Positions 1 to 64,000 of a DNA stretch of 64,000 bases are shown piece by piece. The number at the start of each line of letters is the position of its first letter. The first letter of the stretch is position 1. Source of the DNA: Saprospiraceae bacterium (GTDB lineage Bacteria > Bacteroidota > Bacteroidia > Chitinophagales > Saprospiraceae); assembly GCA_022844565.1 (NCBI GenBank), contig JALHLK010000013.1:1-64000 (forward strand). Reading direction: 5' to 3'. The notes beneath the pieces are model-generated. The model saw nothing but the letters and a program-made list of their open reading frames with translations, did not search any database and was not told the DNA's origin. Made by a program: the position numbers and the translations under genes.

Positions 1-2
1 TT

Positions 3-98
3 TCAGCTTTAGTTGCTTATCAAACCTTTGAAAAAAAACCAAGCATCAAAATCAAGCACGAACTTGACTCTTTTAAACCCTTTTTGACTGCAGCTTAA
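3..98 (+). CDS. C-terminal end of an unidentified protein (partial)
   Basis: An open frame enters from the left edge and ends at a TAA at 96-98, giving about 31 residues ending in FKPFLTAA. I do not recognise the family from so short a piece. The stop lies two bases before the first possible codon of the M20 peptidase frame, which would fit translational coupling. It could also be a chance open frame. Confidence 0.4.
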   Translation, partial: SALVAYQTFEKKPSIKIKHELDSFKPFLTAA

Positions 99-100
99 AC

Positions 101-1384
101 ATTATTCACGTTACTTTAGCATTTATAATTATATGTTCAGCTCTGAGAAGTCAAACATTATCGGATACTGAAAAAAGGTTAATCGTTGCTATCGACAAAA
201 ATTATAAAGAAACACTAGCGCTATTAGAAGAAGTTGTGAATATCAATTCAGGAACGCTTAATTTCAAGGGAATAAGATCAGTTTCTAAAGTTTTTGAAAG
301 AGAGTTTAGTAAAATAGGGTTTACAACAGAATGGATTACTTTACCGGATTCAGTAAAAAGAGCAGGCCATTTTGTAGCGCACAGAAAAGGAAAGAAAGGA
401 AAAAAGTTGTTCTTCATAGGTCATCTTGACACCGTTTTTGAAGAAGATATGCCCTTTAAACCTTTTCACTATATTGATGAAAATACGGCAAAAGGTCAAG
501 GTGTTAATGACATGAAAGGTGGCAATGTGATGATTTTTGCTACTTTAAAAGCACTACATGAGCTAAATTTATTGGAGGATAGGACGATTACTGTATACTT
601 TCCCGGAGATGAAGAAAATGCGGGTAAATATGCATCTGTTAGTAGAGAAGATTTTATTAAAAGGGCTAAGCAGCACGACTATGCGCTTGGCTATGAAACT
701 GCACAGAGCTTTAGTATTGCAACTGTAGCGAGAAGGGGTGCAAGCGGTTGGAGTTTAAAAACGGAAGGCAAACAAGCACATTCGTCAGGAGTTTTTAGAG
801 AAAGTGTAGGATACGGTGCTATTTATGAAGCCGCAAGAATACTCAATGAGTTTAGATTAGAATTGGCCGGAGAAAAGTATTTGACGTTTAATCCAGGACA
901 ATTACTTGGCGGTTCAGATGTAGATTATAATGAAGCCAATGGACAAGGCACCGCCTTAGGTAAAACCAATATTGTATCTAGGGAGGCATATGTGACCGGT
1001 GATTTGAGATTTTTAGGGGAAGAGCAAAAGGAGAAAGCAAGGGTCAAAATGATTGAAATAGTTACAAAAAACCTTCCTGGAACAAGCGCTAGCATCACAT
1101 TTACAGATGGAATTCCTTCCATGGCACCAAAAGACGGAAATTACGAATTAGTATCAAAATTAAACAAGGTAAGCTTAGACATGGGCCTCGGAGAAGTAAA
1201 AGCGGGTGATCCAGGGTCTAGAGGTGCCGGTGATATTTCTTATGTTGGTGAGTTCCTCAATTGTATTGATGGCTTGGGTGCATCAGGTACAGGCGCACAT
1301 TCACCAGACGAGACCATAAATATGAAAGAATATCCAAACCTATTGCGACGCAGTGTAGTATTTATCTACAGACTGTTAGAATAG
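101..1384 (+). CDS. M20-family zinc metallopeptidase (glutamate carboxypeptidase type), exported
   Basis: Predicted dinuclear zinc exopeptidase or deacylase of the M20/M25/M40 family, closest in layout to carboxypeptidase G2-like proteins. Counting from the GTG at 236, the metal-site motif HLDTVFEED is at about 63-71, VNDMKGG at about 90-96, the catalytic-glutamate motif PGDEENAG at about 123-130, and the last metal histidine in GTGAHSPDE near the C-terminus. The GTG is probably not the true start: it lies in the conserved first helix, and the frame stays open back to 77. The upstream part encodes a hydrophobic, signal-peptide-like stretch (about 104-150) followed by a short acidic region. 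No ATG, GTG or TTG occurs in frame there; tandem ATT codons at 101-106 are the only plausible initiators. The start is therefore unsettled, the family call is firm. It converges on bshC. Confidence 0.85.
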   Translation: MIHVTLAFIIICSALRSQTLSDTEKRLIVAIDKNYKETLALLEEVVNINSGTLNFKGIRSVSKVFEREFSKIGFTTEWITLPDSVKRAGHFVAHRKGKKGKKLFFIGHLDTVFEEDMPFKPFHYIDENTAKGQGVNDMKGGNVMIFATLKALHELNLLEDRTITVYFPGDEENAGKYASVSREDFIKRAKQHDYALGYETAQSFSIATVARRGASGWSLKTEGKQAHSSGVFRESVGYGAIYEAARILNEFRLELAGEKYLTFNPGQLLGGSDVDYNEANGQGTALGKTNIVSREAYVTGDLRFLGEEQKEKARVKMIEIVTKNLPGTSASITFTDGIPSMAPKDGNYELVSKLNKVSLDMGLGEVKAGDPGSRGAGDISYVGEFLNCIDGLGASGTGAHSPDETINMKEYPNLLRRSVVFIYRLLE

Positions 1385-1504
1385 GTTTTGATGGAACCAC
1401 TCTCGATTATAAATTTGTAATTTCATTAAAAAATCGAAACTGTAGCATTAAATCATCGACCTTATTCATCAATATATTAATTTGTCAATATAAATAGAGA
1501 GAAA

Positions 1505-3097
1505 TTAATTTTCTTCGACTATGACAATTAATTCCTTATTTAACGGATTAAGGTTTTCGAACAATATTGGCAGTAATTTGTCACCAAAAATGAGAAAATA
1601 CTGAAAAAAATTATCGACTCTTTCTTGTAATCCCTCTCCTGGAAATAACTTTTGATGCAATTTAGCGATTTGATTTATTGCTGTTTCTTCATTTTTTTTC
1701 AATGACTTTATCATCCTTGCTTCCAAACTTTCAATTTGCTTCAAAGCTTTTGTTCTTTCGACTTCCACCCCATCTTTTAAACCCTTTTCTATCTCAATTG
1801 CTTTATCAGCTATTTGACTGAATACTTTGATTAAATCATCCTTTTCTTTTGACAAATCTAACTCTATTGTACTAACAGATTGTAAATATTTTTGGTTAAT
1901 ATTGTTTACGTCCTCAAATAAATCTTTCCAATTTAAACCTAGATTTTCGGCCGTTTTTAATTGTGGCTTTAATACAAACATGGTAGAGTTTCTTCTGATT
2001 AATACAGGCATAAAGGTTCCAAAATATTTCATTAATTCCTTTCGCTCTTGCCAATAAGCTAACTCTCCCCCACCTCCAATATAAGCTATATTCGGAAAAA
2101 TAGATTCTTGGTAAACTGGTCTAAGAATTACGTTTGGACTAAAAAACTCCGGTGAAGAATCTACTAAATTTAAAATTTCTTCCTCACTCCAACTTAGATC
2201 CGTATTTAATACTTTAAAATTTCCATCTTCAAAAACTATCCGTTCGCGGAGGCCCTTTTCGAAATAAAACAAATTGACATCTCTTGCATGTGCTTGCGGT
2301 TTATATCCAAGTCCTTCCAAGTCCTTTTGAGCCTTTTCAACTATGATGTGAGAATGCTTTTGAGTTAGTTCTTTTTTAATAGCGGGAATGAATTGCCTTT
2401 TTAATATTGAGTCATCCGTATTAACGACAATCAATCCTTGATTTTTAAAAAGCAGATTTAAAAAATAAAACACAAAGTCATTATAATTACCAGATTTATC
2501 CATTGCTGATTGGAAAATGGAAATGATGGTATTTGCATTTTCAGATTCTCCTAAAATGGCTTTGAATTCTTCAAAACTTTCTTTCAAACCATCCATCGAC
2601 ATTCTCCCTACAGGTCCTTTCTCTTCATTATTCCAAATTACTTTTTTTCCATAAATTGTTAAATGATTTACCTCTTCAAAATCATGGTCTTCGCTACCGT
2701 TGATAAAAATGGGAATAATCTTTTTACCAGAAATTTTTGTTAAATGTTCTGCCAAAACGATCGTCGAAACTATTTTTGTAATATAGTAAAAAGGTCCAGT
2801 AAAAAGAGCGGGTTGATGGGCTGTGATTACCGTGAAACTATCATCTGACATCAGAGCATCAATATTTTCTTGTTGTCTTCCAGAGACCTCAACTTTTTTA
2901 TATTGTTGGCTGATAGCTTCATGCAAAGCACTTCTATTTACCTTGTATTTACTTCTATCGTTAATCGCTGATAATAAACCATTTTCGTCTGGAGAAAAGC
3001 TTAAATATTCTGAAAATATTTGACTGTTTAATTGATAATCTTTATCTCGCTTTGAAAATTGTTTTACCTTATCGAAACCAACATGATGAATAACCAT
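1505..3097 (-). CDS. bshC: Bacillithiol biosynthesis cysteine-adding enzyme BshC
   Basis: Likely catalyses the last step of bacillithiol synthesis, adding cysteine to glucosaminyl malate in the cytoplasm. At 530 aa it has family length. Visible signatures are AHQPALFTGPFYYITK at about 93-108, the nucleotide-like pocket motif GSEDHDFEEV at about 134-143, and GGGGELAYWQERKE in the second half. A long charged helical segment at about 420-490 matches the coiled coil that mediates BshC dimerisation. It is first in a minus-strand series, with a TATATTTG promoter about 70 bp upstream. bshA and bshB are not in the window. Confidence 0.93.
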   Translation of the reverse strand: MVIHHVGFDKVKQFSKRDKDYQLNSQIFSEYLSFSPDENGLLSAINDRSKYKVNRSALHEAISQQYKKVEVSGRQQENIDALMSDDSFTVITAHQPALFTGPFYYITKIVSTIVLAEHLTKISGKKIIPIFINGSEDHDFEEVNHLTIYGKKVIWNNEEKGPVGRMSMDGLKESFEEFKAILGESENANTIISIFQSAMDKSGNYNDFVFYFLNLLFKNQGLIVVNTDDSILKRQFIPAIKKELTQKHSHIIVEKAQKDLEGLGYKPQAHARDVNLFYFEKGLRERIVFEDGNFKVLNTDLSWSEEEILNLVDSSPEFFSPNVILRPVYQESIFPNIAYIGGGGELAYWQERKELMKYFGTFMPVLIRRNSTMFVLKPQLKTAENLGLNWKDLFEDVNNINQKYLQSVSTIELDLSKEKDDLIKVFSQIADKAIEIEKGLKDGVEVERTKALKQIESLEARMIKSLKKNEETAINQIAKLHQKLFPGEGLQERVDNFFQYFLIFGDKLLPILFENLNPLNKELIVIVEEN

Positions 3098-3166
3098 AGT
3101 ATATATTTAATTAAGAGACAAAGAAATGGATTAATGGGGGCATTCTCATCAAAATAATTGTTAAAA

Positions 3167-3174
3167 CAAATATA
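3167..3174 (-). promoter_or_regulatory. Promoter -7 element for bshC
   Basis: On the minus strand the sequence is TATATTTG, matching the Bacteroidetes -7 consensus TAnnTTTG. Transcription would start near 3160, giving a leader of about 60 nt before the bshC ATG at 3097. Confidence 0.5.
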
Positions 3175-3236
3175 AATTAGTCTCAATATTATTTTAAGGA
3201 ACAAATCAAAACTGGTGAGCGTTCTCTTTACAGTTC

Positions 3237-4106
3237 TTAAAAAGCAAAATAATCAATAATAAATAAGGATCCATAAATAACACTGGCGATTCCATTTGTT
3301 GTAAAAAAAGCCATATTTACTTTTGACAAGTCACTTACTTTCACTAATGTATGTTGATAAAAGACTAACATTGAAAAAATAATTAAACCTAATATAGACA
3401 AAATGCCGATTGCCTGATAATTTTGAAAAGCAAAAATGGTAGCCGAACTTATACTGACTATTGAAATTAAATGCAAAATTCTTGAAATTAACAAAGCTCT
3501 ATGTCCGCCAAAATAAGAAGGTATCGAATACAATCGTTGTTCTTTATCAAAATACTCGTCTTGCAATGCATAAATTATGTCAAACCCAGACACCCAAAAT
3601 AAAACAGAAATACCAAAAAGAACACTGATAATCCCGAAGTACCCTGTTACTGCCAAATATGCTCCAATTGGTGCAAGACTCAACCCCAATCCTAAGACGA
3701 GATGACATAAAAATGTAAAACGCTTAGTAAAGGAATAACCTAAAACAACTAGTAAAGCAATGGGACTTAAATAAAAACATATACTATTTATGAAATAAGT
3801 TGTAGCTACGAATAATATACAATTCAATATTATGAACAATAAAGCTGCCCTGGAGGTTATGAGTCCTTTTGGAATTTCTCTTTCGGCAGATCTGGAATTG
3901 AGCTTATCAATATCACGATCAACATATCTATTAAACGCCATCGCTGCACTTCTTGCAAATACCATGCAAAGAATAATCAAAAAGAGTTTTTTATCATCAA
4001 ACATATTATTGCTATCCAACAAACCTAGTATATATCCTACAATTGCAAATGGCAATGCAAAAATGGTGTGTGAAAACTTAATTAGGCTCAAGTAGTTTTT
4101 TATCAT
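3237..4106 (-). CDS. UbiA-family prenyltransferase
   Basis: Integral-membrane aromatic prenyltransferase of the UbiA superfamily, 289 aa. It carries the two Asp-rich motifs that bind the Mg-diphosphate of the prenyl donor: NRYVDRDID at about 59-67 and DIIYALQDEYFD near 175-186. About eight hydrophobic helices are visible between them and towards the C-terminus. In Bacteroidetes such proteins act in menaquinone synthesis, either on a 4-hydroxybenzoate-like substrate or as the futalosine-pathway prenyltransferase. Sequence alone does not settle the acceptor, so no symbol is given. It is separated from bshC by about 140 bp. Confidence 0.85.
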   Translation of the reverse strand: MIKNYLSLIKFSHTIFALPFAIVGYILGLLDSNNMFDDKKLFLIILCMVFARSAAMAFNRYVDRDIDKLNSRSAEREIPKGLITSRAALLFIILNCILFVATTYFINSICFYLSPIALLVVLGYSFTKRFTFLCHLVLGLGLSLAPIGAYLAVTGYFGIISVLFGISVLFWVSGFDIIYALQDEYFDKEQRLYSIPSYFGGHRALLISRILHLISIVSISSATIFAFQNYQAIGILSILGLIIFSMLVFYQHTLVKVSDLSKVNMAFFTTNGIASVIYGSLFIIDYFAF

Positions 4107-4199
4107 ACTTATTTAAACATGTTGTTCTTAATAAAATGAGGATTTAAAAAAATAGTATGGAATTTATTAATTTTAAAATAACCATCTTTTTAAATAAAG

Positions 4200-4235
4200 A
4201 AAAGAGCGTTGGAAAACAAATTCCAACGCTCTTTT
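4200..4235 (-). terminator. Hairpin terminator downstream of the DUF1573 gene
   Basis: A perfect 15-bp inverted repeat (arms 4200-4214 and 4221-4235, AAAAGAGCGTTGGAA) with a 6-nt loop lies just past the stop of the DUF1573 gene. A T-rich run follows on the minus strand. It separates that gene from the prenyltransferase downstream. Confidence 0.8.
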
Positions 4236-4265
4236 ATTGCAAACCCTAAAAGGGATTGATATAAA

Positions 4266-4814
4266 TTATTGAGCTGCTTGTGGAGTACCTACTACCGTTC
4301 CAAATATTCTTAGATTTGTAGTTGTAGGCTCTGTATTAGCTGTTATGTCAATAGTCTTAGATTGAGCAGCACCTTCAGCAGTTCCTTTACCTTTTGAATC
4401 AAATACAGCTTTGATTTCACCCGTTTTACCTGGTGCGATAGCATCTTTAGGCCAATCAGGTACTGTACAACCACAACTAGCAGTTGCATTAGTAATAACC
4501 AATGGTTCTTTACCTGTGTTGGTAAACTTGAAAATTTTTGTAACTTTCTCACCATCTTTTACTGTACCGAAGTCATACTCGTATTCAGCAAATTTAATAG
4601 AAGTGGTAGGTCCAGTTGCAACAGGAGCAGCAGGAGTTGCACTTCCGTCAGCAGTAGGAGTAGTCATTGCCATGTTTGCATCTACTGGAGTAGCTGCATC
4701 TGCTGTACCTTCCGTACCAACGCTAGCCTCAGCAACATCACCATCTTTTGCTTCATTTTTACAAGCTATCAAGCTCATTCCCAACATAAAAACAAAAAAG
4801 AATTTTTTCATCAT
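4266..4814 (-). CDS. DUF1573-domain lipoprotein
   Basis: Small surface or periplasmic lipoprotein of 182 aa. The signal peptide ends in a lipobox with Cys18 (SLIAC). Residues about 25-72 are an Ala/Thr/Pro-rich flexible linker of low complexity. The remainder is the Ig-like DUF1573 domain, with the typical YDFGTVKDGEKVTKIFKF opening and the TNATASCGCTVPDWP block. DUF1573 proteins are common in Bacteroidetes and their role is unknown. It stands alone, with its own terminator downstream and about 200 bp of AT-rich sequence upstream. Confidence 0.88.
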   Translation of the reverse strand: MMKKFFFVFMLGMSLIACKNEAKDGDVAEASVGTEGTADAATPVDANMAMTTPTADGSATPAAPVATGPTTSIKFAEYEYDFGTVKDGEKVTKIFKFTNTGKEPLVITNATASCGCTVPDWPKDAIAPGKTGEIKAVFDSKGKGTAEGAAQSKTIDITANTEPTTTNLRIFGTVVGTPQAAQ

Positions 4815-5022
4815 TTAAAATTTTAATATAATTTGAATTAAATATGCCACAAAAATAATACATTGAAAACAACGTAAGCAATTAAATCAATGTGATTAAC
4901 ATGCCATTAACACCAACATAATGATTTTTGTTGCCACAAATATAAAAATAATTCTTAATAATATACATATTAACTAATTATTTTATATGAAAAAACATTG
5001 AATCTTGGATATATAGGTTTAA

Positions 5023-6081
5023 TTAAATTGTTTGTGATAAAATGATGTTAACACTTTCCTTTTCCACTAAAAAACCGTCGTGACCATATTTACTTTCTAT
5101 CTCATAAAGAACACTGTTTTTGATGTGTTGATTCAAATATCGTTGATCTTCTAAAGGGTACAAAATATCTGAAGTTATACCAATTATCACTGATTTAGCC
5201 TTTATTTGACTAAGTGCGGATTCTCTTGACGCTCTGCCTCTTCCAACATCGTGGCTATCTCCAATTTTTGTAAACAAATAATACGAGTAGGCATTGTACC
5301 GGTTAGCCAATTTCAAGCCTTGATATCTCTGATAAGAGCTTGCTTTAAAATGATCAACCTTTGATGATTCTTCAGATTGACTTAAATTGAAACCTTCATA
5401 AGTCCGATATGATAGCATTGCAATTGCGCGAGCTGCCTTTAATCCCTCAATTCCACTTTGTTTGGTATTTTCTGACCAAGATTTGTCAGATTCAATGGCC
5501 ATTCTTTGGGATTCATTAAAAGCAACAGCCCAAGGCGAGTGGTAAGCACTTGTAGCGATAAGCACTAAGTTTTTAATCCTATCACTCTCCATTATTGCCC
5601 ATTCCATAGCTTGATGCCCACCAATAGATGCTCCTACTAAAGTATGTATTTGATCAATTCCGAGATGAGATCTTAATTTTATAAAGCCGCCAACCAAATC
5701 TCTGACGGTCAAATTAGGAAAATCGTGATAATATTGTGTACCTGTCAGCGGATTAATATCTAAAGCGCATGTTGATCCATAATGTGACCCTAATGCATTT
5801 GCACAAACTATAAAGTGCTTATTTGGGTCTATTGGACAATTTTCTCCTACCATATCACTCCACCATTCTGTAGGATTACTATTACCTGTTAAGGCATGAA
5901 TAATCCATACAACATTATCCTTTGCCTCATTGAGTTGGCCAAAAGTGTGGTAAGCAATCCTTGGTTGAGTTAATTTAGTACCTGATTCAAGGATAAAATC
6001 TTCATTTAAGTAATAATACTTTATTTCTGTATATTTCTGCATACTTTTACTTTCTTGGGCAGGAGAAAACTGAACACTCAT
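5023..6081 (-). CDS. metX: Homoserine O-acetyltransferase
   Basis: Alpha/beta-hydrolase-fold acyltransferase that acetylates homoserine with acetyl-CoA, the first committed step of methionine synthesis. The 352-aa protein shows GNSNPTEWW near 67-74, the nucleophile elbow GASIGGHQA with Ser152, the catalytic Asp in SDILYPLED and the catalytic His in YGHDGFL near the C-terminus. It lies 19 bp downstream of metY, second in an operon read from a SAM riboswitch. Acetyl- versus succinyl-donor use cannot be proven by eye, but partnership with a MetY enzyme favours acetyl. Confidence 0.93.
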   Translation of the reverse strand: MSVQFSPAQESKSMQKYTEIKYYYLNEDFILESGTKLTQPRIAYHTFGQLNEAKDNVVWIIHALTGNSNPTEWWSDMVGENCPIDPNKHFIVCANALGSHYGSTCALDINPLTGTQYYHDFPNLTVRDLVGGFIKLRSHLGIDQIHTLVGASIGGHQAMEWAIMESDRIKNLVLIATSAYHSPWAVAFNESQRMAIESDKSWSENTKQSGIEGLKAARAIAMLSYRTYEGFNLSQSEESSKVDHFKASSYQRYQGLKLANRYNAYSYYLFTKIGDSHDVGRGRASRESALSQIKAKSVIIGITSDILYPLEDQRYLNQHIKNSVLYEIESKYGHDGFLVEKESVNIILSQTI

Positions 6082-6100
6082 AGATTATTAATTTACAATA

Positions 6101-7420
<1,320 letters not shown>

Positions 7421-7605
7421 TTAAGTAAAATATTAAATTTATTAAATAGAAAGCATTGTTGCCTTTGTTGACATTTCCAATTAGTGGTGTGTTGTTTTTA
7501 AACTTTTGAGAGATTAAAAATAGAAAATGAATACTCAGCGTCTTTTTGAAACTGATTAAAATTTTAGTATAACAAATGTGTGAAAACATGTTTTATTCGT
7601 TTATT

Positions 7606-7714
7606 AAGTTCGTTTATATGCCCCAAGTTTGGGCAGGATTTGGCACCTTGCTTCTAGTAGGTTGCCTGAGGGTCACAGAGCCTGATCTCTCGCCTCATCG
7701 CTATAAAAGAACTT
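7606..7714 (-). promoter_or_regulatory. SAM-I riboswitch controlling metY-metX
   Basis: Read on the minus strand this carries the SAM-I (S-box) core in order: GATGAGGCGAGAGATCAGG, GGCTCTGTGACCCTCAGG, GGCAACC, and the 3' core AAGGTGCCAAATCCTGCC. P1 closes with AAGTTCTTTTAT (7703-7714) against ATAAACGAACTT (7606-7617), 11 of 12 pairs. It is correctly oriented upstream of metY, with about 200 nt to the start codon. I see no clear intrinsic terminator in that leader, so how ligand binding is turned into repression is not visible. Confidence 0.93.
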
Positions 7715-7762
7715 CGAACAAAACTTCAACTTCAAGAAGCTGGAACGAAAATTCTAGCGGCA

Positions 7763-7770
7763 CAAAGATA
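7763..7770 (-). promoter_or_regulatory. Promoter -7 element for the riboswitch-metYX transcript
   Basis: On the minus strand the sequence is TATCTTTG, matching TAnnTTTG. Transcription would begin near 7756, about 40 nt before riboswitch helix P1. No clean -33 TTTG lies at ideal spacing, so confidence is moderate. Confidence 0.45.
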
Positions 7771-8142
7771 TAACATAATTGGCAATTGGAAATTATTTTA
7801 TAGATTTTTTATACTATTGTTTTAAAAAAGCAGTAAATATTAACGAAATTAAACTGGGATATCCCTGAGGTAAAGATGAGAAGGTTGGTTAACTTTGATA
7901 GTTATTATCTTGCTATTCTTTGAATTAAAGTATTTTATTTTGAAAAACTCGAATACTGCCCCTTGCTGCCTTTTTTCATTAGCTTCACTTTTCAATTTAG
8001 TAGTAAAATATTTTTTTAATTAAAAGAGAAAAGATGCACATTTTTCAATGCAATAAAATACTATTTAACAGAGTTCTTTATTAAAAATAGTATAGCAAGA
8101 AAAATTACTTTACAGTTGTTTAATTTTTATAATATTAAAATC
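7771..8142 (+). other. Intergenic stretch without a recognised gene
   Basis: About 370 bp of AT-rich sequence lies between the divergent metYX leader and the MORN-caspase gene. Apart from upstream elements of the two flanking promoters I see no open frame of significance, RNA fold or repeat. Confidence 0.5.
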
Positions 8143-9723
8143 ATGTATAGAAGTAATTTTCTGTGTTTATTTCTCATTCTAGTATGTACCCAGACAAATT
8201 TCGCCAATTGTATAAAAGGGTCTTGTAAAGATGGGTTTGGCAAGGTAGTTTTTACAAACGGTGGTAATTATGAAGGTTTTTTTGTAGATTTCAAGTTTCA
8301 TGGGGAGGGTGTTTTAACCTTTAGAGATGGAAGTTTCTACAAAGGTACTTTTCAAAAAGGGAAGATGAATGGAAAAGGTATTTTCACCTACAAAGAGGGA
8401 CATCTATATCAGGGACAGTTTTTAGACAACAAAAAGCATGGAAAAGGAACTATCGCTTTAGCCAATGGGGATAAATACAGTGGTGACTGGATAAATGATA
8501 AGATGGAAGGCCTTGGTAAATATACTTTTGATGATGGAAGTACTTACGAAGGTCAATTTAAGATAAATTATTTTGAAGGCGAGGGGACTTTAAAAGAATC
8601 AAATGGAAAAGTCAGAACCGGTTTATGGCAAAACAACAAATTAGTAACCAAAGAAAAGACAGAATCAGCATTAAATTGTAATAATTCAGATTGCCACAAT
8701 TGTACGGGCGTATATACATACCAAGATGGTACAATTTTTAAAGGCTTCTTCATAGCTGGAAGACCAAATGGTTACGGACAAGTTTTATATAAAGATGGTG
8801 CGGAATATCTAGGAGAATGGAGTAATAACGCTCCAAATGGGAAAGGAAAATTCAAAGAAGTAACAGGAAAAACATTTGAAGGGCATTGGAAAAATGGAAA
8901 TCTACTATCCAATACATCAATTTTGACTGATTCTAAATCAAGTCACCAATCTCACAGCAAGATTTCAAATATTAATCAAACACAGCAAACGAAAGGATCA
9001 AATTCTTCAACTCAAATTTATGCACTTATCGTAGGTGTAGCTTCATACAATCATATGCCGTCATTGAAATATACCGACGATGATGCTTACCGAATTTACT
9101 CATTTCTTAAAAGTCCAGAAGGTGGTGCTTTAAATGATAACAACATTCAGATTCTCGTTGACGAAAATGCTACCACCCAAAACATTAAAGATGAGTTATT
9201 AAACATATCAAAAAATGCTACTGTGAACGATCTTATTTTGGTCTATTTTGCAGGACATGGAGTGAATGGATATTTTATCCCATATGATTTTAATGGCAAA
9301 TCAAATAAACTAGGATATAACGAAATTGAATCTATAATTGAAACAAGCCCCGCTAAAAACAAGGTAGTGATCGTAGATGCATGTCACTCAGGAAGTCTGC
9401 AAGAAAGAGGACCTTATGACCTTCAACTTCAAGATTTTTATACAAAATTAGGAAATGCAACGAATAGCACAGCTTTTATTACATCTTCCAAAAGCGAAGA
9501 GACATCATTAGAAAGTTCGGGGTTTAGACAAGGTGTTTTTAGTCATTTTCTTATAAAAGGATTAAAAGGAATGGCTAATAAAAATAATGATCATATTGTC
9601 TCTCTTGGAGAGTTGTATGAGTACTTAGTGATGAATGTAAAACAATATTCAGCAAATAGACAAAACCCAACAATTAATGGTGATTACGATCCATTATTAC
9701 CTTTATCATCAATTCGAAAATAA
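8143..9723 (+). CDS. Secreted MORN-repeat protein with C-terminal caspase-like (C14) protease domain
   Basis: Start chosen at the ATG that opens a signal peptide (MYRSNFLCLFLILVCTQ, cleavage near NFA-N); an in-frame TTG lies nine codons upstream. Two blocks of MORN repeats follow: about five units at 40-165 (YEGFF, YKGTF, YQGQF, YSGDW, YEGQF, each with HGEG/NGKG-type endings) and two to three at 188-252, split by a Cys-rich NNSDCHNCTGVY linker. After a Ser/Gln-rich spacer comes a caspase-fold domain from about 291, with catalytic His372 in VYFAGHGVNG and Cys414 in IVDACHSGS. Both dyad residues are present, so it is predicted active. MORN repeats elsewhere bind lipids or proteins; the substrate and trigger here are unknown. 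It overlaps the end of the converging kinase gene by 15 bp. Confidence 0.88.
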   Translation: MYRSNFLCLFLILVCTQTNFANCIKGSCKDGFGKVVFTNGGNYEGFFVDFKFHGEGVLTFRDGSFYKGTFQKGKMNGKGIFTYKEGHLYQGQFLDNKKHGKGTIALANGDKYSGDWINDKMEGLGKYTFDDGSTYEGQFKINYFEGEGTLKESNGKVRTGLWQNNKLVTKEKTESALNCNNSDCHNCTGVYTYQDGTIFKGFFIAGRPNGYGQVLYKDGAEYLGEWSNNAPNGKGKFKEVTGKTFEGHWKNGNLLSNTSILTDSKSSHQSHSKISNINQTQQTKGSNSSTQIYALIVGVASYNHMPSLKYTDDDAYRIYSFLKSPEGGALNDNNIQILVDENATTQNIKDELLNISKNATVNDLILVYFAGHGVNGYFIPYDFNGKSNKLGYNEIESIIETSPAKNKVVIVDACHSGSLQERGPYDLQLQDFYTKLGNATNSTAFITSSKSEETSLESSGFRQGVFSHFLIKGLKGMANKNNDHIVSLGELYEYLVMNVKQYSANRQNPTINGDYDPLLPLSSIRK

Positions 9724-10356
9724 ATTGACATTATATTCATTATCAACTAGTAAATCAGCCATTATTTTATGACTACTGATGATTTTATGTTCGATTTCAA
9801 GTACTGATTCTATAAAATCTGACATTTCTTCCCGACCTCGCTCGCTCCTTTGTTCATACGTGTCTTTGTATGTTCTTTCTAAGAATATTTTACAATCTAC
9901 ATTATTCATCAAAGTAGTATAGGTACCTTCAACGATGATAACCTTCACGTCATTAAACTCTACATTTACCGTATGAACTTTGTTGTCTTTATAATGAACT
10001 AACGGTTTATCAATTTTTTTTACACCTTTTTTTAAAGCATCAATATGACTTTGTAATAAATCAAGATTGACTTCGTGGGGACCCACATTTTCGATGGATA
10101 AAAGTCTATTATTATGATTAGAAGATGGTGGCAACACAAAATAATCATCCATATGAAAAATATACGTATTGAACCCTCTTTTGTCCAATAACATTTCTAA
10201 GGCAATTGCAAGTGTACTTTTACCACATCCACTTTCACCTGAAACGGTAAAGACAAAAACACTTTGTGAATTTTCAATCTTTTGGATAGTTAAATCTAAT
10301 ATTCTTTCTGCAGGTGGTAGATGATGGGCTTTAACTACTATTTTATCTCCAATCAT
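9709..10356 (-). CDS. P-loop kinase of the uridine kinase/phosphoribulokinase family
   Basis: Cytoplasmic 215-aa P-loop protein. The Walker A motif is SGESGCGKST at about 39-48, followed by the family Asp pair in FHMDDYFVLPP (about 73-83) and by GPHEVNLDLL, where uridine kinases contact substrate. VIIVEGTYT is the next core strand (about 140-148). The layout is that of uridine kinase, but the sequence diverges enough that the phosphate acceptor is uncertain. It is convergent with the MORN-caspase gene (15-bp overlap) and divergent from the AlkD-like gene, with about 40 bp between starts. Confidence 0.7.
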   Translation of the reverse strand: MIGDKIVVKAHHLPPAERILDLTIQKIENSQSVFVFTVSGESGCGKSTLAIALEMLLDKRGFNTYIFHMDDYFVLPPSSNHNNRLLSIENVGPHEVNLDLLQSHIDALKKGVKKIDKPLVHYKDNKVHTVNVEFNDVKVIIVEGTYTTLMNNVDCKIFLERTYKDTYEQRSERGREEMSDFIESVLEIEHKIISSHKIMADLLVDNEYNVNLFSN

Positions 10357-10374
10357 AAATAATGATAAAATTTA

Positions 10375-10382
10375 TAAATTTG
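10375..10382 (+). promoter_or_regulatory. Promoter -7 element for the AlkD-like gene
   Basis: TAAATTTG matches TAnnTTTG and places transcription start near 10389, just before the ATG at 10398. This makes that ATG, rather than the in-frame ATG at 10362, the likely start. Confidence 0.5.
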
Positions 10383-10397
10383 CTCAAAAATAGGATA

Positions 10398-11078
10398 ATG
10401 TATTTATTAGACATCGAAAAATTTAAAAAATTATTGGAAGAAAATGAGAATACACTTGATGCAAGTACAATGAAAGGGTATATGAAAGATCATTTTGATT
10501 TTTATGGCATCAAATCCGTGGAGAGAAAGCTATATTTTTCCAAATGTTTATACCAATCTAATGAAGCAACAAATATTCAAGAACTACAAAATCAACTTGA
10601 CCAATTATGGGACGAGCCAAAAAGAGAAATGCAATATGCCGCAATGGAATTATTGGATAAATCGAAAAAAAATCTTGATCAAGATTGGTTGACTTTTATT
10701 GAAAAAATGGTGATTTCAAAATCTTGGTGGGATACGGTTGATCATATAGCATCACACTATTTAGGTCATATTCTAAAAAATCAAGATTACAACACTCAAT
10801 GGGCTACCTGCGAAAATTGGATTGAGACTGAAAATCTGTGGTTGCAAAGATGTGCCATCATTTATCAATTAAAATATAAGGATAGTACCAATTTTGAAAT
10901 ATTAAAAAATTCTATTTGGGCAACGATTCATAATAAAAACTTTTTTATACGCAAAGCATCTGGATGGGCATTGCGTGAATATTCAAAGTCAAAGCCTTAT
11001 GAAGTAAAGCTTTTTATTACAGAATATGGTGAAGTGCTAGATAAACTTACCATAAAGGAAGCGAGTAAATATCTATAA
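10398..11078 (+). CDS. DNA alkylation repair protein, AlkD-like HEAT repeats
   Basis: About 226 aa from the ATG chosen by promoter position. The sequence is almost entirely amphipathic helices of the ALK/HEAT-like type. It includes a YGIKSVERKLYF segment near the N-terminus, the SWWDTVDHIASHYLG block around 110-124 and FFIRKASGWALREYSKSKP near 185-203, all recognisable in AlkD-type DNA glycosylases. AlkD excises N3- and N7-alkylpurines by stabilising the flipped lesion with aromatic and acidic residues, consistent with the conserved W, D and R here. The 3' end overlaps the converging channel gene by 6 bp. Confidence 0.8.
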   Translation: MYLLDIEKFKKLLEENENTLDASTMKGYMKDHFDFYGIKSVERKLYFSKCLYQSNEATNIQELQNQLDQLWDEPKREMQYAAMELLDKSKKNLDQDWLTFIEKMVISKSWWDTVDHIASHYLGHILKNQDYNTQWATCENWIETENLWLQRCAIIYQLKYKDSTNFEILKNSIWATIHNKNFFIRKASGWALREYSKSKPYEVKLFITEYGEVLDKLTIKEASKYL

Positions 11079-11897
11079 CTTCTCCCCACATCTTCTACAG
11101 TGGATAGCGTCTTCTTCATGCCCTTCTAGAAGACAACTTGGACATCTATTTGTGTTATGAGTCGTAGATTTTTTTTGACTACTTGCTGATATAATCTCAC
11201 CAGTTACAATGCCGGTAGGTACTGCTAAAATAGCATAACCTGAAATCATAATTACAGATGCCAATACTTGACCAAGAGGAGTAATTGGAGAAATATCTCC
11301 GTATCCCACAGTTGTTAGCGTGACAATAGCCCAATAAATACTTCTAGGAATACTGTCAAAAGCTTCATTAACATCTCCTTCTACGACGTATATCAAGGAC
11401 CCAAATATAGATACTAATATCAAGACAAAAATTACAAATACAAAGATTTTTTCTCTACTTGCCTTCAGTGCATTCATGATTAGCTCCCCTTGCCTTAAAT
11501 ACTTTGATAGTTTGAAAATCCTAAATATTCGCAAAAGTCTTAAAGCCCTTAGAATGAGCAATGAATTGGACCCACCTAAAACCAGCAGTAAAATAGCAGG
11601 AATTAAAGCTATGAAATCTATAATTCCATATGTACTCAAAATATAATTCATTGGTTTTGGCAAGCAATAGATTCTTAATAAGTATTCTATTAGAAAAACA
11701 GTAAGAAATATCCATTCCAAGATTACTAATTCATTGCCATAGTTTAATTTTATTTGAGATACTGTTTCAAGCATTACAACCAATATAGAAAGTAAAATCA
11801 TCACCAATAATGATAAATCAAACAATCTTCCCGCAGGTGTTTCTGCCTCAAAAATAATATTATAGATTTTTTTCTTTAATCCTTCGTTTTTCATCAT
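11073..11897 (-). CDS. Voltage-gated-type potassium channel with C-terminal zinc ribbon
   Basis: Six-helix inner-membrane ion channel, 274 aa. An S4-like voltage-sensor helix with regularly spaced arginines (LRALRLLRIFRIFKLSKYLR) lies at about 116-135. The pore loop carries the K+ selectivity filter TLTTVGYGD at 193-201. The S6 helix is followed by a short cytoplasmic tail ending in a four-cysteine zinc ribbon, CPSC at 252-255 and CRRC at 267-270. The ribbon is unusual beside typical KvAP-like proteins and may be a regulatory or assembly module. Transcribed alone. Confidence 0.88.
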   Translation of the reverse strand: MMKNEGLKKKIYNIIFEAETPAGRLFDLSLLVMILLSILVVMLETVSQIKLNYGNELVILEWIFLTVFLIEYLLRIYCLPKPMNYILSTYGIIDFIALIPAILLLVLGGSNSLLILRALRLLRIFRIFKLSKYLRQGELIMNALKASREKIFVFVIFVLILVSIFGSLIYVVEGDVNEAFDSIPRSIYWAIVTLTTVGYGDISPITPLGQVLASVIMISGYAILAVPTGIVTGEIISASSQKKSTTHNTNRCPSCLLEGHEEDAIHCRRCGEKL

Positions 11898-11994
11898 CTA
11901 GCAAAAATACATAGTTTTGCAATAGTTGATGTGATTCGATAAAACATTCAAGAAATAAAGTTAACTTTCTTGGATCATTGATTAAAAGTTTTGA

Positions 11995-12951
11995 CTACAA
12001 AAACTGATCTAAAATATTCAAAACCAATTGATCTGAGAAATAGCTGTTTCTTTTTTCTATAAAACCAACATGCCCACCATAATTGAGCGGTATAAAATGT
12101 AAATATTTACTCTGCCTTGCAATTTCGAATGGGTGACAAGAATCACTTAAAAATGGATCATCTAGAGCATTAATTAAAAAAGCTGGTATATTAATTTGTT
12201 CTAAAAATTGCTTCGAATTACTTTTATCATAATAATCTTTTGCATCTTTAAACCCATGAATGGGTGCTGTATAATATTCGTCAAAGTCCATTAACTCCTT
12301 CAGTTTAGGTAGGTACTTTAATTCAATTTCTGGAAAAACCTTAGCTTTTTGAGTTATCTTCACCTTTAAGGTTTTAAGAAATTCGTAAGTGTAAGCTTTG
12401 TTGTACCATTTTGTTAATTTAATGCTGCCACCCTCTAAATCAGCTGGAACAGAAAAGGATATCACTAGTTTTAGTTGATGGGGTAAAGTGTAACTTCCTT
12501 CACCTAAGTACTTTAAAGCGACATTACCTCCTAAGCTATAACCAATAATAATAACCGAGTCGTATTCTTGGCTATATTTTGTTGTCACATGTGCAAGATC
12601 TCGTGTAAAACCTGAATGGTACATTTCAAGTTTTCTATTTAGTTCTCCACTGCAGGATCTGTGATTAAAAGAGCAAACATCCCAACCCAATGGAAAAAGC
12701 ATCTCAGCTGCTCCTCTTACATATTGACTATTACTTGATCCTTCAAGACCATGTAACAAGATTACTAACTTATTGTTACCATTTTGTTTCATCCAATCAA
12801 GATCAATAAAGTCCCCATCGGGCAATTCTTCCCTTACTCGGGTGTATGGTAGATTTGCAAACTTTCTTAAAAAGTAAGGATAAAAAGTACTTACATGCGG
12901 ATTTTTAAATACTGTTGAAGGATCGAAGATGTGTTGGTCTATAATAGGCAT
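11995..12951 (-). CDS. YheT-family alpha/beta hydrolase
   Basis: Predicted serine hydrolase of the YheT/Abhydrolase_1 group, 318 aa. It shows the oxyanion motif LLHGLEGSSNSQYVRG (65-80), FNHRSCSGELNR (95-106), the nucleophile elbow GYSLGGNVALKYLGE with Ser139, a candidate catalytic Asp in ALDDPFLS, and His in NYGGHVGFIEK. Substrates of this family are mostly unknown. It starts 3 bp after the DUF4340 gene and so appears to be last in the gldA-gldF-gldG transcript. Confidence 0.85.
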   Translation of the reverse strand: MPIIDQHIFDPSTVFKNPHVSTFYPYFLRKFANLPYTRVREELPDGDFIDLDWMKQNGNNKLVILLHGLEGSSNSQYVRGAAEMLFPLGWDVCSFNHRSCSGELNRKLEMYHSGFTRDLAHVTTKYSQEYDSVIIIGYSLGGNVALKYLGEGSYTLPHQLKLVISFSVPADLEGGSIKLTKWYNKAYTYEFLKTLKVKITQKAKVFPEIELKYLPKLKELMDFDEYYTAPIHGFKDAKDYYDKSNSKQFLEQINIPAFLINALDDPFLSDSCHPFEIARQSKYLHFIPLNYGGHVGFIEKRNSYFSDQLVLNILDQFL

Positions 12952-12954
12952 TGG

Positions 12955-13971
12955 CTAAAAGAAATACCAGATTGATTGGAATAATTTACCAACTATCCTT
13001 TGTTGAGATAAAACAAAATTTTTATCATAAGTGGAGACAAAAAACCTCATATCAGGATCAATTTGATTTGGGGAAGTTGTTTTTACTTCCTCAATTAAAT
13101 CTTGAGCAGCATAAAAATTATATTTCCTCTCAAGATTGTCCTCAGACACCAATTTTATAGTAGCAAATTTTGGTTGTACTTCTATGGTTTTTCTTTCTGG
13201 ATTTTCGGTTTCATTGCTTTCACCGACTATGTTTGTATAAAAGTCAAAATAAGCCTCAATAACTTTTTGATTAGGCTTTTTAACGGGAATCACCTTTCCC
13301 TGATGATCTAAAATTTTATATGTTTCATTGTACTTTAAAATGGTAAATCCAGATGACGGCTCTTGTGGATACTCAATACTAATTTTTTTAATTTTGGCTA
13401 CATTTTCACGAAAAATTACTTTAGTTCTCCATTCTCCTAAGTCAAAATTCATACGCCTTCTAATAGATCCGTCCAATCCTTTTAACTGCATCATGAAAGC
13501 TTGATTTCCTTTGGCCATTACCACTGGGGTATCCGTGCCATCACCAAACTCTGAACCTACAAAATAATGCTTCTCAAGAGATGTTGTATCTGTGTATAAT
13601 TTAATTTCAATACCATTTTTCTTTATATCTTCGTCTATCGTTTTATTCATGGTTTTAGGTGGAATATACTTTAGGTCCATATTTTTGAGCACGGCAATAA
13701 AGCCAATCATCGTTTCTTGATTAACTGGCCATTTGTTGTTTATAATCCATTCGGCACCATTACGTCTAAAAACCAAAAGTGGATATCTTGGTCTTTTTAA
13801 ATGTATATAATTAATTTTATCAAAATCAGTATAGGCAAAGGAGCGTTGTTCTTTAAAAGGGTCTTCCGTCTCTTGAACCATATTTTTAGATCTATTATAG
13901 AGCATATACCCTGCAATAGAACTTAACAAAATGAGAATAATAAAAAGAAAAAGATTTTTATTTTTCATCAA
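12955..13971 (-). CDS. DUF4340-like membrane-anchored protein
   Basis: 338 aa with one N-terminal transmembrane anchor (about 5-25) and a soluble extracytoplasmic part. RRNGAEWIINNKWPVNQE near 69-86 fits the repeated module of DUF4340, as does the closing region. DUF4340 proteins often sit beside GldG-type ABC components. It is directly adjacent to gldG (next base), so the two are co-expressed, probably in one envelope complex. Function unknown. Confidence 0.7.
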   Translation of the reverse strand: MMKNKNLFLFIILILLSSIAGYMLYNRSKNMVQETEDPFKEQRSFAYTDFDKINYIHLKRPRYPLLVFRRNGAEWIINNKWPVNQETMIGFIAVLKNMDLKYIPPKTMNKTIDEDIKKNGIEIKLYTDTTSLEKHYFVGSEFGDGTDTPVVMAKGNQAFMMQLKGLDGSIRRRMNFDLGEWRTKVIFRENVAKIKKISIEYPQEPSSGFTILKYNETYKILDHQGKVIPVKKPNQKVIEAYFDFYTNIVGESNETENPERKTIEVQPKFATIKLVSEDNLERKYNFYAAQDLIEEVKTTSPNQIDPDMRFFVSTYDKNFVLSQQRIVGKLFQSIWYFF

Positions 13972-15663
13972 TTAATTCTTCCCATATTTATTGGTTCTAT
14001 AATAAGATATACCAAAATAAGCAAAAATCAAAAATACTATAGGTGCAAGCAGATTAATTAATTGCCATTTTACCTTTTCGTTTTCCACTTTTATCATATC
14101 AAGAGGTCTCATCTTTATCTCCTTTGACCGTGACTCTAAGATATTACTTTCGTCCATCATATATTCTATGGCATTTAAAATAAAATCCTTATTACCTTTG
14201 TACTGTGCTACTTCCCATTTATTAAACCCTACTTCTTCCGCCTGTTCTGTCCGATTATTAATCAGGTTGAGCGCAAAATTGACATCACTGATGACCAATT
14301 GTTTTGTTGGATTACTCTTGTCTCTAAAAGTCAATTTCATATCACTCAAAACTGATTGAAAATCTGAAGTAAGTCTATTTTTATAGGCCGATACAAATTG
14401 ACCTTCCAAAAGCAGTGCGATTGGAATATTCCCTTTATTGTACATTGCCACTTCGGGTTGTTGTTTGAGGATTTCAAAATTTAATCTTACGGGATTAAAT
14501 TGGACTCTACTGTATTTAGATGTAGATAAAAGTACCGTTTTACTAACTGGCAACTCTGTCAACGATGTGTCTATTTGTGAAGGAAAGTTAAAATTTACTC
14601 GGTCAATATTTTTTACAATTGGATGATCAGTCTTTGAAGCTATTAAAGGATGATAAGGCCATTTAAATAACATTGTTTGTGGTTTATCTCCGCTTTGTCC
14701 CACAATCTGAGGTATACTAGTCGACTCCAAATCTAACACGAGATTAGGCAGTACTTTAGCTCCATATTTGAACAAAAGATCGTCTAAACCTGTGTCAATA
14801 TCCTGAGGTATGTAAAATTGGTATTTATTTATGCTATCTAAAGAAGCTGTAAGTTTCTCAATCATCCATATTACTTTACCACCGTTCATAATATACTGAT
14901 CTAACTTAAATTTTGATTGGTCAGAAAATCTACTTTTAGGTCCGGCTATGATAATCAGATCAACTTTATCATTAATCATTAAAATGGAGTCTAGATTAAC
15001 TCTCCCCGTATTATACCATTTTCTGAGCTCTCTTTCTAGGGAAACCGTATTTTGAAGAGGAGCCTCACCATTGCCAGTTGTGAAAACAATATTTTGCTTT
15101 TGAGACAATTGCAATTTTTGTAAGGCATTTGCAAATTTATATTCTAACAGAGAAATACTTTGCTCTAGGACTTCTTGTTCGTCTTGTCCTGGAGATTGAG
15201 CTTCTAGTAGGTTTACAAAAATTTTTCTTTGTCCCAATTGAAAAATCACATAAGGAAATATAATCTTTTGTCGGTATTCTTTTCCATCATACACTTTTAA
15301 AGATCTTGGAGCAAGTCCTTCTTTCACAAGACCATCATATCTTTGTTGACGCTCATTAATATTTCCTTCTTCTACATTTTCGGTATTGATGACAATATTA
15401 CTATTCAATTTTTTAAATTGCAGTAACATTTCTTTAGTTTTTTCTTCAAGCCGCTCAACACCTGGAGGAAAATCGCCTACCAGTAATATTTTTACGTTGA
15501 TGATATCGTCTACATTTCGCACTAGCTTTTTGGTAGATGGAGTTAATGTAAATCTTTTATCTTGAGTAAGGTCAATACTCCAATTTACAAAACTAAAAAT
15601 CACATTTATCGCAATTAAAATAGCCGTTATTAGCAAAAATGTTTTATCAATCTTTAATTTCAT
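13972..15663 (-). CDS. gldG: Gliding-motility-associated ABC transporter component GldG
   Basis: 563-aa membrane protein. It has an N-terminal transmembrane helix (about 8-28), a long extracytoplasmic region with the family opening VNWSIDLTQDKRFTLTPST, and a C-terminal helix (about 535-555). It belongs to the ABC-type auxiliary family known as GldG in gliding Bacteroidetes. With GldF and GldA it forms an ABC system needed for gliding in Flavobacterium. The gene order gldA-gldF-gldG with 8-11 bp spacers supports the call. Homologues also occur in non-gliding bacteria. Confidence 0.9.
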   Translation of the reverse strand: MKLKIDKTFLLITAILIAINVIFSFVNWSIDLTQDKRFTLTPSTKKLVRNVDDIINVKILLVGDFPPGVERLEEKTKEMLLQFKKLNSNIVINTENVEEGNINERQQRYDGLVKEGLAPRSLKVYDGKEYRQKIIFPYVIFQLGQRKIFVNLLEAQSPGQDEQEVLEQSISLLEYKFANALQKLQLSQKQNIVFTTGNGEAPLQNTVSLERELRKWYNTGRVNLDSILMINDKVDLIIIAGPKSRFSDQSKFKLDQYIMNGGKVIWMIEKLTASLDSINKYQFYIPQDIDTGLDDLLFKYGAKVLPNLVLDLESTSIPQIVGQSGDKPQTMLFKWPYHPLIASKTDHPIVKNIDRVNFNFPSQIDTSLTELPVSKTVLLSTSKYSRVQFNPVRLNFEILKQQPEVAMYNKGNIPIALLLEGQFVSAYKNRLTSDFQSVLSDMKLTFRDKSNPTKQLVISDVNFALNLINNRTEQAEEVGFNKWEVAQYKGNKDFILNAIEYMMDESNILESRSKEIKMRPLDMIKVENEKVKWQLINLLAPIVFLIFAYFGISYYRTNKYGKN

Positions 15664-15671
15664 ATCTCAGA

Positions 15672-16403
15672 TTAATTATTTAATATTTCAACTCTACTCT
15701 TCGTAGCAAAAGTAAATACTAACACTACACTCACAAAATAGACAATGTCCTTTATAAAAATGGCCCCTTTACTTATCGAAGCATAGTGATAATTCATTCC
15801 CACAGACTCAATAATACTTTTAACCTGTTCGCTCCAAAACGGGAGATTAGCCAAATATGAAAATCCCCAATGCACAACAAAACTCAATAATGAAGCAATT
15901 ATAAAGGATACAATAATATTGTCTGTGATCGAAGACGAGAATATTCCAATAGCAATGAAGGCAGCTGCTAGAAAGAATAAACCAATATATGAGCCAATGA
16001 TTGCTCCTGTATCTAAATTACCTTTAGGAGACCCGAGCTGGTAAACGGTAAAATAATATATAAATGTCGGTATAATAGCCAACGCTAATAATGTAAAACA
16101 AGCCCAAAATTTACCCCAAACAATATCATTGGATGAGAGAGGTTTTGTGTACAAAAACTCTAAAGTACCATTTTGTTTTTCTTCTGCAAAACTTCTAATC
16201 GTCAAAGCTGGTATTAGAAAAAGAAAAACCAATGGAGCCATAGAGAACAATTGATCTAAGGTTGCATAATTATAGTCCAAAACACTTGTATCTGGAAATA
16301 ACCACATAAATATTCCTATTACTACAAGAAATACCCCAATCGTCAAATAACCTAAGACATTGCCAAAGTAAGTGCCTAATTCCTTTTTATAAATACTCCA
16401 CAT
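15672..16403 (-). CDS. gldF: ABC transporter permease GldF
   Basis: 243-aa ABC-2 type permease with six predicted membrane helices. It opens with MWSIYKKELGTYFGNVLGYL and includes the cytoplasmic loop FAEEKQNGTLEFLYTKPLS (about 68-86), typical of the GldF/NosY permease group. It pairs with the GldA ATPase (11 bp upstream) and GldG (8 bp downstream). Confidence 0.92.
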   Translation of the reverse strand: MWSIYKKELGTYFGNVLGYLTIGVFLVVIGIFMWLFPDTSVLDYNYATLDQLFSMAPLVFLFLIPALTIRSFAEEKQNGTLEFLYTKPLSSNDIVWGKFWACFTLLALAIIPTFIYYFTVYQLGSPKGNLDTGAIIGSYIGLFFLAAAFIAIGIFSSSITDNIIVSFIIASLLSFVVHWGFSYLANLPFWSEQVKSIIESVGMNYHYASISKGAIFIKDIVYFVSVVLVFTFATKSRVEILNN

Positions 16404-16414
16404 TTATATTATAT

Positions 16415-17329
16415 CTAATTTGACTTTGTAAGTTTTTGAAAAATTGACTCTACATCTAATTTTTGATAATACATCCCTATGATCTTACAATTTGCTTTGA
16501 CCATTTGATCAAAAACGTCTTCCCTTACATCATATTGGGCATTGTAGCTAATTTCTATTAAATTTTTATCATTTTTAGTTACTTTACTCACAGAAGTTAT
16601 GGCTTCCAACGATGATAAATCCGATAAAATTCCTTTATATTCTACAAAAAGTACTGTATTTCCTCCTATCCTATTTATTAATTTATCAATAGGATCATCA
16701 GCAATGATTTTACCACTATCTATGATAATAACTCTTGAGCACAACGCTTCTACCTCCTGCATAATGTGGGTCGAAAAGATGATTGTTTTGTCTTTTTGTA
16801 TAGATTTGATTAGTGACCGAATCTCCACAATCTGATTTAAGTCAAGACCAGAAGTAGGTTCATCCAAAATCAAGACTTTGGGATCATGTAGCAAGGCTTG
16901 CGCGAGGCCCACACGTTGTTTATAACCCTTTGAGAGCGTTCCTATCTTTTTGTTTTGCTCTTTTATTAGTCCCGTTTGTTCTATTAATTCTTTAATTCGT
17001 GATTGTTTATTGGTAATCTTATGTACATTACCTACAAATTCAAGATATTCTTTTACGTATAAATCTTTGTATAATGGATTTGCCTCAGATAGGTAGCCAA
17101 TCTGACTTTTATACCAATCTGCGTCGTCAGCCATTTTTCTATCATTCAGTGTAATTTCACCTTCGTTTGGACTTAAAAATCCTGTAATCATTTTCATCGT
17201 GGTTGACTTGCCCGCCCCGTTTGGTCCAAGAAAGCCCAAAATCTCTCCTTCTCCTACAGTAAATGATATATTATCAACCGCTTTTTGACTACCGTAAACT
17301 TTGGTTACACCCTTAAGTGATACTTTCAT
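16415..17329 (-). CDS. gldA: ABC transporter ATP-binding protein GldA
   Basis: Cytoplasmic ATPase of 304 aa. Walker A is GPNGAGKST (35-43), the signature is TLSKGYKQRVGLAQAL (about 131-146), Walker B with D-loop is VLILDEPTSGLDLNQ (about 151-165), and the H-loop is STHIMQEVEA. The C-terminal extension of about 80 residues is usual in this family. First gene of the gldA-gldF-gldG-DUF4340-yheT operon, with a TATCTTTG promoter about 30 bp upstream. Confidence 0.92.
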   Translation of the reverse strand: MKVSLKGVTKVYGSQKAVDNISFTVGEGEILGFLGPNGAGKSTTMKMITGFLSPNEGEITLNDRKMADDADWYKSQIGYLSEANPLYKDLYVKEYLEFVGNVHKITNKQSRIKELIEQTGLIKEQNKKIGTLSKGYKQRVGLAQALLHDPKVLILDEPTSGLDLNQIVEIRSLIKSIQKDKTIIFSTHIMQEVEALCSRVIIIDSGKIIADDPIDKLINRIGGNTVLFVEYKGILSDLSSLEAITSVSKVTKNDKNLIEISYNAQYDVREDVFDQMVKANCKIIGMYYQKLDVESIFQKLTKSN

Positions 17330-17358
17330 TAATTCTTTTCAGATATATTGGTAAAATG

Positions 17359-17366
17359 CAAAGATA
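17359..17366 (-). promoter_or_regulatory. Promoter -7 element for the gldAFG operon
   Basis: On the minus strand the sequence is TATCTTTG, matching TAnnTTTG, about 30 bp upstream of the gldA start. Confidence 0.5.
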
Positions 17367-17601
17367 TAATAGAAAAGTGATATGTGATGAAATAGTGATA
17401 AGAAGATGTCAAAAACAAAAATCTTTTTTAAAAACGATTGTATAACCAACTTCAAACTATGTTCAACCCAGCAGACAAAAATTATAAATTTCAGAAAACA
17501 TCTTGGAAAAACTTTCTAAGATTATACAAAGAGAAATAAGTCCTAATGCTTATTCTATGATACCGTGAGAATAAATATAAAATTAAACACCCACTTATTT
17601 T

Positions 17602-18747
17602 TTAATATATTTTCTCGGTCTCCGTTAATTCAACTCCATTTTCCAAGAAAATATTAACAATCAATTTATGATTTAAGAAAAAATCAGCATCAATCATACT
17701 TTGTGTTACCAATCCCTTTTTCCCAAACGACATCGCCCAATCTACAGACACGATCATTGGTATCGCTGTAGCAACTTGAATTGCTCTAAGTTTAACTCCA
17801 AAAATAGTTTGAGGCTTAACTTCATAAGATTTACTTACGGATTGAAGTTTTTTATTGTCATTTAAGTAATCCAAATATGTATAAATTATGATTTTGTCAT
17901 CTTCTACAAAGGGTACTTCTTTTTCCATTTCTGATAAGAGAACTTTAGGATCTGTTATCTTTTTATTTTTAATCAAGTCTTTTACCCATTGAAAATGTCC
18001 TGGATACCTTAATGTTTGGTAGCTAATATTTTTAATTTGTGAAGCGAAGATTTCAGCCATATCAGCTACACCACCTGAAGTATGTGAAGATTCGTAAGAA
18101 ATTCCGTCGATAATGTGGCTACTAATTTTTGCCAATGAATCAACTTTTAATTCTTGATGATTTTCAACAAGATTAGAAGGCATAAGATACTCAGTGGCAA
18201 CTCCAATTGGACTCCAAGTAAATGCATAAAAGTGGGGGGACCTTGCATTATCAGACAATGCTCCTACCATCATATCCAAGGTTTCTAATGTACTTTTTGG
18301 GTGTTCTGTCTGAACTTTTTCTATCAGTTTTTTACCCACTATATTTACGAACCCAGGTGCAACACCAGATTGTAAGATAACAGCTGCACTACTGTAAGAT
18401 TTTGCCAGATCACATATGATTTCAGTTTCCTCTACATATTCAGTAAGATTAATATATCCCATTTCGTTTTGCATAGCTAGAGAAGCAACTTTTGGAGCAA
18501 AAACACCTGGAGTACAATCTAACACAAAATCACCATCAATTTCTCCAACAAATGTTTTACTCAAATCAATATTGTGCTGGGTAATTCGAAGTTTTACATT
18601 TTCATCCAAATCCGTAAAGTAACGATTCATATCATCAAATCTAATGTCGTAAACATGATAAAAAGAACCCATAAAACAAGACTCTAACGCAACTATGGCT
18701 GCCTGACCTATTCCTCCCGAACCAAAAATGTGAAAATTCTTATTCAT
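17602..18747 (-). CDS. Saccharopine dehydrogenase-like NAD(P)-binding protein
   Basis: 381-aa Rossmann-fold oxidoreductase. The dinucleotide motif is FGSGGIGQA at 8-16, followed by VYDIRFDDMNR for the ribose contact. The middle and C-terminal parts match the saccharopine dehydrogenase family, including VLDCTPGVFAP, SGVAPGFVN and a TSGGVADMAEIFASQ segment. Related Bacteroidetes proteins are called saccharopine or lysine-ketoglutarate reductase-like; the true substrate is not clear. It stands alone with about 200 bp upstream to the divergent ccmB promoter. Confidence 0.75.
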   Translation of the reverse strand: MNKNFHIFGSGGIGQAAIVALESCFMGSFYHVYDIRFDDMNRYFTDLDENVKLRITQHNIDLSKTFVGEIDGDFVLDCTPGVFAPKVASLAMQNEMGYINLTEYVEETEIICDLAKSYSSAAVILQSGVAPGFVNIVGKKLIEKVQTEHPKSTLETLDMMVGALSDNARSPHFYAFTWSPIGVATEYLMPSNLVENHQELKVDSLAKISSHIIDGISYESSHTSGGVADMAEIFASQIKNISYQTLRYPGHFQWVKDLIKNKKITDPKVLLSEMEKEVPFVEDDKIIIYTYLDYLNDNKKLQSVSKSYEVKPQTIFGVKLRAIQVATAIPMIVSVDWAMSFGKKGLVTQSMIDADFFLNHKLIVNIFLENGVELTETEKIY

Positions 18748-18926
18748 TATTTGTGATAGTTTAATTATTCACAAACATAAGCATATTTGTTATATTTATA
18801 ACATAAATAATGTTTTTGTCTTTATTTTTAACACTTTTTTTACTATTAATGGATACACATGTGTTAATTTATCAAAAAAAATATTAGAAATTATATCTAA
18901 AATAAACATTGGAGATAAACCTTACC

Positions 18927-18934
18927 TATATTTG
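18927..18934 (+). promoter_or_regulatory. Promoter -7 element for the ccmB-ccmC cluster
   Basis: TATATTTG matches TAnnTTTG, with a TTG 16 bp upstream as a weak -33 element. Transcription would start near 18941, ten bases before the ccmB ATG at 18951. Confidence 0.55.
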
Positions 18935-18950
18935 CATCGCTAAATTAGAT

Positions 18951-19616
18951 ATGACTTCTACAGCAAGAATATTAGAATTAATTAAAAAGGACGTTACTGC
19001 CGAATTCAGAAATTTCTCTTCGACTTCTTCTGTATTTTTATTTTCGGTTACGGTAGTCTTTATAGCTATCAAGTCAATTGTGACATGGGATTATGCTTTA
19101 TTTGGCGCCATACTTTGGATATTAGTTTTGTTTAGCGCTATTAATGCTACCTCAAAAACATTTGATAGTGAAGGTTCTAATCAAAAGCTTTTTTATTATG
19201 CGCTTTACAACCCCGTTGAAATTATTGTAGCAAAAATAATTTACAATACATTTTTCATTTTCCTGATTTTTCTGTTGTGTTATGGTTTGTTAATTTTTTT
19301 CACAGATATGTCAGTACATGAGAGTTTTACTTATATTTTTGTGTCTTTACTAGCAAGCTGTGCTTTAAGTACAATCAATAGTTTTACGAGCTTAATCGCT
19401 AAAAGTACAAATGCCAATAACTCAAATTTACTACTCTCCATTCTAGCTTTACCATTAGCGATTCCTGTATTACTTATAATGGTGAAAATTACAAAAAATA
19501 TTAATTCAATTACCGAAGAAATTTCTATCAAAGATGACATTTTAATTTTGTCGGGCATAAATCTTTTGTTAGTTGGAATTGTTATACTTTTAATAAGAGA
19601 ATTATGGTCAGCTTAG
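18951..19616 (+). CDS. ccmB: Heme exporter subunit CcmB
   Basis: Inner-membrane protein of about 221 aa with six hydrophobic helices. It opens TSTARILELIKKDVTAEFRN, the amphipathic start typical of CcmB. It acts in cytochrome c maturation as part of the CcmABC heme-handling complex. The ATG at 18951 is preferred to an in-frame TTG at 18909 because the promoter lies between them. The 3' end overlaps ccmC by 13 bp. No ccmA neighbour is present. Confidence 0.85.
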   Translation: MTSTARILELIKKDVTAEFRNFSSTSSVFLFSVTVVFIAIKSIVTWDYALFGAILWILVLFSAINATSKTFDSEGSNQKLFYYALYNPVEIIVAKIIYNTFFIFLIFLLCYGLLIFFTDMSVHESFTYIFVSLLASCALSTINSFTSLIAKSTNANNSNLLLSILALPLAIPVLLIMVKITKNINSITEEISIKDDILILSGINLLLVGIVILLIRELWSA

Positions 19617-20698
19617 AAAATAAGGATCGATGGATGCACAAAAACTATTGGAAAACACTAGGCATAATCATAATGCTTTACGTGTTGATTGGCGGAATGA
19701 CTGTTCCATTAAAGCCCGGATTAGAAGAGGTTTATGGTGTCAATTCATCAGTAAAACCAGGAGAAAAGATAGCGCTCACGGTTAAAGGCTACAACACACA
19801 TTTTGACATAGCAGAAGATAATACGGCATTCCTAAAGTTAAATGAGTCCCATTTCTTAAAATCTTCAAAGATCGTTTCAAGTGAAGGACAAAAACTAAAA
19901 ATAGATTTTGAAATTCCAGCAGAAATGATCAATAAAGTTGGTTTAGATCCATTAACATTAGTGGTGACAAATTCGATAGACGGTTATGCGTTACAACCCA
20001 ATGCAGTAAGTATTAAATGGGTAGTTTTGGATACTAATTTAATCTCTTCAAATACTGGTAAGTGGGCCTTAGAAATGCCAAAAGTTAATCAAAATTCGCA
20101 ATTTGCCTTCCCGTATAGAAATATATTGAATGAGACAATAAGAAACACCTTTTTTCATGTTGCCTTATGGCTAGCGATGATCATATTGTTATTGGCAGGA
20201 TTATACCATGCCGTAAAGTATTTAAGAAAAAAAGAATTGAGAGATGACTATTTGAGCGCGTCTTACAATACTGTTGGCATATTATACGGTATGTTGGGTT
20301 TAGTAACAGGTTCCATTTGGGCAAAACACACATGGGGCACATGGTGGACAACTGATGTAAAATTGAACATGGCGGCTATCGGAATGTTAATTTATTGTGC
20401 ATACCTAATCTTAAGAAATTCGACCAATGACTTTGAAAGAAGAGCTAAGCTTTCTGCGGGATTCAGTATTTTTGCTTTTGTTGCTTTCATACCTTTAATT
20501 TTCGTAATTCCAAGATTATATGATTCGCTTCACCCAGGTAATGGTGGTAATCCTGCTTTAGGTGGTGAAGATTTAGACAGTTCATTAAGGATGTTCTTTT
20601 ACCCATCTATAATAGGCCTTATTTTATTAGGGGTCTGGTTAGCTACCTTGAAGTATAGGTCCATGAAATTGGAAAATTATTTATACAGCAAGAAATAA
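19604..20698 (+). CDS. ccmC: Cytochrome c assembly protein CcmC with N-terminal periplasmic extension
   Basis: 364-aa membrane protein of the CcmC/CcmF/CcsA heme-handling superfamily. The tryptophan-rich heme-binding loop is visible as WAKHTWGTWWTTDVKL at about 238-253, between membrane helices, with further helices to the C-terminus. Residues about 15-35 form an extra helix followed by a beta-rich extracytoplasmic domain of about 115 residues, as in Bacteroidetes CcmC proteins. Overlaps ccmB by 13 bp, so translation is probably coupled. Confidence 0.87.
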   Translation: MVSLENKDRWMHKNYWKTLGIIIMLYVLIGGMTVPLKPGLEEVYGVNSSVKPGEKIALTVKGYNTHFDIAEDNTAFLKLNESHFLKSSKIVSSEGQKLKIDFEIPAEMINKVGLDPLTLVVTNSIDGYALQPNAVSIKWVVLDTNLISSNTGKWALEMPKVNQNSQFAFPYRNILNETIRNTFFHVALWLAMIILLLAGLYHAVKYLRKKELRDDYLSASYNTVGILYGMLGLVTGSIWAKHTWGTWWTTDVKLNMAAIGMLIYCAYLILRNSTNDFERRAKLSAGFSIFAFVAFIPLIFVIPRLYDSLHPGNGGNPALGGEDLDSSLRMFFYPSIIGLILLGVWLATLKYRSMKLENYLYSKK

Positions 20699-20727
20699 TT
20701 TGATCACACATTTTTTAATTTACGATT

Positions 20728-20904
20728 ATGATAAAATTATTCAATAATTTAATAACGCTTCAAACTGACTTTCTAAGCAATACTGGAAAAATTTATTCCG
20801 TTGTTGTGGGAATAGTCGTTATATTTTTAGGAATCACTTTTTACATCTGGCAGGTTGATAAAAAGATAAAAAAATTAGAAAAACAAATCAAACATGAGCA
20901 CTAA
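20728..20904 (+). CDS. CcmD-like small membrane protein (58 aa)
   Basis: A short gene of 58 residues between ccmC and glutamate dehydrogenase. One transmembrane helix (about 24-42, VVVGIVVIFLGITFYIWQV) is followed by a highly charged Lys-rich tail (DKKIKKLEKQIKHEH). This is the CcmD architecture: a single helix and a basic cytoplasmic tail, encoded just after ccmC. CcmD helps release holo-CcmE from CcmABC. It is 29 bp after ccmC and overlaps the next gene by 11 bp, so it is translated in the same run. Confidence 0.75.
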   Translation: MIKLFNNLITLQTDFLSNTGKIYSVVVGIVVIFLGITFYIWQVDKKIKKLEKQIKHEH

Positions 20905-22312
20905 ACAACAAAACTTTTACGAAAGTGTACAGCGTAACTTTGATAAAGCCGCTAAAAGGACTGACTTACCTAAGGGTCTATTAGATCAAATAAAGGTTTG
21001 TAACAGCATCTATCAAATGAATTTTCCAGTAAAAATTGGTGACGATTACAAAGTAATTGAAGCATTCAGAGTACAACACAGTCATCATAGAATGCCCACA
21101 AAAGGTGGAATCAGATATTCGCACTTAGTAAATCAAGAAGAAGTTATGGCTCTTGCCGCTCTAATGACCTACAAGTGTGCTTTGGTTGATGTTCCATTTG
21201 GGGGTGCAAAAGGGGGCGTTGCCATCAGTACTAGAGATTATACACCTGAGCAATTGCAGCAAATTACGAGAAGATACACCATCGAGTTAATCAAAAAGAA
21301 TATGATAGGCCCTAGCCAAGATGTACCCGCACCAGATTATGGTACAGGTCCAAGAGAAATGGCATGGATTCTAGATACTTACCTTACTTTTAAGGGAGGT
21401 GAAGAAATGGATGCAGCTGGATGTGTGACGGGTAAACCTGCCAATCTTTACGGTATCCAAGGTCGTACGGAAGCCACAGGGAGAGGCGTTTTTTATGGCA
21501 CAAGGGAACTTTGCAACGATGAAAGAATCATGTCAAAGTTGGGCATGAGTCTAGGCATAAAAGATAAAAGGCTCGTAATTCAAGGTATGGGTAATGTGGG
21601 CTCATATACTGGTATGATTTCCCAAAAAGAAGGCGGCGCCATCGTGGTGGGTGTTGCAGAAATGGAAGGGACCATAGTTTCTGATAGTAATATCGACATA
21701 GAAGCACTTTTGGCTTATCGACAAGAACATAAAACAATCATTGGTTTTCCGGGGACAAAAACCCTCGAAAATCAAAAAGACTGGGTTGCTATTGATTGTG
21801 ATATTTTAATTCCAGCAGCATTAGAGTCTCAAATTACTGAAGATAATGCCCACAAGGTTAAAGCTAAAATAATTTCTGAAGCTGCAAACGGGCCAGTCAC
21901 TGCAGATGCAGAAGATATCTTATCCAAAAACGGAGTTATCATTATACCTGATATGTATATTAATGCAGGTGGGGTAACCGTATCATATTTCGAATGGTTG
22001 AAAAATCTTTCCCATGTAAGGTTTGGTAGAATGGATAAGCGTTTTAATACAAATACTTACCTTCAAATCCTAGAAACAGTAGAACGATTAACTGGTAAAA
22101 CCATCTCAGACATGGAAAAAAGCATCCTCACTAAAGGAGGAGATGAAATTGATTTGGTTAGATCAGGCCTAGAGGAGACGATGATCAATGCCTATCATTC
22201 CATTATGAATGTATATATCAATGAAAATGTAGATAACTTGCGTACAGCCGCATTTATCACAGCAATTAGGAAGGTAGCAAGTGATTATATCTCCATGGGC
22301 GTATTTCCTTAG
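20894..22312 (+). CDS. Glu/Leu/Phe/Val dehydrogenase (glutamate dehydrogenase)
   Basis: Cytoplasmic NAD(P)-dependent amino acid dehydrogenase of 472 aa, most likely glutamate dehydrogenase linking 2-oxoglutarate and ammonia. Substrate-site lysines are in MPTKGGIRYS (K70) and MTYKCALVDV (K94); the catalytic lysine is K106 in VPFGGAKGGVA. The NAD-binding turn is QGMGNVGSYT near 229-238. VPAPDYGTGPREMAWILD is the next family block. The 11-bp overlap with the ccmD-like gene places it in the ccm transcript. Leucine or phenylalanine specificity cannot be excluded by eye. Confidence 0.88.
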   Translation: MSTKQQNFYESVQRNFDKAAKRTDLPKGLLDQIKVCNSIYQMNFPVKIGDDYKVIEAFRVQHSHHRMPTKGGIRYSHLVNQEEVMALAALMTYKCALVDVPFGGAKGGVAISTRDYTPEQLQQITRRYTIELIKKNMIGPSQDVPAPDYGTGPREMAWILDTYLTFKGGEEMDAAGCVTGKPANLYGIQGRTEATGRGVFYGTRELCNDERIMSKLGMSLGIKDKRLVIQGMGNVGSYTGMISQKEGGAIVVGVAEMEGTIVSDSNIDIEALLAYRQEHKTIIGFPGTKTLENQKDWVAIDCDILIPAALESQITEDNAHKVKAKIISEAANGPVTADAEDILSKNGVIIIPDMYINAGGVTVSYFEWLKNLSHVRFGRMDKRFNTNTYLQILETVERLTGKTISDMEKSILTKGGDEIDLVRSGLEETMINAYHSIMNVYINENVDNLRTAAFITAIRKVASDYISMGVFP

Positions 22313-22371
22313 TGGAATATTATTCATTAACAAATAAAAAAAGTTAATAGCAAATTACTGAATTATTAGAT

Positions 22372-23766
22372 ATGAGTGAATTTAGAAAAGAAAAAGATAG
22401 TTTTGGGTATATCGATGTGCCAGTTACTAAATATTGGGCAGCACAAACACAGCGCTCAATGGAAAATTTCAAAATTGGAGGACAAAAAATGCCAATTGAG
22501 GTAATTAAAGCTTTTGGAATCCTTAAAAAAGCTGCTGCGATCACTAATTTTGAATTGGGTGTATTATCTAAAGAAAAGTCAGATCTTATAGGAAAAGTTT
22601 GTGACGAAATCTCTTTAGAGCTATTGAATGATGAGTTTCCTTTAGTCGTATGGCAGACAGGTAGTGGTACCCAAAGTAATATGAACTTAAATGAAGTAAT
22701 TGCCAATAGAGGGCACGTTATCAATGGAGGTAATCTTTTAGACGAAAAGAAGTTATTACACCCCAATGATGATGTAAATAAAAGCCAATCTTCAAATGAT
22801 ACATTTCCGACAGCGATGCATATTGCTGCTTATGCAATCTTAATAGAAGTGACGCTCCCGGGTATTAAAAAATTAAGAGATACACTTCAAAAGAAATCTC
22901 AAGAATTTATGGATGTGGTCAAAATTGGAAGAACACATTTTATGGATGCCACTCCTCTGACTTTAGGTCAAGAATTAAGTGGGTATGTTGCTCAATTAAA
23001 TCATGGTATCAAAGCTATTGAGAACACGCTACCCCATTTGAGTGAACTAGCATTAGGTGGTACTGCTGTAGGAACAGGATTGAACACTCCAAAAGGTTAT
23101 GACGTTTTGGTTGCAAAACATATAGCGACAATAAGTGGGCATCCTTTTGTAACTGCTCCAAATAAATTTGAAGCTTTAGCAGCACATGACGCCATTGTTG
23201 AAACACACGGTGCACTAAAGACTGTAGCCGTTTCTCTGATGAAAATTGGTAATGACATAAGAATGTTGGCATCAGGCCCTCGATGTGGTATAGGTGAAAT
23301 CGTAATACCGGAAAATGAACCTGGGTCTTCAATTATGCCCGGCAAAGTCAATCCAACACAATCCGAAGCTATTACAATGGCTATGGCACAAGTATTAGGA
23401 AATGATGTTGCAATCAATATTGGCGGTATGAACGGACATTTTGAACTCAATGTTTTTAAACCCGTAATGATATACAATTTTCTAATTTCTGCTAGATTGA
23501 TCGGAGAAGCATGTGTAAGCTTTAATGACAATTGTGCCATTGGTATAGAAGCCAATCATCAAAGAATCAAATTTAATTTAGACAACTCTTTGATGTTGGT
23601 AACCGCATTAAATCCAAAGATTGGTTATGACAAGGCAGCAGAGATTGCTAAAAAAGCACATAAAGAAGGTACCACATTAAAACAAGCAGCTCTTGATTTA
23701 AATTATCTAACAAGTGACGAATTTGATCTATGGGTTAAACCAGAAGACATGATAAAATCATTGTAA
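22372..23766 (+). CDS. fumC: Fumarate hydratase, class II
   Basis: TCA-cycle enzyme interconverting fumarate and malate, 464 aa, iron-independent class II. The superfamily signature [16 protein letters not shown] is present at about 317-332, and the active-site histidine is in [16 protein letters not shown] near 186-201. [18 protein letters not shown] marks the N-terminal substrate loop. The [10 protein letters not shown] block favours fumarase over aspartase. Separate transcript from the dehydrogenase upstream (about 60 bp). Confidence 0.94.
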
Positions 23767-23792
23767 TTTTTAAAAAATAAACTAATTTGGTT

Positions 23793-23800
23793 TATATTTG
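23793..23800 (+). promoter_or_regulatory. Promoter -7 element for superoxide dismutase
   Basis: TATATTTG matches TAnnTTTG, about 40 bp before the start codon of the dismutase. No convincing -33 element at ideal spacing. Confidence 0.45.
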
Positions 23801-23840
23801 TTGATGATAAATATTCTTTAATAAAAACTAAAATAAAACT

Positions 23841-24449
23841 ATGGCATTCGAACTACCAAAATTGGGTTATGCATACACCGCACTAGAACCACAAATCGAC
23901 GCACGCACTATGGAGATACACCATAGCAAGCATCATAATGCTTATGTTACCAATCTCAATGCTGCAATTGCAGGTACCGACATGGATACTAAATCAATTG
24001 AAGCCCTGATGAACGGTCTAGATATGACCAACATGGCAGTTAGAAACAATGGTGGTGGACACTATAATCATACATTATTTTGGGAAGTGATAAACCCAGA
24101 AGACAAAGGTGTATTAAGTGGTCCATTGGCAGCTGCAATTGACGCTGCTTTTGGCTCGAAAGATGGTTTCCAAGAGCAATTTGCGAAAGCAGGAGCTACA
24201 AGATTTGGCTCTGGTTGGGCTTGGTTGTGCGCACACAAAGGTGGAAAAGTAGAAATTTGCTCTACTCCAAATCAAGACAATCCATTGATGCCTTCTACAG
24301 GGTGTGGTGGTACTCCTATCTTGGGATTAGACGTGTGGGAACATGCCTATTACCTTAATTATCAAAATAGAAGACCAGATTATATCAAAGCATTTTTTGA
24401 GATTATCAATTGGAATGTAGTTGAGAAGAAATATGCAGCGGTGATTTAA
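23841..24449 (+). CDS. Superoxide dismutase (Fe/Mn family)
   Basis: Cytoplasmic homodimeric superoxide dismutase of 202 aa. The four metal ligands are visible: His in [12 protein letters not shown], His in [11 protein letters not shown], and Asp and His in the signature [11 protein letters not shown]. The NQDNPL segment following the core is more typical of manganese or cambialistic enzymes than strictly iron ones. A hairpin terminator and a long heptamer repeat follow the stop. Confidence 0.94.
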
Positions 24450-24600
24450 TTGTTAATTATCAATGGTTAATGGTTAATGGTTAATTGTTAATTGTTAATT
24501 GTTAATTGTTAATTGTTAATTGTTAATTATTAATTGTTAATTGTTAATTGTTAATTGTTAATTGTTAATTGTTAATTGTTAATTATTAATTATAATTTGC
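24450..24600. repeat. Heptanucleotide tandem repeat, about 20 units of TTGTTAA
   Basis: Immediately after the dismutase stop, about 150 bp consist of a 7-bp unit (TTGTTAA, with variants TGGTTAA and TTATTAA) in nearly perfect head-to-tail order, trailing into two copies of AATTATAATTTGC. The array is intergenic. Its length is probably variable between strains. It is not CRISPR: there are no unique spacers. Confidence 0.95.
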
Positions 24601-24630
24601 AATTATAATTTGCAATTAGAATAAAATCAT

Positions 24631-24667
24631 AAAAGGTTTGTAAGGTTTTTTACAAGCCTTTTTTTTA
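24631..24667 (+). terminator. Rho-independent terminator after superoxide dismutase and the repeat array
   Basis: A 12-bp stem (AAAAGGTTTGTA with TACAAGCCTTTT, one G-T pair) and an 8-nt loop are followed by a run of T residues. Confidence 0.8.
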
Positions 24668-24920
24668 TTATTCTACGATGAGAATTCAAAATATAGAAAA
24701 GAACTGTATTTTAATTCTACGGGCAATGTCCTTATTAGTTTTTGCCACCATTTTGATGCAAAAATGGTGACAAAAGAATTGTCGCTTTTTTTGTTTTCCA
24801 CGACCTAAAGGTCACGGTAACTAAAAAAGTATTGAATTTATAAAAGTAGTATTAAAACTTCAATGTATTTTTGACCGTAATGACAGAGACCATTTTTTTA
24901 AATAGAAATTGATCATAAAT
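24668..24920. repeat. Gene-free stretch containing a palindromic repeat-family element
   Basis: At about 24738-24790 lies a hairpin with 9-bp arms CACCATTTT/AAAATGGTG, flanked by TTTTTGC on one side and by ACAAAAGAATTGTCG on the other. A second small hairpin, GACCTAAAGGTC, follows. The flanking motif recurs near 38.2 and 38.8 kb, so this is probably a member of a dispersed palindromic family. No gene seen. Confidence 0.55.
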
Positions 24921-25523
24921 ATGAAGAATTTTTCAATTTTGCTGCTTATATTTCTTTTGAGTTTTAATTATTCTTTTAAGCCTAAAAATGGCCTAGATAT
25001 TGGTGATACTGCTACTGATTTTTCGCTCAAAAATGTAGATGGAAAAAGAGTTTCACTCGCAGACTACAAAAATGTAAAAGGTTTTATAGTGGTTTTCACA
25101 AGTAATAGTTGTCCATACACAATAGCTTATGAGGACCGCATGATTGACTTATCTAAAAAGTATAAAAATGATTACCCAATTATCGCCATTAATCCGAATA
25201 ATACGAAGCTAAAGCCTTCCGAAAGTTTTGAAAAAATGAAAGATAAGGCCAAAAGTAAAAACTTTGATTTTGCATATTTAATTGATGAAGAACAGACTGT
25301 ATTTAATGCATTCGGTGCTAGTAGAACACCACAGGTTTATTTATTAGACAAAAATAAAGAAGTCAAATATATTGGAGCTATTGATGATAATGTTGAAGAT
25401 GCAACAGCGGTCAAAAATACATATGTAGAGAATGCTATCGATGATTTAGAAGCAGGTAAAGATGTAAAAATGGCAGTGACAAAAGCTGTAGGATGTGGTA
25501 TAAATTCAAATAAAAAAGTTTAA
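24921..25523 (+). CDS. Thioredoxin-fold (AhpC/TSA-redoxin) exported protein
   Basis: About 200 aa from the ATG that opens a signal peptide (NFSILLLIFLLSFNYSF). The redoxin domain starts IGDTATDFSLKNVDGKRVSL and has a single peroxidatic-type Cys64 in FTSNSCPYTIAYE. The proline after the cysteine and the SRTPQVYLLDKN cis-Pro loop are characteristic. A second Cys lies near the C-terminus (VGCGINSN) and could resolve a disulfide. Probably periplasmic thiol-disulfide or peroxide chemistry; related proteins are annotated as thioredoxin family. Confidence 0.82.
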   Translation: MKNFSILLLIFLLSFNYSFKPKNGLDIGDTATDFSLKNVDGKRVSLADYKNVKGFIVVFTSNSCPYTIAYEDRMIDLSKKYKNDYPIIAINPNNTKLKPSESFEKMKDKAKSKNFDFAYLIDEEQTVFNAFGASRTPQVYLLDKNKEVKYIGAIDDNVEDATAVKNTYVENAIDDLEAGKDVKMAVTKAVGCGINSNKKV

Positions 25524-25773
25524 AAGTTTTACTCATATTTTGATTCTATTTATGACAATCCAAGTAAATATTTATACTGCTTAAGACTTTTTTTATTGCT
25601 TAGATCTTAAATTTTATAATCTTACAATTTTACTACCTAATAATTGTTCAAGTGCAACATTTAACGTAGATAAAATGTACTCATATATACAATCATTAAA
25701 TAATATTTGTACGTTTGTTTTTGGAATTAAACTTTGTTGTATTTTTCAAGTCTAATAAAAAATTCTTAAAGTG

Positions 25774-27438
25774 ATGGAAAGAAGAGCATTCTTAAAAAAC
25801 TTGACCAAAATCGCTCCTGTAGAAGGGGAAAAGCCTATAATGGAAGAGGAACCGACAAACACTGGACTCAATAAATTTACGGGGACTTGGGATAAAAGAA
25901 AAGTAGCACACCTATTAAGAAGGGCAACTTATGGTTTCAAATTTTCTGATTTGGAAACATTGGAAAAAGAAGGATTGGATAAAACCATCGAATTATTATT
26001 CAGAAATCTCCCTTTAACAGACTTACCTTTAAATTATGATTATGCCGATGATCCTAATGTTCCTTTAGGTCAAACATGGGTGAATGAAAAAAAAGGTATT
26101 GATAATAACACTTCAAATTACCAATTCAGATCCATTAGAGCATGGAGAGTGGGTAGAACGTACTCCGGGGAATTATCCATTAAAGAAAAAATGACCACCT
26201 TTTGGATAAACCATTTTGGAATTGCTGATGTTGACGATGGCAGATTTTTATGGAGATACCTCAACTTATTGTATGATAATTTTGATGGAGATTTTAAGAA
26301 AATTATCGAAGAAATCACCATTAACCCTTCTATGTTGAGATTTTTGGATGGTAGGGTCAATACTCGAAGATCTCCAAATGAAAACTTTGCAAGAGAAGTT
26401 TTAGAGTTATTCACCATAGGGAAAGGTCCAACTGCAGGGCCAGGTGACTATACAAATTATACTGAAAAAGATATTTTTGAATTAGCAAAGGTGTTTACAG
26501 GTTGGCGAGATACTAACTACAGGAATGCTGTTAATGAAGGAATTGAACCTGTATTTACTCTGGGAAATCATGATACTACTACAAAGCAATTGAGCGAGAG
26601 ATTTGGTAATGCCAAAATTGCAAGCAATGGCATAAATGAGTATAAAGATGCGATAAATGTTATATTTCAACAACCAGAGGTTTCTAAATTTATAGCCAGA
26701 AAATTATATCGATATTTTGTTTATTATAAAATTGATAATTCTGTAGAACAAAATATAATTGAACCTTTGGCAAAAATGATTAGGGATGATAAATACGTAT
26801 TAAGAAGAGCTATAAAAACATTATTGTCCAGCGAGCATTTTTACGATGCTGCAATTATTGGTACAATGATAAAAAATCCTCAAGACTTCATGAGTCATGC
26901 TTCTGTAAATTTAGGTCTAACTATTCCTGGTAATTATGTGGCAAAGTACAGATATTTATATTCTAGTGACTTATTGCATGGTCGATTGGAAATGTCAACA
27001 TTCAATTTACCCAGTGTTGCCGGGTGGAAAGCCTACTATCAAGAACCTACCTACTACCAAGGATGGATAAACTCGGTCACACTTCCATTAAGAACTAGGA
27101 TTACAGATACTTTTCACTTAAGAACAGCTTATTCATTTGGTGGGCTAGGAGTAAAAATAGATGGAACAGTATTGTTAAATTCATTTAAAAATCCAAGTGA
27201 TATCAATGAAGTATTGAGTAATTTAAATGTGCTGTTGTTCGCTAAACCATTTACAGATAAACAAATCACATCCCTTAAAAAATTATTATCTCCAAAAACT
27301 GGCACTGATGGAGAATGGTCGACAACTATAAAAGATTGGAATACCAATCCTTCTACTACAAATACGACCAATGTCAGAATGTTGATGCACGACTTATTAA
27401 GAACTATGTCTTATATGCCTGAATATCAATTAAGTTAA
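25774..27438 (+). CDS. DUF1800-domain protein
   Basis: About 554 aa; the ATG at 25774 is chosen over an adjacent GTG. A twin-arginine-like start (MERRAFLKNLTK) precedes the DUF1800 domain: KVAHLLRRATYGFKFSDLE, then TTFWINHFGIADVDDGRFLW, and NENFAREVLELFTIGKGPT in the middle. DUF1800 proteins are almost always paired with DUF1501 proteins, as here (25 bp downstream). Both are exported and of unknown biochemical activity; in planctomycetes and Bacteroidetes they are tied to polymer use or cell surface. I do not assign a reaction. Confidence 0.88.
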   Translation: MERRAFLKNLTKIAPVEGEKPIMEEEPTNTGLNKFTGTWDKRKVAHLLRRATYGFKFSDLETLEKEGLDKTIELLFRNLPLTDLPLNYDYADDPNVPLGQTWVNEKKGIDNNTSNYQFRSIRAWRVGRTYSGELSIKEKMTTFWINHFGIADVDDGRFLWRYLNLLYDNFDGDFKKIIEEITINPSMLRFLDGRVNTRRSPNENFAREVLELFTIGKGPTAGPGDYTNYTEKDIFELAKVFTGWRDTNYRNAVNEGIEPVFTLGNHDTTTKQLSERFGNAKIASNGINEYKDAINVIFQQPEVSKFIARKLYRYFVYYKIDNSVEQNIIEPLAKMIRDDKYVLRRAIKTLLSSEHFYDAAIIGTMIKNPQDFMSHASVNLGLTIPGNYVAKYRYLYSSDLLHGRLEMSTFNLPSVAGWKAYYQEPTYYQGWINSVTLPLRTRITDTFHLRTAYSFGGLGVKIDGTVLLNSFKNPSDINEVLSNLNVLLFAKPFTDKQITSLKKLLSPKTGTDGEWSTTIKDWNTNPSTTNTTNVRMLMHDLLRTMSYMPEYQLS

Positions 27439-27463
27439 TCATACCAAATAAGTAAATTTTAAA

Positions 27464-29020
27464 ATGAAAAGAAGAAAATTTATACAAACAGGTTCTGTAA
27501 TGACGCTTCCCATTTTCTTGAATGGTATGGAGGTTACGGCTATTCAAAGGTCACGATTAATGGATTTGATAGGGCCAGAGAATGATAAAATACTCGTTTT
27601 AGTACAGCTTAATGGAGGAAATGATGGATTGAATACATTAATTCCATTGGATAGATATGATAACTTAGTCAATGCACGTAAAGATATCATTATACCACAA
27701 GACAAAGCTTTAAAAATAACGAGTAAAGATGCACTACATCATAAATTGACCAATTTTGAAAGTCTTTTCAAAGAAGGGAAAATGAGTATTGTCCAAGCTG
27801 TCTCTTATCCAAACCAAAATAGATCACATTTTAGATCAACAGATATATGGATGTCAGGTTCCAGTTTTAATCAATATGAAAATACAGGTTGGTTAGGAAG
27901 ATATCTTAGCAATGATCATCCAAATTTTCCTTATGGATATCCAAGTTCTAATTATCCTGACCCTTTTGCTGTGACAATGGGTAATATTGTATCTGAAACT
28001 TGCCAAGGTACCATCACCAACTATAGTTACACACTTAATTCACCTGCAGATTTACGGATCATTCCAGATACCGAAAGAAGTGTTGAGGATACAAAAACCA
28101 ATTACGGTTATGAATTAGACTACATAAATTCAGCATTTAGACAATCCAATTCTTACGCAGCAACCGTTGGAGACAAATACAATAAAGGCACCAACAAAGC
28201 AACCTACCCAAATACAGGATTGGCAGGTCAGTTAAGAAACGTGGCAAGACTCATATCTGGAGGATCACAAACAAAAATATATTTGGTGAGTATGGGAGGT
28301 TTTGATACGCACGCCTCTCAAGTCAATGGTATCGACCCTTTAACAGGAAATCATGCAAACCTCATGGATAACTTAAGTCAAGCCATTGGAGTCTTCCAAT
28401 CAGATTTAGTGCAACAAGGATTAGATAAAAGAGTAGTTGGTATGACCTTCTCAGAATTTGGGCGTAGAATTCGAGCCAATAACAGTTTTGGAACAGACCA
28501 CGGTACTGCAGCTCCTTTGTTTGTTTTTGGTTCGTGTGTAAAAGGTGGTGTCATCGGTGAAAGTCCAACCATCTCAGCTAATGTAGGTCAAGATGAAGGT
28601 GTTGCTATGCAATATGACTTTAGATCGATCTATGCCTCTATCTTGATTGATTGGTTTAATGTAAGTAAGACAGATGTAAGTGAAATATTATTTAAGGAAT
28701 TTCAACACTTGCCTATTATTGAGGGATGTGCGATTACAAGCATTGATGAAAATGAACCACTCGTGATCAATGCCAATATTTTTCCTAACCCTGCGTCAGA
28801 GTTTATCAATATAGCGTTTGAATCAAAAGGTGTAGAACATACGAGTTTAGCAATTTTTGACTCCATAGGTTCTTTAATCAAGGTAATCTATGACAAGCGA
28901 TTAGACTCAGGCCAACAGCAAGTCACTGTTCCAATATCTGATTTAGCTGTAGGAATATACTATGTTCGCTTGGCTGAAGGATCAAGACAAAAGACAATGA
29001 AAGTTTTGGTTGCTAGATAA
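27464..29020 (+). CDS. DUF1501-domain protein with type IX secretion sorting domain
   Basis: 518-aa secreted protein related to the alkaline-phosphatase/sulfatase fold. The N-terminus has an export signal (MKRRKFIQTGSVMTLP). The DUF1501 domain starts VLVQLNGGNDGLNTLIPLDR (about 46-65), with MGGFDTHASQ near 275-284 and FSEFGRRIRAN near 327-337. The last 80 residues form a T9SS type A sorting domain: FPNPASEFINIAF, then VGIYYVRLAEGSRQKTMKVLV. It is therefore expected at the cell surface or outside. Operon with the DUF1800 gene; followed by a strong terminator. Confidence 0.92.
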   Translation: MKRRKFIQTGSVMTLPIFLNGMEVTAIQRSRLMDLIGPENDKILVLVQLNGGNDGLNTLIPLDRYDNLVNARKDIIIPQDKALKITSKDALHHKLTNFESLFKEGKMSIVQAVSYPNQNRSHFRSTDIWMSGSSFNQYENTGWLGRYLSNDHPNFPYGYPSSNYPDPFAVTMGNIVSETCQGTITNYSYTLNSPADLRIIPDTERSVEDTKTNYGYELDYINSAFRQSNSYAATVGDKYNKGTNKATYPNTGLAGQLRNVARLISGGSQTKIYLVSMGGFDTHASQVNGIDPLTGNHANLMDNLSQAIGVFQSDLVQQGLDKRVVGMTFSEFGRRIRANNSFGTDHGTAAPLFVFGSCVKGGVIGESPTISANVGQDEGVAMQYDFRSIYASILIDWFNVSKTDVSEILFKEFQHLPIIEGCAITSIDENEPLVINANIFPNPASEFINIAFESKGVEHTSLAIFDSIGSLIKVIYDKRLDSGQQQVTVPISDLAVGIYYVRLAEGSRQKTMKVLVAR

Positions 29021-29043
29021 GTTAGAAAATTTCATTCCCATAT

Positions 29044-29082
29044 AAAAAATACCCAATACAAAAATATTGGGTATTTTTTTTC
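29044..29082 (+). terminator. Rho-independent terminator after the DUF1800-DUF1501 operon
   Basis: A perfect 15-bp inverted repeat (arms 29044-29058 and 29065-29079, AAAAAATACCCAATA) with a 6-nt loop ends in a T run. Confidence 0.9.
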
Positions 29083-29218
29083 TAATCAATCATATCTGAA
29101 TATCTGGTGGCATTAAACCCATATTAAGCATTAGAAATGAACTGCAAGAAAATTATGCTTAATATGGGTTAAATGGTAATAAACTCATTTATTCTATCTT
29201 AGACCTTTAAATTTGTTA

Positions 29219-29226
29219 TAACTTTG
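29219..29226 (+). promoter_or_regulatory. Promoter -7 element for pdxJ
   Basis: TAACTTTG matches TAnnTTTG; transcription would start near 29233, about 18 nt before the pdxJ ATG. Confidence 0.5.
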
Positions 29227-29250
29227 CAGTAAATTTTTATATCCAAAGCT

Positions 29251-29964
29251 ATGACAAGACTAAGTGTAAATCTAAACAAGGTTGCTTTAATAAGAAATTC
29301 TAGAGGGAGTAACATGCCTGACCTCTTAAAAGTAGCAAAAGATTGCGAAGAATTTGGTGCACAAGGTATAACAGTTCACCCAAGACCAGATCAACGTCAT
29401 GTAAGATATGATGACCTTGCCTTATTAAAAGAAGTTGTCACCACTGAGTTTAATATTGAAGGATATCCATCACTTGACTTTATTGAAATGGTCTGTAAGG
29501 TCAAACCTCATCAAGTGACTTTAGTACCGGACCCACCTGAAGCTTTAACTTCCGATACTGGTTGGAATACAGAAAAAAACCTTTCTTTCTTGCAAGAAGT
29601 AGTTCAAGAGTTCAAAAGTTATGATATTAGAGTCAGTTTATTCCTTGACCCTGATGCTAACATGCTGGAATATGCTAAAAAGACCAACACGGATAGAATT
29701 GAGTTTTATACAGGGCCATATGCCCATGATTATTATATTGATAAGCACCAAGCTGTTAAAGCCTTCAAGGAGGCATCTAAAATCGCTAAAGAGCTAGATT
29801 TAGGCCTCAATGCTGGACATGATCTAAATTTAGACAATCTGAGATGGTTTAATGAAAATGTAGAAAATCTACTAGAAGTATCCATTGGGCATGCATTGAT
29901 TTGTGACGCACTTTATCTAGGGCTTAAGAGTACCATACAAATGTATAGACAAAGATTAAGTTAG
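29251..29964 (+). CDS. pdxJ: Pyridoxine 5'-phosphate synthase
   Basis: TIM-barrel enzyme of 237 aa condensing 1-deoxyxylulose 5-phosphate with 3-amino-2-oxopropyl phosphate in vitamin B6 synthesis. It opens with TRLSVNLNKVALIRNSRG and shows GITVHPRPDQRHVRYDDL (residues about 36-53), VTLVPDPPEALTSDTGW (about 90-106), IEFYTGPYAHDY, NAGHDLNLDNL and the terminal SIGHALICDALYLGL phosphate-binding region. Length and motifs are complete. Single gene behind its own promoter. Confidence 0.95.
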   Translation: MTRLSVNLNKVALIRNSRGSNMPDLLKVAKDCEEFGAQGITVHPRPDQRHVRYDDLALLKEVVTTEFNIEGYPSLDFIEMVCKVKPHQVTLVPDPPEALTSDTGWNTEKNLSFLQEVVQEFKSYDIRVSLFLDPDANMLEYAKKTNTDRIEFYTGPYAHDYYIDKHQAVKAFKEASKIAKELDLGLNAGHDLNLDNLRWFNENVENLLEVSIGHALICDALYLGLKSTIQMYRQRLS

Positions 29965-29981
29965 AAATTTCAAAAAATCCC

Positions 29982-30313
29982 TAAATCTTTGTGGCCTTTG
30001 TGCCTTTGTGGTGAATTTAAAGCCTACATAAATCTTTGTGTCCTCTGCATCATAGCGGTTATATATTTTTCCCGCAGATTTTCGCAGATTTGTTCCCGCA
30101 GATTTTCGCAGATTGGTTTTTTTTACAGATTTTCGCAGATATATCATTATGTGAAATAAAACAAACAGGAAACTTAACGTCCTCTGCTCCTTTACTGTCA
30201 AACAAAAAGCTTTATAAATCTTTATGGCCTTTGTGTCTTTGTGCTGAATTAAAACCTACATAAAGCTCTACGTCCTTTGCGACTCTCCGATTAAACAAAA
30301 ACATTAAAGTCCT
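29982..30313. repeat. Dispersed intergenic repeat block (CTTTGTG and CGCAGATT families)
   Basis: Gene-free. Two imperfect direct copies of a roughly 70-bp unit (29982-30050 and 30214-30283), built on CTTTGTGGCCTTTGTG and GAATTAAAGCCTACATAAA, flank a central array. That array (about 30071-30146) has three copies of CGCAGATTTTCGCAGATT, two preceded by TTCC. Short open frames here are chance. Repeats of this style are widespread between genes in Bacteroidetes; a related CGCAGATT copy is at 35.2 kb. Confidence 0.85.
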
Positions 30314-31450
30314 CTATTTAACTACCGTTAAAAAAGAATTACTATACCCAAGTGCTACCAACTTATCCTTTGCAGACTTGGCTTCTGTGTGTGAGGCATA
30401 ATCACCAATTTGATACTTGAATAGATTACCATCTTTAACAACATGGACAGAACCAATTTTTTGGATATTTTTATCCTTCACCATCGAATCAGTCATGTCT
30501 TTTTGAAGTGCGGCAATTTGTATTCTATATTTGTTTTCTTGACTATTAGAAGTAGAACTCGCTACTTCAACTGAGTTTTGAGACTTATTCGATTCAGTAA
30601 TATTATTTTCATTTAGTTCTTTACTGTTTTGTTTGGTAGATTCTACATAAACAGAAGAGCCAGCCATCGTTCCGAATTTTTCAATTGATTCGAATATTGA
30701 ATTTGCAATTTCTAACTGGCCAGCTTCAGTACCTAAGTATTTTTCTTCTTCAATATTAGACATAAATCCCGCTTCGACTAAGATACTTGGCATGGTAGCT
30801 CTACGAAGTACTGCAAAACCAGCTTGCTTCACTCCCCTACTCTTTGTGTATCGCCTATTTGCAAAAGACTTTTCTACAAAAGACGCCAATTGGATACTTC
30901 TATTCAAATATGCATCTTGAAAAGAAGATAACAAGATATGTCCAACAGGTGAGTTTGGATCAAATCCTTCATAATTTTGTTCGTAATTTTCTTCCAATAA
31001 GATAACAGCATTTTCTCTTTTTGCCACCTCAAGATTGTCAGCAGCTCGATGCAATCCCATTACAAATGTTTCGGTTCCTTTGGTATTGGGATTAGAAATT
31101 GCATTGCAATGTATAGAGATAAAAAGGTCAGCATGTTGCTTATTAGCTATGGCGGTTCGAACGTGTAAAGGAATAAACACATCTGTAGTCCTTGTGTAAA
31201 CCACTTCTACATCAGGATACTTCATGTTGATCATTTTGCCAAGAATTAGAGCCATGTTAAGAACTAAATCTTTTTCCTTGTATCTCGCTCCTACAGCCCC
31301 ACTATCATGACCTCCATGACCCGGATCAATCACAATCTTTTTTATCGGGGCATGCTCTAATACATTTAACAAATCATTAATACCCTTCGATGCATTTAGG
31401 CTGTACATACCAAGAAGGAGTAACGTTAATATTAATAATTGCTTTTTCAT
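30314..31450 (-). CDS. N-acetylmuramoyl-L-alanine amidase with SPOR domain
   Basis: Periplasmic zinc amidase that cleaves septal peptidoglycan, 378 aa. After a signal peptide (QLLILTLLLLGMYSLNAS) comes an Amidase_3 domain with the first zinc histidine in IDPGHGGHDSGAVG (42-54), the second in FISIHCNAISN and the catalytic glutamate in ILVEAGFMSNIEEE. A Ser/Asn-rich linker follows, then a SPOR domain from about 307 to the end, which targets denuded glycan at division sites. Divergent from lptD, 80 bp between starts. Confidence 0.9.
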   Translation of the reverse strand: MKKQLLILTLLLLGMYSLNASKGINDLLNVLEHAPIKKIVIDPGHGGHDSGAVGARYKEKDLVLNMALILGKMINMKYPDVEVVYTRTTDVFIPLHVRTAIANKQHADLFISIHCNAISNPNTKGTETFVMGLHRAADNLEVAKRENAVILLEENYEQNYEGFDPNSPVGHILLSSFQDAYLNRSIQLASFVEKSFANRRYTKSRGVKQAGFAVLRRATMPSILVEAGFMSNIEEEKYLGTEAGQLEIANSIFESIEKFGTMAGSSVYVESTKQNSKELNENNITESNKSQNSVEVASSTSNSQENKYRIQIAALQKDMTDSMVKDKNIQKIGSVHVVKDGNLFKYQIGDYASHTEAKSAKDKLVALGYSNSFLTVVK

Positions 31451-31473
31451 ATTACTTTTAATTATCTAACACT

Positions 31474-31481
31474 TATCTTTG
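31474..31481 (+). promoter_or_regulatory. Promoter -7 element for lptD
   Basis: TATCTTTG matches TAnnTTTG with a T-rich -33 region (TACTTTTA) about 20 bp upstream. It lies in the 80-bp gap shared with the divergent amidase gene. Confidence 0.5.
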
Positions 31482-31531
31482 TACGAAAATTGTGCCACAA
31501 ATATAATACATTTTTATAATAAGTAACATAA

Positions 31532-34261
31532 TTGAAATCAATAAAATACATATTATTTATTTTTTTAATATCTTGTAGCACGTATTCTTCACTTTTTGCA
31601 CAAGTATCCGACACGCTGAGGCTTCCTTCTGCGGTGGACACTGCTGCCACAATAGGTCAAGATACAAGTCAAGTAGATTCTTCTTTATTCGACGAAGAAT
31701 TAGGCGTATTTTTATCTAAGGATGCCGTTGAATTTGAAATTAACTATGGAGCAAGGGATTCCAATTATACGCAAGTTGACAAAAAATTAATCATCCTTTT
31801 TGGGGCCACAAAGATGAATTTTGAAGAAAGTCAATTAGAAGGTGACTCCACAACCATTAATTTTGAAACGAAATTGGCTACCTCTTTTGTCAAAACAAAA
31901 AATTATAGAAAACTTGAACAAATGCCAAAATTTTCAAGTGGTGAAAATCAAGCTGCCTATGAAAAAGTACAATTTAATTTTGAGACTAAAAAAGCTTTTA
32001 TTCGAGAAGTTCGAACGCAAGAAGGCGAATTCATTGTTTTAGCAAGTAAATCAAAATATGTTGCAGGCAAAGATACCGCAAATGATAAGGGAATATTTTA
32101 TAATATTTATTCATTAATTACTACTTGTAATCATCCACAACCCCATTTTGGAGTAAGAGCTTCAAAGGTTAAGATGATTCCAGATAAATTAGCCGTATTA
32201 GGTCCTGCTGTGATTGAAATATATGGTATACCTACACCTTTGATATTGCCATTTGGATTCTTTCCATTGATTAAAGGGCAATCTTCGGGTCTTATTTTCC
32301 CCAAAAGTTATGATTATGATAGAGAATTAGGATTTGGATTTAGAGAAGTAGGATACTATTTTCCCATCAATGATTATGTAGATATGAGAGTGACCGGGGA
32401 TATCTATACAAGAGGAACCCACGCGGTAAGAGTCAACAGTAATTATCGAAGAAGATATAAATACAACGGTAGCTTCAATCTTGGATACACCAACACCATA
32501 CGCGAAGTGCTAGGTGAACGAGAAAGCGCCCCATCATTTAATTTGACTTGGTCGCACACACAAGATGGTAAAGCACACCCTTTTCGACAAGTGGGCGGTA
32601 ACATCAACATCAGTACCAACTTATACAATGCGAGAACATTCAATAACGCCGCTAATGTACTAAACAATACCACACGATCTTCTTTCAACTTCAATTATCG
32701 ATGGCCAGAGTCCCCATTTAAATTTAGTATGGGTCTTGACCACAACCAAAATAACCTTACTCGAGAAGTCAATTTAACCTTACCTACTGCCAATATCAAC
32801 ATGAACTCGATCAATCCTTTTAAAAGAAAAAATAGTGGAGGGGAAGAAAAATGGTATGAAAGCATCGTTTTGGGTTATAACGCCTCCCTGAAAAACTTTG
32901 TCAAAGCGACAGATACCACCTTATTTAGCTCACAAATATTTGATAATCTGCAAATTGGATTGGATAATAACGCTAATTTAAGTACCAATTTTAGGATATT
33001 GAAATACATCAACGTTTCACCTTCCGCTCAAGTTTCCAACATTAACTTCTTTAGAATTTTAGAAAAAAACCTTTCAAATGATATTTTAGTAGATACTACA
33101 ATTCTTGGAAGGAATGCCTTGGGTGAAAACGTTTACAGATTTGATTCTACTTTTGGAGAGATCCAAGAACGATATATCAATTCATTTTCTCCATATTTCA
33201 ACGGAAGTTTGTCAGTGAGTGCCAATACACAGCTATTCTACACCAAACAGTTTAAAAAAGGCTTCCTGAGGGGATTTAGACACGTCATGAAGCCCAGTGC
33301 TTCTCTATCCTATTCACCCGATACAGAAAGCGCCTATCAACGATTTGTCGATACCGATCTTCGGGAAGGTTTTAACAGACCGATGGCTTATAATCCATTC
33401 ATCGGTGGGGCTTACAATGCCTCTTTGGGACAAGAAAATTTTGGTATTTCATGGAGTATCAATCATATCTTCGAAGGTAAGTACCGAGGGAAAAAAGATA
33501 CCATTGACAAAAAGTTTAAGTTGCTAGAAAATATGTATTGGAGTGGCAATTATAATTTTGCAGCAGACTCTATGCGATGGAGTGATGTATCTATCAATGG
33601 TACTACCCAGATATTCAAAGGATTGTCAACTTTCAACTTCAGAGCAGTAGTTACACCATACGAACTTAACCCACAATCCCGCAGACTAAATCAATTTGTT
33701 TTTGAACGTACCAAACTCCCCGTTCAGTTCGCTGAGTTCAATGGTTCATTTAACACAGGCTTAAGTTTTACCCAAATTCGCGATATCATTGGTGGTAAAA
33801 AGGAAAATGACAATACTCAAAACACCACCAATAAGCCTACATCAACCACAAACAGAACAGCAGCTCGGGTACGCCAAAGCGACACACAAGGCTTCTTAGA
33901 CCTCTTCAATGATTTTCGCATCAACCATAACCTTACTTTCTCCGTTAGGAAACTAGATGGCAGAGACACCTTGACATTAGATGTAAATTCTATACAAATT
34001 TATGGTTCCCTCAAACTCACACAAAACTGGCGACTAGACCTAGGTAATATATCTTATGATTTAAAAAACAAACAATTTGTCTACCCCTCCCTTTCTTTTG
34101 CAAGAGACCTCCATTGCTGGAATATGCGCTTCTCTTGGTTTCCCGACCGAGGTGTCTATTCCTTCTTTATCGGAGTCAAATCAGGCGCCTTCAACTTCTT
34201 AAAATATGATTATGCGCAGAGGAATCCGGGTGCGGCGTTTAATCCGTTTGGGGGTGGGTAG
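31532..34261 (+). CDS. lptD: LptD-like LPS-assembly outer-membrane protein
   Basis: Large outer-membrane beta-barrel of 909 aa with a TTG start and a signal peptide (KSIKYILFIFLISCSTYSSLFAQ). The N-terminal OstA/LptA-like jellyroll includes NFETKLATSFVKTKNYRKL and ITTCNHPQPHFGVRASKVKM; the barrel covers about 230-909 with alternating aromatic strands. The ending NFLKYDYAQRNPGAAF is typical of Bacteroidetes LptD-like proteins. It inserts lipopolysaccharide into the outer leaflet with LptE. Length exceeds E. coli LptD by about 125 residues, as usual in the phylum. Confidence 0.85.
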   Translation: MKSIKYILFIFLISCSTYSSLFAQVSDTLRLPSAVDTAATIGQDTSQVDSSLFDEELGVFLSKDAVEFEINYGARDSNYTQVDKKLIILFGATKMNFEESQLEGDSTTINFETKLATSFVKTKNYRKLEQMPKFSSGENQAAYEKVQFNFETKKAFIREVRTQEGEFIVLASKSKYVAGKDTANDKGIFYNIYSLITTCNHPQPHFGVRASKVKMIPDKLAVLGPAVIEIYGIPTPLILPFGFFPLIKGQSSGLIFPKSYDYDRELGFGFREVGYYFPINDYVDMRVTGDIYTRGTHAVRVNSNYRRRYKYNGSFNLGYTNTIREVLGERESAPSFNLTWSHTQDGKAHPFRQVGGNINISTNLYNARTFNNAANVLNNTTRSSFNFNYRWPESPFKFSMGLDHNQNNLTREVNLTLPTANINMNSINPFKRKNSGGEEKWYESIVLGYNASLKNFVKATDTTLFSSQIFDNLQIGLDNNANLSTNFRILKYINVSPSAQVSNINFFRILEKNLSNDILVDTTILGRNALGENVYRFDSTFGEIQERYINSFSPYFNGSLSVSANTQLFYTKQFKKGFLRGFRHVMKPSASLSYSPDTESAYQRFVDTDLREGFNRPMAYNPFIGGAYNASLGQENFGISWSINHIFEGKYRGKKDTIDKKFKLLENMYWSGNYNFAADSMRWSDVSINGTTQIFKGLSTFNFRAVVTPYELNPQSRRLNQFVFERTKLPVQFAEFNGSFNTGLSFTQIRDIIGGKKENDNTQNTTNKPTSTTNRTAARVRQSDTQGFLDLFNDFRINHNLTFSVRKLDGRDTLTLDVNSIQIYGSLKLTQNWRLDLGNISYDLKNKQFVYPSLSFARDLHCWNMRFSWFPDRGVYSFFIGVKSGAFNFLKYDYAQRNPGAAFNPFGGG

Positions 34262-34770
34262 AGTTTAGCTTGATAGGATCGGTAGGAATTGATTTTATTT
34301 CAATTTGACCTAATCATACAATGTTTTTAGAACTCCCCTTAATTTACAAGTTCTAATATTTGAATAGGCAGATTTTTCAAATATTTTGTGATAATACATT
34401 TTAAGGTGATTTAACGGAACTTTAATATTTTATCTCAAAATATTTTATTTGTAAAGAATTTATGATTATTTATTAGGTGGGAAATGTAGTCAATTATCAA
34501 ATTTGTAAAAAATGCTTTCAAATATGATAATAAGCTAAATTACTCAATACTGACAAGTAAATAAGCATAAGTGGTTAAAATAAAACTAGCTATTTCACCT
34601 TACGAAGGATCCTGAATAGGAGAAATGTGATGAAAAAATTTGGAATACAGATATAGGGGGAAATAGGATTACCGTGAAATTTTGAATTGCCCAGAAAATG
34701 GCATCTTTTGGGTCCTTTTCCCACTTCATCAATGAGATTTTGGAACTATTTTACAATAAAAAATATGCCC
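34262..34770. other. Gene-free AT-rich stretch
   Basis: About 500 bp between lptD and the ATPase remnant. I see no supported open frame, RNA fold or repeat. It may hold further decayed sequence of the accessory region but I could not align it to anything. Confidence 0.45.
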
Positions 34771-35040
34771 TCACCCCAAAAACCCAAAAACACACGTATG
34801 AATTATATTTGGTATACCCGTGACGAAATCATCTGCAACAACATAGCTGTGCTCTTTATTGGCAATTTGTTTAAATCCCATTTTTGCTCCACCTACTTCA
34901 AAAGTATATTTTTCATCTACAAGAAAATCACCGCCTTTTTTGGCTATGTGGACTTGATGTTTAGTACTTATTTGATTAAGGAAAAAACATTCTCGTATAC
35001 TGCTTTAATTGACATTTTCAAAAGCTAAAGCGTACTGCAA
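34771..35040 (-). pseudogene. C-terminal remnant of an AAA ATPase with DUF4143 domain
   Basis: Read on the minus strand, about 90 codons give LQYALAFENVN, a stop, then SSIRECFFLNQIS, AKKGGDFLVDEKYTFEVGG and FKQIANKEHSYVVADDFVTG, ending GFLG and a stop at 34771. This is the conserved C-terminus of the AAA/DUF4143 ATPases common in Bacteroidetes, whose intact copies read ENVNIGSIRETFFLNQL at the point where this one has TAA. No N-terminal ATPase part is visible upstream. The plus-strand open frame at 34687-35028 is its shadow. Confidence 0.72.
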
Positions 35041-35047
35041 TACAGGA

Positions 35048-35310
35048 ATAAATGCTAAATATAATAGCAATATTAGATAAAATATGCTAAATTTATTAGC
35101 ATTTATCGTATTAAAATGCTAAACCAAAGAGCATAAATGATTCAATTTTTATTACTTTTAACGAATAAAATCAGCGTAACGCGATCAGCATAAATCAGCG
35201 GGAAATTAATCTTTGTGTATTTTTTCCGCAGATTTTCGAAGATTAATCTCGTGGATTCTCGTAGATTAACTCTTCTATACGGCTGTTAGCTTTGGCTAGT
35301 AGCTTTTAGC
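35048..35310. repeat. Small inverted repeat and CGCAGATT-family repeat
   Basis: Inverted repeat ATAAATGCTAA (35048-35058) and TTAGCATTTAT (35096-35106) with further TGCTAAA copies around it. At about 35170-35290 lie AATCAGCG repeats, a CCGCAGATTTTCGAAGATT copy of the dispersed family at 30.1 kb, and a GTTAGCTTTGGCTAGTAGC stretch. No gene seen. Confidence 0.7.
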
Positions 35311-36129
35311 CTAATTATAATCTATCCACTCCCTATTCTTAATCAAGCCGATATAAGCGGGTTCTTTGCCACTTTCTAGTTTATAAATGAAGGCGTCGTT
35401 CCAATCAAAAGTGGTGAGACCTACGCGTAAGCTTCTAAGTTGTGAGTGGCCAATTAAGATGTGGACTTTATTATTTACGGGCAATTGTTTCATTAGATTT
35501 ATAGCATCTTTAGAGTGGTCTGTACCATAAACAATATATGTCAATTCTTTGGATATTTTGAAGGGGCCTAAATTCATGTTTTCTATGGTTTGTACATTTC
35601 TACAAAATTCACTTGTGTAAAGCTCCCCAACAGGCAAGTTCCACAGTTTGATATGTTCGCCTATTGACTTTGCGTATTTTATACCGTTTTGATTAGCTTG
35701 TCTTGCAACTTTTGAATCACAAGATTTCCACCAATTGGGTGTTTGAGAACTAAAATTGTCTTGTCCAACATCTGCATCAGTATGTCTTGTTAATATAACA
35801 TACGTACCACCATCGGTTAACACTTTAAATTTGTCTGGATCATTACTGACAAATATTTTGACCAATGTCGAGTCATTTTTATTGTTTCTCGCCATGACTG
35901 GATAGACTCCTGTATTGTTTAAAGTTATTTTATTGGATGTAACTAGAGGTTTACCAGGCAAACTCAAATCGCGGTAACTAATGACATTTGGAATTTCAAA
36001 AACAGGAGCTGATGCATCCAATTTGACAAATAAAAAGGGTTCTATTTTATTCGTGGGATCTTCATTTTCTGTTTTTTGACAGGAAATAAATGAAATCAGT
36101 AGGCCAAGGGTTAAGATTGATATTCTCAT
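35311..36129 (-). CDS. Histidine-phosphatase-like lipoprotein
   Basis: 272-aa lipoprotein with lipobox Cys17 (SFISCQKTE). An N-terminal Ig-like segment precedes a histidine phosphatase domain: the phosphate pocket reads LTRHTDADVGQDN, with RHT in place of the usual RHG, followed by GELYTSEFCRNVQTIENM and the second histidine in VHILIGHSQLRSLR. The key Arg and two His are present, so activity is possible. Substrate unknown. Sits alone in an accessory, repeat-rich region. Confidence 0.78.
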   Translation of the reverse strand: MRISILTLGLLISFISCQKTENEDPTNKIEPFLFVKLDASAPVFEIPNVISYRDLSLPGKPLVTSNKITLNNTGVYPVMARNNKNDSTLVKIFVSNDPDKFKVLTDGGTYVILTRHTDADVGQDNFSSQTPNWWKSCDSKVARQANQNGIKYAKSIGEHIKLWNLPVGELYTSEFCRNVQTIENMNLGPFKISKELTYIVYGTDHSKDAINLMKQLPVNNKVHILIGHSQLRSLRVGLTTFDWNDAFIYKLESGKEPAYIGLIKNREWIDYN

Positions 36130-36281
36130 TTGTCTTATTATTAATTCAGCTTCAAAACGTCATCAATCTCAGTTGTATTGTAATTACATAAATATTAATA
36201 TTCGAAACTCTAAAACAAAAAATTGATGCTATATTTCTGTTTTACCTTTTTAGATCACTTGAATAAAACCTACTTATTAAA

Positions 36282-36674
36282 TTATCCTACCTCTACCACC
36301 TCAATCCCCATTTGCGAAGCCTTAACCAATAATCGCTTATCAAAAGAAGCAAATGCAGCACCTTTATTTTGGGCTAAAGCTAAAAATAGGCAGTCGTAGA
36401 TAGGATGATTGAGAGAAAAGGAAATTTTGTAAGCACTTTGTAATATTACATCATCTTCTACAAATTCATCTATTAAATTGAGTACCTCTTCAAAATAACT
36501 ATCAATAATTGGTTTTTGAATATGATTTAAAAAATGATATTTTCTTAATATGTTTAAAGTCTCCAACTTCAAAAAACTTGGAGCAATTAATATTTGATTT
36601 TTTAACAATTCGTCATTAATCACGTTTTCTTCAATAACCAAAGAAATTATGACATTTGTATCTACAACAATAAT
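36282..36674 (-). CDS. PIN-domain ribonuclease toxin (VapC-like)
   Basis: About 130-aa PIN-domain protein, predicted RNase toxin. Four acidic metal-binding positions are visible: Asp in IVVDTNVIIS at the N-terminus, Glu in LKLETLNIL, Asp in IYDCLFLALAQ and Asp in ASFDKRLL. The first Asp lies upstream of the first TTG (36641), so the gene must start earlier, but a stop in frame leaves only ATT codons at 36669-36674 as initiators, inside the 3' end of the antitoxin gene. The start is given at 36674 with that caveat. Partner of the RHH antitoxin upstream. Confidence 0.8.
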   Translation of the reverse strand: MIVVDTNVIISLVIEENVINDELLKNQILIAPSFLKLETLNILRKYHFLNHIQKPIIDSYFEEVLNLIDEFVEDDVILQSAYKISFSLNHPIYDCLFLALAQNKGAAFASFDKRLLVKASQMGIEVVEVG

Positions 36675-36922
36675 CGATCTCTATCTTCTCTAATAGACGC
36701 AACAATATCTTCCGTGCTAATCCCACTAAAATGGGGTCTTAAAGCCTTTATTCTTTCTAATGCTTCCATCTTTCGTTGCTTCTTTATATTTAAATCTGTT
36801 TCAGTTGCCTCTTCCAATAAAACAATTGCTTGCTGTGTCAAACTTCGTCTATTGATTTCAGCAGATTCTACTAATTTATCGTACAATTCCTGAGGCACGT
36901 CTCTTATTTGTAATGTAGGCAT
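36662..36922 (-). CDS. Ribbon-helix-helix antitoxin (FitA/VapB-like)
   Basis: About 86 aa from the ATG at 36922, which directly opens the RHH fold: PTLQIRDVPQELYDKLVESA, then NRRSLTQQAIVLLEEA. The C-terminal half (about 45-86) is charged and probably wraps the toxin. The RHH dimer would bind an operator; a near-palindrome overlaps its own start codon. The gene overlaps the PIN toxin frame by about 13 bp, as in coupled toxin-antitoxin operons. An in-frame ATG lies six codons further upstream. Confidence 0.82.
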   Translation of the reverse strand: MPTLQIRDVPQELYDKLVESAEINRRSLTQQAIVLLEEATETDLNIKKQRKMEALERIKALRPHFSGISTEDIVASIREDRDRLLL

Positions 36923-36947
36923 AATGCATGTATTTTGCATGAATAAT
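36921..36947. promoter_or_regulatory. Candidate operator palindrome of the toxin-antitoxin pair
   Basis: Imperfect inverted repeat with arms ATAATGCATG and GCATGAATAAT around TATTTT, overlapping the antitoxin start. Position and symmetry suit autoregulation by the RHH antitoxin, but this is inferred. Confidence 0.4.
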
Positions 36948-37208
36948 GCTTTATAAACGTAACTATGCTTAATTTAGTTCCAAGGAAGTCTTAAAGACAC
37001 TGGTGATTATGATATTATAATTTGTTTATCAAGATTTCTTATTCCCTTTTAATGACTTAGGAACTGTAAAGAAATAGTGTGTACAAATTTGACGAAGTAG
37101 TTTTGTTTTTTTTCAAGGCATAAATGAGGAGAATAACCTTAGCTACTTGACGAATTTATAACGAATAAAAAAAGCAAAAGAACGAGTCAAAATGGATATG
37201 TTATTCCT

Positions 37209-38072
37209 TTACAGCTCCTTAGGTTCCTTGGCACTTACAATCTCAGATTTGGATTTAGTTCCTAATTTTTTAATGTTTTTAGCCACAGGAAGTTCTTCAG
37301 GCATAGTACCACCCAATTCTGCTATGGTTTTTCGTACTTTTTTACCTACTTCAAAGTGCGTTTGGTTGGCATTTTGTTTACCTACGATATGGTCACGGAT
37401 GAGTTTTTCTTCGGTTTGTGTAGCACGGAACAAATTGGCTGCTAACTCAGTGCTGCCCATGTGGTCTAGGATTTGTTGGCTATTTTTTAGACCCTTTTTA
37501 GTATGGATACCTTTTGCATCTAGACCACCGTACAACCCCATATAGCCATGATTTTGGAAAATCGCATAATCCATTGGCTCAATGACTCCAGCTTTCTTTG
37601 CTGCCGAAGCTAACTGAATATTATGTTTTGTCATTTCATTTCTCAGATACAATCGTTTTTCGTCTTCTGTAGATAAGCGATTATATTCATCTAATTGACT
37701 TATTTCTTGTAGACGAGTTTGGACTGCAAAATAGGTTTGGCCTAAAGCTACAACTTCTTTGTTAGGGTCTGCATTTTGTACGATTAAGTAGCAAGCGTAG
37801 CGAGAAAGCTTTACCCCATCATTGAAACCACGCTCAGCACCCGAGCCAATTTTAACCATCTCGTGGAAGTCCACGAAATGGTTTGTAATGTGTTGTCCGC
37901 TATTTTTGCACGCTTCTTTTGATTTTTCAATCACTGGTTTGAAGTTTCTATATTCTGAATACTCTAAGACCTTCGATAAGTCTCTTGCACTCCAATATTC
38001 GTTCCCTTTTTCGTCAATTTGTTTAATTTGCTCAAATAAGCTATTCTGCTGTTGCATTAGTTCTTTTGCCAT
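37209..38072 (-). CDS. dinD: DNA-damage-inducible protein D (DinD)
   Basis: 287-aa protein of the DinD/BRO-N type. The N-terminal domain reads NSLFEQIKQIDEKGNEYWSA, RDLSKVLEYSEYRNFKPVIE and GQHITNHFVDFHEMVKIGSG, followed by VKLSRYACYLIVQNADPNKE and LGQTYFAVQTRLQEI. In E. coli DinD is SOS-induced and inhibits RecA activities. I see no LexA box that I could support here. A broken duplicate lies immediately upstream (38.3-38.7 kb), each with the same repeat at its 5' side. Confidence 0.88.
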   Translation of the reverse strand: MAKELMQQQNSLFEQIKQIDEKGNEYWSARDLSKVLEYSEYRNFKPVIEKSKEACKNSGQHITNHFVDFHEMVKIGSGAERGFNDGVKLSRYACYLIVQNADPNKEVVALGQTYFAVQTRLQEISQLDEYNRLSTEDEKRLYLRNEMTKHNIQLASAAKKAGVIEPMDYAIFQNHGYMGLYGGLDAKGIHTKKGLKNSQQILDHMGSTELAANLFRATQTEEKLIRDHIVGKQNANQTHFEVGKKVRKTIAELGGTMPEELPVAKNIKKLGTKSKSEIVSAKEPKEL

Positions 38073-38157
38073 ATCTCAAGATTACACATATTAATAGATA
38101 GTCAAAATTAATAAAATTATAGATATTAGGTCTATTAATTTCTGATAATTAAGCCGT

Positions 38158-38270
38158 AGGCATTTAGAACTTTATTTTTACCTAACGAAACTTTTTTGCT
38201 TTGCCTCAATCCTAAAGGATGGCAAAAAAGAATTGTTGGTCATCAAAGAAAATTAAAAATGTAGCTATTC
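38158..38270. repeat. Repeat copy R1 upstream of intact dinD
   Basis: Stretch beginning CATTTAGAA and including TTTTGCTTTGCCTCAATCC and GGATGGCAAAAAAGAATTG, which pair into a hairpin with short arms. A diverged copy with a 30-bp insertion lies at 38699-38835. The end motif also occurs near 24.77 kb. Confidence 0.75.
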
Positions 38271-38302
38271 AATACCCCGATTTCATATTTAAACCTAACT
38301 GA

Positions 38303-38693
38303 ACAACCGTTTTTCGTCTTCTGTTGATAATCGATTATATTCATCCAAATGACTTATTTCACGAAGTAGGGTTTGGACTGCAAAATAGGTTTGGCCTAAA
38401 GCCATGACTTCTTTGCTAGGATCTGAATTAACAAGCGTAACGGGCAAGTTCAACGCTTTATACTTCTCTTTTGGCTATTTTACCGATAGCGATCATTTCG
38501 AGGATATCCTCGAAATGATCGGATATTTCTTGTCCACTATTTGAACTTGCCTTTTTTGCTCTTTCTATTACTGGCAAAAAATGTCTATATTCTAAATACT
38601 CTAGAACCTAAGATAAGTCTCTGCACTCCAATACTTATTACCCTTTTCATCAATTTGCTTAATTTGCTCAAATAAGCTATTCTGCTGATGCAT
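38303..38693 (-). pseudogene. Broken second copy of dinD
   Basis: Read on the minus strand from an ATG at 38693: HQQNSLFEQIKQIDEKGNKY, WSA, a frameshift and a TAG where intact dinD has LSKVLEY, then EYRHFLPVIERAKKASSNSG, QEISDHFEDILEMIAIGKI and a second stop; further fragments match down to the LDEYNRLSTEDEKRL region. It lacks the middle (VKLSRYACYL) and the whole C-terminal half. It contains a perfect 32-bp palindrome at 38490-38521. Clearly a degenerate tandem duplicate of the neighbouring dinD. Confidence 0.85.
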
Positions 38694-38698
38694 TTCAA

Positions 38699-38835
38699 AC
38701 ATTTAGAATAGGATTTTACTTAAAAAAACTTTTTGCATTACCTCAATCCTTCAGCCCGTTGGATAAATATCCTACTGGCTATAGGATGGCAAAAAGAATT
38801 GTTGTTCAAAAAAGCGAATTAAAAATTTAAGTATA
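38699..38835. repeat. Repeat copy R2 upstream of the dinD pseudogene
   Basis: Diverged direct copy of R1 (38158-38270) sharing CATTTAGAA, TTTTGCATTACCTCAATCC and GGATGGCAAAAAGAATTGTT. An extra 30-bp palindromic insertion (CAGCCCGTTGGATAAATATC and following) sits in the loop. Confidence 0.75.
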
Positions 38836-38924
38836 AAGCTTTTGACTCCCCTTAACGCTCAAATAATTTACATAGTAAGAATGCATAATTTAATCAAGCT
38901 AAAGACCAAAGACCAAATAAGCGA

Positions 38925-38952
38925 AGCGAAATCCCGTCAGAACGGGAGACCA
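38925..38952 (-). terminator. Possible hairpin downstream of the tricorn-like gene
   Basis: Short inverted repeat TCCCGT-CAGA-ACGGGA about 20-40 bp past the stop of the tricorn-like gene. The T run expected of an intrinsic terminator is weak. Confidence 0.35.
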
Positions 38953-38972
38953 ATAGCCAAAAGGCTTTACTT

Positions 38973-41900
38973 CTACTTCACCCCCTTCATCAACTCCGCC
39001 ACAGCTTTCTCCAATTGCTGATCAACGCCTTTATCAATTTTGCCAGGCATATTTTTGACCTGTATGTCTGGGTAAGCTTCATTGTTTTCCATCCATTCAC
39101 CCTTGATGTCTTTTGCGCTGATGGGTACCATTCCCCAGCGAGTGCCATCAGGTAGGCCTTCCCAACTAGCAAAGGAGCAGGTACCTGGTACGGGCATTCC
39201 GATCATTTTACCAATCTTGAGGTCGCGATATCCGCAAGCAAAACAGTGTCCGTCGCTGTATTGAGCTTCATTGATGAGGGCAAGGGTTGGTTTGGTCCAT
39301 CGGAAGGTAGGTTCGTAGCCTACTTCGCGTTCTTCGTTGGCATAGGTGATATATTTGGTGCCGGTGAATAACATAGCGAGGTCAGAAACTAAGTCTCCAC
39401 CACCATTGAAACGGGTGTCAACGATGATACCTTTCTTATCGTGGTATTTGCCCAACATTTCGTCGTATACATTTCTAAAAGGTCCGTCTGCCATTCCTGG
39501 AATGTGCACATAACCCAACTGTCCATTACTGAGTTTTTCAACTTCGTCTTGGTTTTTTTTGACCCAACGTTTGTAAAGTAAGCTAGATTCTTGGCCTAAG
39601 GTGATGGGTTTTACGGTAATAATTGAGGTGGTTGTTGAATTTTCAGTACCGATTTCTAGAGCGATGAACTTATCACTTTTGTGTTTTAGGTAATAAGCAT
39701 GATCAATGTCGTTGGTGATCGACACACCGTCGATGGCTTTGATGATATCTCCTTTTTTGACAGAGAGATTAGCTTTGTCTAGTGGACCACCTTTGATGAT
39801 CTCAGCAATTTTAATACCTTGACCTTTATAACCATAATCAACAAAAATACCCAAAGAAGCCGTTTCATCACTGCCTACCATACTCATATTGTACCGAGCC
39901 CCAGAATGAGAAACATTGAGTTCACCCAACATTTCTGAGAGTAATTCGGCAAACTCATAACTGTTGCCGATGCTTTTGACTAAGGGGGCGTATTCTTGTT
40001 TCATTTTTGGCCAATCAATCCCGTGCATTTTAGTAGTATAAAATGTGCCTTGCGTACGCAGCCACACATGTTCAAACATGCTTTCTCGAGCGGCAATTTC
40101 ATCAAAGGTCATATCACCAGCAATTTTTACTGATTTGGTAGATTCTTTATCAAGGTTGACTTTAGAAACGGTACCGTCACTTAAAAGAAACAAATTCTCC
40201 ATTTTTGCATCCCAACGGAGCTGACCACTTCTTGCATCCAATTTGATCATCAATTTAGTCTCTTTGGTTCTTATATCCGTAGACCATAGGTTGACATCTT
40301 TTTCAAAACGAGCGAGGTAGTACAACTTTTCACCGTCCTTAGAGAGTACCGCGTCTGAAAGATTCGACGAATGAATGGTCAATTTAGCTTTTCTATTCTC
40401 AAAATCATCCCATTCAAACTTGATGTCTTCCACTTTTGTAGAATCCTTTTTAGTAGTATCCACAGCGACTACGGGGCTTTTCACTTTATTCTTTAATTTT
40501 TTATCAGCCTCTACTTTTGGGTGAACCGCTACTATTTTAGCTTCTTCTTTTTTCTTATTTTCTTTGTTTATTTTTTCTACTTCTTTGTACAATTCGTACT
40601 CATCTTTGGACAAATTGTACTTTTCCCATGCATCTTTTGTAAAAAAAGCAGCATAAACATCCAATTGGCTACTCCCACTTTGAGCCAATGATTTAAGACC
40701 ATCGCGATTGCTTAGCCACAACATTTGTTTACCACCGTTGACCCACTTAGCGCGATAATCGCTGTAGGCGCTTAAGGTAAGATTTTTCATTTTTTCGACT
40801 CCATTGGCATCCAATAGTACTATGTCAGAATTGGCCATCGTAGGTCCATATTCTGCCAATAACCACTTACTATCAGGACTCCAAACGAAAAATTGATCTC
40901 CATCACCCATGTGAAAAAGTTCTTTGGAGGTAAGCAATGTTTTTGACGATTTATCAGCTAAGTTATAGACTTTGAGTGTTCTTCTATTTTCAATATAGGC
41001 CATCTTTTTGCCATCGGGAGAAATTTTAGGAAGGTAGTTTTCATTTTGATTGACTAAAACGGCCTCTTCTTTAAGGAGTGTCGAAGCGAAGAAAAAAGGT
41101 TCCTCTGTGCGAGTAATGGTAGATTTATAAATACCCCATCGGTTATTGACTTCTCGACCGTAGTAAATAGCTTTTCCATCATGACTATATGTAAGAAAAC
41201 GCTCCAATTGAGGTGTATTGGTGACTCTTTTGGTGATTTGTCCATCTACAGAAGTAATAAAAATCTCCCCTCTCGCGATCACAGCAATCTCTTTACCATT
41301 GGGCGATATTTCCATTTCTTGTACACCACCGTTGATTTTAATATAGCTTTCATTGTTGGCAACATCTTGAGTGATGATTTTTATATCCAATTTTTGAGGT
41401 TGACCATTTTCTTTTTGTGTGTAAATGGCTCCATGATATCCATAACATAACAAATCGTCATTAGAGACACTTAAAAATCGAACAGGATGGGTCGTAAAGT
41501 TGGTAATTTTGGTAGATGGACTGTCAGATTTTATTGACTTTTTGAACAAATTAAAAGTACCTCCTTGTGCACTTAGGTAAAAGAAGCTTTCTTCTCCTTT
41601 AGCAAAAACAGGATTACGATCTTCGTCATTGACAGTTGTCAATTGAGTATGGGTATTGGTGGCTTGATCATATATCCAAATATCGCGTGCTATCCCTGAT
41701 TTATGATGTTTTCTCCAATCGTTTTCTCCACCTTTTTTGTCATGGTAAAGCATTTTATTGCCCGCTTTATTGACATTCAAGTATTCAGCAGGGATGGTCC
41801 AGAGTTGGTCTACCCTACTCCCTTTGATGGATACAGAGTACACTTCAGGTTGCGAACCTGTAGGATATTGTCGATGATCTACGGCATCTTGACGAGCTGA

Positions 41901-42275
41901 AGTGAAAAGTACATTTTGGTCATCATGGCTAAAGGTATACGGATATTCTCCAGCAGAGTGATAAGATAATCGGGTAGCTTGGCCTCCAATGGCATCCATC
42001 ACATATATATCAAAATTGCCAAATCGATCAGAAGCAAAAGCTATTTTAGACCCATCTTTGCTCCACACAGGCATAAAATCATGGGCTTTATGGAAAGTCA
42101 ATTGCTGAGCAGTTCCGCCTTTCGAAGAAACTTTATACAAATCCCCTTTATAAGTAAAACAAATGTTTTGTCCATCAGGTGAAATAGTAGGATATCTCAT
42201 CCATTGATCAACATTCTGGCTAAATGCTATGAGTGATAAAAGAAATAAGCCTACTGTATTTGAAAATCTCTTCAT
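38973..42275 (-). CDS. Tricorn-like protease (exported S41 peptidase)
   Basis: About 1100 aa from an ATG that opens a signal peptide (KRFSNTVGLFLLSLIAFSQ); an in-frame start lies six codons further upstream. The first 500-550 residues form WD40-like beta-propeller repeats (ISPDGQNICFTYKGDLYKV, WSKDGSKIAFASDRFGNFD, ISPDGKKMAYIEN). A charged linker with Lys-Glu runs follows, then a C1 helix domain with ELNVSHSGARYNM, a PDZ domain (GGPLDKANLSVKKGDIIKAI) and an S41 catalytic domain with DTRFNGGGDLVSDL and the nucleophile region NEAQYSDGHCF. Predicted periplasmic degradation of oligopeptides. Confidence 0.88.
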   Translation of the reverse strand: MKRFSNTVGLFLLSLIAFSQNVDQWMRYPTISPDGQNICFTYKGDLYKVSSKGGTAQQLTFHKAHDFMPVWSKDGSKIAFASDRFGNFDIYVMDAIGGQATRLSYHSAGEYPYTFSHDDQNVLFTSARQDAVDHRQYPTGSQPEVYSVSIKGSRVDQLWTIPAEYLNVNKAGNKMLYHDKKGGENDWRKHHKSGIARDIWIYDQATNTHTQLTTVNDEDRNPVFAKGEESFFYLSAQGGTFNLFKKSIKSDSPSTKITNFTTHPVRFLSVSNDDLLCYGYHGAIYTQKENGQPQKLDIKIITQDVANNESYIKINGGVQEMEISPNGKEIAVIARGEIFITSVDGQITKRVTNTPQLERFLTYSHDGKAIYYGREVNNRWGIYKSTITRTEEPFFFASTLLKEEAVLVNQNENYLPKISPDGKKMAYIENRRTLKVYNLADKSSKTLLTSKELFHMGDGDQFFVWSPDSKWLLAEYGPTMANSDIVLLDANGVEKMKNLTLSAYSDYRAKWVNGGKQMLWLSNRDGLKSLAQSGSSQLDVYAAFFTKDAWEKYNLSKDEYELYKEVEKINKENKKKEEAKIVAVHPKVEADKKLKNKVKSPVVAVDTTKKDSTKVEDIKFEWDDFENRKAKLTIHSSNLSDAVLSKDGEKLYYLARFEKDVNLWSTDIRTKETKLMIKLDARSGQLRWDAKMENLFLLSDGTVSKVNLDKESTKSVKIAGDMTFDEIAARESMFEHVWLRTQGTFYTTKMHGIDWPKMKQEYAPLVKSIGNSYEFAELLSEMLGELNVSHSGARYNMSMVGSDETASLGIFVDYGYKGQGIKIAEIIKGGPLDKANLSVKKGDIIKAIDGVSITNDIDHAYYLKHKSDKFIALEIGTENSTTTSIITVKPITLGQESSLLYKRWVKKNQDEVEKLSNGQLGYVHIPGMADGPFRNVYDEMLGKYHDKKGIIVDTRFNGGGDLVSDLAMLFTGTKYITYANEEREVGYEPTFRWTKPTLALINEAQYSDGHCFACGYRDLKIGKMIGMPVPGTCSFASWEGLPDGTRWGMVPISAKDIKGEWMENNEAYPDIQVKNMPGKIDKGVDQQLEKAVAELMKGVK

Positions 42276-42415
42276 TTTTTTATATTTTAGCACAAATAAC
42301 GCGGTAAAATTGGATAAATGAAAATATTTGAGGTTTTATTATGTAACACTTAGGTAAGAACTGATTATTATTTAAAGATCATTTTTTTTGCTGATGTAAA
42401 TATTATTATTTTTTA

Positions 42416-42423
42416 TATATTTG
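42416..42423 (+). promoter_or_regulatory. Promoter -7 element for parC
   Basis: TATATTTG matches TAnnTTTG; a TTTG lies 25 bp upstream, a little further than ideal. Start codon 23 bp downstream. Confidence 0.45.
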
Positions 42424-42445
42424 CTCGATTAAAATAAACATCGTC

Positions 42446-45205
42446 ATGAGTGAATTAATTGAAGATTTGTCAAAAGGTGGAGAAAACCATTTGGTGACAC
42501 TTACGGATATGTACCAAGAGTATTTTTTGGATTATGCATCTTATGTGATTTTAGAAAGGGCAGTACCTTATTTGAATGATGGTCTAAAGCCTGTACAACG
42601 TAGGTTATTACACGCGTTGAAACAAATGGATGATGGTCGATTTCACAAAGTAGCCAATGTGATTGGTCAAACGATGCAGTATCACCCACATGGTGATGCT
42701 TCTATTGGTGATGCTTTGGTAAATTTAGGACAAAAAGAGCTTTTGATAGATTGTCAAGGAAACTGGGGTGATTATCGCACGGGGGATAGTGCTGCAGCTC
42801 CAAGGTATATTGAAGCAAGACTGACTAAGTTTGCCTTAGAGGTCTTGTTTAATCCTCAAACTACGGATTGGCAAATGACGTATGATGGTCGTAAAAAGGA
42901 GCCTATTACCTTGCCAGTAAAATTCCCGTTGATCTTAGCTCAGGGTGTGGAAGGGATCGCTGTAGGTCTCGCCACGAAAATATTGCCACATAATTTCATA
43001 GAACTTTGCCAACAGTCTATAAAAGTACTCCAGGGTAAAAAGCCTGTGATTTATCCAGATTTCCAAACAGGAGGATACCTAGATGTCTCAGAATATAATG
43101 ATGGCTTAAGGGGCGGTAAAATAAAAAGTAGAGCCAAAATTAAAATTGTCGATAAAAGTAGTATACTAATTCAAGATTTACCTTTTGGAGTCACAACAGG
43201 GTCTTTGATAGATAGTATCGTAAAAGCGTCAGAAAAAGGACAAATCAAAATCAAAAAAGTAGTAGATAACACTGCAAAACATGTAGAAATCGCTATAGAA
43301 TTATTGCCCGGTGTGTCACCTGATGTTACTGTTGACGCTTTGTATGCTTTCACGGATTGTGAGTCCTCTATTTCACCCAATTCGTGCGTTATTTTAGATG
43401 ACAAACCACAGTTTCTTGGTGTCTCTGAATTGCTTACCCTTTCGACGATTAAAACAAAAGAACTTCTTCGACGGGAGTTAGAAATCAAGAAAGGCGAGCT
43501 TGAAGAAAAGTGGCACATGGCCAGTCTTGAGAAAATTTTTATCGAAAATAGAATCTATCGAGATATCGAGGAATGCGAAAATTGGGAAGAAGTACTCACT
43601 GCCATCAGTGAAGGGTTAAAAAAATACATTGTCACACCTTCTGATAATGCATCTGCAAATGATAAGCGCATTAAAATGATGAGGGATATCACAGAAGATG
43701 ATATTACCAGACTTACCGAGATAAGAATTAAGAGAATCTCTAAGTACAATTCTTTCAAAGCAGATGAATATATTGCCAATCTTGAAGAAGAAATCAAACA
43801 AGTACAGCACGATCTTGATCATCTTACTGACTTTTCTATTGCTTATTTCCTAAGATTAATCGAAAAATATGGCAAAGGGAAAGAGCGAAAATCAGAAATC
43901 ATGTCAATGGAGACCATCGCCATACAGCAAGTAGTAGCCAATAATGCTAAACTTTATGTAAACAAAGCTGACGGATTCTTGGGTATGGGAATGAAGAAAG
44001 ATGAGTTTGTATGCGATTGTTCTGACATTGATGACATCATTGCATTTACCAAAGAAGGGAAACTGAAAGTGGTAAAAATTTCTGACAAAGTGTTTATCGG
44101 GAAAGATATTATTCATATTGCCGTCTTTAAAAAAGGAGATGAACGTACAACCTACAATCTTATTTATATTGACGGTAAGTCGGGTATAACTTATGCAAAA
44201 AGGTTTAATGTGACGGGTATAACTCGCGATAAAGACTATGATTTAACCAAGGGAGAGAAAGGCAGCAAAGTCATTTACTTCACAACGAATCCTAATGGAG
44301 AATCAGAAACAGTAAGTGTCCAACTGTCACCCGGATGTACTGCTAAGAAAAAAGTATTTGATTTTGATTTTGGCGAATTGGGCATAAAGGGCAGGTCAAG
44401 TCAAGGTAATATTGTGACAAAATATCCTGTAAGAAAGGTAGTACAATTGGAAGTTGGAAAGTCTTCTCTTGGGGCGTTGAAAGTTTGGATAGACCAAGTA
44501 AGTGGTAAATTAAATACAGATGGTCGAGGAAACTTCTTAGGAGAATTTGATACAGGCGAAAAAATAATTTCGATTTATAACGATGGTCAATACGAACTCA
44601 ATGACTTAGATTTAAATAAGAAATATGATATGAATGCCATCATGTACACGGGTATTTACAATGAAGGAGATATTATAAGTGCTGTGTATTATGAAGGAGA
44701 GAAAGGTTGGACTATGGTAAAAAGGTTTATGATTGAGACGACGACCTTGGATAATAAATTTAAATTCATTACAGATGCTGTCACTTCTAAACTTTATTTT
44801 GCTACTTTAAATTCAACGCCACAAGTTGAATACGCTTATAAAGTTGGTAAGGAAAAACATACGAAAACTTTATCTTTAGCAGATTTTATCGATGTAAAAG
44901 GATGGAAAGCATTAGGGAATAGATTGATCGACAATAAGATTACCGACATCAAAGAGCTAATTAGTGAGAATTCTGTTGAAAATCCAACAATCGAAAGTGA
45001 AAATACTCATAAAGAGGAGCTAGAAGCACCAAATAGTACTCCTGTAGCTGGGACCAAACCTCCTAAACAAGGTGATTTATTTGCCTCCTTAAATGAAGAG
45101 GAATCAGATACATCACAAAATGATAAGAAGGATATAAACAAAACAGATTCTGATAAGGACAATGATACATTTAAATCAGGTGATGTGATTGAGTTTGATA
45201 TCTAA
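42446..45205 (+). CDS. parC: DNA topoisomerase IV subunit A
   Basis: Type IIA topoisomerase A subunit, 919 aa, decatenating chromosomes with ParE. The catalytic tyrosine is Y121 in AAAPRYIEARLT; the quinolone-determining region is QYHPHGDASIGDAL (78-91). A coiled coil (about 420-475) and a C-terminal beta-pinwheel follow. The Lys/Asp-rich tail after about 860 is unstructured. ParC is preferred over GyrA from the divergent start LTDMYQEYFLDYASYVIL and the length, but I could not test this by alignment. No parE neighbour. Confidence 0.87.
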   Translation: MSELIEDLSKGGENHLVTLTDMYQEYFLDYASYVILERAVPYLNDGLKPVQRRLLHALKQMDDGRFHKVANVIGQTMQYHPHGDASIGDALVNLGQKELLIDCQGNWGDYRTGDSAAAPRYIEARLTKFALEVLFNPQTTDWQMTYDGRKKEPITLPVKFPLILAQGVEGIAVGLATKILPHNFIELCQQSIKVLQGKKPVIYPDFQTGGYLDVSEYNDGLRGGKIKSRAKIKIVDKSSILIQDLPFGVTTGSLIDSIVKASEKGQIKIKKVVDNTAKHVEIAIELLPGVSPDVTVDALYAFTDCESSISPNSCVILDDKPQFLGVSELLTLSTIKTKELLRRELEIKKGELEEKWHMASLEKIFIENRIYRDIEECENWEEVLTAISEGLKKYIVTPSDNASANDKRIKMMRDITEDDITRLTEIRIKRISKYNSFKADEYIANLEEEIKQVQHDLDHLTDFSIAYFLRLIEKYGKGKERKSEIMSMETIAIQQVVANNAKLYVNKADGFLGMGMKKDEFVCDCSDIDDIIAFTKEGKLKVVKISDKVFIGKDIIHIAVFKKGDERTTYNLIYIDGKSGITYAKRFNVTGITRDKDYDLTKGEKGSKVIYFTTNPNGESETVSVQLSPGCTAKKKVFDFDFGELGIKGRSSQGNIVTKYPVRKVVQLEVGKSSLGALKVWIDQVSGKLNTDGRGNFLGEFDTGEKIISIYNDGQYELNDLDLNKKYDMNAIMYTGIYNEGDIISAVYYEGEKGWTMVKRFMIETTTLDNKFKFITDAVTSKLYFATLNSTPQVEYAYKVGKEKHTKTLSLADFIDVKGWKALGNRLIDNKITDIKELISENSVENPTIESENTHKEELEAPNSTPVAGTKPPKQGDLFASLNEEESDTSQNDKKDINKTDSDKDNDTFKSGDVIEFDI

Positions 45206-45211
45206 AACGGA

Positions 45212-46048
45212 CTAAGCAGAAATTACATCTTTGATTTCAAAAAGGTTTTTTTCATTTTTGAAAATAGATGCACTTTCTACCAGTTGATCGTGTTCAAAAA
45301 CGATTATGCCATTTGATTCAACAACTCTGTTAAGGAATATTTCTTTTTCATTCATGGTTAATAATGGACGAACATCATATGCCATCACATAGGAAGCCCC
45401 AATATGACAATGAGAAGGTAATAAATCTGCGGGATAAAAATATTTTCTTTTGGAATCGTTTACCTCAAGAGTCATCATAGCCTCAGTATGCCCATTGAAA
45501 AATTGAATGAAAATATCATCATCAAAAGCGTAACCATTTAGGTCGTAGGGCAGCCATTTCACTTTTTTTTGATCAACGAGAGGGATAAAATTTTCTTGTA
45601 GGAAAGAGGGTTTTTCTCGAGGGTTAGGGTTGATAGCCCACTCATAGTGTTTGTCACACATCCAATAAGTTGCATTAGGAAAGGTAACGAACACTGAATC
45701 ATTTTTATCCTTATATAATGCACCACCAACATGATCAAAGTGTAAGTGTGTTATAAAAACATCAGTAATTTCCTCTGGAAGTATTGCTACATTATCAAGG
45801 TTTCCAATTACATCAACACCTTCTGGATAAAAAAAGGATTGCCATTTTGCAGATTGTTTATTTCCTATTCCAGTGTCTACTAACATTTTTCGATCACCCC
45901 ACTCTATTAATAAAGAGCGCATAGCCCATCTACACATATTATTTTCATCTGCAGGGTATTTCTTTTCCCAAATTGACTTTGGAACAATCCCAAACATGGC
46001 ACCTCCATCTAACTTAAAATATCCCGTTACAACAGATGATACTTTCAC
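45212..46048 (-). CDS. MBL-fold metallo-hydrolase
   Basis: 278-aa metallo-beta-lactamase-fold hydrolase with the binuclear zinc motif THLHFDHVGG at 100-109, a further His in FFNGHTEAMMT and Asp in YFYPADLLPSH, and LVDTGIGNKQSAKW near 56-69. Closest in style to lactonase or arylsulfatase-like MBL proteins. Substrate not inferable. It starts next to the desaturase stop, so the two form an operon. Confidence 0.85.
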   Translation of the reverse strand: MKVSSVVTGYFKLDGGAMFGIVPKSIWEKKYPADENNMCRWAMRSLLIEWGDRKMLVDTGIGNKQSAKWQSFFYPEGVDVIGNLDNVAILPEEITDVFITHLHFDHVGGALYKDKNDSVFVTFPNATYWMCDKHYEWAINPNPREKPSFLQENFIPLVDQKKVKWLPYDLNGYAFDDDIFIQFFNGHTEAMMTLEVNDSKRKYFYPADLLPSHCHIGASYVMAYDVRPLLTMNEKEIFLNRVVESNGIIVFEHDQLVESASIFKNEKNLFEIKDVISA

Positions 46049-47089
46049 TTAAGCGGTCTGAAGTTTTTTCATTCTATAGTACTCTGTGAATGATATCATT
46101 CGTTCACTTTGCTCATCCCACAATTTGTGAGAAATCATTTTTAGACTTTCTATAAAAGTAACTTCCGTTGTGAATTTATGAAACCATGGAATGGACTCTA
46201 TACTTTTTGCCAACTTATAACTAGGTATAGCCGGATTTAAATGGTGTATGTGATGGTACCCAATATTGCCTGTAAACCAATGCATAAATTTAGGAAGCTT
46301 ATAAAAAGTACTTCCTTTTACTGCTGCAAAAAGGTACTCCCATTTGTTCTTCCAATGTTTGTAACCGTGTTCATGTTGGTGTTGTATATAAAAGAACCAA
46401 ATGGCCACAATAGCAAAAAAGCTTACAATCGTCAAATGAGTAGCTAAAACTTTTTTCCAGTCAAAAAGTAGACAAACCCCAACAAAAACACTAATAATCA
46501 ACAGATTTGCCAATATCAGCCTTATCTTTTCTTTTTTGAATTGTGGTAGACTTATCAAAGGTAATCTATTGTGAATTAAAATGTAGTATATCGGTCCTAT
46601 AATAAACATCACAGGAAATGACCTGTAAACTCGATATAAAATCCTTTTAATAGGTGTAAGTGCGTCATATTCCGCCACAGTTAACGTATCTATATCTCCT
46701 ATATCTCTATGATCTAACATACCGCTGTGAGAATGATGAAAATCATGACTTTTAGCCCAATAATGATAAGGGATAGTACTAAAAACACTACAAACTACGC
46801 CTATCGTGTCCCTCCAAAATTTAGACTTTACGTAACTTTGATGCCCACAATCATGCTGAATTATAAAAATTCGAACCAAAAAGAATGCATTTAAAAATGC
46901 TAATAATCCAAAAGCAATTTTACTATAGTCCCAAACAAAATACATCAGTACCCATACAGCTAAAAATGGTCCGAAAGATGTGATCATCTGGATAATAGCC
47001 TTCTTATTGTCTGGCTTTGCAAAATTCCTCAGTGTCTTTAATGCTAAGGTTACCTTTTCTTTGAAATCGTCTGAATAATTATATGTCAT
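46049..47089 (-). CDS. Membrane fatty acid desaturase
   Basis: 346-aa diiron membrane desaturase with the three histidine boxes HDCGH (79-83), HDFHHSH (115-121) and HHIHH (about 274-278), and an additional QHQHEHGY. Four or more hydrophobic helices surround them. Introduces double bonds into membrane acyl chains, or acts as an acyl-lipid hydroxylase; position specificity unknown. A TAACTTTG promoter lies just upstream, and it is cotranscribed with the MBL hydrolase. Confidence 0.88.
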   Translation of the reverse strand: MTYNYSDDFKEKVTLALKTLRNFAKPDNKKAIIQMITSFGPFLAVWVLMYFVWDYSKIAFGLLAFLNAFFLVRIFIIQHDCGHQSYVKSKFWRDTIGVVCSVFSTIPYHYWAKSHDFHHSHSGMLDHRDIGDIDTLTVAEYDALTPIKRILYRVYRSFPVMFIIGPIYYILIHNRLPLISLPQFKKEKIRLILANLLIISVFVGVCLLFDWKKVLATHLTIVSFFAIVAIWFFYIQHQHEHGYKHWKNKWEYLFAAVKGSTFYKLPKFMHWFTGNIGYHHIHHLNPAIPSYKLAKSIESIPWFHKFTTEVTFIESLKMISHKLWDEQSERMISFTEYYRMKKLQTA

Positions 47090-47111
47090 ATTTGTAGAAA
47101 AAAATTTAGTG

Positions 47112-47119
47112 CAAAGTTA
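47112..47119 (-). promoter_or_regulatory. Promoter -7 element for the desaturase-MBL operon
   Basis: On the minus strand the sequence is TAACTTTG, matching TAnnTTTG, about 23 bp upstream of the start codon. Confidence 0.5.
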
Positions 47120-47228
47120 CGTCATTTATTAAACTTGAATGGAAAATAAATAGCATTATTGTTGATATCAAGAATAAATAATCTTAAGCCATGTCTTTTG
47201 ATTTATTTACAAAGTGCAAATAGTGAAG

Positions 47229-47549
47229 TCAATTAGCTACAATATTAATATTTGAATACAAAATTTCTTTACAACTTAAGATCTTATTATGGAAACTAAT
47301 AGGGATTCTTGCCCAATCATGCAAATCAACTAATATGGGGATTTTACTATTTTGAATCGCATCTTTTAGAAATATAAACTCTTCAATAGGGAATTTACTT
47401 AAATCTTGCATGCGTAAAACAAGATCTAAATCACTTCCATCATGCGCATTACCGGACACACGGCTGCCATAAGCCCACGCCTCAAAAGGTAAGTTTACTT
47501 TATCAAAGATTTCTATTAATATCCGCTTATCTTTTTCTCTAAGAATCAT
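47229..47549 (-). CDS. MntA-type nucleotidyltransferase antitoxin (MNT)
   Basis: About 106 aa from the ATG at 47549. The minimal nucleotidyltransferase motif reads AYGSRVSGNAHDGSDLDLVL, that is GS followed by DxD, with a third Asp in PILVDLHDWARIP. In HepT-MntA systems this enzyme AMPylates the HEPN toxin on a tyrosine and neutralises it. Its start overlaps the HEPN gene end by 11 bp, so the two are translated together, toxin first. Confidence 0.85.
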   Translation of the reverse strand: MILREKDKRILIEIFDKVNLPFEAWAYGSRVSGNAHDGSDLDLVLRMQDLSKFPIEEFIFLKDAIQNSKIPILVDLHDWARIPISFHNKILSCKEILYSNINIVAN

Positions 47550-47961
47550 GCTTATGCGTATTAATAACTTGAGCCAAAGATTTGCAATCAATTAAAAACT
47601 GCTCCAATATTTTTAATGTTTCTTCTGCAAAATTTTCACCATAATCATGTGCAGTGTTGTTTCTATTATCTCTATAGTCCATCCATCTATCAGATTCCTC
47701 TACAGAAATCAAACCCCTAAGTACTGATTTACGAAATATATCCTTATATGTTAGACTGTCTACAGCTTTTTTTGAATGCTCATATTGTCCCAAAACCTTT
47801 CTCAGCAACATACCACTTTGCTCCATTAAAATTTCAAACTCTTTTATGCAAGCTGACCTGTATATTTCGTAATCTATATCCCCAACTTCATTAGAAGTCA
47901 TCTTTTTAAAAGCTCTATCTAGCGTGGTGATACATTTTTTATAAAAATCAAGTTCTAGCAT
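47539..47961 (-). CDS. HepT-type HEPN toxin (HI0074-like)
   Basis: About 140-aa all-helical HEPN protein from the ATG at 47961. It carries the RNase motif RX4HXY exactly as R-NNTA-H-D-Y (in RDNRNNTAHDYGENF, about 112-126), where the Tyr is the known AMPylation site in the family. Helices FKKMTSNEVGDIDYEIYRSA and KEFEILMEQSGMLLRKVL precede it. Partner of the MNT gene downstream. HI0074-family members without proven toxicity exist. Confidence 0.83.
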   Translation of the reverse strand: MLELDFYKKCITTLDRAFKKMTSNEVGDIDYEIYRSACIKEFEILMEQSGMLLRKVLGQYEHSKKAVDSLTYKDIFRKSVLRGLISVEESDRWMDYRDNRNNTAHDYGENFAEETLKILEQFLIDCKSLAQVINTHKHDS

Positions 47962-47972
47962 TTGCAAATGAT

Positions 47973-49196
47973 CTAAGTAGTTCTTTTTAATTTATCTAAC
48001 ACAAAAATACTAATAAGCAACAAAACCAAAGGTATTAATGTAAAATAAAAGCCATTTTGTGCCCCAAATTCCCTGAACGTATACCCAACAATCCTAGAGC
48101 CAATCGTACCTCCTAATGCCGAAAATATCACAATTAAACCCGTCATGGGTGCATGAAGGTTGATTGGTAAAGAATTTAAAACCGTAGAGTTTAATAAGGG
48201 ATAGATTGGTGAAATAAATAGTCCAACCAAAGGGAAAGCAAAAGCAATTTTTGGAATGGAGTTAAAGGTTGAAATTTCTTCATTAACAGCAACAAGGCTT
48301 GCCGTTTGGGGTAAAACAAAAATGACTAGTGCCATTGCCGCTATGATGCATGAAGAAAGAATATAAATTGGCTTAACATACTGTGTCAATAAACCCGCAA
48401 TCAACCTTCCAAGACCCAGAGATATTGCCAAAATGCTGGCCATCATTATACTTATGTTGGTAGAAAGTTTTATAACTTCTTTATTGAATGTGGGTAACCA
48501 AGTCATAATACCTTGCTCAATCATTACAAATAGAAATGCACTTATTACAAAAACGATCACAATTAATTTAGCCATTAACTTAAACATTTGGGTGAAGTCA
48601 GTTTTTTCATGTACAACTTCAGTATCTGACTTTTCTTTGAAGGGAGTAGACCATAAGAATAAAAATGACAATGTACTTAAAGCTGCTAAAACCCAATATA
48701 CATTCAACCAACTATCAGGTTTTGAGTCAATATTGAAAGCTGGAAACAAGAAATAGGCCAATGCAATGCCAAACATAAAGACACCTTCGATGGTACTCAT
48801 CAGAGAACTGTGTTCTTTCTCTGTGTGGGTGATTAAGCCGATCATACTATAGACAGAGACCTTTATCAATGCAAATGAAATACCGACCAATGTGAATAAT
48901 ATTCTAGAAGTATTAAAAGAATTGCCAAAATACATCACAATACAACCTATGGTAACCAACCCTAATGCAATCAACATCGCCCTCTTGTAACCAATTTTTG
49001 GTAGAAATGAGGCAAGTAAAAATGATACAATGGCAATCGGCATATCTTTGAATAATTCTAAAGTACTGGCTTGCACCTCATCTATTCCAAAATTTTGAAT
49101 AGATTTTAAAATCACAATTCCCACACTATTAAGCAATATAGCAAAAACAAAATAATTGATAAATAATGATAGCTTTAATCTAAATTCACTTGACAT
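47973..49196 (-). CDS. MFS transporter
   Basis: About 407 aa from the ATG at 49196 (MSSEFRLKLSLFINYF), with 12 predicted membrane helices and the MFS loop ASFLPKIGYKRAMLI between helices 2 and 3. Divergent from trehalase, 46 bp between chosen starts, which suggests a sugar substrate such as trehalose or a glucoside. Sequence motifs do not fix the substrate. An upstream TTG in frame would overlap the trehalase gene and is less likely. Confidence 0.85.
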   Translation of the reverse strand: MSSEFRLKLSLFINYFVFAILLNSVGIVILKSIQNFGIDEVQASTLELFKDMPIAIVSFLLASFLPKIGYKRAMLIALGLVTIGCIVMYFGNSFNTSRILFTLVGISFALIKVSVYSMIGLITHTEKEHSSLMSTIEGVFMFGIALAYFLFPAFNIDSKPDSWLNVYWVLAALSTLSFLFLWSTPFKEKSDTEVVHEKTDFTQMFKLMAKLIVIVFVISAFLFVMIEQGIMTWLPTFNKEVIKLSTNISIMMASILAISLGLGRLIAGLLTQYVKPIYILSSCIIAAMALVIFVLPQTASLVAVNEEISTFNSIPKIAFAFPLVGLFISPIYPLLNSTVLNSLPINLHAPMTGLIVIFSALGGTIGSRIVGYTFREFGAQNGFYFTLIPLVLLLISIFVLDKLKRTT

Positions 49197-49242
49197 TTTA
49201 ATAATTTTGAGCCAATATAACCCAAATTTTATAAAAGAAAAA

Positions 49243-50703
49243 ATGTTCTCCATGCAAAGACCATATTATTCTGAATTAGAAATAATTTTTCTGCGAGCTA
49301 TTCGAGAAGGTGTTTCTGTTGATGGCAAATTAATAGCCGATGCAAAAGCTAAGTTTGCTTATGAATATATTCAAAAAGCTTATGAAAATGAAAAAGATGA
49401 CTTAAACTTTGACTTTAAGTCTTTCTTCTTAACAAACTTTGAAATAAATAGTTACAATAATGAATTTATTACAGAAACTGATATAAGCATAGATCAACAT
49501 ATCAATAAATTATGGAATGTACTAGGAAGAAAAGCTGATGAAGATGACGAATATACTTCGTTAATTCCTTTACCATATCCCTATATAGTGCCTGGTGGAA
49601 GATTCAAAGAGATCTATTACTGGGATAGTTATTTCACAATGTTAGGACTTAAAATTCATCAGAAGTTGGATGAAATAGAATCCATGATAAAAAACTTTGC
49701 CTATTTGATAGATCAATATGGATATGTTCCCAATGGCAATAGAATGTATTATCTCGGTCGATCACAACCGCCATTTTTTAGTCTAATGGTAGAATTGCTC
49801 GCACAAGAAAAGGGGGAGCATATTTATCAACAATTCATGCCCCAGCTTATAAAAGAAGCAGAATTTTTTGGCAGTATGAATCGTCAAAGAACTGTGAATG
49901 AATTTCAAGTTACAATATATTTCGACATAAATGAAAGTCCAAGAATTGAAATGTACCTTGATGATGTCAATTTAGCTCAATCTATTGAAAACAAAGCACA
50001 CTTTTATCAAAACATTAGGTCGGCCTGTGAATCAGGTTGGGATTTTAGTTCACGTTGGCTTGAAAATTCAGATGATTTGACTAGTATTAAAACACAAGAC
50101 ATAGCTCCAATCGATTTAAATTGCTTTCTTTATCATTTAGAAAAAACCATTTCTTCCTATTGTCAAGATGAAGACATTAAATATAAATTTGCAAGAAAAA
50201 CTGAGGCAAGAAAAATTGCAATTCTCAATGTATTTTGGAGTGAGGCAAATCAATGTTTTATGGATTTTGACTTATCAATAAATAAGCATAGTAAAATTGT
50301 CTCTTGTGCCATGCTATACCCTATTTTTGTTGGAATAGCTACTGATGAACAGGCAAAATTAGTTAAAGTAAAGGTTGAAGAGGAACTATTGAAAGATGGT
50401 GGTTTGTCGACTACTAATGTCCATACGCATCATCAATGGGATGCTCCAAATGGTTGGGCCCCACTACAATGGATAGGTGTAAAAGGTCTTATGAATTACG
50501 GCTATAATGATTTAGCATTAAAAGTAGCGCTACGTTGGACTTCATTAAATGAAAAAGTATTCTTACAAACTGGAAAGTTAATGGAAAAATACAATGTAGA
50601 GGATTTAACACTTTTAGGTGGTGGCGGTGAATATGAAGTTCAAGACGGTTTTGGATGGACAAATGGAGTATACCTAGCATTGAAAAAGTTAATCAGCGCC
50701 TAA
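49243..50703 (+). CDS. Trehalase (GH37)
   Basis: Glycoside hydrolase family 37 enzyme of about 486 aa that splits trehalose into two glucose units. Both family signatures are complete: PGGRFKEIYYWDSYF at about 117-131 and QWDAPNGWAP near 396-405. The catalytic general-base region GGGGEYEVQDGFGWTNGV is at the end. No signal peptide is seen, so it is probably cytoplasmic. The ATG at 49243 is chosen because the frame upstream runs over the start of the divergent transporter. Confidence 0.93.
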   Translation: MFSMQRPYYSELEIIFLRAIREGVSVDGKLIADAKAKFAYEYIQKAYENEKDDLNFDFKSFFLTNFEINSYNNEFITETDISIDQHINKLWNVLGRKADEDDEYTSLIPLPYPYIVPGGRFKEIYYWDSYFTMLGLKIHQKLDEIESMIKNFAYLIDQYGYVPNGNRMYYLGRSQPPFFSLMVELLAQEKGEHIYQQFMPQLIKEAEFFGSMNRQRTVNEFQVTIYFDINESPRIEMYLDDVNLAQSIENKAHFYQNIRSACESGWDFSSRWLENSDDLTSIKTQDIAPIDLNCFLYHLEKTISSYCQDEDIKYKFARKTEARKIAILNVFWSEANQCFMDFDLSINKHSKIVSCAMLYPIFVGIATDEQAKLVKVKVEEELLKDGGLSTTNVHTHHQWDAPNGWAPLQWIGVKGLMNYGYNDLALKVALRWTSLNEKVFLQTGKLMEKYNVEDLTLLGGGGEYEVQDGFGWTNGVYLALKKLISA

Positions 50704-50751
50704 GTAGAATTATATTCTTATGTGCTAAAATAGTTGCTTGTCCAGGTTTGT

Positions 50752-51267
50752 CTAATTACAAAGCAATGTAAGCTCAGAAGTAGTTACCGTATTGCTTTTA
50801 TTACCTGCTCGATCCAACATATAAACACTTAATGCAAGCTTATTTGTAGGCGTATCGTCAAGTTTTGAACAAGGAGGAGCGTTTGAGAATCTACAGCAAG
50901 TGGAAAATACATTTAAAGTGATCCTTCCTTCTATCCCATTGTTTGCTCCTTTTTCAGGAATGGCGGGGATTTTATAGGAATCATAAATTTCTTTCGTCCG
51001 GCTATCGATTAAGAATAAATTTAAATTCTGATCATTACTAGCTGTCCCAATATCACCATCACCATCTTTAAAATCCAAAATTAAAGATACACTATCTTGG
51101 TTTAACGTGCCTTGTCTCATTGTTTGTTTATTAAAACCAATAAAAGTCAATTCTGGTGTAGTACTAAAATTAGGACTTAAACTGCAAGCATACAATGAGG
51201 AAAAAAGTAAAATTACGTAAACGTAACAAACTGTAGAAATATTAAAGGTAAAAGGTCTAATCTTCAT
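50752..51267 (-). CDS. Hypothetical lipoprotein
   Basis: 171-aa lipoprotein; the hydrophobic signal ends in lipobox Cys28 (FSSLYACSLSP). The mature part is beta-rich and contains DFKDGDGDIGTASNDQN, a calcium-binding-like acidic loop seen in several Bacteroidetes surface lipoproteins, and a cysteine-rich CCRFSNAPPCSK. I do not recognise a function. Transcribed alone, convergent with trehalase. Confidence 0.72.
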   Translation of the reverse strand: MKIRPFTFNISTVCYVYVILLFSSLYACSLSPNFSTTPELTFIGFNKQTMRQGTLNQDSVSLILDFKDGDGDIGTASNDQNLNLFLIDSRTKEIYDSYKIPAIPEKGANNGIEGRITLNVFSTCCRFSNAPPCSKLDDTPTNKLALSVYMLDRAGNKSNTVTTSELTLLCN

Positions 51268-51361
51268 TATCCAAAGATAAATAAACTTTTTATTTCTAAA
51301 GATAAAATTATAGCAACTTTAACAGAAGAGTTCAACCTTTTACCAATAAAATAAACAAAAA

Positions 51362-52561
51362 TTATGGTAAATATGATAAACCATTACGCGTTTTCCATAA
51401 AAAATATTTCTCTAAAAGAACTTTCGTGAAATCATATAAAACGTTGGGTATCATGATTGCAAAAGTTCGAGGCTTGAACAAGTGATTGCTTAAAATTAAA
51501 ACTTCTTTTTTACCTGCATCCATAATACACAGACCCATTATTTTACCCCACGGCTTATTTATGAAATCAGTTTCGCCCTTCGTTACTTTAATTATATTTT
51601 CGGCAACTATTTTTCCAGTCACATCACTTGGGTATCCAGTTTTAGGAATGGTAAATGGTATTTTCCCTTGTTTAAATGGGGCAGGAACATCAACATTTAA
51701 GCCTGCTGCCCAAATATTTTCATACGTTTTGTGTTGATAATTTTCCTTGACTGGAATAAAATTATTAACTGGATTACCCAAATCTGGACTATTTTTAATT
51801 AGATCAACACCTACGAAAGGAGGCATTAACATCACAAACTTAGTATTAATTTCTTCGCCTGTACTTAATATCACTTTATCTTCTTTTACTTCTTGAATGC
51901 CGACATCAGTTTTGTAATGGATATTAAACATCCCCATAAAAGTCTTCAACATAGTTTCACCAAGTGGCATACCATCTATACCAAAATGACCTAAATACGG
52001 CTCTGGAGTGACCCAATATAAATCTACTTTATTTCTTATGTCATTTTCTCTCAACCACTTTTCTATATTAAAGAGAAATTCGTACGCGGCTCCCATACAT
52101 CCCGCATTTTGAGTCGCACCAATTACAATAGGACCAGGGTTTTTCTTAAATTCTTCAAGCTTTTCTCTTGTGTCCATCGCACCAATTGGTGTTCCTATAT
52201 AACAAGAGTGTTCTTTGACTCCTTTTGCAATATCAAAATTAACGCGTGGACCAGTAGCCAAAATCAAATGATCATAAGGGTAAACACCGTTTTCAGTAGT
52301 AACTTGATTTTTTATAGGATCTACTTTAATAGCGGTATCTAAAACAAATTTGACGCCCTTTTTAGTCAATATAGGCTCTCTAGGTACCGTGATATCTTCT
52401 ACTTCCCTCCTACCAATAGGAACCCAAATTAAGGAAGGTATGTATAGAAAGTCTTTATTACGATCTATTAAAGTCACTTCGACGTTATCTTTTAATTTCC
52501 TTTTTAATTCTAGGGCTGCGGTAGATCCAGCAAAATTTCCACCAACGACTACTACTTTCAT
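51362..52561 (-). CDS. NAD(P)/FAD-dependent oxidoreductase, sulfide:quinone reductase-like
   Basis: About 399 aa from the ATG at 52561, which directly opens the FAD motif VVVVGGNFAGSTAALELK. Middle motifs YDHLILATGPRVNFD (second glycine-rich region) and GATQNAGCMGAAYEF with Cys155 match the sulfide:quinone reductase-like group. A candidate second cysteine, Cys120, precedes it. A C-terminal amphipathic stretch may anchor it to the membrane. Type and physiological electron acceptor are not fixed by eye. Confidence 0.8.
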   Translation of the reverse strand: MKVVVVGGNFAGSTAALELKRKLKDNVEVTLIDRNKDFLYIPSLIWVPIGRREVEDITVPREPILTKKGVKFVLDTAIKVDPIKNQVTTENGVYPYDHLILATGPRVNFDIAKGVKEHSCYIGTPIGAMDTREKLEEFKKNPGPIVIGATQNAGCMGAAYEFLFNIEKWLRENDIRNKVDLYWVTPEPYLGHFGIDGMPLGETMLKTFMGMFNIHYKTDVGIQEVKEDKVILSTGEEINTKFVMLMPPFVGVDLIKNSPDLGNPVNNFIPVKENYQHKTYENIWAAGLNVDVPAPFKQGKIPFTIPKTGYPSDVTGKIVAENIIKVTKGETDFINKPWGKIMGLCIMDAGKKEVLILSNHLFKPRTFAIMIPNVLYDFTKVLLEKYFLWKTRNGLSYLP

Positions 52562-52731
52562 GATTTTAAATGTTTTATTTATCACAAAATTAGAATTTAG
52601 AAGAAGTACCTTCACTGATTTAAATCATTATTAAAGATGACTAAGCCATTGATAATGTTCAATGTATCAATTGTTACATTCGGTAATTGCAAAAAGAGAA
52701 ACGTAAACTTTAAATGACTTGATATTCCTTC

Positions 52732-53535
52732 CTAATCTAGATTTGATGGAATAAGCCAATTTTTATTGAGGAGTACTTTTAGATTTTCTCTTTTCAAAAA
52801 AGCTATTACACCTTTTGCTCCGCCCAAATGAGCCGCACCAAAACAAAAGAAAAAAGACTGATCAGCGTTTTCCTCTAACAACGTAATGATGTGCTTGGCC
52901 ATTACCTCATTTCTATCATATAACATCAATTTCCTGATTCCTCCTAGACTTTTCTTAGACTTTTTATAGATTTTATTTACCTCATTAGTAAAATAGCCTT
53001 CAATTAACTGAGATTGATTTTTTTTAAATTTGGAGACATTATAAAGTGCGTCTTGCAGCATCTTGGCTTGTAAATCCATTGGAACGCTTTGAGCTATAAG
53101 TATCTGTTGCTCCATTGACTCTAGTCCTGCCACACTGATATTATGTGACAAGGCATGTTGAAAAAGTAGTGCATCTAAAGAAGAATCTTGATGTTTCGCT
53201 ACAATTTCACCAAGTTTAGATACTACGAAAAGCGGCTTTATATTGGCCATTTGATCTAAGTTAACATTAAAATATTTTTTGCTTATCTTATTGAGTTTTG
53301 AATATTTTCGCAAAGAGTAGAGATCTTTTAAAACCGTTCCTTCTGGCATATGAAAAGCATCCACAAAATTATTAGATACTTGGGTTATATCCATTTCTCC
53401 GTAAAACATATTACACCTATTGATATAAGGTTTTAAACTTTCGGCAACCAAATTTACTTTTGGACCACCAAGATGGATGGTACCAAAGATGTAATGTTGT
53501 CTTGAGCTTCCTACAACTGATAGGTTAAAAAGCAT
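52732..53535 (-). CDS. TraB/GumN family protein
   Basis: 267-aa protein of the TraB/GumN fold, related to Tiki metalloproteases. The N-terminal GxxH motif is FGTIHLGG (about 17-24) and the C-terminal one is FGAAHLGGAKG near 238-248; an acidic GEMDITQ stretch supplies a further metal ligand. No signal peptide is seen, unlike many family members. Function in bacteria unknown. Confidence 0.78.
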   Translation of the reverse strand: MLFNLSVVGSSRQHYIFGTIHLGGPKVNLVAESLKPYINRCNMFYGEMDITQVSNNFVDAFHMPEGTVLKDLYSLRKYSKLNKISKKYFNVNLDQMANIKPLFVVSKLGEIVAKHQDSSLDALLFQHALSHNISVAGLESMEQQILIAQSVPMDLQAKMLQDALYNVSKFKKNQSQLIEGYFTNEVNKIYKKSKKSLGGIRKLMLYDRNEVMAKHIITLLEENADQSFFFCFGAAHLGGAKGVIAFLKRENLKVLLNKNWLIPSNLD

Positions 53536-53623
53536 ATATTGAAATATTGAACATAAATTTATATAGTAGTTAATTAAGCATAAAATAATGATGTGTTGAG
53601 GTCACTAAATATGCAGGGTTTTC

Positions 53624-54823
53624 TTAAATTTTTCTTCTTTTAATCTCTTGGTCAATAAAATTAAGTTCTCTACTCATTTCACCAGTAACAGAAGAGTTCT
53701 CTTCAGCACGACGGATTAGGTATGGTATAACTTCTTTCACAGGACCATATGGCACATATTTAGCCACATTATATCCCGCATCGGCTAAATTAAAAGTAAT
53801 GTAATCACTCATCCCATATAATTGACAAAAATTAATATGAGAATGGGTTTTATCTAAAGCTCTTTCGTCCACTAATTGTGCTTGCAAGAGGTTTGATTTT
53901 ATATTATGGGTAGCACTACAAAAACCTATCGTTTCATAATTATCTACACAATATACTACACCTTCATCAAATTGATTATCGGTAGCAGCTTTATCTGGTT
54001 GGACTGGAGAAGGGTACCCTTTATCTTCTGCCCTACTTCTTTCCTTATCCATATAAGCACCCCTCACCATTTTAGCACCTAAGAAAAAATTATTTTCTAA
54101 TGCAATTTGGTGTTCAGATTTTAATTGATCCAACTTATTTTGAAGATACATTTGATAGGTGTTGTAAACAATTACCTTTTTCTTGTTATAAAGCTTCATC
54201 ATTTCAATAGCTATGTCGTCAATGGGCTTTTGTATCCAACTTTCCTCTGCATCGATAAATACACCAACTCCCAATTCTTCTGCTTTACTACAGATATTAT
54301 CTACCCTTTCTTTGGATTTTTCAAAAGCCTTTTCTTCTGCACTCGTTAATTTCTGACCTGCATTAATTTTTTCTAAAATTTCATTAGAAGCTAGCCCTGT
54401 GACTTTTATGCTGATGACAGGCACACTGTTATTAGAAGCAGCCATCTCTATCGCTTTAAAGTTTTCTAGCATTACTGCGTCAAAGTCCGACTCTTTAGTT
54501 TTACCTTCTGCTCCATAATCTAAAATAGTCAATGTATCATAGTTATTGAGTAGATCAATTGTCTTTTGACAATCCAAGAGGGTTTCTCCACCCACGAATT
54601 GAGGAAATATCGTATTTTTAATACCAAAATTTGTAAAAGGAATTTTAAGTTTAAGACCCAACATCGCTAAGCCTGTGGTTGCTTTGACCAATGTTGGATT
54701 ATTCATTAGTTTGAAAAGATAGGCTGTTTTTATAAGTTCTGAATTTGATTTATAAGAAAAGGCTATTTTAGTGTTTTCTAAATCAAGTTTTGACTTTGTA
54801 TCTATTTTATCGTTTTTACCCAT
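53624..54823 (-). CDS. Proline dehydrogenase
   Basis: FAD-dependent TIM-barrel enzyme, about 399 aa from the ATG at 54823, oxidising proline to pyrroline-5-carboxylate. The flavin-contact segments LGAKMVRGAYMDKERSRAED and GYPSPVQPDKAATD, NYETIGFCSATHN and the terminal PYLIRRAEENSSV (substrate arginines) are all present. Monofunctional, without the PutA aldehyde dehydrogenase part, as in other Bacteroidetes. Eight bp after aroE. Confidence 0.92.
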   Translation of the reverse strand: MGKNDKIDTKSKLDLENTKIAFSYKSNSELIKTAYLFKLMNNPTLVKATTGLAMLGLKLKIPFTNFGIKNTIFPQFVGGETLLDCQKTIDLLNNYDTLTILDYGAEGKTKESDFDAVMLENFKAIEMAASNNSVPVISIKVTGLASNEILEKINAGQKLTSAEEKAFEKSKERVDNICSKAEELGVGVFIDAEESWIQKPIDDIAIEMMKLYNKKKVIVYNTYQMYLQNKLDQLKSEHQIALENNFFLGAKMVRGAYMDKERSRAEDKGYPSPVQPDKAATDNQFDEGVVYCVDNYETIGFCSATHNIKSNLLQAQLVDERALDKTHSHINFCQLYGMSDYITFNLADAGYNVAKYVPYGPVKEVIPYLIRRAEENSSVTGEMSRELNFIDQEIKRRKI

Positions 54824-54831
54824 TTTTAATA

Positions 54832-55557
54832 TTAATTTTCGTTCCAAATTTCCCAAGATTTCTCTGCTTGTAATATGAGCATATCTTCTCCATTTTTTAT
54901 TGTAGCATTTTTGTTTTTTCCCAATTCTAAAAATTTTGTCAATCTAGGGTTGTACACTAAATCATACAAAAAATGATTTGAAGTGATGCTATCATAGGGG
55001 ATTTTTGGGCATTCTGAAATTTTAGGATACATGCCTAATGGTGTTGTATTTATAAGTAAGGAATGTTCTTTTATAACATTGTCGGTAACTTCTTCATAGG
55101 AGAAAAGTCCTTGTCTTCTAGATACCAATGTATAGGGAATCCCCAACTGATCCAATACAAAGATAACTGCCATTGCTGCGCCTCCTGTACCAAAAACCAA
55201 TGCTTTACCATTAAAATTGGGTCCAATCATACTCAAAAGTGAATGTTCAAAACCAAAAGTATCCGTGTTGTAGCCAACAAGCTCACCATTCACATTCTTC
55301 ACACAGTTTACTGCCCCAATTTTGTGTGCACTCTCATCTAGACGATCAAGCATGTCGATGATATCCACTTTATAAGGGATAGTGACATTAAATCCTTTCA
55401 GACCCTCAGATATCAACTTACCAACCTCGAGTACATGTTGGATAGGATAGGCTTTATATTCATAGTCTGTTAATCCCAATGCTTTGAATTTATTTTCAAA
55501 AAAACCAGGTGAAAAAGAATGGGAAAGTGGAAAACCTATTAAACCGAATTTCTTCAT
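54832..55557 (-). CDS. aroE: Shikimate dehydrogenase
   Basis: 241-aa NADP-dependent enzyme converting 3-dehydroshikimate to shikimate. The N-terminus has SHSFSPGFFENKF, the catalytic Lys/Asp are in VTIPYKVDIIDMLD and NTDTFGFEHSLL, the NADP turn is FGTGGAAMAV (about 122-131) and LINTTPLGMYP follows. Slightly short beside the usual 270 aa. Middle gene of ridA-aroE-proline dehydrogenase with 7-8 bp spacers. Confidence 0.93.
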   Translation of the reverse strand: MKKFGLIGFPLSHSFSPGFFENKFKALGLTDYEYKAYPIQHVLEVGKLISEGLKGFNVTIPYKVDIIDMLDRLDESAHKIGAVNCVKNVNGELVGYNTDTFGFEHSLLSMIGPNFNGKALVFGTGGAAMAVIFVLDQLGIPYTLVSRRQGLFSYEEVTDNVIKEHSLLINTTPLGMYPKISECPKIPYDSITSNHFLYDLVYNPRLTKFLELGKNKNATIKNGEDMLILQAEKSWEIWNEN

Positions 55558-55564
55558 TAAATTA

Positions 55565-55948
55565 TTAGAATTTTACAGCAATACAACTGATTTCAACATT
55601 GACATACTTGGGTAAGTTGGCTACTTGAACCGTCTCACGTGCAGGTGCCGTATCAGCATTAAAAAAACTGCCATAGACGGCATTGACTCTGCCAAACATT
55701 TCCATATCTGTAAGAAAAATAGAAGATTTTACTACATTTTCAAATGTTAGTCCAGCTTCATTAAGAATAGCAGCCAAGTTTTTCATTACTTGAGTGGTTT
55801 CTTCTTCTATATTAGAAAGATTGAGTTCTCCTGTTGATGGTATGATTGCTACCTGACCGGACACATAAAGTGTATCATTGATCATAATAGCTTGATTATA
55901 AGGACCTACAGGAGCAGGAGCTAGGGATGTTTGTATAATTTTCTTCAT
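55565..55948 (-). CDS. RidA-family reactive intermediate deaminase
   Basis: 127-aa trimeric protein that hydrolyses reactive enamines/imines made by PLP enzymes. It opens KKIIQTSLAPAPVGPYNQA, with LYVSGQVAIIPSTGEL and the terminal APARETVQVANLP carrying the conserved active-site arginine, then NVEISCIAVKF. First gene of its operon. Confidence 0.94.
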   Translation of the reverse strand: MKKIIQTSLAPAPVGPYNQAIMINDTLYVSGQVAIIPSTGELNLSNIEEETTQVMKNLAAILNEAGLTFENVVKSSIFLTDMEMFGRVNAVYGSFFNADTAPARETVQVANLPKYVNVEISCIAVKF

Positions 55949-56117
55949 TTTGTTATCAATATTCTATTAAAATTGTAAAACTAACAAAAAAAGTACATTC
56001 TCGTTTAAATTTAGATAAAGTTGTTTAAAGCTATTAGCTTTGAGCGGTTAGCTATGAGCTCTAAAAAAATGGTTCTACCCTTTAAATTATTCAAAAAGTT
56101 CATTAGTAAAAGCACTA

Positions 56118-56276
56118 GTGCTCCGTCTAAATAAAAAATTAAATAATTTGTGGCTCTTTTTGAATATCTCTTCGTTAAAAAGCCTAGCTGAACTAGCCAG
56201 TTCAACTACGTTTTTCGCCTTGATCTATCCAAAAATAACTCACAACTTAATTTAAAAAATAAATTAGACGGAGCAC
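56118..56276. mobile_element. MITE-like element with GTGCTCCGTCTAA terminal inverted repeats
   Basis: 159 bp bounded by the perfect 13-bp inverted repeats GTGCTCCGTCTAA (56118-56130) and TTAGACGGAGCAC (56264-56276); similarity continues weakly inwards (TTAAAT, TTGTG). Both ends are flanked by a TA dinucleotide, compatible with a TA-type target duplication. The interior has a hairpin TGAACT-AGCC-AGTTCA and no gene. It ends 9 bp from the lpxK stop. Candidate non-autonomous transposable element; no transposase in the window. Confidence 0.7.
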
Positions 56277-56284
56277 TAGATAAA

Positions 56285-57355
56285 TCACTTATCAATCTCT
56301 AATAATCTTTCTTTTATATCAACATCGAACCTTTCCTTGCCATCAAACAAGAATTCAACCCAAACAGGCAACACAAACACATTGATTTTCTCTTTGATAA
56401 ATGTTTCATAATGAAGAGCAAGTCGAGTGGCATCTTTTTCCGTGGTTAACAGTATTCGCGAGGCTTCGTCTGGCATTCTTTTGTATGCTTCTAAAATGTT
56501 TTGAATATCAAACTCGGTAAAATATCTGTGATCTTCATATTCAAGATTTTTTACCTCAAAATTAAATTTATCTAAATAATCCATCAGATAAGAGGTGCTC
56601 GCAATAGCTGTCACCAACAATACAGATTTCACCCTATTAAAATCCAATTTGTAAGAGCCTTCATAGAGCGAGTAAGGTTTACCATAAATATATTTTGAGA
56701 AGTACACCTTTTGATAGTCAAGAGGTTTTAACTCAGAAATTATTTCTTGGGCTTCATTTTCTGAAAGGTCAGACGGGCACTTTGATACAATAATGATATC
56801 TGCTCTTTCTGCCGAAGATTTGCGCTCTCTCAATCTTCCCATTGGGAGCAGAAAGTCTTTTGTGTATCTATTTTGATAAGACGTAATTAAAATATTTACA
56901 TCAGGAAATACAGAACGATGTTGATAGGCATCGTCTAATATGATTGTTTCTAGGTTTGGTTGTCTTTTGACCATTTCGGGTATGCCAGTAGATCTACTTT
57001 CGCATACTGCCACAGTAACATCTTGATATTTCTTAGCATACATCAGAGGTTCGTCTCCTACATTTTTAGAATTATCACTTTGACTCACCATCCTAAATCC
57101 ATTAGTCGATCGATTATATCCTCTACTGAGAACACCGACATTAATGTATGGTTTGAGTAAATTTAATAAATACTCGACGTGTGGCGTTTTACCAGCACCA
57201 CCTACTGTAAGATTTCCGATACTTATTATAGGAATAGAAAACTTAGTAGACTTTAATAAATCTACTTCATAAAAAACATTCCTAAGTCCTACCGTTAGGC
57301 CATATAAAACAGAAAAAGGCCACAATAAGATACGAACAATTGGATTTTTGATCAT
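56285..57355 (-). CDS. lpxK: Tetraacyldisaccharide 4'-kinase
   Basis: Membrane-associated kinase of 356 aa adding the 4'-phosphate to the lipid A precursor. P-loop NLTVGGAGKTPHVEYL lies at about 48-63; the N-terminal helix (IVRILLWPFSVLYGLTVGL) embeds in the membrane. Catalytic motifs GVLSRGYNRST, LDDAYQHRSV and TTEKDATRL follow. Three bp after the S41 protease gene, so cotranscribed. Confidence 0.95.
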   Translation of the reverse strand: MIKNPIVRILLWPFSVLYGLTVGLRNVFYEVDLLKSTKFSIPIISIGNLTVGGAGKTPHVEYLLNLLKPYINVGVLSRGYNRSTNGFRMVSQSDNSKNVGDEPLMYAKKYQDVTVAVCESRSTGIPEMVKRQPNLETIILDDAYQHRSVFPDVNILITSYQNRYTKDFLLPMGRLRERKSSAERADIIIVSKCPSDLSENEAQEIISELKPLDYQKVYFSKYIYGKPYSLYEGSYKLDFNRVKSVLLVTAIASTSYLMDYLDKFNFEVKNLEYEDHRYFTEFDIQNILEAYKRMPDEASRILLTTEKDATRLALHYETFIKEKINVFVLPVWVEFLFDGKERFDVDIKERLLEIDK

Positions 57356-57358
57356 ATA

Positions 57359-58999
57359 TTATTTAGCTCCTAACAAGTTTTTGAATTTTACTTGATCATT
57401 TATTAAAGAGATAGTTTCCTTTACTTCAATGTCATTTCTCAAGTTAATCTGAGATTTCCCCTTTTCAAATCGGTATCTTGAAGCAATTTCTTTTTCTATT
57501 TCATGGATAATCTCGTCTTTGTGTTTTTTTAAGTCTTCAGCTTTTGATGATTTAAATTGTTCGCCAATTGCTTTCAGATTACTACTCATTGCCCCTTTCA
57601 AATCAGCAGCCTTATCTATAGAAGCATTCAAGTTTTCAAAATGATCTTCTCCTTCTAATTTGTAACTAAAATTACTCTTTTGAAGGAATTCAGTAAACTT
57701 ATTAAACTCCGAAAAATTAAAGGACGTAATATCGCCTTCAAATGAAGGATTTTTTTTCATAAATTCGTTGACATACATGAAAATCGTCTTTTGATCTTTA
57801 AAAGCTTTCATGAGATTAGACAACTCGGGTTTAACCATCTTCTGATCAGGCGTTACTCCACCACCATCTAATACTACCCTACCATTTTTAGTTTTAAATT
57901 TAGACCTTTTATCATCAGGAATATTCACAGGATCCCCATTTGCATATTCTACGCCTTGTATGCACCTACCGCTAGGTATATAATATTTAGAGATAGTTAC
58001 TTTCACCCTACTGTTATACCCTATTTCAAATATATTTTGTACCAAACCTTTTCCGTAAGTACGTTGGCCGAGTATTACTGCCCTATCGTAATCTTGTAAC
58101 ACACCTGAGACGATCTCACTTGCTGATGCAGATCTATCATCTACCAGCACCACCAAAGGTATGTCTAAATCCTCTGGAGTACTCATTGTCTTGAATACAT
58201 TGTCTTTGTCGCGAAGCTTACCTTTGGTCGTTACAACTTCGAGACCTTTAGGTATAAACAAATTACATATACTTACCGCTTCTCTTAACAAACCACCACC
58301 GTTTTGCCTTAAGTCTAACATCAGCCCTTTAAGATTTTCATCCTTTTCTTTCAAACTTTTAAAAGCCTTAGAAATATTAACTGTCGAATTTTCTGTAAAA
58401 GTGGTCAACTGTATATACCCAATACCGTCTGCTACTAAATCACTGTGTGGAACATTAGAAATCTTCACCTCGTCCCGTTTTAACGAATATGACATCTCTT
58501 TACCTGTTTCATTTGAAACCAGCAAAAGAGAAACCGTGGTACCAGGTGCACCTCTTAAGAGACTTATTACATCATTTTCTGATTTTGCATCAAGGGAAGA
58601 ACCATTTATATTAAGGATTCTATCTCCTGCTTTTAACCCAGCTTCTTGAGCAGATCCTCCTTCTAATAGATTTGAGAGATAAAAGTCTTTACCTATTTTA
58701 AATACTGAGGCTCCGATACCTTGAAATTTATCGTCATCTGAAATTCGGTAAGATTGAACTTGAGACTCTGTTATGTAATTAGTGTAAGGATCTAGTGAAC
58801 TCACCATGGCATCGATACCTGTTTTCATTAAAGTATTCGGGTCAATCTCATCTACATAATGCACATTCAACATTTTATAAACAGATGCATACAGCTCCAT
58901 ATTCTTGGCGATTTCAAATAATCTATCATTTTCAACCGTAAAGGCAAAAATACTGGTTAAGATTAAAAGAGAAAAGCCAGCAATTTTTAATTTCTTCAT
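57359..58999 (-). CDS. C-terminal processing S41 peptidase (CtpA-like)
   Basis: 546-aa exported serine protease. Signal peptide (KKLKIAGFSLLILTSIFAFT), N-terminal helices, a PDZ domain (about 90-170, KFQGIGASVFKIGKDFYLSN and GLKAGDRILNINGSSLD), then the S41 domain with DLRQNGGGLLREAVSICN, nucleophile Ser in DDRSASASEIVSGVLQD and Lys in GQRTYGKGLVQ. The catalytic Ser/Lys dyad is intact. A C-terminal helical extension (about 430-546) is longer than in many CtpA proteins. Promoter TATATTTG about 75 bp upstream. Confidence 0.92.
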   Translation of the reverse strand: MKKLKIAGFSLLILTSIFAFTVENDRLFEIAKNMELYASVYKMLNVHYVDEIDPNTLMKTGIDAMVSSLDPYTNYITESQVQSYRISDDDKFQGIGASVFKIGKDFYLSNLLEGGSAQEAGLKAGDRILNINGSSLDAKSENDVISLLRGAPGTTVSLLLVSNETGKEMSYSLKRDEVKISNVPHSDLVADGIGYIQLTTFTENSTVNISKAFKSLKEKDENLKGLMLDLRQNGGGLLREAVSICNLFIPKGLEVVTTKGKLRDKDNVFKTMSTPEDLDIPLVVLVDDRSASASEIVSGVLQDYDRAVILGQRTYGKGLVQNIFEIGYNSRVKVTISKYYIPSGRCIQGVEYANGDPVNIPDDKRSKFKTKNGRVVLDGGGVTPDQKMVKPELSNLMKAFKDQKTIFMYVNEFMKKNPSFEGDITSFNFSEFNKFTEFLQKSNFSYKLEGEDHFENLNASIDKAADLKGAMSSNLKAIGEQFKSSKAEDLKKHKDEIIHEIEKEIASRYRFEKGKSQINLRNDIEVKETISLINDQVKFKNLLGAK

Positions 59000-59071
59000 A
59001 TATTTTAATAAATTATTATGCGATTTTTAGTTACAACGTAATGGCTTATTACTTTATAACGTAATCAACCA

Positions 59072-59079
59072 CAAATATA
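59072..59079 (-). promoter_or_regulatory. Promoter -7 element for the ctp-lpxK operon
   Basis: On the minus strand the sequence is TATATTTG, matching TAnnTTTG. Confidence 0.5.
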
Positions 59080-59246
59080 AATGCTAATTAATTATAATTT
59101 AGTTAATAAAAGGTCAAGGTAACAAGCAATATTCTATTTGTAAAAACTATTGCTTTATGAAATTTAAAAAAAATATTAACTATAGAATTGATTTTCAAAC
59201 AAATAAAATACAAAAATCAATAATGGTAAAATTATTTGAAAAATTA

Positions 59247-59279
59247 TTTGGTTGAGTGGAGTAAAAAATATTACCTTTG
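59247..59279 (+). promoter_or_regulatory. Promoter of tRNA-Glu
   Basis: TTTG (59247-59250) and TACCTTTG (59272-59279) separated by 21 bp, the clearest full Bacteroidetes-type promoter in the window. Transcription would start about 12 nt before the tRNA. Confidence 0.7.
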
Positions 59280-59297
59280 CATCGCTAAATAAAAAAT

Positions 59298-59369
59298 GGC
59301 CCGTTCGTCTAGGGGTTAGGACGCCAGATTTTCATTCTGGTAGCACGGGTTCGATTCCCGTACGGGCTA
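59298..59369 (+). tRNA. tRNA-Glu (anticodon TTC)
   Basis: Full cloverleaf: acceptor GGCCCGT/ACGGGCT, anticodon stem CCAGA/TCTGG with loop TTTTCAT (anticodon TTC), T-arm ACGGG-TTCGATT-CCCGT. Discriminator A at 59369; no encoded CCA. The G1-U72 pair is a wobble. Confidence 0.97.
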
Positions 59370-59374
59370 CAGTG

Positions 59375-59412
59375 ATGCCTCGAATCCTTTGATTCGGGGC
59401 ATTTTTGTTTTT
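59375..59412 (+). terminator. Terminator after tRNA-Glu
   Basis: 12-bp stem ATGCCTCGAATC/GATTCGGGGCAT (one G-T pair), 4-nt loop, then a T-rich run. Confidence 0.82.
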
Positions 59413-59428
59413 CCCAGCTATTTCCCAG
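59410..59428. other. TTTCCCAG direct repeats beside tRNA-Glu (possible integrase arm sites)
   Basis: Two TTTCCCAG copies at 59410-59417 and 59421-59428, spaced 11 bp, one helical turn, at the left edge of the putative island. Such repeats are typical arm-type sites of tyrosine recombinases. Inference only. Confidence 0.35.
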
Positions 59429-59496
59429 TCGATTAAAAAAAGCAAATGTATATATTGTTTTGATTTCTTTGTTTATTTGTATAAAATTTAATTTAT

Positions 59497-60306
59497 ATGA
59501 GTTTGGAAACAAAACTTAAAAACGCCTTAAATGGTTACATAGATCTTATCAGATTAGCCAAATCTGAAACTTATTTTCAATATTATAATAAAATTTACGT
59601 AAGATATCTTACAGCTAGGGGTGAATTAAAAGATAATTTTAATAGCATTATCTCAGACTTTATAAAGTATGATTATCATGATGGAGCAAAGCAATACTTA
59701 ATTTCTACAATCCAACAACACCACATAGATGGTCCTTTACTTGAAGCGTATGAAGACTTTATTAAAAAGACTCTAAATAATTATTTGGAAAAATTATCAA
59801 CCAATAATATTCTAACATCTCCAACTTCAGTATCGCCTGTAAGAGTATCTCCTAGCTTAGCATCACCTATCATAAGTATAAATTCTGAAGCCAATTATAA
59901 TAAAGAAACTATTCCGCCACTAAATAAACTCTCCTTCAAGCCTGAATATATGGCTGTAATTGAAGATGTTTATAGAGTTATAGTAACAGAGCATAGAATT
60001 TTACATTGCAATCTTGATTCATTCATATCTTTATTTCAAGGTAATAAGCCAGAAGAGCCTATAATAATAAATGATGTGATAAAAGGTAATCTACTTAATT
60101 TCAAACTTTGTGTAAGAGAACTTTTAACTAGCAATAAATATACAGCAATTTGCCAATACATCACTTCTTTAAAGAATGAAAGGGCTTTAGAGCCAACCAC
60201 AGTAAGTGGAGCTAAATTTCCAAAACATGAAGAAAATCAATATTCACAACTAGAACCATTTGGCATTCAGATTGAACTTAGGACGTTAAAATCAAAGGAA
60301 AAATGA
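59497..60306 (+). CDS. Unrecognised protein of the tRNA-Glu island (269 aa)
   Basis: I do not recognise this family. The 269 residues are mostly charged helices: an N-terminal helical domain (about 1-105), a Ser/Pro/Val-rich linker with SPTSVSPVRVSPSLASP repeats (about 108-128), and a second helical domain from about 150. No signal peptide, membrane segment, or HTH visible. Not obviously RteC. First gene right of tRNA-Glu, so possibly an island regulator or accessory protein. Codon and base use are somewhat more AT-rich than the genes to the left. Confidence 0.72.
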   Translation: MSLETKLKNALNGYIDLIRLAKSETYFQYYNKIYVRYLTARGELKDNFNSIISDFIKYDYHDGAKQYLISTIQQHHIDGPLLEAYEDFIKKTLNNYLEKLSTNNILTSPTSVSPVRVSPSLASPIISINSEANYNKETIPPLNKLSFKPEYMAVIEDVYRVIVTEHRILHCNLDSFISLFQGNKPEEPIIINDVIKGNLLNFKLCVRELLTSNKYTAICQYITSLKNERALEPTTVSGAKFPKHEENQYSQLEPFGIQIELRTLKSKEK

Positions 60307-60615
60307 CCAGATTATAAAAGAGCTATAGATAATCCCAAAAAAGCTTCTAACACCTTTTATCCTCCTTTAGAAAATCATTTTCTTATTTATGTATCAGTAA
60401 CATTCTTTCTCGATATTTTATGTTGCGTAATTGAGTCATTTGTCTATTTTTTCGGATCAATTTAAAATTGCAATGCTTAATCAATTAGATAGAAATATCT
60501 AAAACGTCGAAAACGTCAATCACGTTAAAAACTTTTATTTGTATGATTATCAACGTTTAAAACGTTAATTAAATTCATATATGATTATTACTTACATTTG
60601 CATCATCAATAAAAA
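60307..60615. other. Gene-free stretch with clustered AACGT motifs
   Basis: Within 60495-60570 lie five AACGT or ACGTT words (AAAACGTCGAAAACGTCAATCACGTT, then CAACGTTTAAAACGTTAAT), two of them palindromic AACGTT. They sit just upstream of the TACATTTG promoter. Candidate operators or iterons. No gene seen. Confidence 0.5.
60593..60600 (+). promoter_or_regulatory. Promoter -7 element upstream of the leader peptide
   Basis: TACATTTG matches TAnnTTTG; transcription would start near 60607, about 10 nt before the leader ATG. Confidence 0.55.
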
Positions 60616-60690
60616 ATGATGAGAATATATAATCTTATAACAAATATTAGAGGCCCCTGCTGCCAACCAAAATTATGTCTATTGACATAA
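60616..60690 (+). CDS. Candidate 24-aa leader peptide
   Basis: Open frame with two tandem ATG codons behind an A6 run: MMRIYNLITNIRGPCCQPKL followed by CLLT. Its 3' end forms a perfect hairpin TTATGTC-TATT-GACATAA (60673-60690), and a second hairpin with a T8 run follows before the 132-aa gene. Arrangement resembles a transcription attenuator. Expression is not shown; it may be chance. Confidence 0.4.
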   Translation: MMRIYNLITNIRGPCCQPKLCLLT

Positions 60691-60694
60691 ATAA

Positions 60695-60725
60695 AAGCTC
60701 GTTATGAGCAATTTTTTTTAATTTT
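60695..60725 (+). terminator. Weak hairpin with T run (possible attenuator)
   Basis: AGCTC-GTTAT-GAGCA followed by eight T residues, between the leader frame and the next gene's start at 60742. The stem is only 4-5 bp. Confidence 0.4.
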
Positions 60726-60741
60726 TTAAATATTTAATTTT

Positions 60742-61140
60742 ATGATTAAATTTTCTAAAGGTTTTGAGCACCTTATAAGCTCTTACAGCCAAGCTGAATT
60801 TACGGAGAATGAAGCAAAGGATTTACTTGAAAAGATCCTTGGTCCTAGCTTCAGCTTAGACTATTCCTTTTGTAGTAAAGGCAGATCCAATATATATAAC
60901 TTCTTTTATAATAAGGAGTTTGTATACAAACAATATGATCCCAATTACGGAGAATTCAAGTATTTCCTAAAAAAGGAAAACCACTTTGTAAAGATTGCAG
61001 CTGCACATAGCGGTTACTTTATAACTCATGCAGGAATACTTCTCCTCCTTGCAAATGCAGATAAATTTAGAATTACTTCTGAAGAGGAAGAATGCATTAG
61101 AGAGAGTGAAGCTGAAATAATAACATGCTTAGAGCTCTAA
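60742..61140 (+). CDS. Unrecognised small protein (132 aa)
   Basis: I do not recognise the family. Helical and mixed-charge, with FTENEAKDLLEKILGPSFSL, an aromatic middle (NIYNFFYNKEFVYKQYDPNY) and an acidic C-terminus (TSEEEECIRESEAEII). No signal, membrane segment or HTH. Located between the candidate attenuator and the HTH gene, so probably part of the same island module. Confidence 0.65.
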   Translation: MIKFSKGFEHLISSYSQAEFTENEAKDLLEKILGPSFSLDYSFCSKGRSNIYNFFYNKEFVYKQYDPNYGEFKYFLKKENHFVKIAAAHSGYFITHAGILLLLANADKFRITSEEEECIRESEAEIITCLEL

Positions 61141-61170
61141 AATAATTTAGCTTAAAAGAAAAAAAGAAAC

Positions 61171-61202
61171 ACCTGCACTTATTTCTAAATTAAAGTGCAG
61201 GT
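61171..61202 (+). terminator. Inverted repeat between the 132-aa gene and the HTH gene
   Basis: Perfect 10-bp arms ACCTGCACTT (61171-61180) and AAGTGCAGGT (61193-61202), 12-nt loop. The following sequence is only moderately T-rich, so it is a terminator or an operator. Confidence 0.55.
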
Positions 61203-61236
61203 AAATTTATTATTAACAATTTAAATACATAACATA

Positions 61237-61431
61237 ATGTTAGAGAACATTTTAACAGAAAATCAACTCCGTAAAGAGTTAAATCTTTCAAGATCGACCT
61301 TATTTAGATACCGAACAAAACTTGGGCTCCAGTTCATTAGAGTGGGAAACAAGAATTTCTACGAAGTAGAGGCGATTAGGGATTTTTTTAATAAACACAA
61401 AAGTAATTTAACTTTAAATGGAAGAAAATAA
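61237..61431 (+). CDS. Small HTH protein, excisionase/AlpA-like
   Basis: 64-aa winged or simple HTH protein: ENQLRKELNLSRSTLFRYRT is the HTH, followed by LGLQFIRVGNKNFYEVEAIR, the typical DNA-wing turn of helix_17/AlpA-like proteins. Common on integrative elements as excisionase or regulator. The gene overlaps the DUF3987 gene by 14 bp, so the two are coupled. Confidence 0.85.
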   Translation: MLENILTENQLRKELNLSRSTLFRYRTKLGLQFIRVGNKNFYEVEAIRDFFNKHKSNLTLNGRK

Positions 61432-62764
61432 TCTAATCCAAGGATCAATAGAATCCTTAAAACAGGAAAATGCCAATAATGCCAATAGTGACAGCTCTCA
61501 TACAGAGAGTTGTCATAATTGGGACTTCATGACGGCATACCAAAATAATGAGCAAATCCTTATTCCAAAACAAGTGTATGATATTTTACCTAGAAGAGTT
61601 TCTATTTTAACGGATACTTATCCAATGGGAGAACCTACGAGAGACGTGGCACTATTGACACTTTTGGCACATTACTCCTCCATATGCTATGGCACATCGG
61701 GTGTGTACCATAATCAATATTACCACCCTAATCTATTCGTGATGGTAGTGGGAGAAGCTGCAAGTGGTAAAGGGAATGCCATTTTTGCAAGGAGGACTCT
61801 ACAGGATATAGATAATTACACGCTTGATCCTTTACAGGCTCAAAAGAGGTTCATTATTGCTGGCAATAACTCTAGAGCTAATTTAATATATAGGTTAAAT
61901 GCAAACCAAGGAATCGGTATGATATCGGAAACTGAAGCTGACGCTATATCTATAAATAATAGGTCAGACTGGGGGAATAGCTCCTCGGATCACAGATGTG
62001 CTTTTCAAAATGAGCGAATATCAATGGAGCGTGCAGTTGATAAAAGAGTAATTGTAATTGATAAACCTCGATATGCTATGTCAGTAACAATGACACCTGG
62101 TCAAGTTGCTAATATGGTTGGCGACAGAGAAAATGGACTCTTTTCCAGAATTCTATTCTACACATTAGATAGACAGCCTGAATTTACCTCCCCCCAATCT
62201 TCAGGAGTAGCTTCAAATAGAAATGAAATAGTATCTGACTTATCTCTTGAGGTCTTAGAATGGTATAAAAAGTTTGAAGATATAACGCATGACTTTGTTC
62301 TATCTGATAATCAGTGGTCAGATTTTACGAATTTTTGGCAATGTAGATTTAAAGTATGGACCGACATGTACGGTCAAAACGAATCAGATCTTATATTCAG
62401 GTTAGGATTATCATCATTTAAAATAGCGATGATATTGCATACTATAGAGTTGGACCATCCGATTGAAAATAAAATCATCCAATGTAAAGATGAGTTTTTG
62501 GAAGCTTCTCTGACGATCTGTGAACTTCTGTTCTACCATGGGCTCAAAGTTACGGACTATCTAGATAAACCTAAGATTTCTATTAATACTTCTATCTCAA
62601 AGATACTGGCAGCAATACCTAATACTTTCTCAACTCAAGAGTTCCTTAATGCAGCATTCAAATTTAATATGGCAGAAAGGACCGCAAAAAGGTATTTACA
62701 CGGATTAGTTCAAGATAAGGTTCTGATTAAAATAAAACACGGTGTATTCGAAAAATACTTCTAG
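61418..62764 (+). CDS. DUF3987-domain protein (P-loop, primase-helicase-like)
   Basis: 448 aa. Walker A-like VVGEAASGKGNA at about 111-122, then FIIAGNNSRANLIYRLNANQ, GMISETEADAIS with acidic Walker B-like residues, and SVTMTPGQVANMVGDRENGL (sensor-like). This matches DUF3987, a domain usual beside HTH genes on Bacteroidetes mobile elements and related to primase-helicase modules. The C-terminus (about 400-448) looks like a winged HTH (FSTQEFLNAAFKFNMAERTA). Probably replication or mobilisation of the element. Confidence 0.85.
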   Translation: MEENNLIQGSIESLKQENANNANSDSSHTESCHNWDFMTAYQNNEQILIPKQVYDILPRRVSILTDTYPMGEPTRDVALLTLLAHYSSICYGTSGVYHNQYYHPNLFVMVVGEAASGKGNAIFARRTLQDIDNYTLDPLQAQKRFIIAGNNSRANLIYRLNANQGIGMISETEADAISINNRSDWGNSSSDHRCAFQNERISMERAVDKRVIVIDKPRYAMSVTMTPGQVANMVGDRENGLFSRILFYTLDRQPEFTSPQSSGVASNRNEIVSDLSLEVLEWYKKFEDITHDFVLSDNQWSDFTNFWQCRFKVWTDMYGQNESDLIFRLGLSSFKIAMILHTIELDHPIENKIIQCKDEFLEASLTICELLFYHGLKVTDYLDKPKISINTSISKILAAIPNTFSTQEFLNAAFKFNMAERTAKRYLHGLVQDKVLIKIKHGVFEKYF

Positions 62765-62843
62765 AAAAGGGTTATCTCTTATAAAGTGAACATTGGTTTT
62801 AACTACTTGAGCTTAATGCCTGTTTTGAAAACCTAGATACAAT

Positions 62844-62900
62844 GGATAGATATTCTTAAAAGTAGCTTATCTTATGCTATTAGAATATCTATCCTTTTTT
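62844..62900 (+). terminator. Long hairpin with T run after DUF3987
   Basis: Perfect 13-bp arms GGATAGATATTCT (62844-62856) and AGAATATCTATCC (62882-62894), inner TAGC/GCTA pairing, then TTTTTT. Probable terminator; a diverged copy lies 490 bp further on. Confidence 0.7.
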
Positions 62901-63329
62901 CGATTAAAACGAATGTCCTGTTATCTAAATGTGTGTAGTTTATTTTGTGGAATCCAATTTCCATAGACGTTTTCAAATATAAGGTGACCACTAAGAACTT
63001 GCTCCCAATGTCATATTTGTAAATCATATAGAAAAGATATACTCAATTTGGAGTTTTAAAAATAAACTTTTGTGTAAAAATCTCAAGAGCATTAATACAC
63101 CCACCATTTACTCTAGAATAATTTACAATATATATAATTCGATTTATAATGTTTTCTATAGGACTTTGTTACGCTCTTTGTTAAAAGAAAGTTTTAAAAA
63201 GCGCAAGTATTCCAACGGATCGACTAAGTAAGGTAACAAATAGGAATACATGATTATATTTCTTCTACAGAAGGCACTGGCATGACCAGAGAGCTTATGA
63301 ACTGTGATTACAACAATTACTTCGAAATA

Positions 63330-63390
63330 TAGAATAGATAGTCTTAGAGTAGCTTATTATGTTATCTTACTAGGATATCTGTCCTTTTAT
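63330..63390. repeat. Degenerate copy of the 62844 hairpin
   Basis: ATAGATAGTCTTAGAGTAGC and AGGATATCTGTCCTTTT match the first hairpin with several changes that break its stem. Confidence 0.55.
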
Positions 63391-63580
63391 CAATATAATA
63401 TATCCTACCACAAAATGTCAGGTTATGTATAATACAGTAGCTAATTTCCTAAAAGTTCCAATCTTCTAAGAAGATGTCGGGCTATATGCTTTACTTCGTG
63501 TTCGCTACTATCCCTAACTCATTTAGAAACAAATTTTATCTAATTATGAGTAAGCGCTATGTTTTCATTAGAATATAAAT

Positions 63581-64000
63581 TTAATCTTTAATGCATCGCA
63601 CAGAAAGCCCACGTGTTCGTTCCCAAAGAGTCGTACCAGCAAAAAAGTCAAAAAGTGTTATGCTGTTAACAATAGTTCCACTAACTGTACTTGTCCAATA
63701 AGCTCCAACATTTCCTTCACTTGTAACTTCACCATAAGAACTTCGGTACCCTGGCACTGAAAATTTTGTTGCCGCACTTATCGCACCCGCAGGCTCATTA
63801 ATTATCCAACTTGATCTTTCTTCCTCAAGTTCTTGGTAGGTTGGCACACTATAACCTTTTGGACATGGGTTATTCACCCCATTTACCCCCTGCCATAAAT
63901 TGTCGTTTTGTGGAGAACGCCAATCTGAAACACCTATGATAAAATCCCCATGACTGGGTTGATCCATATTGCTCACAGAACTTCTTGTAGAAGAATTTCT
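63581..64000 (-). CDS. FISUMP-domain protein (partial, runs off the right edge)
   Basis: The visible C-terminal 139 residues match the Fibrobacter succinogenes major paralogous domain: YDWRSPQNDN-like SDWRSPQNDNLWQGVNG, NPCPKGYSVPTYQELEEE, YWTSTVSGTIVNSITLF and the closing GLSVRCIKD. The frame is open through the window end, so the GTG near 63976 is not the true start. These are usually exported surface proteins of unknown role. Possibly cargo of the island. Confidence 0.85.
   Translation of the reverse strand, partial: RNSSTRSSVSNMDQPSHGDFIIGVSDWRSPQNDNLWQGVNGVNNPCPKGYSVPTYQELEEERSSWIINEPAGAISAATKFSVPGYRSSYGEVTSEGNVGAYWTSTVSGTIVNSITLFDFFAGTTLWERTRGLSVRCIKD

Follow-up and report, generated by a model that had tools for sequence, protein, structure and literature searches.

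The right end of the window (the whole 64,000-nucleotide stretch analyzed here, bases 1-64000 of the 104,299-bp contig C13 in a 5.59-Mb genome of 102 contigs) raises the question of whether the genes following its tRNA-Glu belong to an integrative element, as an earlier note had proposed, and what role the unrecognised genes among them might play. The evidence makes it very probable that a 32.7-kb integrative element (genomic island) targeted to tRNA-Glu has its left end here. The element is of an ordinary kind and well delimited; what had been a partial sighting is now a bounded element with att sites, an integrase, and defense-like cargo.

Delimitation of the element

The target gene and the direct repeats bounding the element are as follows (coordinates prefixed C13 refer to the contig):

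59298..59370, + strand, tRNA-Glu (TTC) gene (ARAGORN; Rfam tRNA), integration target, intact at the left side of the element
59350..59371, + strand, attL, a 22-bp direct repeat consisting of the last 21 tRNA bases plus one base
C13:91991-92012, outside the window, attR, exact partner of attL

The tRNA region has one further match in its own genome, the 22 bp at C13:91991-92012 with zero mismatches; in a genome-wide pattern search allowing up to 2 mismatches, the 22-bp repeat was found at these two sites only, and a reversed control pattern at none. The interval including both repeats measures 32,663 bp and reaches past the window to C13:92012. The right repeat does not lie inside a tRNA gene according to ARAGORN, the sole tRNA in the 20-kb stretch being tRNA-Arg at C13:95288-95362. 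A direct repeat of a tRNA 3′ end, present here at both ends, is a feature of tRNA-targeted elements with tyrosine integrases. The earlier note had advised searching rightwards for an integrase and a repeated tRNA 3′ end; both were found, the second, att-like copy lying 32.6 kb away with a tyrosine integrase adjoining it, which supports the proposed element. The GC content of the element is 0.321 versus 0.322 in the right flank, with no step at the boundary, so composition would not have betrayed it.

A gene order conserved at this tRNA, which the earlier note had named as a reason for doubt, was not seen in the same genus: none of four genomes gave a match to any of the 28 element proteins around tRNA-Glu (tblastn, E 1e-6; about 8.5-10 kb a side), nor did the 2,040-bp locus of a fifth, searched with four element proteins (G002). 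No empty-site relative was found in the stretches fetched from these five genomes. The left-flank gene pair at 57359-58999 and 56285-57355 stays together in all five, with no tRNA gene in those stretches, some of which are short contigs; neither flank stands beside tRNA-Glu there, save for the left-flank ORF 50752-51267, about 6 kb off in G005. The right flank encodes a GNAT acetyltransferase (Pfam), together with ORFs that we take to be fructose-bisphosphate aldolase, thioredoxin reductase, and methionyl-tRNA synthetase. At C13:101212-104151 (L005), a large lipoprotein-like ORF ends in an HHAVP-containing stretch and is followed by two smaller ORFs, an arrangement that presumably resembles a polymorphic toxin with its immunity genes.

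In another genus of the same family (L019/L112), a different tyrosine integrase (L112:9368-10825; 24% identity) is encoded 194 bp behind tRNA-Glu. Because this loosely related integrase lies directly behind the same type of tRNA gene, tRNA-Glu may be used by more than one element.

Integrase, candidate arm sites, and terminators

Features that may take part in integration, or that flank the insertion point, include:

C13:90533-91768, - strand, tyrosine integrase with Arm-DNA-bind_5, Phage_int_SAM_5, and Phage_integrase domains, all above cut-offs (Pfam)
59410..59428, + strand, two direct repeats of TTTCCCAG (starts 59410 and 59421, 11 bp start to start), putative arm-type integrase sites
59374..59412, + strand, terminator hairpin directly after the tRNA and inside the element (59371-59412 folds at -19.2 kcal/mol, z -5.3)
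C13:92012-92055, after attR, second terminator hairpin (-17.5, z -4.6)

The integrase gene lies just inside the element, 222 bp from the right repeat. Its sequence keeps the residues AGLRIGD, HSLRH, GHS, and the tyrosine of YAQ, which we take to be the catalytic pattern of tyrosine recombinases. At a strict limit of 1e-60, no other genome among 247 at the order level was matched, and a scan of the genome_contigs collection likewise returned none; at 1e-10, matches were obtained in 107 of 295 genomes of the class (own genome included), the best-scoring other one at 32% identity over residues 24-408.

The repeats noted earlier at the tRNA junction were confirmed at 59410 and 59421. Counting both strands, the contig contains four copies of TTTCCCAG, the other two being at C13:91804 and at 26560. 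The copy at C13:91804 sits inside the right end, within an 11-base match to 59408-59418. The 347 bp of non-coding DNA immediately internal to the two repeats therefore contain three of the four copies, all in one orientation (binomial 1.5e-7). Since the motif was first chosen from the two left copies, only this third copy is independent, and it is fairer to ask how often one of the remaining two would land in the right-hand 222 bp, for which the expectation is 0.004. By analogy, these copies are likely arm-type sites bound by the N-terminal domain of the integrase: the CTnDOT integrase binds subterminal arm sites, as described in the part of PMC8138268 available to us, and that model is applied here. 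The motif is absent beside the L112 integrase, which is neutral for the arm-site reading because that integrase is only 24% identical.

This anatomy suggests that a circular form of the element was inserted into the 3′ end of tRNA-Glu by the integrase encoded next to attR, the N-terminal domain of that enzyme presumably engaging the TTTCCCAG copies inside both ends. Such an insertion would have duplicated 22 bp, left the tRNA whole, and brought a new terminator behind it. T runs come after the hairpins located 3′ of both 22-bp repeats, and the hairpin after attR probably stood behind the tRNA before insertion; with a hairpin and T run right behind each repeat, the tRNA would keep a terminator after insertion. 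A promoter scan showed no excess over shuffles.

Gene content and defense-like cargo

The part of the element within the window contains the following genes:

59497..60306, + strand, 269-aa orphan protein (ORF), occupying the slot held by DUF6617 in related elements
60742..61140, + strand, 132-aa orphan protein (ORF), weak coding signal
61237..61431, + strand, 64-aa helix-turn-helix (HTH) protein (HTH_17, E 0.0014, below the curated cut-off; PHROG HTH DNA-binding, 2.7e-5; PHROG excisionase/regulator, 0.0018)
61418..62764, + strand, 448-aa DUF3987 protein (Pfam, E 8e-34), predicted helicase/ATPase of mobile element replication
63581..64000, continuing to C13:64855, - strand, FISUMP-domain cargo protein (Pfam), its gene cut by the window end

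All the genes that the earlier note had listed right of the tRNA (HTH, DUF3987, two unknown proteins, and FISUMP) are thus present, with the order amended: the two unknown proteins come first. The in-window part of the FISUMP protein passes the Pfam cut-off (35.8 versus 33.9 bits), and the whole ORF fails it (28.3 bits). Judging by its sequence matches, the 64-aa HTH protein is likely an excisionase or replication regulator. On the codon-usage scale used (40 training ORFs: median 0.125, leave-one-out 5% point 0.042; 8 spurious ORFs: maximum 0.031), the HTH ORF scores 0.030, which is below the 5% point.

Beyond FISUMP, the genes run from left to right as a 371-aa protein (no Pfam match), an FGE-sulfatase-domain protein, a RepL-like protein, a 123-aa protein (no match), and an AAA_24 protein that is Sak4-like by PHROG (phrog_124, E 1e-11). 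These are followed by DUF3871, a 168-aa protein (no match), a 158-aa protein (KTSC match just under the cut-off), a kinase with 13 WG stretches, two matchless proteins, HsdR, HsdS, a Bro-N protein, HsdM, two further matchless proteins, a DnaJ-domain protein, DUF6804, a 184-aa protein (no match), a TPR protein, a pP_pnuc_1/2 nuclease, and the integrase. Going by their families, the HTH and DUF3987 proteins of the left end and the inner RepL-like, Sak4-like, and DUF3871 proteins likely replicate or maintain the excised circle. DUF3871 also matched 1 plasmid and 2 phage records.

Some of these families would also suit a degraded prophage or phage satellite in place of an island, namely the Sak4-like annealing protein, a weak match to an O-like replication initiator (0.007), and the excisionase-like HTH protein. 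However, no phage structural or packaging family (capsid, portal, terminase, or tail) was recognised among the 28 element proteins scanned by Pfam or the 15 scanned by PHROGs, and we consider a phage origin decidedly unlikely. As to transfer genes of the proposed island, no relaxase or type IV secretion family was found among the 28 element ORFs (Pfam, at the E limits used); this negative applies to those 28 ORFs and does not extend to shorter or overlapping frames or to a possible oriT.

Part of the cargo, all of it beyond the window, resembles defense genes; two of these are listed below:

C13:73043-75649 (L003:14043-16649), Ser/Thr kinase fused to 13 WG stretches, matching several defense kinase models in the kinase domain only
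C13:89425-90321 (L004:10425-11321), 25 kb right of the window, nuclease of the pPIWI-associated type (pP_pnuc_1/2; PADLOC Aga_Nuclease, 4e-75)

The R, S, and M domains of a type I restriction-modification system are all found in the element (HsdR, HsdS, and HsdM), a few genes away from the kinase-WG gene. PADLOC matched HsdM, HsdS, the nuclease, the kinase (kinase domain only), and the Bro-N protein; the latter corresponds to PDC-S13 and is presumably DinD-like. No PIWI family that could represent the Argonaute partner of the nuclease was found among the 28 element proteins (Pfam), and this pPIWI-type nuclease is perhaps a stand-alone effector or a remnant; it has no match among PDB sequences (E 0.01). 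The restriction-modification, nuclease, and kinase genes account for 10,158 of the 32,663 bp. About 31% of the element is thus defense-like, and the remaining cargo is diverse or without assignment.

Related DUF3987 loci and the position of the integrase

Relatives of the DUF3987 protein were detected at E 1e-15 in 22 of 295 genomes of the class (own genome included), the best-scoring one at 32% identity. Outside these genomes, plasmids contributed five records at 22-28% identity, and neither viral_contigs nor PDB sequences (E 0.1) gave a match. For comparison of gene order, 18 of the 22 DUF3987 places outside the own genome were fetched, at up to 20 kb each, leaving out G251, G219, G357, and one of two places in G179. 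An integrase relative (phmmer, E 1e-3) is encoded on the same strand at 0.25-3.3 kb from DUF3987 in 17 of these 18 loci, upstream in 16 and downstream in L094; the 14.2-kb locus L106 has none. In half of the loci (9/18), a protein of 266-365 aa directly follows the integrase: six of these proteins pass the DUF6617 cut-off, two fall just short of it, and that of L096 has no match, its C-terminus being 59% identical to that of its L095 counterpart. The corresponding positions in L107 and L111 hold proteins of 203 and 586 aa. HTH_17 was confirmed (Pfam) for the two small proteins tested, those of L095 and L117, and HsdM relatives occur near DUF3987 in four of the 18 loci (L095, L097, L099, and L104).

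A compact arrangement is seen at L117:11-2242, where an integrase, a 261-aa protein, and an HTH protein follow one another; the middle protein reaches no Pfam cut-off but was retrieved when the C-terminal part of the slot protein from L096 served as query (E 6e-5). The DUF6617 protein of L095 was found in neither plasmids nor viral_contigs. Searches of the open literature found no mention of DUF6617 and no description of such an element type (topics: DUF6617, DUF3871, and DUF3987-integrase).

Unlike in the fetched relatives, the integrase of the present element is located at the end opposite DUF3987 and is inverted, so that the usual neighborhood closes only in the inferred circle, where the two genes would lie 2,290 bp apart and divergent, with attP between them. 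This placement could reflect a rearrangement or a composite origin. In the composite case, a small HTH-DUF3987 element, after losing its own integrase, would have merged with, or been invaded by, a second integrase element carrying the RepL-like, Sak4-like, and DUF3871 genes plus cargo, with a single att pair now bounding the whole. The presence of two replication-type gene sets points in that direction, as does the comparison with the integrase-bearing DUF3987 loci, in which the integrase lies upstream on the same strand in 16 of 17 and downstream on the same strand in the remaining one. On the other hand, a third copy of the repeat is missing from the genome even when 2 mismatches are allowed, TTTCCCAG is common to both ends, and the 2,290-bp gap in the circle is within the range of the relatives. 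A merger of two elements is judged less likely than not.

Two orphan proteins at the left end

The 269-aa and 132-aa proteins, which the earlier note had singled out as candidates for new biology, have no clear relative in the collections searched. Neither matched any ORF of at least 50 aa in the fetched loci (phmmer, E 10, default filters). The 269-aa frame has a codon-usage score that favors coding (0.095), and its product has no Pfam match up to E 1, including to DUF6617 (PF20322). It was found in none of 147 other relatives, and none of the genome_contigs, phages, plasmids, and viral_contigs collections contained it. Two of 394 other class genomes gave weak matches (E 0.006 and 0.009) that lie within much longer frames (879 and 688 aa) and were taken as chance; the two matches among PDB sequences are at chance level as well (best E 0.23). 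An AlphaFold2 model made without an alignment had a mean pLDDT of 35.1 and was unusable.

The 269-aa protein adjoins the att site and precedes HTH-DUF3987, as does DUF6617 in the related loci, raising the possibility that it is a fast-diverged protein of the DUF6617 type. A likeness of its C-terminus to the slot proteins of L095, L096, and L117, noticed by eye, found no support in three tests. The hhalign Probab against the nine slot proteins was 0.19 (maximum 100). With a profile built from five slot C-termini, the score of the 269-aa protein was reached by 256 of 1805 reported shuffles (2000 made), and two other proteins of the element, the integrase and the TPR protein, outscored it. Global alignment to these five gave z values of -0.35 (residues 149-269) and 0.15 (residues 149-250) relative to shuffles. 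A MAFFT alignment shows 21% identity with large gaps and proves nothing. With the three tests giving no support, the relation to DUF6617 is stated by position only. The recurrence of a protein of similar size directly after the integrase in half of the fetched loci, mostly above or just below the DUF6617 cut-off, favors common descent, but the missing Pfam match and the hhalign, shuffle, and global-alignment results speak against it; we regard rapid divergence as possible, somewhat short of probable. Equally tentatively, position suggests as its likeliest role that of an accessory of recombination or replication, in which the 269-aa protein would do for the integrase-replication module what DUF6617 does elsewhere.

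The 132-aa frame has a codon-usage score of 0.046, weakly favoring coding. Its one match in 147 other relatives (E 8e-4, 33% over 64 residues) lies inside a 789-aa open frame and was taken as chance. The protein was found in none of the plasmids, viral_contigs, and phages collections and had no match among PDB sequences (E 1). The AlphaFold2 model made without an alignment was again unusable (mean pLDDT 41.2). Just upstream of this gene is one further feature:

60697..60722, + strand, short hairpin followed by a T run, a weak candidate terminator or attenuator

The hairpin call is weak because the region contains two terminator-like sites versus 2.1 expected in shuffles. Together with the weak coding signal and the absence of clear relatives, this hairpin could indicate that the frame is not a gene and that the stretch instead yields a short transcript with a terminator-like hairpin. 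Nevertheless, the coding score exceeds by a small margin the 5% point for real genes and is higher than that of any of the eight spurious frames, terminator-like sites are no commoner here than in shuffles, and Rfam at the gathering threshold detected nothing but the tRNA in the 20 kb searched; that the frame is not a gene is considered unlikely. A bolder proposal is that the two orphans represent two new families of att-adjacent accessory factors controlling recombination direction or circle copying in an element whose integrase has been split from the replication module and inverted, the 269-aa protein replacing DUF6617 without shared ancestry. This is a speculative reading to which we attach little probability.

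Comparison with known systems

Several features of the element are shared with the NBU1/IntCTnDOT-subgroup elements of Bacteroidetes, as described in the accessible sections of PMC8138268. These include an integrase with domains for arm binding, core binding, and catalysis, a tRNA 3′ end as the insertion site, and subterminal short repeats as candidate arm sites. In contrast to that subgroup, no mobilisation or conjugation family was recognised here, the target is tRNA-Glu, and the integrase lies opposite HTH-DUF3987. The DUF3987 protein has the domain of the DUF3987 ATPases of mobile elements, predicted to be helicases of mobile element replication and often fused to a primase, according to the part of PMC5862659 available to us. 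The present protein differs in having 448 aa and no primase domain recognised in the Pfam scan.

Further close counterparts are the integrase-DUF6617-HTH-DUF3987 elements of the same class (L094-L111), which likewise have an HTH gene next to DUF3987, a similar-sized protein before HTH-DUF3987 in nine of the 18 loci, and HsdM relatives nearby in four. The element described here differs from them in its opposite and inverted integrase, in a 269-aa protein that is not detectably DUF6617, in an extra 132-aa gene, and in sequence, the best-scoring relatives of DUF3987 and of the integrase each showing 32% identity. Across these elements, the poorly described DUF6617 slot between the integrase and HTH-DUF3987 recurs in half of the fetched related loci, which would allow its function to be studied in relatives that can be cultured.
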